The position numbers were made by a program, and so were the translations under genes. A model generated the notes under the pieces. That model made no database searches. It had not been told where the DNA came from and saw only the letters and a list, made by a program, of their open reading frames with translations. DNA of 38,302 bases from Nitrospirota bacterium (lineage in GTDB: Bacteria; Nitrospirota; Thermodesulfovibrionia; Thermodesulfovibrionales; BMS3Bbin05): NCBI GenBank assembly GCA_020351835.1, contig CP070669.1, positions 595,392 through 633,693 on the forward strand, given 5' to 3'. Below, piece by piece: positions 1 to 38,302 of the stretch (position 1 is the stretch's first letter; every line of letters starts with the position of its first letter).

Positions 1-476
1 CCGGTCTCTATAAGTATTCCCGATACGCTAATGTCCTGGGATGTAGCATAGAACGTCTCTGTTGTCTTTCCGACGATAGAGATCTTGACAAGCACACGCG
101 GCTGTTCCCGCTTCCTGATCTCCAGCAACTTCGTAACGGTCTTTAAAAGTTCATTATGGTCAACTGGTTTGCTGATTATAGCGTCAACACCGCACATCAT
201 ACATCTATCCAGTTCCTCTCTTTTATTCGAGGCAGCAACGACGATCGATACGTTCTTCAGTCGGGAGTTCGTCCTTATGTGAGCGCAGAAATTGTCGATG
301 TTCATCTCAGACAGGTTGTAGTCCACAAGTATAAGATCTGCAGTATCGTCTGAGTGCATCTTAAGTGCCTGCTCCTTTGTGGAGCAAGCAAGTATCGAGA
401 ATTCCGCACGGGTCAGGAAGACCTTCTCCTGCGCAAGGTGTTTTATGTAGGTCTCATCAATAATGATCTTCTGCAT
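1..476 (-). CDS. Receiver-PilZ response regulator (partial, runs off left edge)
   Basis: The visible 158 residues hold a CheY-like receiver with a phospho-acceptor Asp in DLILVDYN and the conserved Lys in ISKP, followed by the start of a PilZ domain: RxxxR (REQPR) and DxSxxG (QDISVSG), the two c-di-GMP-binding motifs. The start is the ATG at 474-476. The C-terminal part of PilZ lies outside the window. It is a clear paralogue of the protein at 961-1632, with which it shares the CMxCGV..I.SKP segment, and it lies last in a minus-strand set with the two-CW gene between them. Role by family: a phosphorylation input coupled to c-di-GMP binding; the target is unknown. Confidence 0.9.
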   Translation of the reverse strand, partial: MQKIIIDETYIKHLAQEKVFLTRAEFSILACSTKEQALKMHSDDTADLILVDYNLSEMNIDNFCAHIRTNSRLKNVSIVVAASNKREELDRCMMCGVDAIISKPVDHNELLKTVTKLLEIRKREQPRVLVKISIVGKTTETFYATSQDISVSGILIET

Positions 477-554
477 AATAGTATGATTCTCAGCGGGCTT
501 CGGCTCGATGTTCGGCTGTTGTCAATGTGTCATGACCGAGGGAATTTGTATAGG

Positions 555-902
555 TCAGTTCCCCGTCGAGCGTGAGACCGACAGTCCATCTCTCATCTTT
601 TTACTGATAATTTCGTCGCTGATCTTAAACCCTTCCTCCTCCAGGACCATACCGTGGAAGTCACAGTGCATGCAGGACCACAATCTTTTTGCCTCTATGC
701 AATTGGCAAATTCGGCCTTTCGCTTCCCATAGGTGCCTGATACGAGCCAGCATATCCTGCCGCCGTTATGCCCGCCGTTTATGCCGTTCATAGAAACCGC
801 TTCTGCGGTCGGGCAAACCCCCGCCCCGGGGTTATCCCCTCCGGGCTCTCTCCCGCACTTCTTGAATTCCCAGCAGTTGATTCGGCCTTTTCTTTTTGGC
901 AT
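555..902 (-). CDS. Two-CW domain protein, copy 1
   Basis: This 115-residue cytoplasmic protein is rich in Cys-Trp pairs: INCWEFKKCGREPGG near the N-terminus, CP, then an NGG..GR.CW..SGT block and CMHCDFH. This is the pattern of the small 'two-CW' family, whose function is not established; the spaced Cys suggest metal or Fe-S binding (inference). The ATG at 900-902 is chosen because AGGGGG lies about 9 nt upstream; a TTG at 911 is too close to that ribosome site. It lies between two receiver-PilZ paralogues on the same strand, so it is likely co-transcribed with them. A second family member is at 10909-11259. Confidence 0.85.
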   Translation of the reverse strand: MPKRKGRINCWEFKKCGREPGGDNPGAGVCPTAEAVSMNGINGGHNGGRICWLVSGTYGKRKAEFANCIEAKRLWSCMHCDFHGMVLEEEGFKISDEIISKKMRDGLSVSRSTGN

Positions 903-960
903 AAGTATCAACCCCCTAGATTACGAATTCTATCAGAATCTTCCGGTTGTTTGAAATACA

Positions 961-1632
961 TTAACTGGTCTCATTCATCGTTATGAAAAGTTCTATGAAG
1001 GACCTTGCCTCGTCATCAAGTGTAAGGAACTTGATCCCGTACCTCTTCAGACCTTTGCCTGGGTCTGTTATCCTGGCAACCTCACCATTTACATCTATTC
1101 TTTTGGTTCTAAGATAAAAAGTAAAAGATAGCCTGTCTCCCTTTTTCATCTCTTTCTCCGTCTCAATAGAGATGCCTGTCATGCTTATGTCATGGGATGT
1201 AGCATAAAAGGTATCCTCCCCCTTTCCTACGACTGTCATCTTCATGAGCACGCGGATAAGCTCTCTTTTCTTTATCTTCAGCATTCTTGTTACCGTCTCG
1301 ATAAACTCGGCCTGGTCGATAGGTTTACTGATAACGGCGTTAACCCCGCATATCATGCATCTGTCCATATTTGATATTTCACTATCCGATACCACTACTA
1401 TCACAACATGCTTAAGTTTCTCATTATTGAGGATGTCGGCACAGAAGTCCTCTATATCAAGGGCTGGCATATCGAAGTCTATGAGAATAAGGTCAGCCCG
1501 TTCTTTCTCGTGCTCTATCAGTATCTGGCCCTTTGTTGCGCAAGGTATTACAACGAAGTTAGTACGCGAGAACATTGCTTTCTCTTTTGCGAGATATTTG
1601 ACTAGGCTTTCATCGACCAGTAGCCTTGGCAT
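961..1632 (-). CDS. Receiver-PilZ response regulator
   Basis: The protein has about 223 residues: an N-terminal receiver domain (phospho-acceptor Asp in DLILIDFD, Lys in ISKP) and a C-terminal PilZ domain with RxxxR (RELIR) and DxSxxG (HDISMTG). The start is placed at the ATG at 1630-1632 (MPRLLVDE) because it aligns with the start of the paralogue at 1-476; an upstream in-frame ATG at 1716 would add 28 residues with no counterpart. No clear Shine-Dalgarno precedes it, and TATAAT-like sequences lie immediately upstream, so a short or absent leader is possible. First gene of the minus-strand set RR-PilZ, two-CW, RR-PilZ. Confidence 0.9.
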   Translation of the reverse strand: MPRLLVDESLVKYLAKEKAMFSRTNFVVIPCATKGQILIEHEKERADLILIDFDMPALDIEDFCADILNNEKLKHVVIVVVSDSEISNMDRCMICGVNAVISKPIDQAEFIETVTRMLKIKKRELIRVLMKMTVVGKGEDTFYATSHDISMTGISIETEKEMKKGDRLSFTFYLRTKRIDVNGEVARITDPGKGLKRYGIKFLTLDDEARSFIELFITMNETS

Positions 1633-1758
1633 CGTAGCTAAGATTATAACAAAAAAATTATAACAGTCCATCAATTTCATATTTCCTTCATCATTATCAA
1701 TATAATATATGATCATCGGCAGTCTGCAGAATGATGCGCGATGTTCACTTGAAATAGC

Positions 1759-2853
1759 ATGTTACTTTTACTTTTCAAAGAGATAAGGCACAGGTGGGTG
1801 ATCCACCTTCTTACGGTCCTCCTGATTGCCTTCATAATTTCAATTCTGGTTGTCCAGAGTTCGGTGAACTCCTCGGCAGAGGAAAAGATAGGTGACCTGT
1901 CCCACAAGCTTGGGAGAGGGATGATAGTGCTTCCGGAAGGTACCGATCTCGAGAGGTTCTATATGCAGGACTACGGTGATGAGGTAATGCCTGCCGGATA
2001 TCCAGACATGATAAGGTCATCACCGCTTGGTAAACATGTCAGCCTGCTTGAGCCAAGGCTTTACGGTAATATTACCGTTAACGGCCATGAGATGGTCCTT
2101 TTAGGAAGGAACATGGAGTTCCCTGTGGTACAGGGGATGAGTGAAGAAATGGCTTCGGTGGGGCCCGGGGTAGCAAAAGTGATGGGTGTCGGGCCTGGCG
2201 GGGTTCTTGAGGTCAGCGGGAATAAGCTGAGAATATACTCGGTTATCGAACCGCCACCAAAGGGATTCGACATGGGGGTGTTCGTATCGCTCGAGACGGC
2301 CCGGAAATTGCTCGGTAAGGAAGGGATAAATGCACTTCATATGGGTGGCTGCTGGTGCGAGCTTGATGTTGCGGCCTTTTCGGCAAAGGTGGAGGGCGCT
2401 CTTCCCGGCACAATGGCCATAACGGTAGATGGAATGGCTAAGGCTCAGATAGAGATAGGAAGTGTCATGGAGAGGTATTCACTTCTTTTCAGAGTGTTAG
2501 GCGCCGTTCTTGCGGCAGGCAGTATAATCTTTTTGATATTTTATACCCTTCATAAGGGGGGCAGGGAGGTAGGCCTTCTTTTGAGCATAGGGCTTTCTCC
2601 GTCACGGATCGTTATAAGGAACCTGATAATAGCGGTGCTTATCTCCATGCTTGGAGCGTTGGCCGGATTTGTCCTGAGCGTTCCTCTCATGAAATATCTG
2701 GGAGTGGTCGTGATGAGGATCAGCCTTAGCCCTGCATGGGGCAGTCTCCCCTGGTTTGCTGTTGCGGCCTTTGCACTGTCTTTCGTGTCTGCCATTGTGC
2801 CGTCGATATACGTCAGCAGACTTGATCCTACAAAACTTCTTAGAGAGGAATAA
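1759..2853 (+). CDS. ABC transporter permease, FtsX/MacB type (1)
   Basis: The 364-residue membrane protein has the FtsX/MacB layout: one N-terminal membrane helix (about residues 12-32), a large extracytoplasmic domain of about 200 residues, then three helices at about 245-265, 285-310 and 328-352. The C-terminus ends with the family-typical P.IYVSRLDPTKLLREE. It is the first gene of a permease-ATPase-permease cassette; its stop overlaps the next start by one base. By family, such cassettes use mechanotransmission to move lipoproteins, peptides or lipids rather than to pump small solutes. No MacA-like partner is adjacent, and the substrate is unknown. Confidence 0.88.
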   Translation: MLLLLFKEIRHRWVIHLLTVLLIAFIISILVVQSSVNSSAEEKIGDLSHKLGRGMIVLPEGTDLERFYMQDYGDEVMPAGYPDMIRSSPLGKHVSLLEPRLYGNITVNGHEMVLLGRNMEFPVVQGMSEEMASVGPGVAKVMGVGPGGVLEVSGNKLRIYSVIEPPPKGFDMGVFVSLETARKLLGKEGINALHMGGCWCELDVAAFSAKVEGALPGTMAITVDGMAKAQIEIGSVMERYSLLFRVLGAVLAAGSIIFLIFYTLHKGGREVGLLLSIGLSPSRIVIRNLIIAVLISMLGALAGFVLSVPLMKYLGVVVMRISLSPAWGSLPWFAVAAFALSFVSAIVPSIYVSRLDPTKLLREE

Positions 2854-3533
2854 TGATGCTTGAACTGAGATCGGTATCAAAGGAGTTCATTAACAACCGA
2901 AATGAGCATGTGAAGGCAATCGATGATATCAGCCTGAAGGTCGAAAAAGGTGAATTTGTGTCCTTTGTGGGGCCGAGTGGCAGTGGCAAAAGTACTCTTC
3001 TGTTCGTTACGGGGGCATTGCTCAGGCCATCACAAGGAGAGGTCCTGCTGCATGGTGAGAACATCTATGATACTGCTGCAGTATACAGGTCAGAGTTGAG
3101 GCTTCGCAATATAGGTTTTGTTTTCCAGACCTTTAACCTTATCCCATATCTGAGCGCTCTTGATAACGTAGCTGTTCCTGCAATGTTGATGACCAGGTCA
3201 AAGAGAGATGCGGCAGATAAGGCTGCCGACCTGCTTAAACGTTTTGGGCTGGCTAAAAGGCTTGACCACAAGTTCTCCGAACTGAGCGTGGGAGAGAGGC
3301 AGCGAGTTGCTCTCTGCAGAAGCGTGATAAACGATCCGGAGATGATCCTTGCGGATGAACCGACAGGTAACCTTGATCCCGGAATGACAAACGAGGTCAT
3401 GGCTCTGTTAAGAGAGCTTAACAGTCGGGGCCAGACTATCATAGTGGTTACCCACGAAGAAGAGGTGGCCTCGTTTGCCGGTAGAACGCTTCATTTGAAA
3501 GATGGAAGACTCCAGAACGGTTCCCCACACTAA
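2853..3533 (+). CDS. ABC transporter ATP-binding protein, LolD/MacB type (1)
   Basis: The 226-residue nucleotide-binding protein has Walker A GPSGSGKST at about residue 40, an ABC signature LSVGERQRVAL at about 144 and Walker B MILADEPTGNLD at about 164, followed by the switch His in VVTHEEE. The signature has V where LSGGE is usual. Length and the PTGNLD motif fit the LolD/MacB subgroup that partners FtsX-type permeases. It overlaps the upstream permease by one base and the downstream permease by 32 bases, so translation is probably coupled. Confidence 0.93.
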   Translation: MMLELRSVSKEFINNRNEHVKAIDDISLKVEKGEFVSFVGPSGSGKSTLLFVTGALLRPSQGEVLLHGENIYDTAAVYRSELRLRNIGFVFQTFNLIPYLSALDNVAVPAMLMTRSKRDAADKAADLLKRFGLAKRLDHKFSELSVGERQRVALCRSVINDPEMILADEPTGNLDPGMTNEVMALLRELNSRGQTIIVVTHEEEVASFAGRTLHLKDGRLQNGSPH

Positions 3534-4659
3534 GGCGGGTCCTTCAGGGCCGCTTTTTTTCAGCTTATGGCTATCATGGCGAGAGCTTAGCAGCAGGAGG
3601 CTGGCCTTTGCCATTAACGTTGTGTTAGTTGCAATGCTTATAGCCCTTGCGGTCTCGGTAGACGCTGTCGGCAGGGCGAGGAAGGGATCTGTCGATAAGA
3701 AGATAGACTATATGGGCCCATCTATGTCCCTGGTGCCGGCCGGTGTGACGTCTGCGGACCTTGTAAGGGCAAGGTTGGGTAACAGGACCATTTCCATGGA
3801 AACTTACTTTGTGCTTAAGAAGGACCTGGGAGATAACCTGAGGGCATCTGAAGTAAGGCTTACTGCAAGCATTGAACTGCTAGGCAGGAAGGTCCCGGTA
3901 GTCGGTATCGATCCGGGAGGTATCTACTCGTACCCGTTCTCATTATATGAAATGAAAGGGCAGGATGCACTGTTGGGTGAGGTGCTGGCTTCGAAACTGT
4001 CATTGAGTGCAGGCGATAAAGTTAGCGTCGGGGACAGGGAGTTCAGTGTTAAAGCTATTATACCTACCACCGGCGGGGTCGACGACCTGTCAATATTTGT
4101 GCCACTTATCGCTCTTCAGGATATCACCGGCAAGATGAGCTCGGTGAACGAGATAAGAGTGTTCCCCTCTGATCATGGTTCGAATGTAACCATAAAGGAC
4201 AAGATCTCTAAATATTATGAGCAGTTGAGCGTGATAGACTCTTACAGGGGTGAGGTTGCAGAGCGTGATGTTGATGTCGAACTTTCAATGCATCAGATGA
4301 TCGTTTACGCGGTTGCATTCGTACTTGTTGCATTTTGTGTCCTTATAGGTACTTATATTAATATCGATGGACGGAAAGGCGAGATCTCCACGGTGTTCAC
4401 ACTTGGTGCTACGAGGGGAGTGGTCTTTCAGGTGCTTACCTACAGGATCATCTGGATCGCGATAACCGGGTCTTTTATTGGACATTTTATCGCAATATTA
4501 ATGACGCTTGCTTATGACGGAAGTGTTCGCATTGGTGATCTGTGGGCATTAAGCTCGTTCTTTTACGTTACGGCGGCGACCGTAATTCTCGGGCTGTTTG
4601 TTGCTGTGCCCTTTACCTACTACTCGGTCTATAAAAGGGACCTTATAGAGCACTTGTAG
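3502..4659 (+). CDS. ABC transporter permease, FtsX/MacB type (2)
   Basis: This 385-residue permease has an N-terminal helix after a short hydrophilic leader (about residues 30-52), a long extracytoplasmic region and three C-terminal helices (about 270-290, 310-340, 350-375). It starts inside the upstream ATPase gene. Together with the first permease it gives a heteromeric LolC/LolE-like arrangement around one ATPase. A later start is possible because the first 20 residues look poorly conserved and lie in the overlap; the reading frame itself is secure. Confidence 0.87.
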   Translation: MEDSRTVPHTKAGPSGPLFFSLWLSWRELSSRRLAFAINVVLVAMLIALAVSVDAVGRARKGSVDKKIDYMGPSMSLVPAGVTSADLVRARLGNRTISMETYFVLKKDLGDNLRASEVRLTASIELLGRKVPVVGIDPGGIYSYPFSLYEMKGQDALLGEVLASKLSLSAGDKVSVGDREFSVKAIIPTTGGVDDLSIFVPLIALQDITGKMSSVNEIRVFPSDHGSNVTIKDKISKYYEQLSVIDSYRGEVAERDVDVELSMHQMIVYAVAFVLVAFCVLIGTYINIDGRKGEISTVFTLGATRGVVFQVLTYRIIWIAITGSFIGHFIAILMTLAYDGSVRIGDLWALSSFFYVTAATVILGLFVAVPFTYYSVYKRDLIEHL

Positions 4660-4666
4660 ATGTCGG

Positions 4667-5146
4667 CTACTGAAGGAACGCACGGTTGATCCATTCGCCT
4701 GCTATGTGGGTCAAAAATATCACCGCTGCCGCTACTGCAAGATGTTCTGTTACAGCCCTGTATGGGTTCAATTTTCCGCTTTTGGCTACCAGATAACTGA
4801 ATGTGCTTAACAGTGTAAGGCCCCATACGATACTGACGATTATTGAAGAAGGAATAGGTAGAAGTGCTATCGGCAACACAAAGGACATTGCAAAGAGGAA
4901 CTTGAAAAAAAGTGTGGAGAGCGTGGCTTCCCATATTTCCCTGGTCGAATGCTTGCCCTCCGATTCTTCTGATATGTGTATACCGAGCGCGTCGGAAAAT
5001 GAGTCAGCTATTGCAATGGTCAGTATGCCTCCTATGATCACCGTCCTTGAGTTTGTGCCTGAATGAAGTCCCACAATAAGACCCAGGGTGGTTATTATCC
5101 CTGACGTCAGGCCGAAACTGAAACCAGTTTTAAAAGAATGTCTCAT
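4667..5146 (-). CDS. VIT1/CCC1-like small membrane transporter
   Basis: The 159-residue protein has about five membrane helices. Its N-terminal half, with a GLTSGIITTLGLIVGLHSG segment and IADSFSDALGIHISEES, matches the first helices of the VIT1/CCC1 family of Fe/Mn transporters, including the acidic residues of the substrate path. It is shorter than typical members (about 230) and lacks the long cytoplasmic metal-binding insertion, so it may be a reduced relative. It is convergent with the ABC cassette, ending 8 bases after it. Metal specificity cannot be read from the sequence. Confidence 0.7.
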   Translation of the reverse strand: MRHSFKTGFSFGLTSGIITTLGLIVGLHSGTNSRTVIIGGILTIAIADSFSDALGIHISEESEGKHSTREIWEATLSTLFFKFLFAMSFVLPIALLPIPSSIIVSIVWGLTLLSTFSYLVAKSGKLNPYRAVTEHLAVAAAVIFLTHIAGEWINRAFLQ

Positions 5147-5287
5147 ATTATTAAGTGATATCGGGAATCTATTAAGATGCTATCATAAAAAGATCGGGAT
5201 AACTACATATATGGACGCCGGATTTAGATCAAGACCGACGTAATGTATACTTTGAACTACGGCATTATTGCAGTAGAGGGAGGTTCC

Positions 5288-5758
5288 ATGAAAATATTTA
5301 GGGTCTTTTCTGTTATGGTCGTGGTGTTGTTCATATCGTCTTGTGTTTATGTCCACTCACCCCCGCCGGGACACAGTGAAGGGGTAAAGAAATCACCTCC
5401 GCCATGGGCTCCCGCACATGGTAAAAGGGCCAAGTACAGATACAGGTACTACCCGTCAAGTTTTGTGTATTTCGATGTGGACAGAGAGATGTGGTTCTAT
5501 ATGGAAGGTAACAGATGGAGGGCATCGGTCAGGCTGCCGCGAACGGTGGTCATAGTGTCTGACGATGCCATCGAGATCATGCTGGATACAGACGAGCCTC
5601 ACAGGCACTTTCATGATCATAAGAGTAAGTATCCGCCTAATGAGCACAAAAAAGAACGCAGGCAAGAACATAAATATAAGAAGAAGCACAAGTATGATGA
5701 TGACGACGATGACGATGACGACGACAAGCGCGGGAAGAACAAGTGGAGGGATGATTAA
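5288..5758 (+). CDS. Lipoprotein with Asp10 tail
   Basis: The 156-residue protein begins with a lipoprotein signal (LFISSC, Cys at about residue 19). A Pro/Lys/His segment with PPPWAPAHGKRAKYRYRYYP follows, then a compact aromatic domain (VYFDVDREMWFYMEGNRW), then a highly charged His/Lys tail containing ten consecutive Asp. The ATG at 5288 is preferred over 5243 because AGGGAGG lies 6 nt upstream and it places the signal peptide at the N-terminus. The middle part resembles an uncharacterised deltaproteobacterial envelope protein type. The tail could bind cations (inference). It abuts the next gene directly. Confidence 0.8.
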   Translation: MKIFRVFSVMVVVLFISSCVYVHSPPPGHSEGVKKSPPPWAPAHGKRAKYRYRYYPSSFVYFDVDREMWFYMEGNRWRASVRLPRTVVIVSDDAIEIMLDTDEPHRHFHDHKSKYPPNEHKKERRQEHKYKKKHKYDDDDDDDDDDKRGKNKWRDD

Positions 5759-6544
5759 ATGCCTGATAGTGACCTAGTAAGGTTCGAACTGAGGGAAGGG
5801 ATAAGCATAATAACTCTAAACAGACCCGATGCACTTAACGCACTGAGCAGAGACCTTCTGGAGGAGCTCGGCGCTATCCTCGATAATGTACGCATAGAGG
5901 ACGCGATAAAGGCCGTGATAATAACCGGTGCAGGAGAAAGGGCATTTTCTGCAGGGGCCGATATCCAGTACCTGAGCAGAGCAACACCTATGGAAATAAG
6001 GGACCTTGCTCAGATAGCAGTTGAGGTAACGAGGAAGATAGAGAACCTCGGTAAAGTAGTTGTTGCTGCGATCAACGGCTATGCCTTGGGCGGAGGGCTC
6101 GAGATCGCCGAGGCCTGTATGCTTCGGGTCGCGGTCCCCTCTGCGAGGTTCGGACACCCCGAGGTCAAAGTTGGTGCGGTCTCGGGCTGGGGGGGGACGA
6201 CAAGACTGCCGAGACTAATAGGCAAGGGAAGGGCGGCAGAGCTGCTACTGACCGGCAAACATATCGGGGCGGATGAGGCCCTTCAGATAGGGCTGGTAAA
6301 TAAGGTGGTAGAAACAGAGTTCCTGATGGAGGAGTGTAAAGCTCTGGTCGGCCAGATACTGGAGAACTCCCCTCTTGCTGTAAGGCTTACGTGGGAATCT
6401 CTTCATAAGGGTCTTAATATGACTCTTGAGGAGTCTACATTGCTCGGGGCCGACTACTTCGGACTTATAGCGACAACGGAGGATTTCAAGGAAGGAACCG
6501 GAGCATTTATAGAAAAACGCAAACCTGGGTTCAAGGGTAAATAG
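5759..6544 (+). CDS. Enoyl-CoA hydratase/isomerase (crotonase) family protein
   Basis: At 261 residues this is full length for the crotonase family. It shows the CoA/oxyanion-hole segment AFSAGADIQYL at about 62-72 and both candidate catalytic glutamates: E115 in GYALGGGLEIA and E135 in FGHPEVKVG, followed by GWGGTTRLPRLIG. This supports syn-hydration of trans-2-enoyl-CoA. Substrate chain length cannot be assigned, and the Asp usual after the first Glu segment (CDI) is Met here. The start follows the preceding stop by a single base, suggesting co-transcription with the lipoprotein gene. Confidence 0.93.
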   Translation: MPDSDLVRFELREGISIITLNRPDALNALSRDLLEELGAILDNVRIEDAIKAVIITGAGERAFSAGADIQYLSRATPMEIRDLAQIAVEVTRKIENLGKVVVAAINGYALGGGLEIAEACMLRVAVPSARFGHPEVKVGAVSGWGGTTRLPRLIGKGRAAELLLTGKHIGADEALQIGLVNKVVETEFLMEECKALVGQILENSPLAVRLTWESLHKGLNMTLEESTLLGADYFGLIATTEDFKEGTGAFIEKRKPGFKGK

Positions 6545-6558
6545 AGAAAGGGGGAACT

Positions 6559-6942
6559 ATGGAGATGCAGGAACAGGCGATGTCGCAGCTGAGAAAGATC
6601 AGCGATCCGCTGTATAAGGTGAAGGGATGGATAAAGTTTGCGGGTATCATGACGATCATATCGGGAGCCTTGCAGATACTTTCGATATGGGGGATATTGA
6701 TAGCCTGGCTTCCTATCTGGATGGGGGTCCTTCTTGTGTCCTCATCGAACCTTCTTACAAAGGCCTATGAGTCGGAATCTGATGAGGATATGGTAATGTC
6801 ATTTGGCAAGTTGGGCACGTACTTTAAGATATTCGGCATATTCATGGTAGTTCTTATAGCGGTAATGATATTAGGCATACTCGCGGCTATCTTGATACCG
6901 ACAATTATAGGTATGCAGCAGTCCGGGGTGGGAGTGCAATAG
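6559..6942 (+). CDS. Small integral membrane protein (DUF5362-like)
   Basis: The 127-residue protein has three to four membrane helices at about 25-45, 47-62 and 88-118, with an acidic hydrophilic loop (YESESDEDM) between. A cytoplasmic N-terminus rich in Gln/Met leads in. A strong GGGGG ribosome site lies 5 nt before the ATG. The layout resembles DUF5362-type proteins; this is a pattern match from memory and the function is unknown. It lies 14 bases after the hydratase and 9 before the acetyltransferase. Confidence 0.75.
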   Translation: MEMQEQAMSQLRKISDPLYKVKGWIKFAGIMTIISGALQILSIWGILIAWLPIWMGVLLVSSSNLLTKAYESESDEDMVMSFGKLGTYFKIFGIFMVVLIAVMILGILAAILIPTIIGMQQSGVGVQ

Positions 6943-6951
6943 GTAACAAAT

Positions 6952-7470
6952 ATGAAGTTCGTAGTAAGAGCAGAAAAGAAAGAGGACAGAGAGGGTATAG
7001 GTAAGATCTGCGGCGATGCGTTTGGTCAGCCTAACGAGGGGGTCCTTGTCGAGAAACTGAGGGAGAGAAGAGAGTTCGTAGCGGAGCTGTCCCTTGTCGC
7101 TGAGCATGAAGGCAGGATAATCGGACATGCCCTCTTCTTTCCCGTGATGATAAGAATGAAGAAAGGTGAGATCGAGACCCTCGCTCTTGCCCCTTTGTCA
7201 GTCCATCCCGATTTCCAGAGGAAGGGAGTTGGTGCAAGGCTGGTCCAGGAGGGGGTCGATGCTGCAAAGAAGCTGGGGTATCGCTCAGTGATCGTGGTCG
7301 GTCATCCCGAGTATTATCCGATGTTCGGTTTTCGTCCTGCCAGTGAGTGGGGCATACGTGCGCCTTTCGATGTTCCTGACAAGGCTGTCATGGCATTGGA
7401 ACTTGTGGAGGGAGCACTTAAGAACTCGAGCGGTACTATTGACTATCCGGAGGAGTTCAGTGAGGTTTAG
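6952..7470 (+). CDS. GNAT family N-acetyltransferase
   Basis: The 172-residue protein has a GNAT fold with the acetyl-CoA-binding motif A, LSVHPDFQRKGVGARLV (Q/RxxGxG/A), and a C-terminal VVGHPEYYPMFGFRPAS segment typical of the YhbS-like subgroup. Such enzymes transfer acetyl from acetyl-CoA to an amine; the acceptor is not predictable. The 3' end overlaps the next gene's GTG start by 11 bases. Confidence 0.9.
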   Translation: MKFVVRAEKKEDREGIGKICGDAFGQPNEGVLVEKLRERREFVAELSLVAEHEGRIIGHALFFPVMIRMKKGEIETLALAPLSVHPDFQRKGVGARLVQEGVDAAKKLGYRSVIVVGHPEYYPMFGFRPASEWGIRAPFDVPDKAVMALELVEGALKNSSGTIDYPEEFSEV

Positions 7471-7783
7471 TCCGGTAATTGCCTTCTTTGTTGCGCTTGC
7501 AGTTTTATCTTTTTCGGCCGGGATATCCAATGCATCAGATGCAAGTATCTGCCGGTCACCCGACTGGGAGAGGCAAATAGTTGAGGTGTCAGCAGGAAGT
7601 GTGGATATAATAGCGGTTTGCCCGAAGAAAGCATCCCTGTTCATTGAGCTCTCCGGCTCTGACAAGGGGATCGCACTCTTCAAACAGCTTTTGACCACAA
7701 GCGATCTTAATGTTACCGGCATCGCTGAATGGGGGGAGACAGCCGCAGGGACCCTTCTGTTACGGGTAACGCACGGGCAATGA
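7460..7783 (+). CDS. Small exported protein, GTG start
   Basis: The 107-residue product begins with a GTG at 7460 inside the end of the acetyltransferase gene, preceded by GGAGG 6 nt upstream. An earlier ATG in the same frame (7343) would put the signal peptide internally, so the GTG is preferred. Residues 1-22 form a signal peptide (PVIAFFVALAVLSFSAG); the mature part has two Cys (SICRSPDW, AVCPKK) that could form a disulfide. No family recognised. It lies four bases before the M48 protease gene and is probably in the same transcript. Confidence 0.72.
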   Translation: MRFSPVIAFFVALAVLSFSAGISNASDASICRSPDWERQIVEVSAGSVDIIAVCPKKASLFIELSGSDKGIALFKQLLTTSDLNVTGIAEWGETAAGTLLLRVTHGQ

Positions 7784-7787
7784 ACGA

Positions 7788-9896
7788 ATGAACTGTCCTA
7801 ACTGCAAAGAGCAGGCGCTCAGGCCTGTCCTGACCAGGCAGGGGACAGAAATAGATTATTGCGACAAGTGCAAAGGGGTGTGGCTGGATAAAGGTGAGAT
7901 CTTCCAGTTCGCCAGGAAGCCGAAACTGGTATCCCGGAAACTTAACGAGGGCTTTAAGAAGAAAAGACAGGGGAACAAGCTGTCACCCCGGAGCGGAAAG
8001 CCTATGATAGAGTTTCGCTATCCGGGAGGCCCTCTCATTGATTATGACACTGAGTCCGGGGGGCTTTGGTTCGATGCCGGAGAACTGAGAGCTCTTCTCA
8101 ATTCTGAAGCGAACATGAAGATGAACCTCGACAGGGCAACGGTCGGATCTTCAGGTAAGGCCGGGATGAGCGATAACCTGAAGAGACGCGAGCGGCTGCA
8201 GGCGGGTAAGTTGTTGCCTCTTCCCAATATGTTCATGAGGTCAATGTATACCCTTTTCGGTCTATACGCATTATTGGGAGCGATATTAATTGCCGCGGTT
8301 GAGTTCCTTGATATGCCCGTGGAGTTCGCTGTAGGTTTTGGCCTCATAGTGATGATGATCCAGTTCATAATAGGGCCGTTCCTGATGGACCTGTCGCTGA
8401 GATGTTTCTATAAGATGGAGTGGATGGACAGGTCAGAGCTTCCCGAGGACCTTCAGAGGTTCGTAAAGCAACTGTGCGCCGAAAATAAGATGAAGTTCCC
8501 GAGGTTCGGCGTGATCGATGATGGTGCCCCGCAAGCATTTACATACGGACATACCCCGGGCAATGCCCGAATAGTGGTCTCAAGAGGGCTGTTCGAACTG
8601 TTGGATCCCGAGGAATCACAGGCTGTTATCGCCCATGAGATAGGACATGCCGTCCACTGGGACATGCTTCTGATGACAATAGCCCAGATGGTCCCGTTAC
8701 TGCTCTATTATGTTTACAGAACCCTTGTCAGGATGGATACCTCGGACAGTGAAAATAAGGGCAATCAGGCCAAGGTGGTGGTGGCGATCGGTGCGTATGT
8801 CCTATATATAGTAAGCGAGTACATAGTTCTCTGGTTCTCCAGGACAAGGGAGTATCATGCGGACAGGTTCGCCGGTGAAGCTACAGGGGATCCTTCCAAG
8901 CTTGCAAGTGCTCTTGTTAAGATCGCATATGGGCTTGCCGGTCAGGAAAAGAAGAAGGATAAGACAGAAGAGAGCTCCGGATCAAGAAGTGCGAACCTCG
9001 AGGCTATAGGTGCTATGGGGATATTTGATGGCAAAGCGGCAAGGGCCTTTGCAGTGGCAGGCTTCAATGAAGGGGTCATGGCATCGGGAGAGGTGGACAA
9101 AGAGAACGTCAAGAGCGCCATGAGATGGGACCTCTGGAACCCGTGGGCTAAATGGTATGAACTTAATTCGACCCATCCGCTTGTCGCGAACAGGTTGATG
9201 TACATGTCGAACCTGGCTACCCACATGGGAAAGGAGCCCTATATAGTCTTTGATCACAGAAGGCCGGAATCATACTGGGACGAGTTCTTTGTTGACATAA
9301 TCATCCATCTGCTGCCCCTCCTATCTATAGCTGGAGTAGTAGGGGTGTTCTTTCTTATGCGGGGCGCGGAGGCATTCCCGTCACAGTTAACGCAAATGGT
9401 CCCCTATTTGATAGCCTTTCTCGGAGCGGCTATGATGATAAGGTTCAGGTTCTCTTACAAGGGGGGCTACTTTCCAAAGATGAGCGTTGCATCTCTTCTG
9501 AAGAAGGTCAAGGTTTCTTCTGTAAGACCCGTACCATGCACTTTGAAGGGGAAGATAATAGGCAGAGGGGTGCCGGGATATATCTTTTCCGAAGATTTCG
9601 TTATGAAGGACGACACAGGTATCATCTTCCTTGACTACAGGCAGCCTTTCGCGCTCTGGGAACTTCTGTTCGGCCTTCTCAAAGCGGGAGAGTATCAGGG
9701 CAGAGAGGTTGCTGTTGAAGGGTGGTACAGGAGGTCCCCGGTCCCATATGTAGAAGTGAAGGCCATATACAGTGCAGGTGAGCTCAACCGTAGCTGGGTC
9801 CCTGCGCTTTACAAGTTCACTGCAGTTGTTCTTTTTTTAATAGGAGCTGGCTGGGCTCTTCTCTCTTTTTTCGGTCCGAAACTGGGTTTGTTATGA
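7788..9896 (+). CDS. M48 (HtpX/Ste24-like) metalloprotease with N-terminal zinc ribbon
   Basis: The 702-residue protein has a TFIIB-type zinc ribbon at the N-terminus (C3-x2-C6, C25-x2-C28, with GVWLDKGEI), a second degenerate copy without Cys (GGLWFDAGEL, about 92-100), two helices (about 155-200), then an M48 peptidase core: HEIGH at 283-287 with the third zinc ligand E355 in SRTREYHADRFA. More membrane helices follow (about 505-545), then a soluble domain and a terminal helix. By family it is a membrane-bound zinc endopeptidase with a cytoplasmic active site, used in membrane protein quality control. The fusion to a zinc ribbon and the long C-terminal domain are unlike HtpX (about 290 residues). 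Confidence 0.92.
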   Translation: MNCPNCKEQALRPVLTRQGTEIDYCDKCKGVWLDKGEIFQFARKPKLVSRKLNEGFKKKRQGNKLSPRSGKPMIEFRYPGGPLIDYDTESGGLWFDAGELRALLNSEANMKMNLDRATVGSSGKAGMSDNLKRRERLQAGKLLPLPNMFMRSMYTLFGLYALLGAILIAAVEFLDMPVEFAVGFGLIVMMIQFIIGPFLMDLSLRCFYKMEWMDRSELPEDLQRFVKQLCAENKMKFPRFGVIDDGAPQAFTYGHTPGNARIVVSRGLFELLDPEESQAVIAHEIGHAVHWDMLLMTIAQMVPLLLYYVYRTLVRMDTSDSENKGNQAKVVVAIGAYVLYIVSEYIVLWFSRTREYHADRFAGEATGDPSKLASALVKIAYGLAGQEKKKDKTEESSGSRSANLEAIGAMGIFDGKAARAFAVAGFNEGVMASGEVDKENVKSAMRWDLWNPWAKWYELNSTHPLVANRLMYMSNLATHMGKEPYIVFDHRRPESYWDEFFVDIIIHLLPLLSIAGVVGVFFLMRGAEAFPSQLTQMVPYLIAFLGAAMMIRFRFSYKGGYFPKMSVASLLKKVKVSSVRPVPCTLKGKIIGRGVPGYIFSEDFVMKDDTGIIFLDYRQPFALWELLFGLLKAGEYQGREVAVEGWYRRSPVPYVEVKAIYSAGELNRSWVPALYKFTAVVLFLIGAGWALLSFFGPKLGLL

Positions 9897-9918
9897 ATGG
9901 TCTTCCGTTGAAAGAGAT

Positions 9919-10359
9919 CTAATAGATCCAGAGAAGCTTTCTAAATATCCAGCCCTTTCCTCCGAACTCATCCTCGACCTTTACCCATGACCCCTTTCTT
10001 TCAATGACCTTGAACGTCTCATGCTTTATCGTCGGGCTGAGCTCGATCTCCTCGTGGTTCGTTCCGGGACCTGTCCTTATATTTGCCTCTTCGACCTTTA
10101 CCACTGCGCAGTCGAAATTCTTTGTTACAAGGTTTTGATGCACCCAGTATGTCTTCTTCTCGAAGTCCTGAACGTGTACCCATTCCCCTTTCTTTCCGAC
10201 CTGCTTCAGCGGAGTGTACTTGAAAGCTTCATCTATCATCTTGTGGTTCTTGCCGGGTCCTTTTCTGAGGTTAACCCCTGATTTCTTTATGCAAAGGGCA
10301 AAGGAGGGAAAGGTAAGGCAAAGGACAATGAACGGTATGAGAAACGAATGGCGCACCAT
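9919..10359 (-). CDS. Exported protein with two bacterial SH3 domains
   Basis: The mature protein is two SH3b repeats: GVNLRKGPGKNHKMI...WVHVQD and ANIRTGPGTNHEEIE...WVKVED..GWI. SH3b domains bind peptidoglycan or peptides at the cell surface. The ATG at 10357-10359 (MVRHSFLIPF) is chosen because it gives a normal signal peptide (cleavage after PSFA); the longer GTG start at 10440 would require translating through the terminator hairpin at 10388-10417. No clear ribosome site. A single Cys follows the signal, but it is not a good lipobox. Confidence 0.85.
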   Translation of the reverse strand: MVRHSFLIPFIVLCLTFPSFALCIKKSGVNLRKGPGKNHKMIDEAFKYTPLKQVGKKGEWVHVQDFEKKTYWVHQNLVTKNFDCAVVKVEEANIRTGPGTNHEEIELSPTIKHETFKVIERKGSWVKVEDEFGGKGWIFRKLLWIY

Positions 10360-10387
10360 TGGGATTATTATATATATTTGAAGGATC

Positions 10388-10417
10388 AAAAAAAAAGAGA
10401 GCGGTGCGAGCGCTCTC
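10388..10417 (-). terminator. Rho-independent terminator of the 97-residue exported protein gene
   Basis: On the minus strand GAGAGCG pairs with CGCTCTC over a 7-nt loop and is followed by nine T. It lies 27 bases after the stop at 10444 and before the SH3 gene start at 10359. Confidence 0.88.
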
Positions 10418-10443
10418 CATGATCTCCGGTATCTAAACACGGA

Positions 10444-10737
10444 TCAACAGCCCTGAACTACCCTCTTGCTGGGTTTTAATCCCTTTACTATCATCTTGCC
10501 GTCTTTCTCTTCTACGAATGCCTTTACCTTCATGTCTGTCTTGAACTTCTTGAGGTTAACCGTGCCGGCAACTTCCATGGTCATCTCATCCTTGGTGCCG
10601 GCAGGACAGAACACGATCGTTCCCTTTTCCATATCGATACCTTTGATGGTTCCTTCCTTCATCTCGGCTCCAATTGCTGCTGCGGCAAATGATATAGAGA
10701 TCAGAGCTGTCAGGACCACAATAAAAAAATGTTTCAT
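10444..10737 (-). CDS. Small exported beta-rich protein
   Basis: The 97-residue protein has a signal peptide (about 1-24, cleavage near AIGA-EM) and a mature domain of alternating strands (EGTIKGIDMEKGTIVF..., MKVKAFVEEKDGKMIVKGL) like a small OB-type barrel. The same strand pattern is visible after the CXXCH motif in the selenoprotein at 23454. It ends in GC. A strong AAAAGGAGG ribosome site precedes the ATG. No specific family recognised. It is monocistronic with its own terminator. Confidence 0.8.
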   Translation of the reverse strand: MKHFFIVVLTALISISFAAAAIGAEMKEGTIKGIDMEKGTIVFCPAGTKDEMTMEVAGTVNLKKFKTDMKVKAFVEEKDGKMIVKGLKPSKRVVQGC

Positions 10738-10853
10738 ACCTTTTTACCTCCTTTTGGTGATTATTTATTGTAGTCGATATAAAAGAAAAATGCATGTAAT
10801 GACGGTTACAGTACCGCTTTATCAGACAAGTGGTCATAAATCATGGGTCGTTC

Positions 10854-10882
10854 TTGACGTTGAGGCATTTATGGACTACCAT
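10854..10882 (+). promoter_or_regulatory. Sigma70-type promoter for two-CW copy 2
   Basis: TTGACG (10854-10859), 17-nt spacer, TACCAT (10877-10882). It lies 27 bases upstream of the two-CW start. Confidence 0.55.
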
Positions 10883-10908
10883 TAGTTAAGGTCTGATGAC
10901 CCGCTTAT

Positions 10909-11259
10909 ATGATGATGAGCATCAAGATCAGAAAGGATGGGGATGGGTCCCGCAGGTTGAACTGCTGGGAGTTCCACGAGTGCTGCAAGGAGATAGGTTG
11001 CATAGATAATGAATCAAAGCAGATATGCCCTGCCACCACCGAAGAAAGGCTCAACGGGGTACACGGGGGGGTGAACGCAGGGCGTGCATGCTGGGTCGTT
11101 GTCGGCACATTGTGTTTCAGTGAGAGACAGGACAATTATAAACATAAATCCAAGATATGCAGTACCTGCGCTTTTTATGAGATGGTAAAGAACGAGGAGG
11201 GCAACTCCAGGTTCATACCTGCAATATTTCTTCAGGAGCTTTTAGAACAAAATGCCTGA
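10909..11259 (+). CDS. Two-CW domain protein, copy 2
   Basis: The 116-residue protein carries the same pattern as the gene at 555-902: LNCWEFHECCKE, a C..ICPA segment, NGVHGGVNAGRACWVVVGTLC, then CSTCAFYEMV. The exact role of the family is unknown; conserved Cys imply metal or cluster binding (inference). Three consecutive in-frame ATG codons (10909, 10912, 10915) leave the start uncertain by two residues, and no strong ribosome site is seen. Unlike copy 1 it stands alone behind its own promoter. Confidence 0.85.
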   Translation: MMMSIKIRKDGDGSRRLNCWEFHECCKEIGCIDNESKQICPATTEERLNGVHGGVNAGRACWVVVGTLCFSERQDNYKHKSKICSTCAFYEMVKNEEGNSRFIPAIFLQELLEQNA

Positions 11260-11265
11260 GCCGGG

Positions 11266-11832
11266 CTAGTGATGTGAGTGATCATGACCCTTCCTGTGAG
11301 AACTTCCCGGTCCGTAGCCTCTGAGGTCGTCATATCTCTTTATCTGGTCCTCCGAAAGTATGCTCTTCATTTTGATATGTGCTTTTAGATGTGCTGCTCT
11401 CAGCCTGCCCATTAGCCGGCCAAGCTCGAGCGTTATCTCTTCCAGGACCTTTTCATCGATATGTTCATGAGCAAAACGACGGTCAAGTATTGTTTCCTTT
11501 TCTATGATCTCTTTCCCAAGCGATAAGGCCTCTTCATGCATTATGTCATACGCTGCTATTGTTTGGTCTTTCTGCTTTTCGGTGAGTTCCAGCTCTGAGG
11601 CCAGCTCGAGAACGTGCTTAGGCCCGGGGTAATGGTTCAGCTCGGCCGCCTTTGCCATTCCCATCCCGCTTCCGTCCCTCAGCCCCTTTATCTCTTCATC
11701 TGAGAGGGCCTTTATATCCCGCCTTTCCTGGCCCGAATAGGGCGAATGGCCTTCCTGCTCCGCCGAAACCGACAACGAAACCGGCAAAAAGATAAGCGAA
11801 ATGATCAGAACTATGAATATTCTATGCTCCAT
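11266..11832 (-). CDS. Spy/CpxP-like periplasmic protein with His-rich tail
   Basis: About 188 residues: signal peptide (about 1-24), then an amphipathic all-helical region with an LTEKQKDQTIAAYDIMHEEA segment and a SEDQIKRYDDLRG segment, the LTxxQ-type motifs of the Spy/CpxP/CnrX group of periplasmic chaperones and metal sensors. The C-terminus is GSSHRKGHDHSHH, a likely metal-binding tail. Start at the ATG at 11830-11832 so that the signal begins at the N-terminus; the GTG at 11853 is the alternative. Convergent with the two-CW gene, 6 bases apart. Confidence 0.78.
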   Translation of the reverse strand: MEHRIFIVLIISLIFLPVSLSVSAEQEGHSPYSGQERRDIKALSDEEIKGLRDGSGMGMAKAAELNHYPGPKHVLELASELELTEKQKDQTIAAYDIMHEEALSLGKEIIEKETILDRRFAHEHIDEKVLEEITLELGRLMGRLRAAHLKAHIKMKSILSEDQIKRYDDLRGYGPGSSHRKGHDHSHH

Positions 11833-11876
11833 ATAACACGATAATAATAGCACCTCGGGAGGATAATGTGAAAGCT

Positions 11877-12893
11877 CTATTGGCCGCTTTCACTGTGCTC
11901 CTTACCGATATCTGTAATGACCCTTTCATACTCCTCCGGGTGCATCTTGGAATGCCAGTTTTCCGTCAACACTCCTATGCCGATTATCAGATAGAAAGAG
12001 ACTATAAGAGCGATCGGGAACAGTACGGGTTTGAACGGTTTACGGTCCTTCCCTGCCCGAACGGTCATCTCAAGCGCGCCTTCCTCAGGGCAATGGCTGA
12101 GACATGTGGTGCAACCCAGGCACTCAGGCGAATGGACAATATCCTGTTCACTCACCTCTATGGCCGATGGACATGCCTTTGTGCAGGCCTTGCAATCTAT
12201 GCATTTATCATTATCCCTTTTTATCTTTGCGGGACTTGCCGAGCTGACCAGCCCTAGCAGTGCCCCGTATGGGCAGAGGTACCTGCACCAGAAGTTCTTG
12301 TAGAAGAGCGAGAACGCACCGATGACAAGCAGTACGATCAAAGTAAGGGTAGACATCTGTGTAAAGACCTGCATGGTCCTGACGTCTATCGTCTTATAAT
12401 AGTCTGTGATGAAGAAAAGGACCATCATATTAGGGGTCATGGCAACTCCTATAAGCAGAATGAACATGCCCATCAGCAGGTATTTTAGTGATCTGACCGG
12501 GATATCGTATTGCTTGCTCATAATGAAGTTCTTTCCGAACAGCTTTTCTCCGGCCATCCAGAAGTACTGGGATATGGTGCCGATGGGACATATCCATCCG
12601 CAGAATCCTTTTTTAGCGACCAGAGAGACGGTCACTATGGCAAGGAACATGATGAACGCCGCAGGATGGATCGGCTCGATTATCCCGGTAAATATGAAGT
12701 ACTTAAGTGACATAAAACCGGCGATGGGCATGAATGCATCTACCGAAGGGGGTCTCGTGACGAACTCGGCCGTATCACTGCCGAACTGGCTCATGAACAG
12801 ATAGAACCTGTAACCTGTCAGCACGGTCAAAAACAGAAAAAAGGCCTGAGTGGCGTGTCTCACCTTTCTCATGTAAGAATATCTTGTTGCCAT
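11877..12893 (-). CDS. NapH-like polyferredoxin membrane protein
   Basis: The 338-residue protein has about five membrane helices (near 18-35, 65-92, 136-165, 183-197, 290-310), two cytoplasm-facing CxxxC motifs (C98/C102 in CGWICPIG, C203/C207 in CRYLCPYG) and two ferredoxin-type [4Fe-4S] sites (C231, C234, C237, C241 and C258, C261, C264, C268). This is the NapH/NosR-C-terminal/CcoG-type quinol-to-periplasm electron carrier layout. No nitrate, nitrous oxide or oxidase genes adjoin, so the partner is unknown. An FNR-like palindrome lies about 45 bases upstream. Confidence 0.9.
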   Translation of the reverse strand: MATRYSYMRKVRHATQAFFLFLTVLTGYRFYLFMSQFGSDTAEFVTRPPSVDAFMPIAGFMSLKYFIFTGIIEPIHPAAFIMFLAIVTVSLVAKKGFCGWICPIGTISQYFWMAGEKLFGKNFIMSKQYDIPVRSLKYLLMGMFILLIGVAMTPNMMVLFFITDYYKTIDVRTMQVFTQMSTLTLIVLLVIGAFSLFYKNFWCRYLCPYGALLGLVSSASPAKIKRDNDKCIDCKACTKACPSAIEVSEQDIVHSPECLGCTTCLSHCPEEGALEMTVRAGKDRKPFKPVLFPIALIVSFYLIIGIGVLTENWHSKMHPEEYERVITDIGKEHSESGQ

Positions 12894-12930
12894 TGTTATG
12901 TATGTTAAGGTTTATTGCCGGTCCATGTAT

Positions 12931-12944
12931 ATGATGTGAATCAT
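12931..12944. promoter_or_regulatory. FNR/CRP-like palindromic operator
   Basis: ATGATGTGAATCAT is a perfect 5-4-5 palindrome close to the FNR/DNR consensus TTGATnnnnATCAA. Its centre lies near -41.5 relative to a start site predicted next to the polyferredoxin ATG (weak -10 TAACAT on minus at about 12902-12907), the class II activator position. It could also serve the plus-strand promoter at 12972. Confidence 0.5.
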
Positions 12945-12971
12945 GTTTATTAAGGCGTTCTGATACTCATC

Positions 12972-13000
12972 TTGTATCTCAAATAGACTTGCTGTATAAT
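12972..13000 (+). promoter_or_regulatory. Sigma70-type promoter
   Basis: TTGTAT (12972-12977), 17-nt spacer, perfect TATAAT (12995-13000). It drives the gene starting at 13071. Confidence 0.65.
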
Positions 13001-13070
13001 CATCAATGATGCACATCGTGCGTTCTGCAGCGGATGCATGCAGAGTGAAATAGAACTGTCAGGAGGGTCT

Positions 13071-13448
13071 ATGTCTGTTCCTTTGATGTTTGGTAGATTT
13101 CTTATTATGAGGGATAAGGTCACCGAGAACGAGCTCACAGAAGCCCTAAAGGTGCAGTCTGAGCTCAACAGGTCCTTTGCTGAGGAGCTTCTAGAGGGGG
13201 GGCATATCGATCTTGAACAGTTCAGACAGGCATGGACCTATCAAAGAGAGAAGTTCGTTACCTTTAAAGATGCCGTAAGGGCCCTTGAGCTTGTCGGTCC
13301 GGACGTCATCGAGCAGATAGATAGTGAGTGTTCCGGCAGGTATATTAAGTTAGGTGAGCTCCTTGTTCAGAAGGGTTCGCTCAGCGCTGAAGAGCTGGAA
13401 GAGGCGCTTAAGGAGTTTCAGGAAGGCAATTATATGTCGGACCTTTAG
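13071..13448 (+). CDS. Protein with two GspE-N/MshEN-like half repeats
   Basis: About 125 residues, start at the ATG at 13071 with CAGGAGGG 4-9 nt upstream (the upstream ATG at 13038 lacks a ribosome site). Two related segments are seen: FGRFLIMRDKVTENELTEALKVQ near the start and IKLGELLVQKGSLSAEELEEAL near the end. This LGelLv..G.it..eL..AL pattern is that of the MshEN/GspE N-terminal domain, which in type II secretion and pilus ATPases can bind c-di-GMP. Here it is free-standing; given several PilZ proteins in the window a c-di-GMP link is tempting but inferred. Confidence 0.8.
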   Translation: MSVPLMFGRFLIMRDKVTENELTEALKVQSELNRSFAEELLEGGHIDLEQFRQAWTYQREKFVTFKDAVRALELVGPDVIEQIDSECSGRYIKLGELLVQKGSLSAEELEEALKEFQEGNYMSDL

Positions 13449-13460
13449 AGGTCTGTCCTC

Positions 13461-13895
13461 TTAGGCATTATCCTTGATGAACTTAAGGATGCGGGATATA
13501 TCGAACGCACCATATTCCCTGTTCAGCTCTTTTCCTTGTCTGAAAAGCACCACGGTCGGGACCTGCAGAATGCCGTATTTCTTTGCTATATCCGGTTCGG
13601 TATCCTTGTTGACCTTTGCTATGCGCAGTCTGGGTTCTAGCCTTGTAGCCGCGAGCGCGACCGCGGGTGCCATCATCTTAGATTCATCGCTCCATGATGC
13701 CCAGAAATCGACAAGTATAGGAATGTCGTTCTTTTTTATATGTTTCTCGAAACTTGAAGTGTCCAGTGATATCGGTTTGCCGGTAAAAAGCAGCTGGTGG
13801 CAACTACCGCACTTCGGGTTCTTCTTTAATTTTGCGGGAGTTAATTTGTTAACCGCATTGCAGTGGGGGCATACTATATGAACATTGTCAGCCAT
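13461..13895 (-). CDS. Thioredoxin-2-like protein lacking the CGPC active site
   Basis: The 144-residue protein is laid out like thioredoxin 2 (TrxC): N-terminal zinc finger with C9-x2-C12 and C29-x2-C32, then a thioredoxin fold with VDFWASW..., KMMAP and the cis-Pro loop LQVPTVVLF. The active site WCGPC is replaced by W68-S69-D70-E71-S72, so both redox cysteines are gone; I checked this in the DNA. It cannot be a normal disulfide reductase. A chaperone or docking role is possible (inference). Zinc-finger cysteines are intact, so this is not simple decay. Confidence 0.9.
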   Translation of the reverse strand: MADNVHIVCPHCNAVNKLTPAKLKKNPKCGSCHQLLFTGKPISLDTSSFEKHIKKNDIPILVDFWASWSDESKMMAPAVALAATRLEPRLRIAKVNKDTEPDIAKKYGILQVPTVVLFRQGKELNREYGAFDISRILKFIKDNA

Positions 13896-13992
13896 TTCAC
13901 TAGATAGTATAGCAGTTCGGTGTTTATCACAGAAAAGAAATTTTTATAGTGTTCTTGCTTTTACTGTTAACCTGTTGTAGCATAGCACTGCC

Positions 13993-15087
13993 ATGACAAA
14001 GAGAAAAGAAGAGAAGAAAAAGCTCAGGGTGCTGATGATAGAGCCGTACTATGGCGGTTCCCATAAGAGCTTTTTAGACGGGCTTATAGGCCGCCTGCCC
14101 CATGAGGTTGACCTGATGGAGCTTCCGGCAAGGAAATGGATGTGGAGGATGAGGTTATCGGCCCCATATTTTGCGGATCTGCTTCACAGTCTTGGCAGGG
14201 AATATGATGTCATATTATGCTCAACCTTCATTGATGTCGCATCTTTCAGGGGCCTGTCGCCGGAGTGGGTAAGGCGGGTTCCGGTACTGACATATTTTCA
14301 TGAGAACCAGTTCGAGTATCCGGTCCAGGTCGGGGACGAGAGGGACCTGCATTTCGCACTGACCAATTTGACAACCGCTCTGGCATCGGACAGGATAGCG
14401 TTCAATTCGAAGTACAATCTTGAGACCTTTTTGAAGGGAGTGGAGGATATCTTGAAGGTCTCCTATGACCTTAAGCTCAATGATCCGTGCGGTGCGATAA
14501 GGAGCAGGGCGAGCGTTATACACCCCGCCATCGATTTCTCGAGCATAGATGAGGTGAAGCCTCAGCATGAAGGGGGTTCCCCGGTCGTGCTTTGGAACCA
14601 CAGGTGGGAGCATGATAAGGACCCTGATACGTTCTTCAAGGCATTGTTCAAGCTTGATGCCGAGGGACTGGATTTCGGTGTAGTAGTTCTGGGGGAGTCC
14701 TTCACGGAGATCCCCCCGATCTTTAATGAGGCAAAGGCAAGGCTTTCCGGAAGGATACTACATATGGGATACGTAAAGGACAGAAGGGATTATGCATCAT
14801 GGTTAAGGAGGAGCACAATTGCGGTTTCGACCGCACAGCATGAGTTTTTTGGTATAGCTGCTGTCGAGGCGGCAAGGGCAGGGTGCGTACCTCTGGTCCC
14901 TCGCAGGCTTTCATATCCGGAGCTGTTCGATGAGAAGTTCCTTTATGATGACCGTGAGCTCCTGACGAGGTTGAGAAACCTTATTATCCTGGGGAAGAGG
15001 CTTTCTGACGATGAAGCGAGGGAAATGACCGAGCCATACTCATGGTCCGTTCTGGCGAAAAAGTTCGAGAGATGGTTATGCGGGTGA
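13993..15087 (+). CDS. DUF3524-type glycosyltransferase (tRNA-queuosine alpha-mannosyltransferase family)
   Basis: The 364-residue protein opens with LRVLMIEPYYGGSHKSFLDGL, characteristic of DUF3524/GTDC1-like proteins, and contains FHENQFEYP, an FNSKYN segment, and a GT-B C-terminal half (LWNHRWEHDKDPDTFFKAL, STAQHEFFGIAAVEAARAGCVPLVPRRLSYPE). The vertebrate family member mannosylates queuosine in tRNA-Asp; bacterial members are assumed to have the same or a related activity. By fold it uses a nucleotide-sugar donor and lies in the cytoplasm. The ATG has no clear ribosome site. It stands alone. Confidence 0.87.
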   Translation: MTKRKEEKKKLRVLMIEPYYGGSHKSFLDGLIGRLPHEVDLMELPARKWMWRMRLSAPYFADLLHSLGREYDVILCSTFIDVASFRGLSPEWVRRVPVLTYFHENQFEYPVQVGDERDLHFALTNLTTALASDRIAFNSKYNLETFLKGVEDILKVSYDLKLNDPCGAIRSRASVIHPAIDFSSIDEVKPQHEGGSPVVLWNHRWEHDKDPDTFFKALFKLDAEGLDFGVVVLGESFTEIPPIFNEAKARLSGRILHMGYVKDRRDYASWLRRSTIAVSTAQHEFFGIAAVEAARAGCVPLVPRRLSYPELFDEKFLYDDRELLTRLRNLIILGKRLSDDEAREMTEPYSWSVLAKKFERWLCG

Positions 15088-15166
15088 GATCTTATGCATT
15101 TTTTCATTGTTTTGAATATACTAAAGCAAGTGGTGTAACTCCCATATTCTCAATAGGGGGCCATTG

Positions 15167-15646
15167 ATGATCTGCTACTCTTGCGGTGATCTTGTTAAGG
15201 ATACAGATATTGATGCTCTGGTATGTCTTACGTGCTCGGTGAACTATTGCAGTAAGTGTTTTGAACCCGAGGACCGGTGCCAGATATGCGGTAACCCATT
15301 AGAGGAACTGGCAAGTGTTCAGCTTGATTACTTTAATCCTTCAGAACTTCTTGCGGAGGTTATCTCTTCAGAGAAGAGGGAGCAGCCAAGGTCTAAGATA
15401 GAACTTAGATGCGCATATACCATGAGGGTCAGGAGGGGAGCGGAGGTCCGTAATGAAGAGTATAAGGCACTCACGCATGACATCAGCGCGACAGGTATTT
15501 GTTTTTATTCAAGGACCGCCCTGCATGTCGGGCAGACCGTAAGCATAGATAAATGCTCTGCCTTTACGGGAAGCAGGACGGCCGTAGTACGGTGGGTAAA
15601 GAAGGGGAAGAACCATATTTACCTGTCCGGCCTGATGTTCAGTTAA
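15167..15646 (+). CDS. Zinc-ribbon/RING-like plus PilZ domain protein
   Basis: The 159-residue protein has eight Cys in the first 45 residues (CYSCGD, CLTCSVNYCSKCF, CQICGNPLEEL), a double zinc-binding module resembling a small RING or B-box, then a PilZ domain with RxxxR (REQPR) and DxSxxG (HDISATG). This predicts a c-di-GMP-responsive protein with a metal-stabilised interaction module. ATG at 15167 has AGGGGG 6 nt upstream; a TTG one codon earlier is less likely. It is not near a diguanylate cyclase, but two more PilZ proteins lie at the left edge and one at 27301. Confidence 0.87.
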   Translation: MICYSCGDLVKDTDIDALVCLTCSVNYCSKCFEPEDRCQICGNPLEELASVQLDYFNPSELLAEVISSEKREQPRSKIELRCAYTMRVRRGAEVRNEEYKALTHDISATGICFYSRTALHVGQTVSIDKCSAFTGSRTAVVRWVKKGKNHIYLSGLMFS

Positions 15647-15662
15647 AAAAGGTCGGTCCGGA

Positions 15663-16733
15663 TCAGAAGCGGTCCAGGTATTCCCCGTAGCCTTCCTTTT
15701 CAAGTTCGCTCTTTTCCACAAACCTCAAAGAGGCCGAATTTATGCAGTAGCGAAGACCTGTGGGTTCAGGGCCATCGTTGAACACGTGTCCAAGATGTGA
15801 GTCGCCATGCTTGCTCCTTACTTCAGTTCTCGTCATGAAGAGGCTTCTGTCGGTCTTCTCGATAATATTGTCAGGCTCAAGCGGACGGGTAAAGCTCGGC
15901 CAGCCTGTTCCCGAGTCGTACTTATCTGTCGATATGAAAAGAGGCTCTCCCGATACTATGTCAACATATATTCCCTCTTTCTTGTTATCCCAGTACTCGT
16001 TTCGGAAAGGCGGCTCGGTGCCTTCCTCCTGTGTTACTTTATATTGGATATCCGAAAGTTTCATCTTTAGCTGCTCCTTTGAAGGCTTTACATAGGTGTT
16101 CTCTTTAGGTGAAACGTCCTTGCTCTCACTGCTTTCCCAGGTATTCTTGAGGAACTGGTCCCTGCCCGAATTGAACCTGTAGAACTTGTAACGAAGCGGA
16201 TTCTTCTTGTAGTAGTCCTGGTGGTAGTCCTCTGCACGGTAGAACTCCATGGCAGGCCTGATACTTGTTACTATGGGCTTGTCGAACTTCCCTGAGCTTT
16301 CAAGCTCCTTCTTTGATGCCTCTGCTGTCTTCCTCTGCTCTTCGCTGTGATAGAAGATCGCCGAAAGGTAAGAAGAACCCCTGTCTACGAACTGGCCACC
16401 AGGATCAGTAGGGTCTATCTGGCGCCAGAAGATGTCAAGGATCTCGTTGTAGGATATAACTGAGGGGTCAAAGGTTATCTGTACAGCCTCAACATGGCCG
16501 GTCTTGTCGGACGACACTTCCTTGTATGTAGGGTTCTTCTTATGCCCGCCGGTATACCCCGATATTACATCCTTTACTCCATCAAGTTTCTCATAAGGCG
16601 GCTCCATACACCAAAAACACCCGCCCGCAAGGGTAGCTTTCTCAACCGGCCCTTCTTTAGCTCTCGCATTGTCCATATGCACAACCATCGCGGTTGTCAT
16701 AAATATCAGTCCTATGATAATGTATCCTTTCAT
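15663..16733 (-). CDS. msrAB: Exported bifunctional methionine sulfoxide reductase MsrAB
   Basis: The 356-residue fusion begins with a signal peptide (about 1-25), so it acts in the envelope. Msr[18 protein letters not shown] with nucleophile C39, then GYTGG and EYHQDY-like [12 protein letters not shown]. Msr[22 protein letters not shown], and catalytic C330 in [13 protein letters not shown]. The structural zinc CxxC pairs of many MsrB are absent (DIVSGEPLF at the first pair). It reduces the S and R forms of methionine sulfoxide. No dedicated electron donor is next to it. Divergent from the WYL regulator. Confidence 0.95.
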
Positions 16734-16833
16734 GTTTCTTACCTCCGTTCACTATTGTCATTATCTGTTATTATTTTGCCCTCCCCATGTGAAGAAGTAA
16801 TGAAGATAACATGCAGATATTATGATGAAATAG

Positions 16834-16863
16834 ACTGACACAATGCTGTCAGTGTGATATTAT
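16834..16863 (+). promoter_or_regulatory. Promoter with overlapping palindromic operator for the WYL regulator
   Basis: CTGACA (16835-16840), 17-nt spacer and TATTAT (16858-16863) form a good sigma70 promoter. A perfect inverted repeat, ACTGACA-6-TGTCAGT (16834-16853), covers the -35 and half of the spacer, ideal for repression. Autoregulation by the WYL protein downstream is the simplest reading; the divergent msrAB could be co-controlled. Confidence 0.65.
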
Positions 16864-16888
16864 AGACTTCAGGTAAAGGGAGGAGATA

Positions 16889-17836
16889 ATGTCATATAAG
16901 TTCGATTCTCTCATGATCATACTTAACAAGCTGGATGGCAAGGAAGCGACCACGGTCAAGTCATTGGCCGATGAGCTCGAAGTAAGTGAAAGGACCGTTC
17001 ACAGATATTTAAATACCCTGCAGATAGCCGGTTTCCCTATACATTTCGATCGCAAAAGAGAAAGCTATGTGTTCGTGGAAGGGTACAGCCTCAGGAAGCC
17101 TAATCTTTCTGTCGAAGAGACACTGTCATTTGCCCTCGCAAAGAGCATGATGCGTAGCGTTGGCGCGGGAATGGAAAAGGGCCTGGGCAGGATCGAAGAG
17201 AAGCTGGCATCGAAATCATCTGAACTTCCCAGCCATATAATCCTAAAGTCCCGTGGTATATCGCAGGCGGTGCATGATCACCTCGGATCTGTCCACTCCG
17301 CGATAAATAATTATCAGCGGGTCCTGATAGAGTATTCGAAATTATCTTCGGGAGAGGTTTCCAGCAGGAAGGTCGATCCGTACTATCTGTTCTTCAATGA
17401 TGAGTTCTGGTATATGAGAGGCTACTGCCATGTGAGCTCTGATATGCGGACCTTTGCCCTGGACAGGATAAAGAGCCTGACGATACTTGAAGAGCAATTT
17501 GTGCCAAAGAGAATAGTACCCGAGGATGAGCTTGCCGATACCTTTGGAGCGTGGATCGGCGGAAGGTCGGAGGAGGTAGTGCTCGTATTTGACAGGGACT
17601 TTAAGCACAACATCCTAAGAAAAGAGAAATGGTTCCAGCAGCAGAAGACAAGGGAACTTGCTGACGGGAACCTTGAGATGAAGTTCAAGGTCAAGGGGCT
17701 TACGGGTGTAAAGAAGTGGGTATACCAGTGGATGCCTTTCGTTGAGGTGATCAGGCCGAAGGAACTAAGGGATGCAGTAAAGGATGAACTGGCACTGGCT
17801 CTGAAAAAGCATAAAAAAGATCAAGTCCGGTCATGA
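16889..17836 (+). CDS. HTH-WYL transcriptional regulator
   Basis: The 315-residue protein has an N-terminal winged helix (LADELEVSERTVHRYLNTL, about 25-45) and a WYL domain (about 130-230) with VLIEYSKLSSGEVSSRKVDPYYLFF and WYMRGYCHVSSDMRTFALDRI, followed by the WCX C-terminal extension. WYL domains sense nucleic-acid or nucleotide ligands in several characterised regulators. AGGGAGGAG precedes the ATG. A perfect palindrome overlaps its promoter. The 3' end overlaps the convergent HD gene by 16 bases. Confidence 0.92.
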   Translation: MSYKFDSLMIILNKLDGKEATTVKSLADELEVSERTVHRYLNTLQIAGFPIHFDRKRESYVFVEGYSLRKPNLSVEETLSFALAKSMMRSVGAGMEKGLGRIEEKLASKSSELPSHIILKSRGISQAVHDHLGSVHSAINNYQRVLIEYSKLSSGEVSSRKVDPYYLFFNDEFWYMRGYCHVSSDMRTFALDRIKSLTILEEQFVPKRIVPEDELADTFGAWIGGRSEEVVLVFDRDFKHNILRKEKWFQQQKTRELADGNLEMKFKVKGLTGVKKWVYQWMPFVEVIRPKELRDAVKDELALALKKHKKDQVRS

Positions 17837-18396
17837 AAGGCGTTTATAGCTATTTGTTCGATCGACAAACCGAACTTTTCGTTGAACATGTCAATTGTCA
17901 GCCGAGCTGTATGCTCTGCTTCATCCAGTCTGTTCATAAAGTCATGATTGCTCTTATACCTGGCCCTTAAGCTTTTGAACCTTTTGTCTAATGTGGTTGG
18001 GCTTGTGTGGTCCATCAATGAATCCGAGATAGCTATAAGTTTCTCCTCCAGCGTTCCCGGAATGAAATCCATATCCGGGAGGCCGTACTTTACGGCATCC
18101 GTTCTTTTAAGGCCATGAAGTGTATGAGAAGCGCATATAAAGGCCTCTCTTGCATAACCCAGACCGGACAGTAACCGGAATCCCTCCACACCGTGGATTA
18201 TGGGATGGTGGTCCCTGTAACGTCCGATGTCATGAACGAGGGATGCCGAACGCAAAAAATCCACGTCTATGTTTGCAGTGTCCGGAAGGTGCTCTCCTAA
18301 ATGCACAGCCAGCTTTGAAACGGCCACGCAGTGGTCTGTCCAGGGAAGGCCATTCCCGTATTTTGCGATCAGCTCAAGTGCAGTCTCATACGTCAT
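17821..18396 (-). CDS. HD domain phosphohydrolase
   Basis: About 191 residues with an HD-superfamily core: WTDHCVAVSKLAVHL (first His), SLVHDIGR (HD pair) and later H-containing helices (ICASHTLHG), with D in AISDSLMDH. These ligands bind divalent metal for hydrolysis of phosphoesters, often nucleotides; the substrate is unknown. The ATG at 18394-18396 has AGGATAG about 7 nt upstream and is preferred to the TTG at 18444 or the ATG at 18420. Confidence 0.85.
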   Translation of the reverse strand: MTYETALELIAKYGNGLPWTDHCVAVSKLAVHLGEHLPDTANIDVDFLRSASLVHDIGRYRDHHPIIHGVEGFRLLSGLGYAREAFICASHTLHGLKRTDAVKYGLPDMDFIPGTLEEKLIAISDSLMDHTSPTTLDKRFKSLRARYKSNHDFMNRLDEAEHTARLTIDMFNEKFGLSIEQIAINAFHDRT

Positions 18397-18459
18397 TCTT
18401 CTATCCTGTCCCGAGTTCATTTTATGTATATGATTGTAACTCAAAACGCCAATATTTTA

Positions 18460-18489
18460 TTGACATTGAATGCCTTGTTTGATTAGACT
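18460..18489 (+). promoter_or_regulatory. Candidate promoter for the small zinc-ribbon gene
   Basis: Perfect TTGACA (18460-18465) with TTAGAC or TAGACT 17-18 nt downstream (18483-18489). A leader of about 160 nt would separate it from the ATG at 18657; nothing else recognisable lies in 18490-18640. Confidence 0.4.
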
Positions 18490-18656
18490 TTATAGTTTCG
18501 TGAAGTAGCTGCAGTTAAGCTGTCGACATACCTCTGTATTGCATGCCAAGCCGGAGAGTATAGAACACACGATAACTGAGTACTTTGCAGATCAAGCGGG
18601 ATCGTCAGTGATGATGTCCGCATAAAAGATAAGAACGCTTTAAAGGAGGAAGAAAA

Positions 18657-18815
18657 ATGGCTGAGAAGAAGAAGTCCAAGACGGACGTTGCGGCCAGGGC
18701 CGGCATGAAGGGCAAAGACAAGGTCTGCAGCATCTGCGGCGGCAAAGTAGATGTTGTAATGTCTGTATCCGCAACCGGCAAGAAGAAGCTCAGAAGGCTC
18801 TGCTGCGAAGGTTAA
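18657..18815 (+). CDS. 52-residue basic zinc-ribbon protein
   Basis: A short gene with a very strong TAAAGGAGGA ribosome site 7 nt before its ATG and its own terminator. The product begins with a Lys-rich stretch (AEKKKSKTDVAARAG), then CSIC-GGKVD and ends RRLCCEG: a CxxC...CC treble-clef or ribbon able to bind one zinc. Size and charge suggest RNA or ribosome association (inference). No family recognised. Confidence 0.8.
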   Translation: MAEKKKSKTDVAARAGMKGKDKVCSICGGKVDVVMSVSATGKKKLRRLCCEG

Positions 18816-18830
18816 TAAGAAGGTTGATCA

Positions 18831-18877
18831 AAGATCCCCTGTAGTATGGTTCGAAGATATTGCAGGGTTCTTTTTTT
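18831..18877 (+). terminator. Rho-independent terminator after the 52-residue gene
   Basis: AGATCCCCTG pairs imperfectly with CAGGGTTCT (one bulge) across a 19-nt loop and runs straight into TTTTTTT. It sits 16 bases after the stop. Confidence 0.65.
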
Positions 18878-19045
18878 CTACCCGCTTATGTTCAGATCGC
18901 ATTCATCGTTTGCTTCGGGAGAGGTTGCTGTAAGCTCTTGACCCTGCACGAAGTTTGACCTGAGTTCATCAGGCACCGGATCTCCCATTACGATCCCTGC
19001 CGCTATGAGTACCAGACCTGCCAGAAATGTTCTCAAATGTAGCAT
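18878..19045 (-). CDS. 55-residue small exported protein
   Basis: A short minus-strand gene with AAGGAGGC about 5 nt upstream of the ATG at 19043-19045. The product has a hydrophobic N-terminus (RTFLAGLVLIAAGIVMG) that serves as a signal peptide or anchor, then a short acidic tail with one Cys (NDECDLNISG). The stop abuts the T-run of the opposite-strand terminator. No family recognised; supported by ribosome site and composition only. Confidence 0.62.
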   Translation of the reverse strand: MLHLRTFLAGLVLIAAGIVMGDPVPDELRSNFVQGQELTATSPEANDECDLNISG

Positions 19046-19172
19046 TTATGCCTCCTTGTGTTTCATTACTTGATAAAGTTTACCTCAAGCGGCTGACAGC
19101 ACTATGGCAGTTATTAGAGTATGCAGGACTTATATTTTTGCAAACAAACGCGCTATCAAAGGGCAAGCGATA

Positions 19173-20015
19173 TCATTGCCCGTGCGGAACAAAACCGTAA
19201 GAGCTGTAGATGTTGCGGGCCTTTTCTGACGTTATGAAATCCAGGAACCTGTCAGCGTTTTCGGGATTGCCAGATCCCTTGAGCTTTGTTATGAAATAAT
19301 TGACCTTATCTCTCTGATCAAGTCCTTCGCCCGGATCGAGCATTTCTACTTTGACGCCCTCGTTCCTCGCATTGATCACTTCCGTGGCCCACACCGGACC
19401 GGTGTCAGCGGTGCCCTTCACCAGCCTAAGGGGTGTCTCTCTGTGGTGTACGACCGTCAGTATTGTTGTACCTTCTGCCCTCTTCTCATCCATGATCCTT
19501 CTTAAAAGGGCCTCTCCTCCCGCCTCTTTGTACATCTCGTGTATGTATATCGATATGTCCTCTAGCTCTCCGGGCTGTGATATTGTTATGTCGTCCCGGC
19601 CAAGATCGTTGACCGCACTTATTCCCATGGGGTTTCCTTCCGGTATCATGAGCACTATTCTGTTATGCAGATAGACGAACGATCGGTCTTCGAGGTCCCT
19701 CTCCCTGAGCTTGTTAACGGCATCCTCCGTTACTGATGTGTATATATCAGGCATAACATCGATAAGCTTTTCACCGAACAACGCGCCTCCGGCGAGTATC
19801 TGCTTAAGTTCAAGGCCAGGTGGCAGGGTCTCGTAGAAGATCCTTTTTATATCCGGGTTGTCTTGCCTGAACTCACCCATGAGCTCCTCCATGACCATGA
19901 ACTGGTTGCCCGCCATGAAAAGCACGAGGTCAGCATCATGCATGTGATCAATATTGTGAATGTCATCTCCACGTGTGGCAGGTATAATGGGTAGAGAGCC
20001 GACATTATTAGCCAT
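19173..20015 (-). CDS. ModA-like substrate-binding protein without signal peptide
   Basis: The 280-residue protein resembles molybdate/tungstate-type periplasmic binding proteins: DADLVLFMAGNQFMVMEELMGEF, YETLPPGLELKQILAGG, NRIVLMIPEGNPMGI, GTADTGPVWATEVI and a C-terminal RFLDFITSEKARNIYSSYGFVPHG, the usual ending of ModA-like proteins. The start ATG (20013-20015) is followed by a hydrophilic segment, and no secretory signal is found in the 13 codons examined upstream. It may be cytoplasmic, or its export signal has been lost. It has no transporter genes next to it, unlike tupABC at 31017. Confidence 0.78.
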   Translation of the reverse strand: MANNVGSLPIIPATRGDDIHNIDHMHDADLVLFMAGNQFMVMEELMGEFRQDNPDIKRIFYETLPPGLELKQILAGGALFGEKLIDVMPDIYTSVTEDAVNKLRERDLEDRSFVYLHNRIVLMIPEGNPMGISAVNDLGRDDITISQPGELEDISIYIHEMYKEAGGEALLRRIMDEKRAEGTTILTVVHHRETPLRLVKGTADTGPVWATEVINARNEGVKVEMLDPGEGLDQRDKVNYFITKLKGSGNPENADRFLDFITSEKARNIYSSYGFVPHGQ

Positions 20016-20090
20016 AGTGGAGATTATACCATATGTATTTTTCTCCTTGATCGACTTTAACGTTCTATAATATCCGATGGAGATAATGAT

Positions 20091-20993
20091 ATGAGCTTTA
20101 AAGAAGGGACCTTGTGGAGATCTGTTCTTGACGCCTCCGAAAGTGCTATCAGGTCAGGGGCACTGCTCCCGATAGAGACCGAGCATGAGTTCACTGAGGG
20201 ATCCGGGATAAGGTTCTATATCAGGGTGATCAGGTCACTTTCAAGGAAGGACCGGGAAACAGGAATAGAAAATGGTCGAGCTGATGGCAAAACCGTCAGT
20301 GACCCTTTCCTTCCTTATGAAGAGGACCTGTTCGTCGCTCGGGTATCTGCTGACCACATTGCCCTTCTTAATAAGTATAACGTTGTGGATAACCACCTTC
20401 TTATAGTTACGGAGGATTTCGAGGACCAGGATGAACTGCTTACCGTTAAGGATTTCGGAGCTCTTCTTAAATGCATGGCAGAGTATGATAGCCTGGGTTT
20501 CTATAACGGCGGCACCGAGGCGGGAGCAAGCCAGAGGCATAAGCATCTGCAGCTTGTTCCGCTTCCGCTGGCACATGAAGGGCCTTCCGTACCGATAGAG
20601 CCACTTTTAGATGCGGTCGACAGCAGGGAAGGTATCTGCAGCGTGGAAGGGCTACCCTTCAGGAATGTGTTCGTGCGACTGGATACGAAGGGTGATGACC
20701 CTTTGGGCAGTTTATCGGAGGAGTTACACGGGTTGTATATGGATATGATGAATGCATCGGGCCTGGAGCCGGTAGAGAGAGATGGAAGAAAATGGCAGCC
20801 CGGTCCGTATTGTCTTTTGATCACCCGCGAGTGGATGTTACTGGTCCCAAGGTCAAGAGAGTTCTGGGGGCCTGTTTCCATAAACTCTCTTGGTTTCGCC
20901 GGGGCATTTCTTGTCAGGGACAGGTCCCAGCTCTATCTGGTCAAAAAAGAAGGCCCGATGCAGGTGCTAAAACACGTAGCTTTCCCTTTATGA
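20091..20993 (+). CDS. ATP adenylyltransferase / Ap4A phosphorylase (Apa2-like, HIT superfamily)
   Basis: The 300-residue protein matches the Apa1/Apa2 family: PYEEDLFV, a central HxHxQ active site in ASQRHKHLQLVPLPL (middle His is the nucleophile by family), and a C-terminal WMLLVPRSREFW with a SINSLGFAGAFLV segment. The family reversibly phosphorolyses diadenosine tetraphosphate to ATP and ADP. GGAG lies 8 nt upstream of the ATG. It is monocistronic, followed by the 6S RNA gene. Confidence 0.9.
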   Translation: MSFKEGTLWRSVLDASESAIRSGALLPIETEHEFTEGSGIRFYIRVIRSLSRKDRETGIENGRADGKTVSDPFLPYEEDLFVARVSADHIALLNKYNVVDNHLLIVTEDFEDQDELLTVKDFGALLKCMAEYDSLGFYNGGTEAGASQRHKHLQLVPLPLAHEGPSVPIEPLLDAVDSREGICSVEGLPFRNVFVRLDTKGDDPLGSLSEELHGLYMDMMNASGLEPVERDGRKWQPGPYCLLITREWMLLVPRSREFWGPVSINSLGFAGAFLVRDRSQLYLVKKEGPMQVLKHVAFPL

Positions 20994-21023
20994 CATCATT
21001 CCGGACAGTATCATATAAGTGCC

Positions 21024-21060
21024 TATCACCGGGATCCGGTGTGAAAGCTGGCGGGTGATA
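21024..21060 (+). other. Hairpins downstream of the Apa2-like gene
   Basis: Two mutually exclusive stems can form: CACCGG-GAT-CCGGTG (21027-21041) or TATCACC...GGTGATA (21024-21030 with 21054-21060). No T-run follows on plus, so it is not a clear terminator. It could be a processing or mRNA-end element. Confidence 0.35.
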
Positions 21061-21113
21061 AAAACTACTTATATTGCAAGGAGTTAGGAGGCTAAAAATC
21101 CTCGATTTTGTAC

Positions 21114-21142
21114 TTGACGACCGGGTCATTACAAGTTACAAT
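21114..21142 (+). promoter_or_regulatory. Strong sigma70 promoter of the 6S RNA gene
   Basis: TTGACG (21114-21119), exact 17-nt spacer, TACAAT (21137-21142). Predicted start at about 21149, matching the 5' end of the 6S fold. Confidence 0.75.
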
Positions 21143-21148
21143 AAAGTA

Positions 21149-21333
21149 AGGCAAGATAAGCGTTACCCCGGTGCGGGTCAAACTTAGGACCAAGTTACTC
21201 GATCTGGGAGCGGGATGGTTAGATATGGTGAGCATGCCTCCGGAGCATAGGAGGAAGCCTAAAGTATCTATCCGATGCACCCATTTAGAAAAAAGCTTAA
21301 GGTACCCCGTATCTGGGGTATCGCATAAAACTT
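21149..21333 (+). ncRNA. ssrS: 6S RNA
   Basis: About 185 nt. The apical part carries GGTGAGCATGC (21227-21237), a short stem and GAAGCCTAAA, the same order and nearly the same bases as in E. coli 6S RNA. The ends close by GCGTTACCCCGG (21160-21171) with CTGGGGTATCGC (21313-21324), 11 of 12 pairs, and ACTTAGG (21182-21188) pairs with CCTAAAGT (21258-21265) around the apical stem. By family it mimics an open promoter and binds sigma70 RNA polymerase. A competing local hairpin TACCCC-GTATCT-GGGGTA (21303-21320) could open the closing stem, as in product-RNA release. Ends are approximate. Confidence 0.8.
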
Positions 21334-21449
21334 CGGAGCCATAGAGAGACAAAAGACCGTCCGGTCAAACGTTGCGTTCGCATTGTACGTAACGACTGCA
21401 GGGTTGTTCAACCAAGCAGGTCTCTAAGTGGCTCCGTTACTTTTTATTC
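21334..21449 (+). ncRNA. Branched RNA domain with terminator-like closing stem, 3' of 6S RNA
   Basis: CGGAGCCA (21334-21341) pairs with TGGCTCCG (21429-21436) and AGAGAC (21345-21350) with GTCTCT (21420-21425). Inside are three local hairpins: GACC-gtcc-GGTC (21355-21366), CGTTGCG/CGTAACG (21370-21376 with 21388-21394) and CTGC..GGTT-gttc-AACC..GCAG (21396-21419). The closing stem is followed by TTACTTTTTATT, so the whole acts like a terminator with a four-way junction in its loop. It is not a tRNA: no T arm adjoins the acceptor-like stem. It may be the 6S terminator or a separate RNA. Confidence 0.55.
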
Positions 21450-22193
21450 GGCCGGTGCTTCCCCGGCTTGTTTGAGTTCTATCGGTACCAGAAGTACCTC
21501 TATCCTTCTGTTCGAGGCCCTGCCTTCTGGGGTGTCATTTGAATCAACTGGTCTGTATTCGGCGACTCCCGATGCAAGCAGAAGCTCGGGCGATATGTCC
21601 GAGGACTCCTGAAGGTACCTTACGACGGTAGTGGCCCTGGCCGTCGACAGCTCCCAGTTTGTTGGGAACCGGTCAGTCAGTCGGGAGCTTATAGGGACAT
21701 TATCGGTGTGTCCCACTATGTTTATCTGTTTGTCTTCGACCTTCTTTAATATCTCGCCCACCCGGTCAAGCACTTCCTTGCCCTTGCTTTTGATCTCAGC
21801 GCTTCCCGAGTCAAAAAGGATCTTGTCGACCATCGTAAGTGAGAGCTTGTCCTTCAGCTGTGTCACCTTTATCTGTCCCTCCTGTATCTCCTGGTTAAGC
21901 TCGTTTACGAGGTTCTGGTATGTGCTCTTAAGCCCGGCTATGGCCTTCTCTTTCTCTTCAATTGCAATGGCCTTTTCCTCGGACTCTTCCTTCAATGCTG
22001 CTTTGAGATCAGCTATGCTCGATGTAAGTGATGCCTTTTCTTCTTCAAGTCCGCTTATCTCTTCTTCAAGGTCCAGGATGTCCTGTCCGAGATTTTCTGC
22101 GTTCAACAGGCATGCGTTGTGTTCATCGGTCGATACGCATCCCGTAATGATGAATACAGTTAATAAAAGGAATAGTAAATATCTTCTTTTCAT
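21444..22193 (-). CDS. OmpA-family lipoprotein with coiled coil
   Basis: The 249-residue protein has a lipobox (FIITGC, Cys19), a long Glu/Lys coiled coil (about 35-115), and an OmpA/MotB peptidoglycan-binding domain (about 120-240) with LFDSGSAEI, VGHTDNVPI, NWELSTARATTVVRYL and EGRASNRRIEVLL. It probably links the outer membrane to peptidoglycan across a spacer rod. Its end converges with the terminator of the 6S locus. Confidence 0.92.
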   Translation of the reverse strand: MKRRYLLFLLLTVFIITGCVSTDEHNACLLNAENLGQDILDLEEEISGLEEEKASLTSSIADLKAALKEESEEKAIAIEEKEKAIAGLKSTYQNLVNELNQEIQEGQIKVTQLKDKLSLTMVDKILFDSGSAEIKSKGKEVLDRVGEILKKVEDKQINIVGHTDNVPISSRLTDRFPTNWELSTARATTVVRYLQESSDISPELLLASGVAEYRPVDSNDTPEGRASNRRIEVLLVPIELKQAGEAPAE

Positions 22194-22292
22194 GGTAGCC
22201 CTCCGTATGTTGAGTTCGTTCCTGCTATTTTTTTGAAATATCTAGATTTTAATAATACGTTCTTCGGATGTCAATAAAAAAATAGTGTGGCT

Positions 22293-23234
22293 TTATTCTT
22301 CAAGTAATGATATGACACCCTTCATATCCTCGGGCAGCGGAGACGTGAAGAAGATATCCTGTCCGGTGTAGGGATGTACGAATCCCAGGGTCTCTGCATG
22401 TAGCATTTGCCTTGGGACAGATATCGTTCTGCTGCCTGCCTTAAGGTGTGTGATCTTGCCGTATGTCCTGTCCCCAAGTACAGGATGGCCGGAGGAAGAA
22501 AGGTGCACCCTTATCTGATGTGTCCTTCCTGTGGCAAGAACAAGCTCTAGAAGCGATGCGTCTCCGAACTCCTTTATGACCTTATAATGGGTAAGTGCCG
22601 CCTTTGCCCGTCTTGTTCTTGTTGACATCTTCTTGCGGTCGGAGATCGCCCTTCCGATAGGAGCATTAATGGAGCCCGACCTGTTCCGCATAGTTCGATA
22701 GACGAGCGCGAGGTATTTCCTCGTGATGGTTCTTTCTTTGAACTGCTTCTGGAGCGAGTAATAGGAGTCATCTCTAAGTGCTATGACAACCAGCCCCGAA
22801 GTATCCTTATCAAGCCTGTGAACGACCCCTGGACGGAGCGGTGCGCCGACCGATGCCATTTCCTTCGCATGGAAGGCAACGGCATTCATAAGGGTGTCGT
22901 GGCTGTGACCGGCGGCAGGATACATCACCAGGCCCGGTGGTTTATTTATCACGATAAGATGCTCATCTTGATGAACTATATCTATATATATGTCCTGTGG
23001 TTCAAGACCTTCTGCCTCTGGCTTTGTTATCCTTATGCGCAATGACTCGCCCGATTTTACCTTTTGGTTCTTTTTTGCCATTGCCTCATCAATCGACACA
23101 TGACCGGAGTCAATGAGCTTCTGGGCCTGGGAGCGCGTTATCTTAAGGCCGTCAGAAATGAACCTGTCAAGCCTCATGCCCTCATGCTCGGGCTTTACAC
23201 CGAGAATTATAATATTTTCTTTTTTATCAAGCAT
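22293..23234 (-). CDS. RluD/RluA-family 23S rRNA pseudouridine synthase
   Basis: The 313-residue protein has an N-terminal S4 RNA-binding domain (MRLDRFISDGLKITRSQAQKLI) and the RluA catalytic core with HRLDKDTSGLVVIA (catalytic Asp), RKYLALV and GRTHQIRVHL. It converts uridines in rRNA to pseudouridine; RluD-type positions around helix 69 are the best guess. No strong ribosome site. Divergent from the selenoprotein gene. Confidence 0.94.
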   Translation of the reverse strand: MLDKKENIIILGVKPEHEGMRLDRFISDGLKITRSQAQKLIDSGHVSIDEAMAKKNQKVKSGESLRIRITKPEAEGLEPQDIYIDIVHQDEHLIVINKPPGLVMYPAAGHSHDTLMNAVAFHAKEMASVGAPLRPGVVHRLDKDTSGLVVIALRDDSYYSLQKQFKERTITRKYLALVYRTMRNRSGSINAPIGRAISDRKKMSTRTRRAKAALTHYKVIKEFGDASLLELVLATGRTHQIRVHLSSSGHPVLGDRTYGKITHLKAGSRTISVPRQMLHAETLGFVHPYTGQDIFFTSPLPEDMKGVISLLEE

Positions 23235-23366
23235 TTAGCTGTTTTAACCAATGGTGGATATGTGCATTATTGTAATACATCGGGCGAATTCTTTGTTGGC
23301 GTTGAGTGAGGTTCATAGGGATTGCCGATACAGAAAGTAGTTCTAAAGTTTAGATTATTAGAATAC

Positions 23367-23395
23367 TTGAAATTGTGGCTTTAAGGCTGTATTAT
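23367..23395 (+). promoter_or_regulatory. Sigma70-type promoter of the triple-rhodanese selenoprotein gene
   Basis: TTGAAA (23367-23372), 17-nt spacer, TATTAT (23390-23395), about 58 bases before the ATG at 23454. Confidence 0.62.
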
Positions 23396-23453
23396 ATGAT
23401 CAGGTTCTTTTCATGAAGGTCCGGAGGGTAAATAAATCGGAAAAGGAGGACTT

Positions 23454-24812
23454 ATGAAAGGAAAATTGTCAACAGGCATCCTGTATCTTGCTGTGTGCGC
23501 TTTTCTCCTGATCAGTGGAACGGACGTGTTAGCCGCAGCAGAGAAGCCCACGATCACTAAGCCATGTGTGCAGTGTCATAAGGGTCAAAAGGACATACTG
23601 CGCGGAAAGCTCGATTCGGTGTCGATGAAGGCCGGAACAATGAAGGTTTCAATAGGTAATGCTGTCTGGCTCGTCTCTTTTGATGACGGTCTGGAAGTCG
23701 TCGGGGCCCCGGCAGTGAACAAGATCAAGACGGGAAAAGAAGTAGCTATCTCGGTTGTCAGGGAGGGGGCCGATGTTCGTGCCAAAAAGATAACTGTAAA
23801 GCAGCCGGCAAAAGTTCCACCTGAAAAGTTGATGAAAGTGGAGGACCTTAAAAAACTTGTTGCCAAGGGGCCGGAGATGGGCAAGTACACCCTTGTCGAT
23901 GCACGTCCTGCTAAGAGATATAACGAGGGGCACATACCGGGCGCCATATCGATATTTGACGGCCAGTTCGATAATAGCATTACCAAGCTGCCTAAGGACA
24001 AGGACAATATGCTCATTTTCTATTGCGGCGGGCCTACATGAATGATGAGTCCATCCTCTGCCAGGAAGGCGGAGAAACTGGGATATACTAATGTAAAAGT
24101 GTTCCACGGCGGCATGCCGACATGGAAGAAGGCCAGGGGTGAGGTCATATCGACAGTGATCTACCCGAAGTCAATGATAGACCAGGGCGTTCCGTTCGTA
24201 GCCGTTGACCTCAGGGAAGAGAAGGATGCCGAGAAGGCCCATATCATGGGTGCCGTCGGGATACCTGCAAATAAGATCAAGAGCGCCATGGCGATGTTCC
24301 CCGCACAGAAAGGAGCCCCGATAGTCCTTTACTCTGACAATACAGAGAATGCAATGGATTCGTTTGCTGTAGTAAGGGGATGGGGATATAAGAACGTATC
24401 CGTGCTGCAGGGGGGCATGGATGCATGGCTTAAGACGGGCAACATTGGCATAAGCGGCAAGCTTGAAAGCAAGATCAACTATGTTCCTAAGCCGTTACCG
24501 GGGGTCATATCAACAGGTGAGTTCAAGAAGATAGCTGATACGAAACCATCGGACAAGTTCATCCTGGACGTAAGGGATGAAGAAGAGGCTATGATGGGAA
24601 TGCTCAAGGGGGCAAAGAATATTGCTACCCAGGAGCTGCAGTACAGGATGGACGAACTGCCAAAGAACAAGGAGATCATTATTCATTGTATAACCGGGGT
24701 AAGAGCGGAAATGGCATATCATGCTCTCAAGGAAAAAGGATTCAACTGCAGGTATCTTAATGCAAGCATCGAAATTGATCCGGACGGTAATTACAATATA
24801 ACCGATAATTAG
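23454..24812 (+). CDS. Exported CXXCH / triple-rhodanese selenoprotein (in-frame UGA at 24039-24041)
   Basis: Read through the UGA, this is one 452-residue protein: signal peptide (about 1-29), a CVQCH heme-c-type motif (38-42), a small beta domain, then three rhodanese domains (about 150-228, 235-330, 350-445). The UGA is codon 196 in the active loop of domain 1, YCGGPT-U, where relatives have Cys (YCGGPTC.LS..SA pattern); the frame continues with SPSSARKAEKLGYTNVKVFHGG, the rest of that same domain. Domain 2 has Ser for Cys (VLYSDN) and looks inactive; domain 3 keeps C412 (HCITGVRAE). A SECIS-like hairpin follows at 24056-24074. AAGGAGG precedes the ATG. The alternative, a stop with restart at the ATG at 24042, would split a domain. 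Confidence 0.82.
24056..24074 (+). promoter_or_regulatory. Bacterial SECIS-like stem-loop of the triple-rhodanese gene
   Basis: CTCTGCC (24056-24062) pairs fully with GGCGGAG (24068-24074, one U-G) around AGGAA. The loop starts 21 nt after the UGA and has G in its first two bases, within the known limits for bacterial SECIS elements. Confidence 0.7.
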
Positions 24813-24818
24813 AATATA

Positions 24819-24843
24819 GCGGCGGCAGCTTGTCTGCCGCCGC
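24819..24843 (+). terminator. Strong GC hairpin after the selenoprotein gene
   Basis: GCGGCGGCA and TGCCGCCGC pair perfectly over a 7-nt loop, 7 bases after the stop. No immediate T-run (ACATTTGAGCTTTATTT follows), so termination efficiency is uncertain. Confidence 0.55.
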
Positions 24844-24912
24844 ACATTTGAGCTTTATTTAGTGTTTTTTAAGTAAAACCCTTATTTTTTAACTGATTTC
24901 ACTTTCATCACC

Positions 24913-24941
24913 TTGACTTATAATGCGCCCTCATATTATAC
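24913..24941 (+). promoter_or_regulatory. Sigma70-type promoter of rpmH-rnpA-yidD-yidC
   Basis: TTGACT (24913-24918), 17-nt spacer, TTATAC (24936-24941), followed by a 30-nt leader and GAGAGGAA before the rpmH ATG. Confidence 0.62.
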
Positions 24942-24977
24942 TTTTTACTCGATAATTCAGCTTTTTGAGAGGAAACA

Positions 24978-25118
24978 ATGGGTACATATACGACATTCCG
25001 TCCACATAACAGAAGAAGAAAAAGAAGGCTGGGGTTCCGTGCGAAGATGCGTACGAGAAGCGGCAGAAAGATTATAAACAGAAGAAGGGCTAAGGGACGG
25101 AAAAGATTAGCCGTCTAA
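24978..25118 (+). CDS. rpmH: 50S ribosomal protein L34
   Basis: The 46-residue product is very basic and matches L34: [46 protein letters not shown] precedes the ATG. It starts the widespread rpmH-rnpA-yidD-yidC order usually found near dnaA/oriC; no dnaA gene or DnaA-box cluster is visible upstream here, where the selenoprotein gene lies instead. Confidence 0.97.
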
Positions 25119-25450
25119 AGAAACCTTACGAGTTCAAAGAGACCTTTTCTAAAGGCAAGCGGTTTCCGGGTAAGTACTTCATACTGTATATAAAGGAAAG
25201 CCAATCTCAATCCAGCAGAATAGGCCTTGCCGTCAGTAAAAAAACAGGTACAGCGGTAGCAAGGAACAGGATCAAGAGGGTGTACAGAGAGGCCTTCAGG
25301 AAACTTATACAGGGTATGAACGGCAGCAACAAGGATGAGAGGCATTTTGACCTTGTACTTGTTGGGAAAAGAGAGAGCGCCGCGGCCAAAATGGACGACG
25401 TACTGAATGAGCTCAGGGCTATGGTAGATAAGTTCAGGGAGAAAAGATGA
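25106..25450 (+). CDS. rnpA: Ribonuclease P protein component, non-canonical start
   Basis: About 114 residues, overlapping the end of rpmH. Evidence: [46 protein letters not shown] (the RNxxKR signature of RnpA) and a charged C-terminal helix. It binds RNase P RNA for tRNA 5' maturation. The frame is closed by TAA at 25091, and no ATG, GTG or TTG lies between that stop and the conserved start of the protein; the best candidate is ATT at 25106, with AGGGA 8 nt upstream. This gene is easily missed by callers. Its stop overlaps the yidD ATG (ATGA). Confidence 0.92.
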
Positions 25451-25659
25451 TAAGACAAGCGATGATCTTTTTGATAAGGGCTTACCAGTACATGATCTCA
25501 CCTTTTTTGCCATCTTCTTGCCGTTTTTCCCCGACGTGTTCGGAATACTCAAAAGAGGCCATAGAGAAGTACGGCCCGTTGAAGGGTTCGATATTGACGA
25601 TAAAAAGAATATTAAAATGCCATCCGTTCCACCCGGGCGGATATGATCCGGTGAGGTAG
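25447..25659 (+). CDS. yidD: Membrane protein insertion efficiency factor YidD
   Basis: The 70-residue product matches Yid[31 protein letters not shown]...[17 protein letters not shown], with the conserved Cys residues and HPGGYDPV end. An amphipathic membrane-associated protein aiding YidC-dependent insertion. It is between rnpA (4-base overlap) and yidC. Confidence 0.97.
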
Positions 25660-25669
25660 AGGGCCAGAT

Positions 25670-27232
25670 ATGGAAAAACAACAAGGCGATTTTGGAAAAG
25701 CCCTGATAGCGATAGTGCTGTCGTTCATTGTTCTTATCGGGTATCAATATTTCTTCGGAAAGTCTGAGCCGACACAGACCGAAAAGCCCAAAGAAGAGGC
25801 TGTTATCGAAAGGGAAGTAAAGGCTGATACAGCAGAGAAGGCGGTAGAGGCAGAGGTAGACCTGCCTGAGACATCCTCGCTTAGCTCTGTTAAGGTAGAG
25901 ACACCATTGTTCAGTGCTGAGATCTCATCGAGGGGGGCGGTGATAAAGAAATGGACACTGAAGACATATGTCGACAAGGAAGGGCTCCCGGTCACGCTTA
26001 CTAAGAGCACCGCGGACATTTTCCCTCTTTCGATAGGTAAAGAAGATTTGTTCGACCTTTCCAGGCTGGAATTCGGTGTGGTAGGAAATGACCTTGTGCT
26101 TGATGACAGAAAACCGGAGGGCACGCTAAGTTTTATTCATAGCTCGGCTGAAGGAACGATAAAGAGGACACTAACTTTCCATGCTGACACTTACAGGGTT
26201 GATGTTGTAGATCAGGTGAGCGGTTTCGGGAATTATTGGTTAACTCTCGGGGAGGACTTCGGTATCTCAGGCGAGGAGGGCTTTTATACACATATCGGCC
26301 CGGTCACACTGATAGGGACCGACAGGGATGAGATAAAGCCTGGCAAGATAAAAGCTGCAAAGTATGTATCTCCGGAAGGGCTGCAGTGGATAGCCCTTGA
26401 GGATAAGTATTTCTTCTCAGGCGTTGTGCCTGGCTCGGAAGTGGCAAATATCAAGATATGGAAGAAAGAGAATACCGGTCTTATAGCTGTTAAGCTGCTC
26501 GAGGGAGAGAACAGGTATGTCCTGTATGCAGGGCCGAAGGTGATAGAAGAACTGAAGGCCAGCGTGCCGGGACTTGAACATATAGTCGATTTCGGTTTCT
26601 GGTCCTTTATTGCAAGGCCTATATTCTGGCTTCTGCTATGGATAAACGGTTTTATAAACAATTACGGGTGGTCTATCATTGTGCTTACGATAGTGATCAG
26701 GATACCTTTTATCCCTCTTCTCAATAAGGGGCAGAAATCCATGAAAAAGATGCAGGCGATCCAGCCGCTTATGCAGGAGCTCAAGGTCAAGTACAAAAAT
26801 GACTCTCAGAAGATGCAGAAGGAGATGATGGCCCTGTATAAAAAACATAAGGTCAACCCTATGGGTGGCTGTCTCCCCATGCTTATACAGATACCTGTGT
26901 TCTTTGCGCTGTACAAGGTGCTGCTTGTTGCAATAGAGATGAGAGGCGCTCCATGGGCGTTATGGATAACGGACCTTTCGGTGAAGGACCCGTATTACGT
27001 GCTGCCTATCGTGATGGGTGCTTCTATGTTCCTCCAACAGAAGATGACTCCGACCTCTGCAGACCCAAAGCAGGCAAAGATCATGATGTTGATGCCTGTG
27101 ATCTTCACCTTCATGTTCCTTAACTTCTCATCCGGCCTCGTCCTTTACTGGTTGATGAGCAATGTCCTTAGCATAGTTCAGCAGATTTTCGTCAACCGGA
27201 AAGTTGCTGCTGAGCAAGCTGCATCCCAATAG
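25670..27232 (+). CDS. yidC: Membrane protein insertase YidC
   Basis: At 520 residues this is a full Gram-negative YidC: N-terminal helix (about 11-27), a periplasmic beta-domain (about 60-320), and the Oxa1-type core (about 335-510) with FGFWSFIARPIFWLL, NYGWSIIVLTIVIR, NPMGGCLPMLIQIPVFFALY and FLNFSSGLVLYW. The core Arg of the hydrophilic groove (VIRIPF) is present. It inserts inner-membrane proteins alone or with Sec. Last gene of the rpmH operon; mnmE does not follow, a receiver-PilZ gene does. Confidence 0.97.
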   Translation: MEKQQGDFGKALIAIVLSFIVLIGYQYFFGKSEPTQTEKPKEEAVIEREVKADTAEKAVEAEVDLPETSSLSSVKVETPLFSAEISSRGAVIKKWTLKTYVDKEGLPVTLTKSTADIFPLSIGKEDLFDLSRLEFGVVGNDLVLDDRKPEGTLSFIHSSAEGTIKRTLTFHADTYRVDVVDQVSGFGNYWLTLGEDFGISGEEGFYTHIGPVTLIGTDRDEIKPGKIKAAKYVSPEGLQWIALEDKYFFSGVVPGSEVANIKIWKKENTGLIAVKLLEGENRYVLYAGPKVIEELKASVPGLEHIVDFGFWSFIARPIFWLLLWINGFINNYGWSIIVLTIVIRIPFIPLLNKGQKSMKKMQAIQPLMQELKVKYKNDSQKMQKEMMALYKKHKVNPMGGCLPMLIQIPVFFALYKVLLVAIEMRGAPWALWITDLSVKDPYYVLPIVMGASMFLQQKMTPTSADPKQAKIMMLMPVIFTFMFLNFSSGLVLYWLMSNVLSIVQQIFVNRKVAAEQAASQ

Positions 27233-27300
27233 GCCTCTTTTCTAGTTCTTTATAATCGCCTATGTTTGACAACCTTCTCTAAATGTGATACTTAAGTACT

Positions 27301-28053
27301 ATGGTTCTTACCGGAGGGGTCTTCAGATACAAGCCCACAGTCCTTGTCGCCAATCATGATGAGTCGTTCGCTATGGATATCGCGATAGCACTTAACAGGA
27401 TGGGCTTTGATGTTATTCCCGTCGAAAGCGGGGATGATGCCGTAGAAGTGGCAGTAAGCTTCAGCCCGGACATCGTAATGCTTGATGTCGACCTCCCCGG
27501 GACCGATGGTATAACGGCACTTAAGAAGATAAGGGCAGACAATGATATGTCTGAAATGCAGGTGGTTCTGATGGCCTATGAGAAGTCAGATGATATCCTT
27601 CTTGCATGTGAAAGGTTCCGCTGCTGCGGAATAGTTACAAAGCCCCTTAATGTGGTCCGGTTCCATGAAGCGCTGCAGGATTGCATTAAATACCCCGGAG
27701 GAAAAAAGAGGAGACACCTTAGAAGCCTGTACGGCAGAACGGTGCACCTGCAGTATAACGGAGCAAAGACGGACTATGAAGGTATAAGCCTTTCTGAGGG
27801 CGGTATGTATCTAAGGGGTCTAAAGAGGTATGATGCCGGGCTTGAGGTCGAGGTAAGGTTCCCTGTTCACGACCGGACCTCTATGCATCTTAAAGGCAAT
27901 GTAATTTATACAAAGAGGGCCTTCGGTGCAATATTCGATATGGGGCCCGGTATCGCTGTCGAGTTCGGCAAAATGTCAGATATAGATTCTGCCTTGCTTC
28001 GTGATCATATTTGCAGGTCCATAACAAAAGGATTGTCGGGAGTTCACGCCTAG
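27301..28053 (+). CDS. Receiver-PilZ response regulator (third)
   Basis: The 250-residue protein has a receiver domain (VLVANHDE, phospho-acceptor Asp in DIVMLDVDLPGTDG, Lys in VTKPLN) and a C-terminal PilZ-like domain with RxxxR (RRHLR). The second motif is SLSEGG, where the first Asp of DxSxxG is Ser, so c-di-GMP affinity may be altered. No clear ribosome site; the true start may be a little downstream, near the YKPTVLV segment. It is 68 bases after yidC and only distantly like the pair at the left edge. Confidence 0.87.
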   Translation: MVLTGGVFRYKPTVLVANHDESFAMDIAIALNRMGFDVIPVESGDDAVEVAVSFSPDIVMLDVDLPGTDGITALKKIRADNDMSEMQVVLMAYEKSDDILLACERFRCCGIVTKPLNVVRFHEALQDCIKYPGGKKRRHLRSLYGRTVHLQYNGAKTDYEGISLSEGGMYLRGLKRYDAGLEVEVRFPVHDRTSMHLKGNVIYTKRAFGAIFDMGPGIAVEFGKMSDIDSALLRDHICRSITKGLSGVHA

Positions 28054-28095
28054 AGTTAAGTTATTTTGACACTTAATATTTATCTACAAACTGAG

Positions 28096-28124
28096 ACTTG
28101 GCAGAATGCCCGAAAAGTGCAAGT
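28096..28124 (+). terminator. Weak terminator-like hairpin
   Basis: ACTTGGCA pairs with TGCAAGT (one bulged G) before TTTCT. It lies between the convergent receiver-PilZ and SecY-fusion genes. Confidence 0.3.
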
Positions 28125-28126
28125 TT

Positions 28127-29665
28127 CTAGTGATAATCTTCAAACATATATTTCTTGATTAAGGCCCGTGCTTTGTCGGCCTCATGCTCAGGAACAAGAG
28201 CTGATATTTCGATATATGGACCAAACAAATAGAGTAGTGCTCTATGATAATATCCCCTCAGGTAACAAGGGATCCCTTCTTTCGTTAGTATACTCTTTAG
28301 TAGTCCGGCCTTTGGCACGTCATGAAACTCCGCAACTTTCACTAATTCCTCTGATGCTCCCCTTATTCTAATATCTCCAATAATATCAAGCAGAATAGCC
28401 GTAGCCTTGATAAGCATTACTCCACCTATAAACATAGGGGCACCAAGTTGAATCATAATATATGGGAGCTTAACGAGTAAGTACAAATAAATGACACCAA
28501 TAAAGGCCATTCTCTCAAGTACCTTATCCATATAGAGCTCAGCCGTTTGTTCGTTTGATACCTTAATAATTGCATTTCTATCCTTTAGAAAAAGATTTAT
28601 TTTCTCAGAGTTATAGAATACAGATGTGAAGAAATAATAAAAAATAAAAAGAAATATTGCATAAAGCACCATATATCCAAATGATCCTGGCGACAGTTGG
28701 TTAGCTAGTGATTGGACCCACGGGACTGCAATCATTGCGGCAACTGAGGCGGGAAACAGAATCACACTAGATACAAACATCAAAGGCGTAGTACCTGCAG
28801 TTGTCAGCTTTAATGGCATAGAATATTCTTTGCCATCATTATATTTAATATCTATATTTCGATGAGCTCTTTCGGTGATATATACCACAATAAATAAGAG
28901 CACTGCTATTAACAGAAGTGGCACCACACAAACAAGTGAATTTTCAAAGTATATTGATTTGATCTGTGGCCAATAATGCGGAATCCCTCGAGAAAAGACA
29001 CCAGTAATAATTAATATACTTATCCCATGCCCAATCCCTCGACTTGTTATCATTTCAGCAAGTAATATTGTGATAAAGGTTCCTCCTATTAAGGTAAGAG
29101 CTGTTATGACTCTGAACGACACGCCAGGATTAAGGACAAGAGTGAAGTTAGCCATTGATTCTAGTCCTTTAGCCATAGAATAACTTTGTATAAATCCAAC
29201 AACTATCGTAAATAATAACGCAGTTATTTTTAATCGCAATCTTCCTTGAATACCGCTATTTCTCCATTTTTTTAAAGGCGGAGTAAAAAGTGCGAATATT
29301 TCGACTAACATGTATGCGGTAATATACGGCATAATTCCAAAACTGACTATAGAGATCATGCTAAATCCAGTGAATGCTTCAAGAAGTACATATGGGCGAT
29401 TTTGCAGGAAGTTATTTAATCCTGCATGATCAAATCCTGGAATAGGTATATTTGCTAGTAATCTATAAAGGAGGATAACTACTAAAGTAAATACGATCCT
29501 TTTGTAGAATTCAGTATATTTAAACTCCTCCTTCTTTTCAACATGGGGAAGTTCAGAAGATAATTTAGAACCACAGTCTGAACATAACTCAGTTCCCTCA
29601 ACAAATTCAGCAGGTTTACCTGTGCCAATCTTATGTTCGCAATCTGGATTTGGACAATATAACAT
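28127..29665 (-). CDS. SecY-family protein with N-terminal zinc ribbon and C-terminal DUF2007-like domain
   Basis: The 512-residue product starts with a zinc ribbon (C4, C9, C28, C31; YCPNPDCEHK...LCSDCGSKL), followed by a full SecY channel: NIPIPGFDHAGLNNFL (plug region), SFGIMPYITAYMLVEIFALF..PPLKKW, GIGHGISILIITGVFSRGIP and later helices to about 430. The last 70 residues (KAGLLKSILTKEGIPCYLRGYY...ALVPEHEADKARALI) match the DUF2007 type. The gene is visibly AT-richer than its surroundings and is not in a ribosomal protein operon, so it is an accessory SecY, likely acquired. No SecA2 or SecE is seen. An ATG start without ribosome site is used. Confidence 0.88.
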   Translation of the reverse strand: MLYCPNPDCEHKIGTGKPAEFVEGTELCSDCGSKLSSELPHVEKKEEFKYTEFYKRIVFTLVVILLYRLLANIPIPGFDHAGLNNFLQNRPYVLLEAFTGFSMISIVSFGIMPYITAYMLVEIFALFTPPLKKWRNSGIQGRLRLKITALLFTIVVGFIQSYSMAKGLESMANFTLVLNPGVSFRVITALTLIGGTFITILLAEMITSRGIGHGISILIITGVFSRGIPHYWPQIKSIYFENSLVCVVPLLLIAVLLFIVVYITERAHRNIDIKYNDGKEYSMPLKLTTAGTTPLMFVSSVILFPASVAAMIAVPWVQSLANQLSPGSFGYMVLYAIFLFIFYYFFTSVFYNSEKINLFLKDRNAIIKVSNEQTAELYMDKVLERMAFIGVIYLYLLVKLPYIMIQLGAPMFIGGVMLIKATAILLDIIGDIRIRGASEELVKVAEFHDVPKAGLLKSILTKEGIPCYLRGYYHRALLYLFGPYIEISALVPEHEADKARALIKKYMFEDYH

Positions 29666-29773
29666 TTAAAGGTTATTATGCCAGATTTGAGATATATTTA
29701 AACCTAAATTAGTGAGTTGTCTTAAATAGGAAATTCCTCAGATTCAGGAAGAATAGTTCAGAAATTGGCTACC

Positions 29774-29989
29774 TTATAAATTCAAGGATTTCTTTGCATT
29801 GTCCACAACACGGCGGACATCGCCGGAACATCACTTCCCCGAGGGATTATGCTCGTAGCATTTACAATTACCCTTTTTCTTCTCCGTAAGTATCTTTTCA
29901 AGTATTAATGATCTGCCCTTATTTTCAACGACATCCTTTTTAATGTCAGCTTCGGTATGCTTAAAGCAGTAACAAACCAATTTGTCCAA
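29774..29989 (-). CDS. CopZ/BFD-like [2Fe-2S] selenoprotein (in-frame UGA at 29831-29833)
   Basis: Read through the UGA this encodes 71 residues. The TTG start (29987-29989) has GGGAG 8 nt upstream. The N-terminus VCYCFKHTEADI matches BFD-like/CopZ [2Fe-2S] domains, with C6 and C8; a second pair C42/C44 follows (NCKC), then NPSGK-U53-C54-SGDV. Relatives end in NPSGRCCL.D, so the UGA replaces the first Cys of the CC pair; the frame continues for 18 residues (RRVVDNAKKSLNL) to TAA. A stem-loop meeting SECIS rules follows at 29800-29819. By family the protein is a small iron-sulfur metallochaperone. The start lies 17 bases after the Sec-rhodanese gene. Confidence 0.83.
29800..29819 (-). promoter_or_regulatory. 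Bacterial SECIS-like stem-loop of the CopZ-like gene
   Basis: On minus, TGTCCGC pairs with GTGGACA (one G-U) around CGTGTT. The loop begins 18 nt after the UGA with G as second base. The loop almost equals CGTGGTT of the neighbouring rhodanese gene, consistent with the same SelB. Confidence 0.68.
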
Positions 29990-30006
29990 AGATAATACTC
30001 CCTATC

Positions 30007-30420
30007 TCACTTTTCCGCCATCGGATACTTATTAGCTTCCCATTCAAGCCATCCACCATATAGGGCACTTATATTTTCGAATCCCTCTTCTATTAGTTCC
30101 CGAACCACGCGGGAACTGGTTTGCTCGGCAGGTCAGGCACAATATAATACGATCCTTTGTCGTTTATCATATTTTTTGCTCCATGATCTTACATCATAAG
30201 GGTTTTCCCTGATGGCACCAGGTATCTTCAAACTGCTTGATTCCCAGTCCTTTGTGTCACGCACATCTATTATTGTTAAGTCAGGGTCATGCAATTGAAC
30301 CTTTAATTCGTCTTTAGTGATTTTTTTTACACCCGTTATCGCGTGGAATGATCTCCAGGCGGTAGTGCATGATGAGATCAACAAGATTGCAAGTGCCATA
30401 TACATTATTTTCTTGCTCAA
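30007..30420 (-). CDS. Rhodanese-domain lipoprotein, selenoprotein (in-frame UGA at 30133-30135)
   Basis: Read through the UGA this gives 137 residues, starting at a TTG (30418-30420) with GAGGAG 7 nt upstream. There is a lipobox (LLISSC, Cys18) and one rhodanese domain: TIIDVRDTKDWESSSLKIPGA, then the active loop VLYC94-A-U96-PAEQTSSRV, and RELIEEGFENISALYGGWLEW. In related rhodaneses the loop reads YCACP.E.TS, so U96 takes the second Cys. If UGA were a stop, the product would end in the active site. A perfect 8-bp SECIS hairpin follows. Likely a periplasm- or outer-membrane-facing sulfur/selenium transferase or reductase (inference). Confidence 0.87.
30095..30117 (-). promoter_or_regulatory. 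Bacterial SECIS stem-loop of the rhodanese lipoprotein gene
   Basis: On minus, AGTTCCCG pairs perfectly with CGGGAACT around CGTGGTT. The loop starts 23 nt after the UGA with G as second base. The coding frame is kept through the stem. Confidence 0.8.
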
Positions 30421-30488
30421 TGTTTAACTCCTCTATTCAAGATTCCGAACAAGAATTAAATTTTATGTACATACAGGATATTAACAAA

Positions 30489-30497
30489 ATTATATCA
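30489..30497 (-). promoter_or_regulatory. Extended -10 promoter of the Sec-rhodanese/Sec-CopZ genes
   Basis: Minus strand reads TGATATAAT, an extended -10 (TGnTATAAT) with no good -35. It lies about 70 bases before the TTG start at 30420. Confidence 0.5.
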
Positions 30498-30513
30498 CAT
30501 CATGATCCGAAGT

Positions 30514-30565
30514 ATTCACGTTGAAAAGTGTAAATGTTGAGGTTGTCGTGTTGGTCAGCGTGAAT
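30514..30565. promoter_or_regulatory. Inverted repeat between divergent genes, candidate operator
   Basis: ATTCACG (30514-30520) and CGTGAAT (30559-30565) are exact inverted copies 38 nt apart, just upstream of the ModE-like gene's -35. They could be half-sites for that regulator. The match is short and could be chance. Confidence 0.3.
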
Positions 30566-30566
30566 C

Positions 30567-30595
30567 TTGACAGGCGTTATTCCTTTTTGTATATT
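30567..30595 (+). promoter_or_regulatory. Sigma70 promoter of the ModE-tupABC operon
   Basis: Perfect TTGACA (30567-30572), 17-nt spacer, TATATT (30590-30595). The predicted start coincides with the ATG at 30601, implying a leaderless message or use of an internal start. Confidence 0.75.
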
Positions 30596-30600
30596 ACGCT

Positions 30601-31020
30601 ATGCCGCAAAAGGGTAAAAAGGTCCGGAAGAAACAGCTCCCCGAGAAGCGCAGAAAAGGTGCTGCACGTTCAGGCTACGAACTTAAAGGTAGGATCTGGA
30701 TGGACGGTCCTCAAGGAACCTTCATAGGTTATGGAAGAGCTATTCTCCTTGAAAGAATAAGGGAACATGGTTCTATCACCAAAGCAGCCAAATCTATGGA
30801 TATGTCATACAGGCAGGCATGGAGATTGATCAATACAATGAACGAGCAAGCCCCTAGTCCCTTCGTGATAACTTCTGCCGGTGGAAGAGGAGGCGGTGGT
30901 ACGGTCGTAACGGAACACGGGGAGAACGCGATAAATGTGTTCTGGGAAAAATACAGGGCGTTTCAGGAATTTCTGAGGCACGAAATGAGATATCTGGATT
31001 TTACAAAGGACAAATCATGA
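30601..31020 (+). CDS. ModE-type molybdate/tungstate transcriptional regulator (DNA-binding part only)
   Basis: The 139-residue product has a Lys/Arg-rich N-terminal extension (about 1-28) and a ModE/LysR-type winged helix: GRAILLERIREHGSITKAAKSMDMSYRQAWRLINTMN, SAGGRGGGGTVVTEHGENAI. The C-terminal molybdate-binding Mop domains of full ModE are absent, as in several short ModE relatives. ATG at 30601 sits at the predicted transcription start; a later Met (about residue 34) could be used instead. Its stop overlaps the tupA ATG, so it almost surely controls tungstate uptake. Confidence 0.88.
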   Translation: MPQKGKKVRKKQLPEKRRKGAARSGYELKGRIWMDGPQGTFIGYGRAILLERIREHGSITKAAKSMDMSYRQAWRLINTMNEQAPSPFVITSAGGRGGGGTVVTEHGENAINVFWEKYRAFQEFLRHEMRYLDFTKDKS

Positions 31021-31826
31021 AAAGGGTCTTGTTTACAATTTTGATCATGCTGTTCTTTGCCGGGACATCATACGCTGACAGGATTCGATGCGCATCAACG
31101 ACAAGTACGCAGAACTCGGGACTGTTTGAGTACCTTCTTCCGTTCTTTGAGAAAGAGGCGGGAGTTAAAGTGGATGTAGTGGCGGTGGGCACTGGAGCGG
31201 CTTTCAAGATAGGAATGAGAGGCGATGCTGACGTTCTACTTGTGCACGCCAAGACCGAGGAGCTTCGCCTCGTCAATGAAGGGTATTTCGTTGACCGGCA
31301 CGATGTGATGTACAATGATTTTGTAATATTAGGGCCTGTCGATGATCCTGCAGGATTAAGGGGTATACGGTCGGCCCCGATAGCATTCTCCCTCATTAAC
31401 AAACGCGGTACAGTGTTCGTTTCAAGGGGGGACAACTCCGGTACGCACAAGAAAGAGATGTCGATCTGGAAGACACTTGATATGGACCCCAGGTGGAATA
31501 AGTGGTATCTTGAGGTAGGGCAGGGTATGGCAAAGGCCATTCGCATCGCATCGGAAAAAAGGGCTTATATACTGGCTGACAGAGGCACTTGGCTTGCCAT
31601 CAATGATAGTGATGATCTCGGTATGGAGGTCCTTGTGGAGGGAGACAGGATCCTTTTTAACCAGTACGGAGTAATGATAGTTAATCCCGAAAGGCATGGA
31701 CATGTGAAGTATGATGATGCAAGGAAGTTCGTGGATTTTCTTATAAGTGAAAAGGGGCAGGGGCTTGTTGCATCCTTCAGGAACAAACAGGGAAAGCAGC
31801 TTTTCTACCCCAATGCCGGGAAATAA
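31017..31826 (+). CDS. tupA: Tungstate ABC transporter substrate-binding protein
   Basis: The 269-residue protein has a signal peptide (about 1-20), then IRCASTTSTQNSGLFEYLLPFFE, the TupA oxyanion-binding TTST.nSGL motif, and VGTGAAFKIGMRGDADVLLVHAK, FVSRGDNSGTHKKEMSIW and YILADRGTWLA. TupA-type proteins bind tungstate with high selectivity over molybdate. First transporter gene, overlapping the ModE-like regulator by 4 bases. Confidence 0.95.
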   Translation: MKRVLFTILIMLFFAGTSYADRIRCASTTSTQNSGLFEYLLPFFEKEAGVKVDVVAVGTGAAFKIGMRGDADVLLVHAKTEELRLVNEGYFVDRHDVMYNDFVILGPVDDPAGLRGIRSAPIAFSLINKRGTVFVSRGDNSGTHKKEMSIWKTLDMDPRWNKWYLEVGQGMAKAIRIASEKRAYILADRGTWLAINDSDDLGMEVLVEGDRILFNQYGVMIVNPERHGHVKYDDARKFVDFLISEKGQGLVASFRNKQGKQLFYPNAGK

Positions 31827-31837
31827 ATGAACTGAGC

Positions 31838-32533
31838 ATGGAACGATTATTCTACTCGATAAAAGAGGCATTCAGGCTCATCATTACGCTTGACAGTGAG
31901 ATGTTAGGCATAGTCTCTCTGTCCCTCGGTGTCTCTATCGCAGCGATCTGTTTCGCTTCGCTTGCAGGGATCGTCTTGGCCTATGCCCTTGCCTTCAGGA
32001 AGGTGCCTTTAAAGGCATTCGTCGTCAGCACGATGAACACGTTTATGGGTTTGCCCCCGGTCGTTGTCGGCCTGGTGTTGTATCTACTGTTATCAAGGAG
32101 CGGTCCGATGGGATTCATGAAGCTGTTATATACACCTTATGCGATGGTGATAGCACAGGTACTGCTCGCCTTGCCTATCATTACTGCTATGAGCCATGCA
32201 TCGCTGGTAGCAGTAAGACCGGCAATTAAGTACGCCGCTAAAGGACTAGGGGCAAGTGATGCACAGGCATCGATAGCGGTTGTGCGGTATGCAAGATACG
32301 GGATCATATCTTCGGTCATGGCCGGCCTTGGAAGGGTGATGGCGGAGGTCGGGGCCGTGCTGATAGTCGGTGGCAACATAGCCGGGTATACCAGGGTCAT
32401 GACCACGACAATTGCTCTCGAATATGACAAAGGAAACTTCGAGCTGGCAATAGCTCTCGGGATAATACTGCTTTTAATAGCGCTTATATTGAACTCAGCT
32501 CTATACATGTACCAGAGAAAGGTATACAGATGA
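31838..32533 (+). CDS. tupB: Tungstate ABC transporter permease
   Basis: The 231-residue permease has about five helices and the ABC permease EAA-type loop (AAKGLGASDAQASIAVVRYARYG...GLGRVMAEVGAVLIVGGNI). Its sequence order and place between tupA and tupC fit TupB. The stop overlaps the tupC start by 4 bases. Confidence 0.95.
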   Translation: MERLFYSIKEAFRLIITLDSEMLGIVSLSLGVSIAAICFASLAGIVLAYALAFRKVPLKAFVVSTMNTFMGLPPVVVGLVLYLLLSRSGPMGFMKLLYTPYAMVIAQVLLALPIITAMSHASLVAVRPAIKYAAKGLGASDAQASIAVVRYARYGIISSVMAGLGRVMAEVGAVLIVGGNIAGYTRVMTTTIALEYDKGNFELAIALGIILLLIALILNSALYMYQRKVYR

Positions 32534-33249
32534 ACATAGTTCTCAGCAATATCTCAAAAAGCTATAACGGAACAAGGGCGCTAAGGGAATGCAGTGTTGC
32601 GATAGAGAAAGGGATATCAACTGCTGTGATCGGGCCAAACGGCAGCGGCAAGTCTACACTGCTCAGGATCGCGGCACTGATAGAAGGTCCTGGCTCAGGG
32701 AAGGTCAGTTACGGGGAGTTTCGGTCAGCGGATGATGTTAAGAAGTTGAGGCAATTAATAGGGGTGGTGCTCTCCGGAGACACGTTGTTCAATGATTCCG
32801 TATATGATAATGTCGCATACGGCCTTAAGATAAGGAAGATGAATAAAAACGAGCTAAGAGGCAAGGTGAGCGATATGCTGGCTTCGCTTAGTTTGTCCGA
32901 CAAGGCTGGCAAACATGCAATGGAGCTGTCATCCGGTGAGGCCCAAAGGGTCGCTGTTGCCCGTGCACTTGTAACGGAGCCTGAGTATCTGTTCCTTGAC
33001 GAACCGACCGCCTCTCTTGACCCGCTTAACACAGAGATAATAGAGAACGCACTTCAGGAGATCAGGGCCCTGAGAAGAATGACCATTGTGACGGTAACAC
33101 ATAATATGTTCCAGACAAAGCGAATTGCTGACAGGGTTATGATGATGTATGAGGGGAAGGTCATTGAAGAGAACATCACAGGAGCAATATTTGACAGTCC
33201 TGAGAACGAGATAACCCGCAGGTTCATCAACGGCATAATGGTCTACTAA
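32530..33249 (+). CDS. tupC: Tungstate ABC transporter ATP-binding protein
   Basis: The 239-residue ATPase has Walker A GPNGSGKST (about 37-45), signature LSSGEAQRVAVARAL, Walker B YLFLDEPTASLDP and switch His in VTVTHN. It energises TupAB. Last gene of the ModE-tupABC unit; a convergent small gene follows. Confidence 0.95.
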   Translation: MNIVLSNISKSYNGTRALRECSVAIEKGISTAVIGPNGSGKSTLLRIAALIEGPGSGKVSYGEFRSADDVKKLRQLIGVVLSGDTLFNDSVYDNVAYGLKIRKMNKNELRGKVSDMLASLSLSDKAGKHAMELSSGEAQRVAVARALVTEPEYLFLDEPTASLDPLNTEIIENALQEIRALRRMTIVTVTHNMFQTKRIADRVMMMYEGKVIEENITGAIFDSPENEITRRFINGIMVY

Positions 33250-33261
33250 AGGAAAGGCTTA

Positions 33262-33501
33262 TCAGTTGTTCCTGCCGAGTGCTTCGATGATAGTTTTGCC
33301 CAGGTCCAGTTTTGTGCCCTTTAGCTGGTCACTGTTCTTTTTCAGAAGGTCCAGCATTGCCAGAAACAGCTCGTCCGGTGAATCCTTTAGCTCGGTAAGG
33401 CCCAGCCTTTTGAGCAGTTCCTCCCTGAGCTTCTCCATATCGTTCTTCAGATGGAGGAGGCCCTCTCTCTTTAATATCTCTTCGAACTCTGCATTGTCCA
33501 T
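33262..33501 (-). CDS. Small charged helical protein, unknown
   Basis: The 79-residue product is almost wholly helical and charged (EFEEILKREGLLHLKNDMEKLREELLKRLGL, then LFLAMLDLLKK). No Cys, no signal. A weak GGGA precedes the ATG at 33499-33501. The overlapping plus-strand frame is Ser-rich and shadow-like, which favours this strand. No family recognised. Confidence 0.6.
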   Translation of the reverse strand: MDNAEFEEILKREGLLHLKNDMEKLREELLKRLGLTELKDSPDELFLAMLDLLKKNSDQLKGTKLDLGKTIIEALGRNN

Positions 33502-33591
33502 TTAATGGTCCCGGCACATGCCTAATACATGTATTATATTTGTTCGGGCGCTTTAATTGCTAATAGATAATGTTCTTTTTTAAACTACTCT

Positions 33592-34617
33592 ATGGGTGAG
33601 TTCGACCATCTGCTTGATATAGGCCTGTTCAAAATGGCCCACAAGGAACAGAAGGGTGTCCTAAAGGACTTCTGGTCCAGGGGTAAGAATATACTTGAAG
33701 GGTCAGGGGTAAATATACAGCCCATCCCTAGATCCTGGCTTTCCTTTAAACGTAACTACTTTTCGGTGCTTTTCATTGCGATGTTCCATGTCCTTGGTAT
33801 CCCGAAAGAGAGGCTAAGGTTCTACTCGAGGATCAATCATTGCCTCCGTACATGGGTAACAGCATGCGATAATCTTCTGGACGAAGAGCTTAAAGAGCTT
33901 ATTCTGACCGACCTTCCTTCCGAAGCCAGGGTCTTCAAGTCAGTCCATACCATTCTTGTAGCTGACAGGATATTCTTTTCGTATCTTATTGATGCCGTAA
34001 AGGACGGTACGATCACCGAGGATGAAATGAGGGACCTTGTAAACGTTTCCCTTTCCGCTATGACTGTAAGCGGGAGAGAAGAGGCGGAGGAGGAGGGAGG
34101 TGTCGACTATTCTACCTCTCCTAATGAGGTGCTTGGGAGGGTCCACATGGCAAAGACCGGGGTGCTTTTCACTTCACCGCTTAAGGCTCCACTTGCTCTC
34201 GGAGATATCAAGAAGAACGATCCCGTTGTAAAGGATGTCACGCAGGGATTATGCTATTTCGGACTGGGCTGCCAGATACTTGATGACCTGAGCGACCTGG
34301 GGCTCGACCTGTACTATAGAAAGCATAACTACATTGCATCATTGATAATGAGCCGTAACGGAAAGGAAAAGGCGGATATATCAGGGTTGCTCGCAGGTGA
34401 AATAGGTGAGGAAATAAAGAACGATACATTCCTTTATAAAAAATTCCCGTCAGCGTCAAGGGAGGCTATGAAAGTAGCAAGAGAACAGTTCGCATTGGCT
34501 CTTGATCATCTGTGCAATGCCGGCCTTCCTTTGAATAAAAAGAGGCGGGCTCTCTTCCTGAACACATTAATATCCATCATGGGTCATCCCGGTCTTCTCC
34601 TGAGGCTGAGAGGCTGA
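33592..34617 (+). CDS. Isoprenoid synthase-like (polyprenyl synthetase family) protein
   Basis: The 341-residue, mostly helical protein has two Asp-rich motifs spaced as in class I isoprenoid synthases: TACDNLLDEE (about 90) and GCQILDDLSDLGLD (about 230), the latter in the QxxDDxxD form. This suggests Mg-dependent binding of prenyl diphosphates; chain-elongating or head-to-head activity cannot be told. Overall similarity to standard FPP/GGPP synthases is low. It overlaps the FtsX permease gene by one base (TGATG), forming an unusual unit with an ABC exporter. Confidence 0.72.
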   Translation: MGEFDHLLDIGLFKMAHKEQKGVLKDFWSRGKNILEGSGVNIQPIPRSWLSFKRNYFSVLFIAMFHVLGIPKERLRFYSRINHCLRTWVTACDNLLDEELKELILTDLPSEARVFKSVHTILVADRIFFSYLIDAVKDGTITEDEMRDLVNVSLSAMTVSGREEAEEEGGVDYSTSPNEVLGRVHMAKTGVLFTSPLKAPLALGDIKKNDPVVKDVTQGLCYFGLGCQILDDLSDLGLDLYYRKHNYIASLIMSRNGKEKADISGLLAGEIGEEIKNDTFLYKKFPSASREAMKVAREQFALALDHLCNAGLPLNKKRRALFLNTLISIMGHPGLLLRLRG

Positions 34618-35816
34618 TGATACTTAAGAACTTCCTTTCTGTATGGCTGCCGCTTGCCCTGAGGTTTGTCGTAAGGCACAGGAGAAAGACTATAGCCACA
34701 GGAAGCTTCATTGTAGTGGGCACTATGGTCCTTGTGCTCATCAATGCCATGACCGTTGGTGTCAATGATACGATGGTGCTCAACACTACCCATCTTCACT
34801 TCGGACATTCTTTTCTTGATGTGCCTTCGGAGACCTTCGAGGTCGATACGGCCCGCAAGCACGTGCTTTCAATGCATGATGTGGACGATGTTCTGCTGCG
34901 TTACAGGTTCTCATCTATTGTTATCGGAAGTGCCGGTTCCGTGCCGATGGTGATATACGCCGTAGAGCCTGAAAAGGAATCAGCAAGGACCGCTATCTCA
35001 AAACGGATAATTAACGGGAGATATCCTGCAGAGGGTAAGGATGAGATATTGCTGGGATCGACCGGCAGCAGGAGGAGCGGTAGTAAGGTCGGTGATAAGG
35101 TCGATCTGTATATAGATATTAGTGATCGTACGGGTACTTATACTGTAAGCGGGATATATGAGACCGGCATTGACAGATATGATGAAGGGATAGCGTTCAT
35201 TCCGTCATCGCAGCTCAGTGAGAAGGATAAGGCCGGTATGGATGCGGAGCTGTCGGTGTTCTTTCCGGTGACAGCGGACATAATGGCTGAAACGCAGATG
35301 ATCAACCGCCATCTCCCGCCCGAGCAGGGCTTCGCAAGATGGGATGAGATGCTGCCTGACCTTGTTCAGCTTGTCGACATGAACGAGGTCTCTATGCGCA
35401 TCATTATGATACTGGTGTTCGGGCTCGTCGGATTTGGCATAAGCAACAATTTCATCCTTACCACGGTTGAAAGGTTCAGGGAGTTCGGTATACTCAAGGC
35501 AATGGGAGTAACCCCGCGTGAGCTTGTGTTTCTGGTATTCCTTGAAAGTTTCATGATATGTATTGCAGCGGCGGCAGCTGGCCTGGTCGTTGGTTGGGCT
35601 CTTACCGGAATAATAGCTCAGTTCGGCATTGACCTTAGCCACTTCACTTCGCATAACCGTTACTTTGTCGTCAGCGGGATAATATATCCGAGGATAACGG
35701 CGGCGGGACTGTACTGGCCGGCAATGATCGCGGTATTTACGTCTCTCGTTGCTTCGTACCTCCCTGCGAGGATAGTGTCCAGGAAAATAACTGCCGAAAC
35801 ATTGAGGTTCTCATGA
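34617..35816 (+). CDS. ABC transporter permease, FtsX/LolC type
   Basis: The 399-residue permease has an N-terminal helix (about 22-45), a large extracytoplasmic domain and three C-terminal helices (about 265-285, 315-345, 365-385), with FREFGILKAMGVTPRELVFLVF and the typical PARIVSRKITAETLRF ending. It pairs with the ATPase whose start overlaps its stop by 4 bases. Being alone, the permease probably acts as a homodimer. Confidence 0.9.
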   Translation: MILKNFLSVWLPLALRFVVRHRRKTIATGSFIVVGTMVLVLINAMTVGVNDTMVLNTTHLHFGHSFLDVPSETFEVDTARKHVLSMHDVDDVLLRYRFSSIVIGSAGSVPMVIYAVEPEKESARTAISKRIINGRYPAEGKDEILLGSTGSRRSGSKVGDKVDLYIDISDRTGTYTVSGIYETGIDRYDEGIAFIPSSQLSEKDKAGMDAELSVFFPVTADIMAETQMINRHLPPEQGFARWDEMLPDLVQLVDMNEVSMRIIMILVFGLVGFGISNNFILTTVERFREFGILKAMGVTPRELVFLVFLESFMICIAAAAAGLVVGWALTGIIAQFGIDLSHFTSHNRYFVVSGIIYPRITAAGLYWPAMIAVFTSLVASYLPARIVSRKITAETLRFS

Positions 35817-36478
35817 CGGGCAAAGGTATCTCTCTTTCGGGGGTCTCAAAGGTATATGAAGGTGACATTCCCGTAACGGGCGTGGTTGATATCGATCTAT
35901 CCATACCTGAGCGGGCTGTGTGGGTGCTGGCGGGGCCATCCGGTTCGGGTAAGACCACCCTGCTGAACCTTATTGGGGGCATGGACAGGCCGACAGCAGG
36001 TGAGATAGTAGTCGGTGGGAAGGAATTGCACAGGCTGAGTGAGGAAGGGCTTTCGATGTACAGGCGCTCAAATGTAGGATTTGTGTTCCAGGGGAATAAT
36101 CTTATACCGACACTTAATGTATCTGAGAATGTAAGGATGCCGCTTCTTCTCAATAATGATATTGAGGCCGATAACAAGGTTAAAGAGATACTATCGAGGA
36201 TCGGCCTTGGCTCAAGGAGCAATGCCATGCCTGATCAGCTTTCAGGCGGCGAGCAGCAACGCGTGGCTATAGCCCGGGCACTTGTTCATTCCCCCGATAT
36301 AGTGCTGGCGGACGAACCTACCGGTAATCTGGACTCGGGTACCGCGCAGGAAATATATGAATTGATAAATGAAATGAATGCCGTGATGAACACTATCATC
36401 CTGTTTGCCACTCACGACCGTATGATCATAGACAGATCTCAGAACGTACTTAACATCAAGGATGGAAGGCTGGTTTAG
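35813..36478 (+). CDS. ABC transporter ATP-binding protein, LolD type
   Basis: The 221-residue ATPase has Walker A GPSGSGKTT (about 41-49), signature LSGGEQQRVAIARAL, Walker B IVLADEPTGNLDSG and switch His in FATHDR. It is the LolD/MacB subgroup partner of the upstream FtsX-type permease. With the isoprenoid-synthase-like gene it may export or relocate a lipid product or lipoprotein (inference). Confidence 0.94.
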   Translation: MTGKGISLSGVSKVYEGDIPVTGVVDIDLSIPERAVWVLAGPSGSGKTTLLNLIGGMDRPTAGEIVVGGKELHRLSEEGLSMYRRSNVGFVFQGNNLIPTLNVSENVRMPLLLNNDIEADNKVKEILSRIGLGSRSNAMPDQLSGGEQQRVAIARALVHSPDIVLADEPTGNLDSGTAQEIYELINEMNAVMNTIILFATHDRMIIDRSQNVLNIKDGRLV

Positions 36479-36549
36479 CTTTACACGCGCACCAAAGGTT
36501 GTTCATAATATCAGCGTTTTTATCTTATTGAAAAAGCGGAGGACCGGAC

Positions 36550-37386
36550 TTGAAAAGAGCGTTTCTATTCATTGCAATAATTGTCAGCCTTAATATACAT
36601 GTCACAGGGCATGTGAGTGCCGAAGAGGTTGCTTCGACCCCATCAGAAGAGATAATGACACCGGGTCTGGAGTACTTCAAAGGGTACTGGCATGACGGCA
36701 AGCATATCGTTACTTCTCCGGCAAGATGGGATGCCGATGACTGGCTTAAAGCTGGAGCAGTTGTCGGTGTTACACTGGGCCTATATGCCGTAGATGAAGA
36801 TATACAGGAGTGGTTCAGGGACAACAGGTCTGAGGGCTCGGATAACTTTACTGATTATATTGAACCGTTCGGCAACGGTCTTTTTCTCGTGCCCTCGCTT
36901 GGTGTTGTTTATGCCTACGGATATTTTTCTGATAACACGAGGCTGGCAAGGGCCTCATTGATTGGCCTTGAGAGTTACGTTGTTTCCGGTCTTATAGTTA
37001 ACGCGATCAAGTTCACAGGACACAGGCACAGGCCTGATGAGGGTGGAGGAGCCTACTCATGGGAAGGACCTTCGTTCGATTCCGATTTCCTTTCGTTCCC
37101 ATCCGGTCATTCCGCAAGCGCATGGTCGGTCGCCGCGGTAGTTGCATCAGAATATGAAGAGAACAGATATGTCGCTCCTATAGCGTACGGTATAGCAACG
37201 CTTACAGCTCTTTCAAGGGTCCATGATGACAGACACTGGACCTCGGACGTGTTCATGGGTGCAGCTATAGGATATTTTACGGGTAAGACCATCCACAAAC
37301 TTCACAGTGACAGTTCAGATAATATGGTATTGATCCCTGTGATAAATGATGACAGTGCAATACTTGTTGCGACCTTCAGGTTCTAA
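36550..37386 (+). CDS. Exported PAP2-family lipid phosphatase
   Basis: The 278-residue protein starts at a TTG (36550) with GGAGG 7 nt upstream and a signal peptide (about 1-24). The PAP2 acid phosphatase motifs are complete: KFTGHRHRPDEG, FPSGHSASAW (about 180) and SRVHDDRHWTSDVFMG (about 218-233). It likely dephosphorylates a lipid phosphate such as undecaprenyl or other isoprenyl diphosphate, or lipid A, on the periplasmic side. It follows the isoprenoid/ABC unit by 71 bases. Confidence 0.92.
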   Translation: MKRAFLFIAIIVSLNIHVTGHVSAEEVASTPSEEIMTPGLEYFKGYWHDGKHIVTSPARWDADDWLKAGAVVGVTLGLYAVDEDIQEWFRDNRSEGSDNFTDYIEPFGNGLFLVPSLGVVYAYGYFSDNTRLARASLIGLESYVVSGLIVNAIKFTGHRHRPDEGGGAYSWEGPSFDSDFLSFPSGHSASAWSVAAVVASEYEENRYVAPIAYGIATLTALSRVHDDRHWTSDVFMGAAIGYFTGKTIHKLHSDSSDNMVLIPVINDDSAILVATFRF

Positions 37387-38045
37387 TATATATACCCTAT
37401 CCCGAAGAGCCCGTGCAGTGCTGCGTTAGGTACGGTCGCTTCACCGTTTGCGACCGGTATGACGGCATATGAAGCGGTCAGCTTTCCTTCAAGATAAAAG
37501 AAGAATGCTTCGTTTATGCGGAAACGTTTCTCGGCCCCTGCCTGAACTGTAACACCACTGATATGAAAACCATTTAATCCTCCCTCGTCCTCGTACCTCT
37601 GGTTCCTTATTATGGTCTCGGGATGCGTCATCACGAATCCTCCGCCTACGCGGTATATCATGTCCCATGCGGTTCCCTGCCACGCATAGTTGACCGTGTT
37701 CAGGTTATACCCATGTGATATGACGAACTTCTGCACCTCGCTCGGCCCGTTACTTAGATGGAGTTTATGATGATGAGATTCGAACTCCCATGCGCGGCCG
37801 TTCTTCCACTTGCCGACTCTCAGGTCATAGTACGGCGCCATAGTAGCCCATGCCTTTGTCTTATACTCGGCATCGACCTTTATGTCAGGCTGGCCATCCT
37901 GCTTGATAGTAAGCGGTGTAGTAAAGCTATAACCCGAACCTGTAGCTACCTGAAATACCCATCCATCCTCGGCCGCACTTGCAGAAATGGCCGAGCCCGC
38001 AATGAGCAACATTAATATCAGTATTACCGGTATGATCCTTTTCAT
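37383..38045 (-). CDS. Exported outer-membrane beta-barrel-like protein
   Basis: About 220 residues with a signal peptide (LILMLLIAGSAISASAA) and alternating strands rich in Tyr/Trp/Gly, ending in LHGLFGIGYIY, an aromatic-terminal beta-signal typical of outer-membrane barrels. The ATG at 38043-38045 has GAGG about 9 nt upstream and starts the signal cleanly; the ATG at 38072 is an alternative. Size would suit an eight-stranded barrel of the PagL/OmpW kind, but no catalytic motif was recognised. It overlaps the PAP2 gene end by 4 bases. Confidence 0.78.
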   Translation of the reverse strand: MKRIIPVILILMLLIAGSAISASAAEDGWVFQVATGSGYSFTTPLTIKQDGQPDIKVDAEYKTKAWATMAPYYDLRVGKWKNGRAWEFESHHHKLHLSNGPSEVQKFVISHGYNLNTVNYAWQGTAWDMIYRVGGGFVMTHPETIIRNQRYEDEGGLNGFHISGVTVQAGAEKRFRINEAFFFYLEGKLTASYAVIPVANGEATVPNAALHGLFGIGYIY

Positions 38046-38191
38046 TACATATACCTCGCTCTTAATGTTCATAAATACGCAACATTATAATCGTTCGAAC
38101 AGGTTAATTGCAAGGCTGTAATTATTGTGATACGATTTGATTGAGCGGGGTGATGAACATATCTATTTAATTTAATGCCAAAGGAGGAAGT

Positions 38192-38302
38192 ATGGGCAGG
38201 CGTTTGAAATTTATAGTACTGGCTTTATTGTTAGTTGTACCATTTATCTTTATAGGCTGTGGTGGTGGAGGCGACGGTGGAGGGACCGGAACCATTCAGG
38301 GA
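38192..38302 (+). CDS. Lipoprotein, N-terminal part (runs off right edge)
   Basis: AAAGGAGGAAG precedes the ATG at 38192. The 37 visible residues show a signal peptide with a lipobox (FIFIGC) followed by GGGGDGGGTGT, the flexible Gly-rich linker often seen in surface lipoproteins. Function unknown. Confidence 0.8.
   Translation, partial: MGRRLKFIVLALLLVVPFIFIGCGGGGDGGGTGTIQG

Follow-up and report, generated by a model that had tools for sequence, protein, structure and literature searches.

copZ-Sec, a predicted short [2Fe-2S] selenoprotein of a Nitrospirota bacterium, and the possible role of its family in soft metal(loid) handling

Introduction

The minus strand of a 38,302-nucleotide stretch of Nitrospirota DNA (contig CP070669.1, positions 595,392 to 633,693; the whole stretch is referred to as the window) carries a small reading frame interrupted by an in-frame UGA, and ordinary annotation truncates such genes at the UGA. 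The locus raises the question of whether this UGA is read as selenocysteine (Sec), and if so, what a Sec-Cys pair may do in a small iron-sulfur protein. An earlier note, made from the sequence alone, identified the product as the BFD half of CopZ with Sec replacing the first Cys of its CC pair, and this identification held in every test described below; neither of the two outcomes that the note had given as grounds for refuting it occurred.

Selenocysteine reading of copZ-Sec

The gene, designated copZ-Sec, and the signals around it are as follows.

29774..29989, minus strand: copZ-type [2Fe-2S] selenoprotein gene of 71 codons, TTG start at 29989, TAA stop at 29776-29774
29831..29833, minus strand: in-frame UGA at codon 53 (Sec53), opening the U-C pair of GKUC
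29998..30003, minus strand: AGGGAG, Shine-Dalgarno-like by sequence, 8 nt upstream of the TTG start
29800..29819, minus strand: SECIS hairpin of 7 bp, loop CGUGUU (29812-29807), beginning 11 nt past the UGA codon, from folding and covariation

The extent previously given for a 71-codon gene masked by the UGA proved correct, and its TTG start lies 17 nt from the stop of the neighbouring rhodanese gene. The full read-through product, (M)DKLVCYCFKHTEADIKKDVVENKGRSLILEKILTEKKKGNCKCYEHNPSGKUCSGDVRRVVDNAKKSLNL, is of 71 residues with Sec at position 53, and its C-terminal part reads ...NCKCYEHNPSGK-U-C-SGDVRRVV. The proposal that the parts before and after the UGA belong to one protein is borne out by the homologues, in which the frame runs on beyond a UGA placed at the matching residue. 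A single-sequence scan of genome contigs gave no matches, while an alignment query succeeded, recovering 127 relatives from named genomes, of which 80 loci were kept. The UGA stands at the codon-53 position in 28 Nitrospirota genomes, the window genome included (396 genomes searched), and in 79 of the 80 named-genome loci from several phyla, some genomes being present in both sets. Citrifermentans bremense, Malonomonas rubra, Desulfoluna butyratoxydans and Desulforhopalus singaporensis are cultured carriers. The UGA aligns with a Cys of homologues and the frame downstream of it is conserved. Six Cys/Sec positions (6, 8, 42, 44, 53 and 54) are invariant in the alignment, as is Asp57; Val58, Val61 and Asp63, which like Cys54 and Asp57 follow the UGA, are nearly so.

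The sole locus of the 80 without the UGA (L122) has a one-base deletion just before it (around 6150-6175), which reflects either a recent loss or a mistake in the assembly. It was not accepted as a natural loss of Sec, as a one-base indel may be an assembly error. The UGA/TGY alternation that the earlier note had proposed to look for does not occur in the short family, since each of the 79 readable loci among the 80 carries UGA, and Cys is confined to a separate, longer clade. One of the two scan patterns included a back-translated Cys-Cys pair and would be expected to pick out members with Cys; even so, the 80 loci contained no member with Cys.

The 7-bp SECIS-like hairpin with loop CGUGUU described earlier is present just 3' of the UGA, in the manner of a bacterial SECIS. 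The hairpin of the window alone folds modestly better than its shuffles (z −1.9), and an Rfam scan of the window matched no family. Nearly all members have a loop of six bases on a stem that reads GUCCRC / GYGGAC or varies from it, and this 6-bp stem form begins 12 nt past the UGA codon. Among 78 distinct sequences, 97.2% of the hairpin cells are paired and double changes number 9; none of 500 shuffles (mean 0.173) reaches the observed covariation score, 0.228, and pairing in slid registers is at most 56%. Pair 18-31 is CG in 69 sequences, UA in 7 and UG in 2, while pair 20-29 is GU, GC or AU and never A-C. The wobble base of the valine codon and the next Asp/Asn codon covary as a pair, C-G occurring with GAC and U-A with AAC. 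In 18 Cys homologues the corresponding segment keeps only 1 to 4 of the 6 pairs and the hairpin is absent, the median folding energy being −1.3 kcal mol−1 as compared to −10.6 kcal mol−1 for the Sec forms.

The machinery for Sec is complete in the window genome, where SelB (374.9 bits), SelA (612.6) and SelD (369.1) are encoded, along with a tRNA-Sec of anticodon UCA; the SelD gene itself contains a UGA. Conservation of the UGA, the covarying hairpin and this machinery together lead to the conclusion that copZ-Sec is a genuine selenoprotein gene, with Sec predicted to be incorporated at the UGA by the SelB/SECIS system. A true stop at the UGA, which would leave a 52-residue peptide and make the downstream conservation an accident, would suit a small gene with a TTG start and the modest folding of the window hairpin. 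That about 80 loci keep the residues and the frame beyond the UGA, together with the covarying SECIS, a UGA in all readable members and the full Sec machinery, already contradicts this reading, which is scarcely credible.

The short Sec form and its Cys homologues

In a tree of 97 domains all Sec forms fall on one side of a single branch in 96% of bootstrap trees, although the tree rests on only 65 columns and many of its forks are unresolved. The short Sec form, of ~70 aa and devoid of the CopZ zinc domain, thus looks like one clade, i.e. a single lineage. In Cys homologues from the phylum the Cys-Cys pair is accompanied by a cysteine-rich domain at the N-terminus, and the one homologue tested with Pfam contains zf_CopZ, which is absent from the 71-aa protein. 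The Cys homologues read NP(S/Q)GxCC, in agreement with the NPSGxCC claimed earlier for this family. Three of them (L132, L133 and L142), from the order of the window genome, join a CopZ-type [2Fe-2S] domain with Cys to a MerT-like mercury transporter in one protein; elsewhere in the phylum (L128) a Cys CopZ gene lies immediately upstream of a MerA-like reading frame.

Search with profile models, as suggested by the earlier note for the CopZ and BFD-like families, placed the protein with the BFD half of CopZ, at scores below the curated cut-offs. CopZ_Nterm_CC (NF047645) gives 49.6 bits over profile positions 85-137 of 138, i.e. the BFD half only (cut-off 100), and CopZ_Nterm_CU (NF045877) gives 34 bits over positions 98-159 of 161 (cut-off 190); these cut-offs are missed because copZ-Sec comprises only the [2Fe-2S] half and lacks the zinc-binding domain. 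Fer2_BFD (PF04324), at 16.5 bits, also stays below its gathering score of 26. The only solved relative found with phmmer is A. fulgidus CopZ (2hu9), aligned over VCYC and C-x4-NPSGRCC. The AlphaFold model of copZ-Sec has a pLDDT of 92.9, and its best Foldseek matches are all Bfd, though weak, with E-values above 1. As the protein is not matched by the model NF045683 (MerT/CopZ fusion-like selenoprotein), a link to that family was dropped and none is claimed.

Genomic context

Upstream of copZ-Sec in the window lies a second selenoprotein gene with the following features.

30007..30420, minus strand: rhodanese-like selenoprotein (LYCAU), stop TGA at 30009-30007, with an N-terminal lipoprotein-type signal LLISSC
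30133..30135, minus strand: in-frame UGA, Sec of the rhodanese
30095..30117, minus strand: 8-bp hairpin (loop CGUGGUU) 3' of the rhodanese UGA, energy not better than shuffles

The rhodanese contains the LYCAU motif and passes the cut-off of 115 for NF041203 (rhodanese_LYCAU) with 151.8 bits. Near-identity of the two hairpin loops, pointed out earlier, is confirmed, CGUGUU on 7 bp in copZ-Sec standing against CGUGGUU on 8 bp in the rhodanese. The rhodanese-copZ pair was rejected as a conserved operon, as a pattern search did not find it elsewhere in the 80 loci inspected and the one genome of the same genus has neither Sec gene. Directly downstream of copZ-Sec (28127-29665, minus strand) is a gene for a SecY-like protein (PF00344, below the SecY and SecY2 cut-offs), whose N-terminus has a cysteine-rich segment resembling a zinc ribbon and whose C-terminus has a DUF2007 domain. 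Oriented away from the selenoprotein pair, a ModE-like regulator and then a TupA-like tungstate ABC transporter set occupy 30601-33249 on the plus strand, the permease and ATPase being assigned from ORF translations. A triple-rhodanese protein at 23454-24812 (plus strand) is split by an in-frame UGA at 24039-24041 (YCGGPT-U-MMS); its read-through of 451 aa has three Rhodanese stretches, and the motif matches UxxS, catalogued for form 1 of the rhodanese selenoproteins.

Genes recurring near the 80 loci are those of ACR3, an ArsP-type permease, an ArsC-like protein, an ArsE-like thioredoxin and ArsR. At least one of ACR3, ArsP, ArsC and ArsE is present within 6 kb in 23 of the 80 loci, nearly all on the same strand as copZ (ACR3 in 14, ArsP in 16, ArsE in 15 and ArsC in 9). 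ACR3 was assigned with TIGR00832, a representative passing its cut-off. As 100 genomes of the phylum, of about 2.6 Mb each, hold 39 copies above the cut-off, the 766 kb inspected would be expected to hold about 0.1 ACR3, whereas 14 loci were observed to have one. Mercury genes, with a MerT-type hit in each case, occur within 6 kb in 4 further loci, distinct from the 23: MerR-like and MerT in L077 and L109, MerR-like, a MerT-like segment and MerF in L067, and MerA with a MerC-family protein in L072. Being related, the loci are only partly independent of one another as samples. Gene order varies with the group, being ArsP-ArsE-ArsR-ACR3-Trx-copZ in Nitrospirota and ArsR-ArsC-ArsP-copZ in the deltaproteobacterial loci, which speaks against a single locus having simply been inherited by both.

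Roughly two in three loci, the window copy and its nearest relatives (L048-L054) among them, have no ars or mer genes nearby, so that a role with metal(loid)s may not extend to the whole family. The ACR3 of the window genome lies about 310 kb from copZ-Sec. Thioredoxin and CcdA genes adjoin Sec-copZ in several loci. In eight loci of Desulfobulbaceae/Desulfocapsaceae and relatives (L086, L091, L096, L098, L099, L115, L121 and L126) a TauE/SafE-family permease follows Sec-copZ directly, often with an MFS transporter or a ChrA-type gene, which suggests a second conserved context of Sec-copZ.

Probable cluster ligands and proposed function

A [2Fe-2S] cluster needs four ligands. Residues 6, 8 and 44 of copZ-Sec correspond to cysteines of A. 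fulgidus CopZ, and the fourth ligand would be one of the 53/54 pair. The last helix of the copZ-Sec model spans residues 55-68 and is preceded by Cys54, which, in a register set by eye, falls on the last cysteine of Bfd, while residue 53 does not. This position favours, though weakly, Cys54 as the likelier ligand, with the selenolate of Sec53 left free; the weakness lies in the automatic profile alignment with Bfd, which reaches only the N-terminal CxC and stops short of this region. Ligand assignment by that profile comparison was therefore dropped. The protein would thus hold one cluster through Cys6, Cys8, Cys44 and probably Cys54, and the selenolate, perhaps with the invariant Cys42, would form a very soft, redox-active site next to it.

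The linkage to ars and mer genes, taken with the MerT fusions of the Cys homologues, suggests that the Sec-Cys site may bind or reduce soft metal(loid)s. It is rather probable that copZ-Sec, which corresponds to the BFD-like [2Fe-2S] half of CopZ but has Sec53-Cys54 where CopZ has Cys-Cys, is a cytosolic selenoprotein handling soft metal(loid)s such as As(III) or Hg(II) in anaerobes. It would most likely capture and/or reduce these thiophilic metal(loid)s in anaerobic cells and then hand them to efflux or reduction partners such as ACR3, ArsP or MerT/MerA. This role is derived from the operon context of relatives rather than from the neighbours of the window gene itself.

Alternatively, copZ-Sec may be a small Bfd-like ferredoxin that transfers electrons with a partner, in which Sec tunes or protects the site and binds no metal(loid), the ars/mer linkage then reflecting electron supply (e.g. 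beside thioredoxin and CcdA) and not chaperoning. The fold matches to Bfd, the thioredoxin or CcdA genes flanking several loci and the rhodanese neighbour in the window agree with such a function; however, Bfd has no vicinal Cys/Sec pair at that place, and invariance of both the U-C pair and Cys42 goes beyond the needs of a plain ferredoxin, so that this explanation appears possible at best. A different arrangement of the cluster is also conceivable, with Sec53 itself as a selenolate ligand and Cys54 as a free or labile partner. Both residues are invariant and relatives have Sec at either position of the pair (GxUC, CU), so position alone does not force a pure bystander role on Sec; the manual register nevertheless puts Cys54 on the last Bfd cysteine, and a PDB search for a Sec-form structure, which found none, was also counted against it, making ligation by Sec53 quite unlikely. 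The broader proposal that Sec53 ligates the cluster iron or bridges the cluster to As(III)/Hg(II), as a dedicated metal(loid) component of anaerobic ars/mer operons, is unlikely; if true, it would represent a natural selenolate-liganded iron-sulfur site. The preferred reading, a metal(loid)-handling protein with Sec53 outside the cluster, carries its own testable idea, namely that selenium beside an iron-sulfur cluster serves to handle toxic soft metal(loid)s. It is the Sec-only clade, the absence of the zinc domain and the repeated placement with ars/mer genes that turn an entry in a selenoprotein table into such an idea.

Comparison with known systems

The Sec-CopZ family is not new, its GxUC and CU forms being already catalogued, and the window gene adds another member; the operon association and the Sec-only clade may be the new parts. 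No matched NCBIfam model covers the short Sec form above its cut-off. Two reviews list a '(2Fe-2S)-binding protein (copper chaperone CopZ family) form 1', for which the later one gives the motif GxUC, and a form 2 with a CU motif (PMC13188914, PMC9312934). The main text of the paper that both cite for the CopZ selenoprotein (PMC2398784) does not name CopZ. According to the later review, several selenoproteins of metal transport have been implicated in resistance to mercury or arsenic (PMC13188914); a literature search, which did not reach the most relevant NCBI papers, gave no paper linking form 1 to arsenic or mercury operons.

With its GKUC motif and its similarity to BFD/CopZ, copZ-Sec agrees with form 1, a cd10141-type BFD domain with GxUC, exemplified by WP_245779778.1 (PMC13188914, PMC9312934), in domain type and in the Sec position G-x-U-C; the reviews give family, motif and example without length, context or clade. 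The Csac_0668 family 2Fe-2S (seleno)protein (NF045877, CopZ_Nterm_CU, form 2) is alike in the BFD half, whereas its Sec is second in the pair (CU) and its model includes an N-terminal part; Sec comes first in copZ-Sec. The putative iron-sulfur cluster-binding metallochaperone CopZ_Nterm_CC (NF047645) shares the [2Fe-2S] half and the NPSGxCC position, but has a zinc domain (zf_CopZ, PF18423) and Cys-Cys, in contrast to the Sec-Cys of copZ-Sec, which has no zinc domain. The LYCAU rhodanese (seleno)protein family (NF041203) has a full member in the neighbour of copZ-Sec, a protein separate from it. A. fulgidus CopZ (2hu9), which also has a C-terminal copper-binding domain, can be aligned with copZ-Sec over VCYC and C-x4-NPSGRCC, whereas it has a zinc site, has Cys for Sec and lacks one Cys of the Cys42/44 CxC. 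Bfd (PDB 4e6k, 6e6r) has the BFD fold and an N-terminal CxC like that of copZ-Sec, with a TM-score of about 0.67 on the Bfd length, but ends in a C-terminal CxxC without Sec, where copZ-Sec has C-x8-UC.
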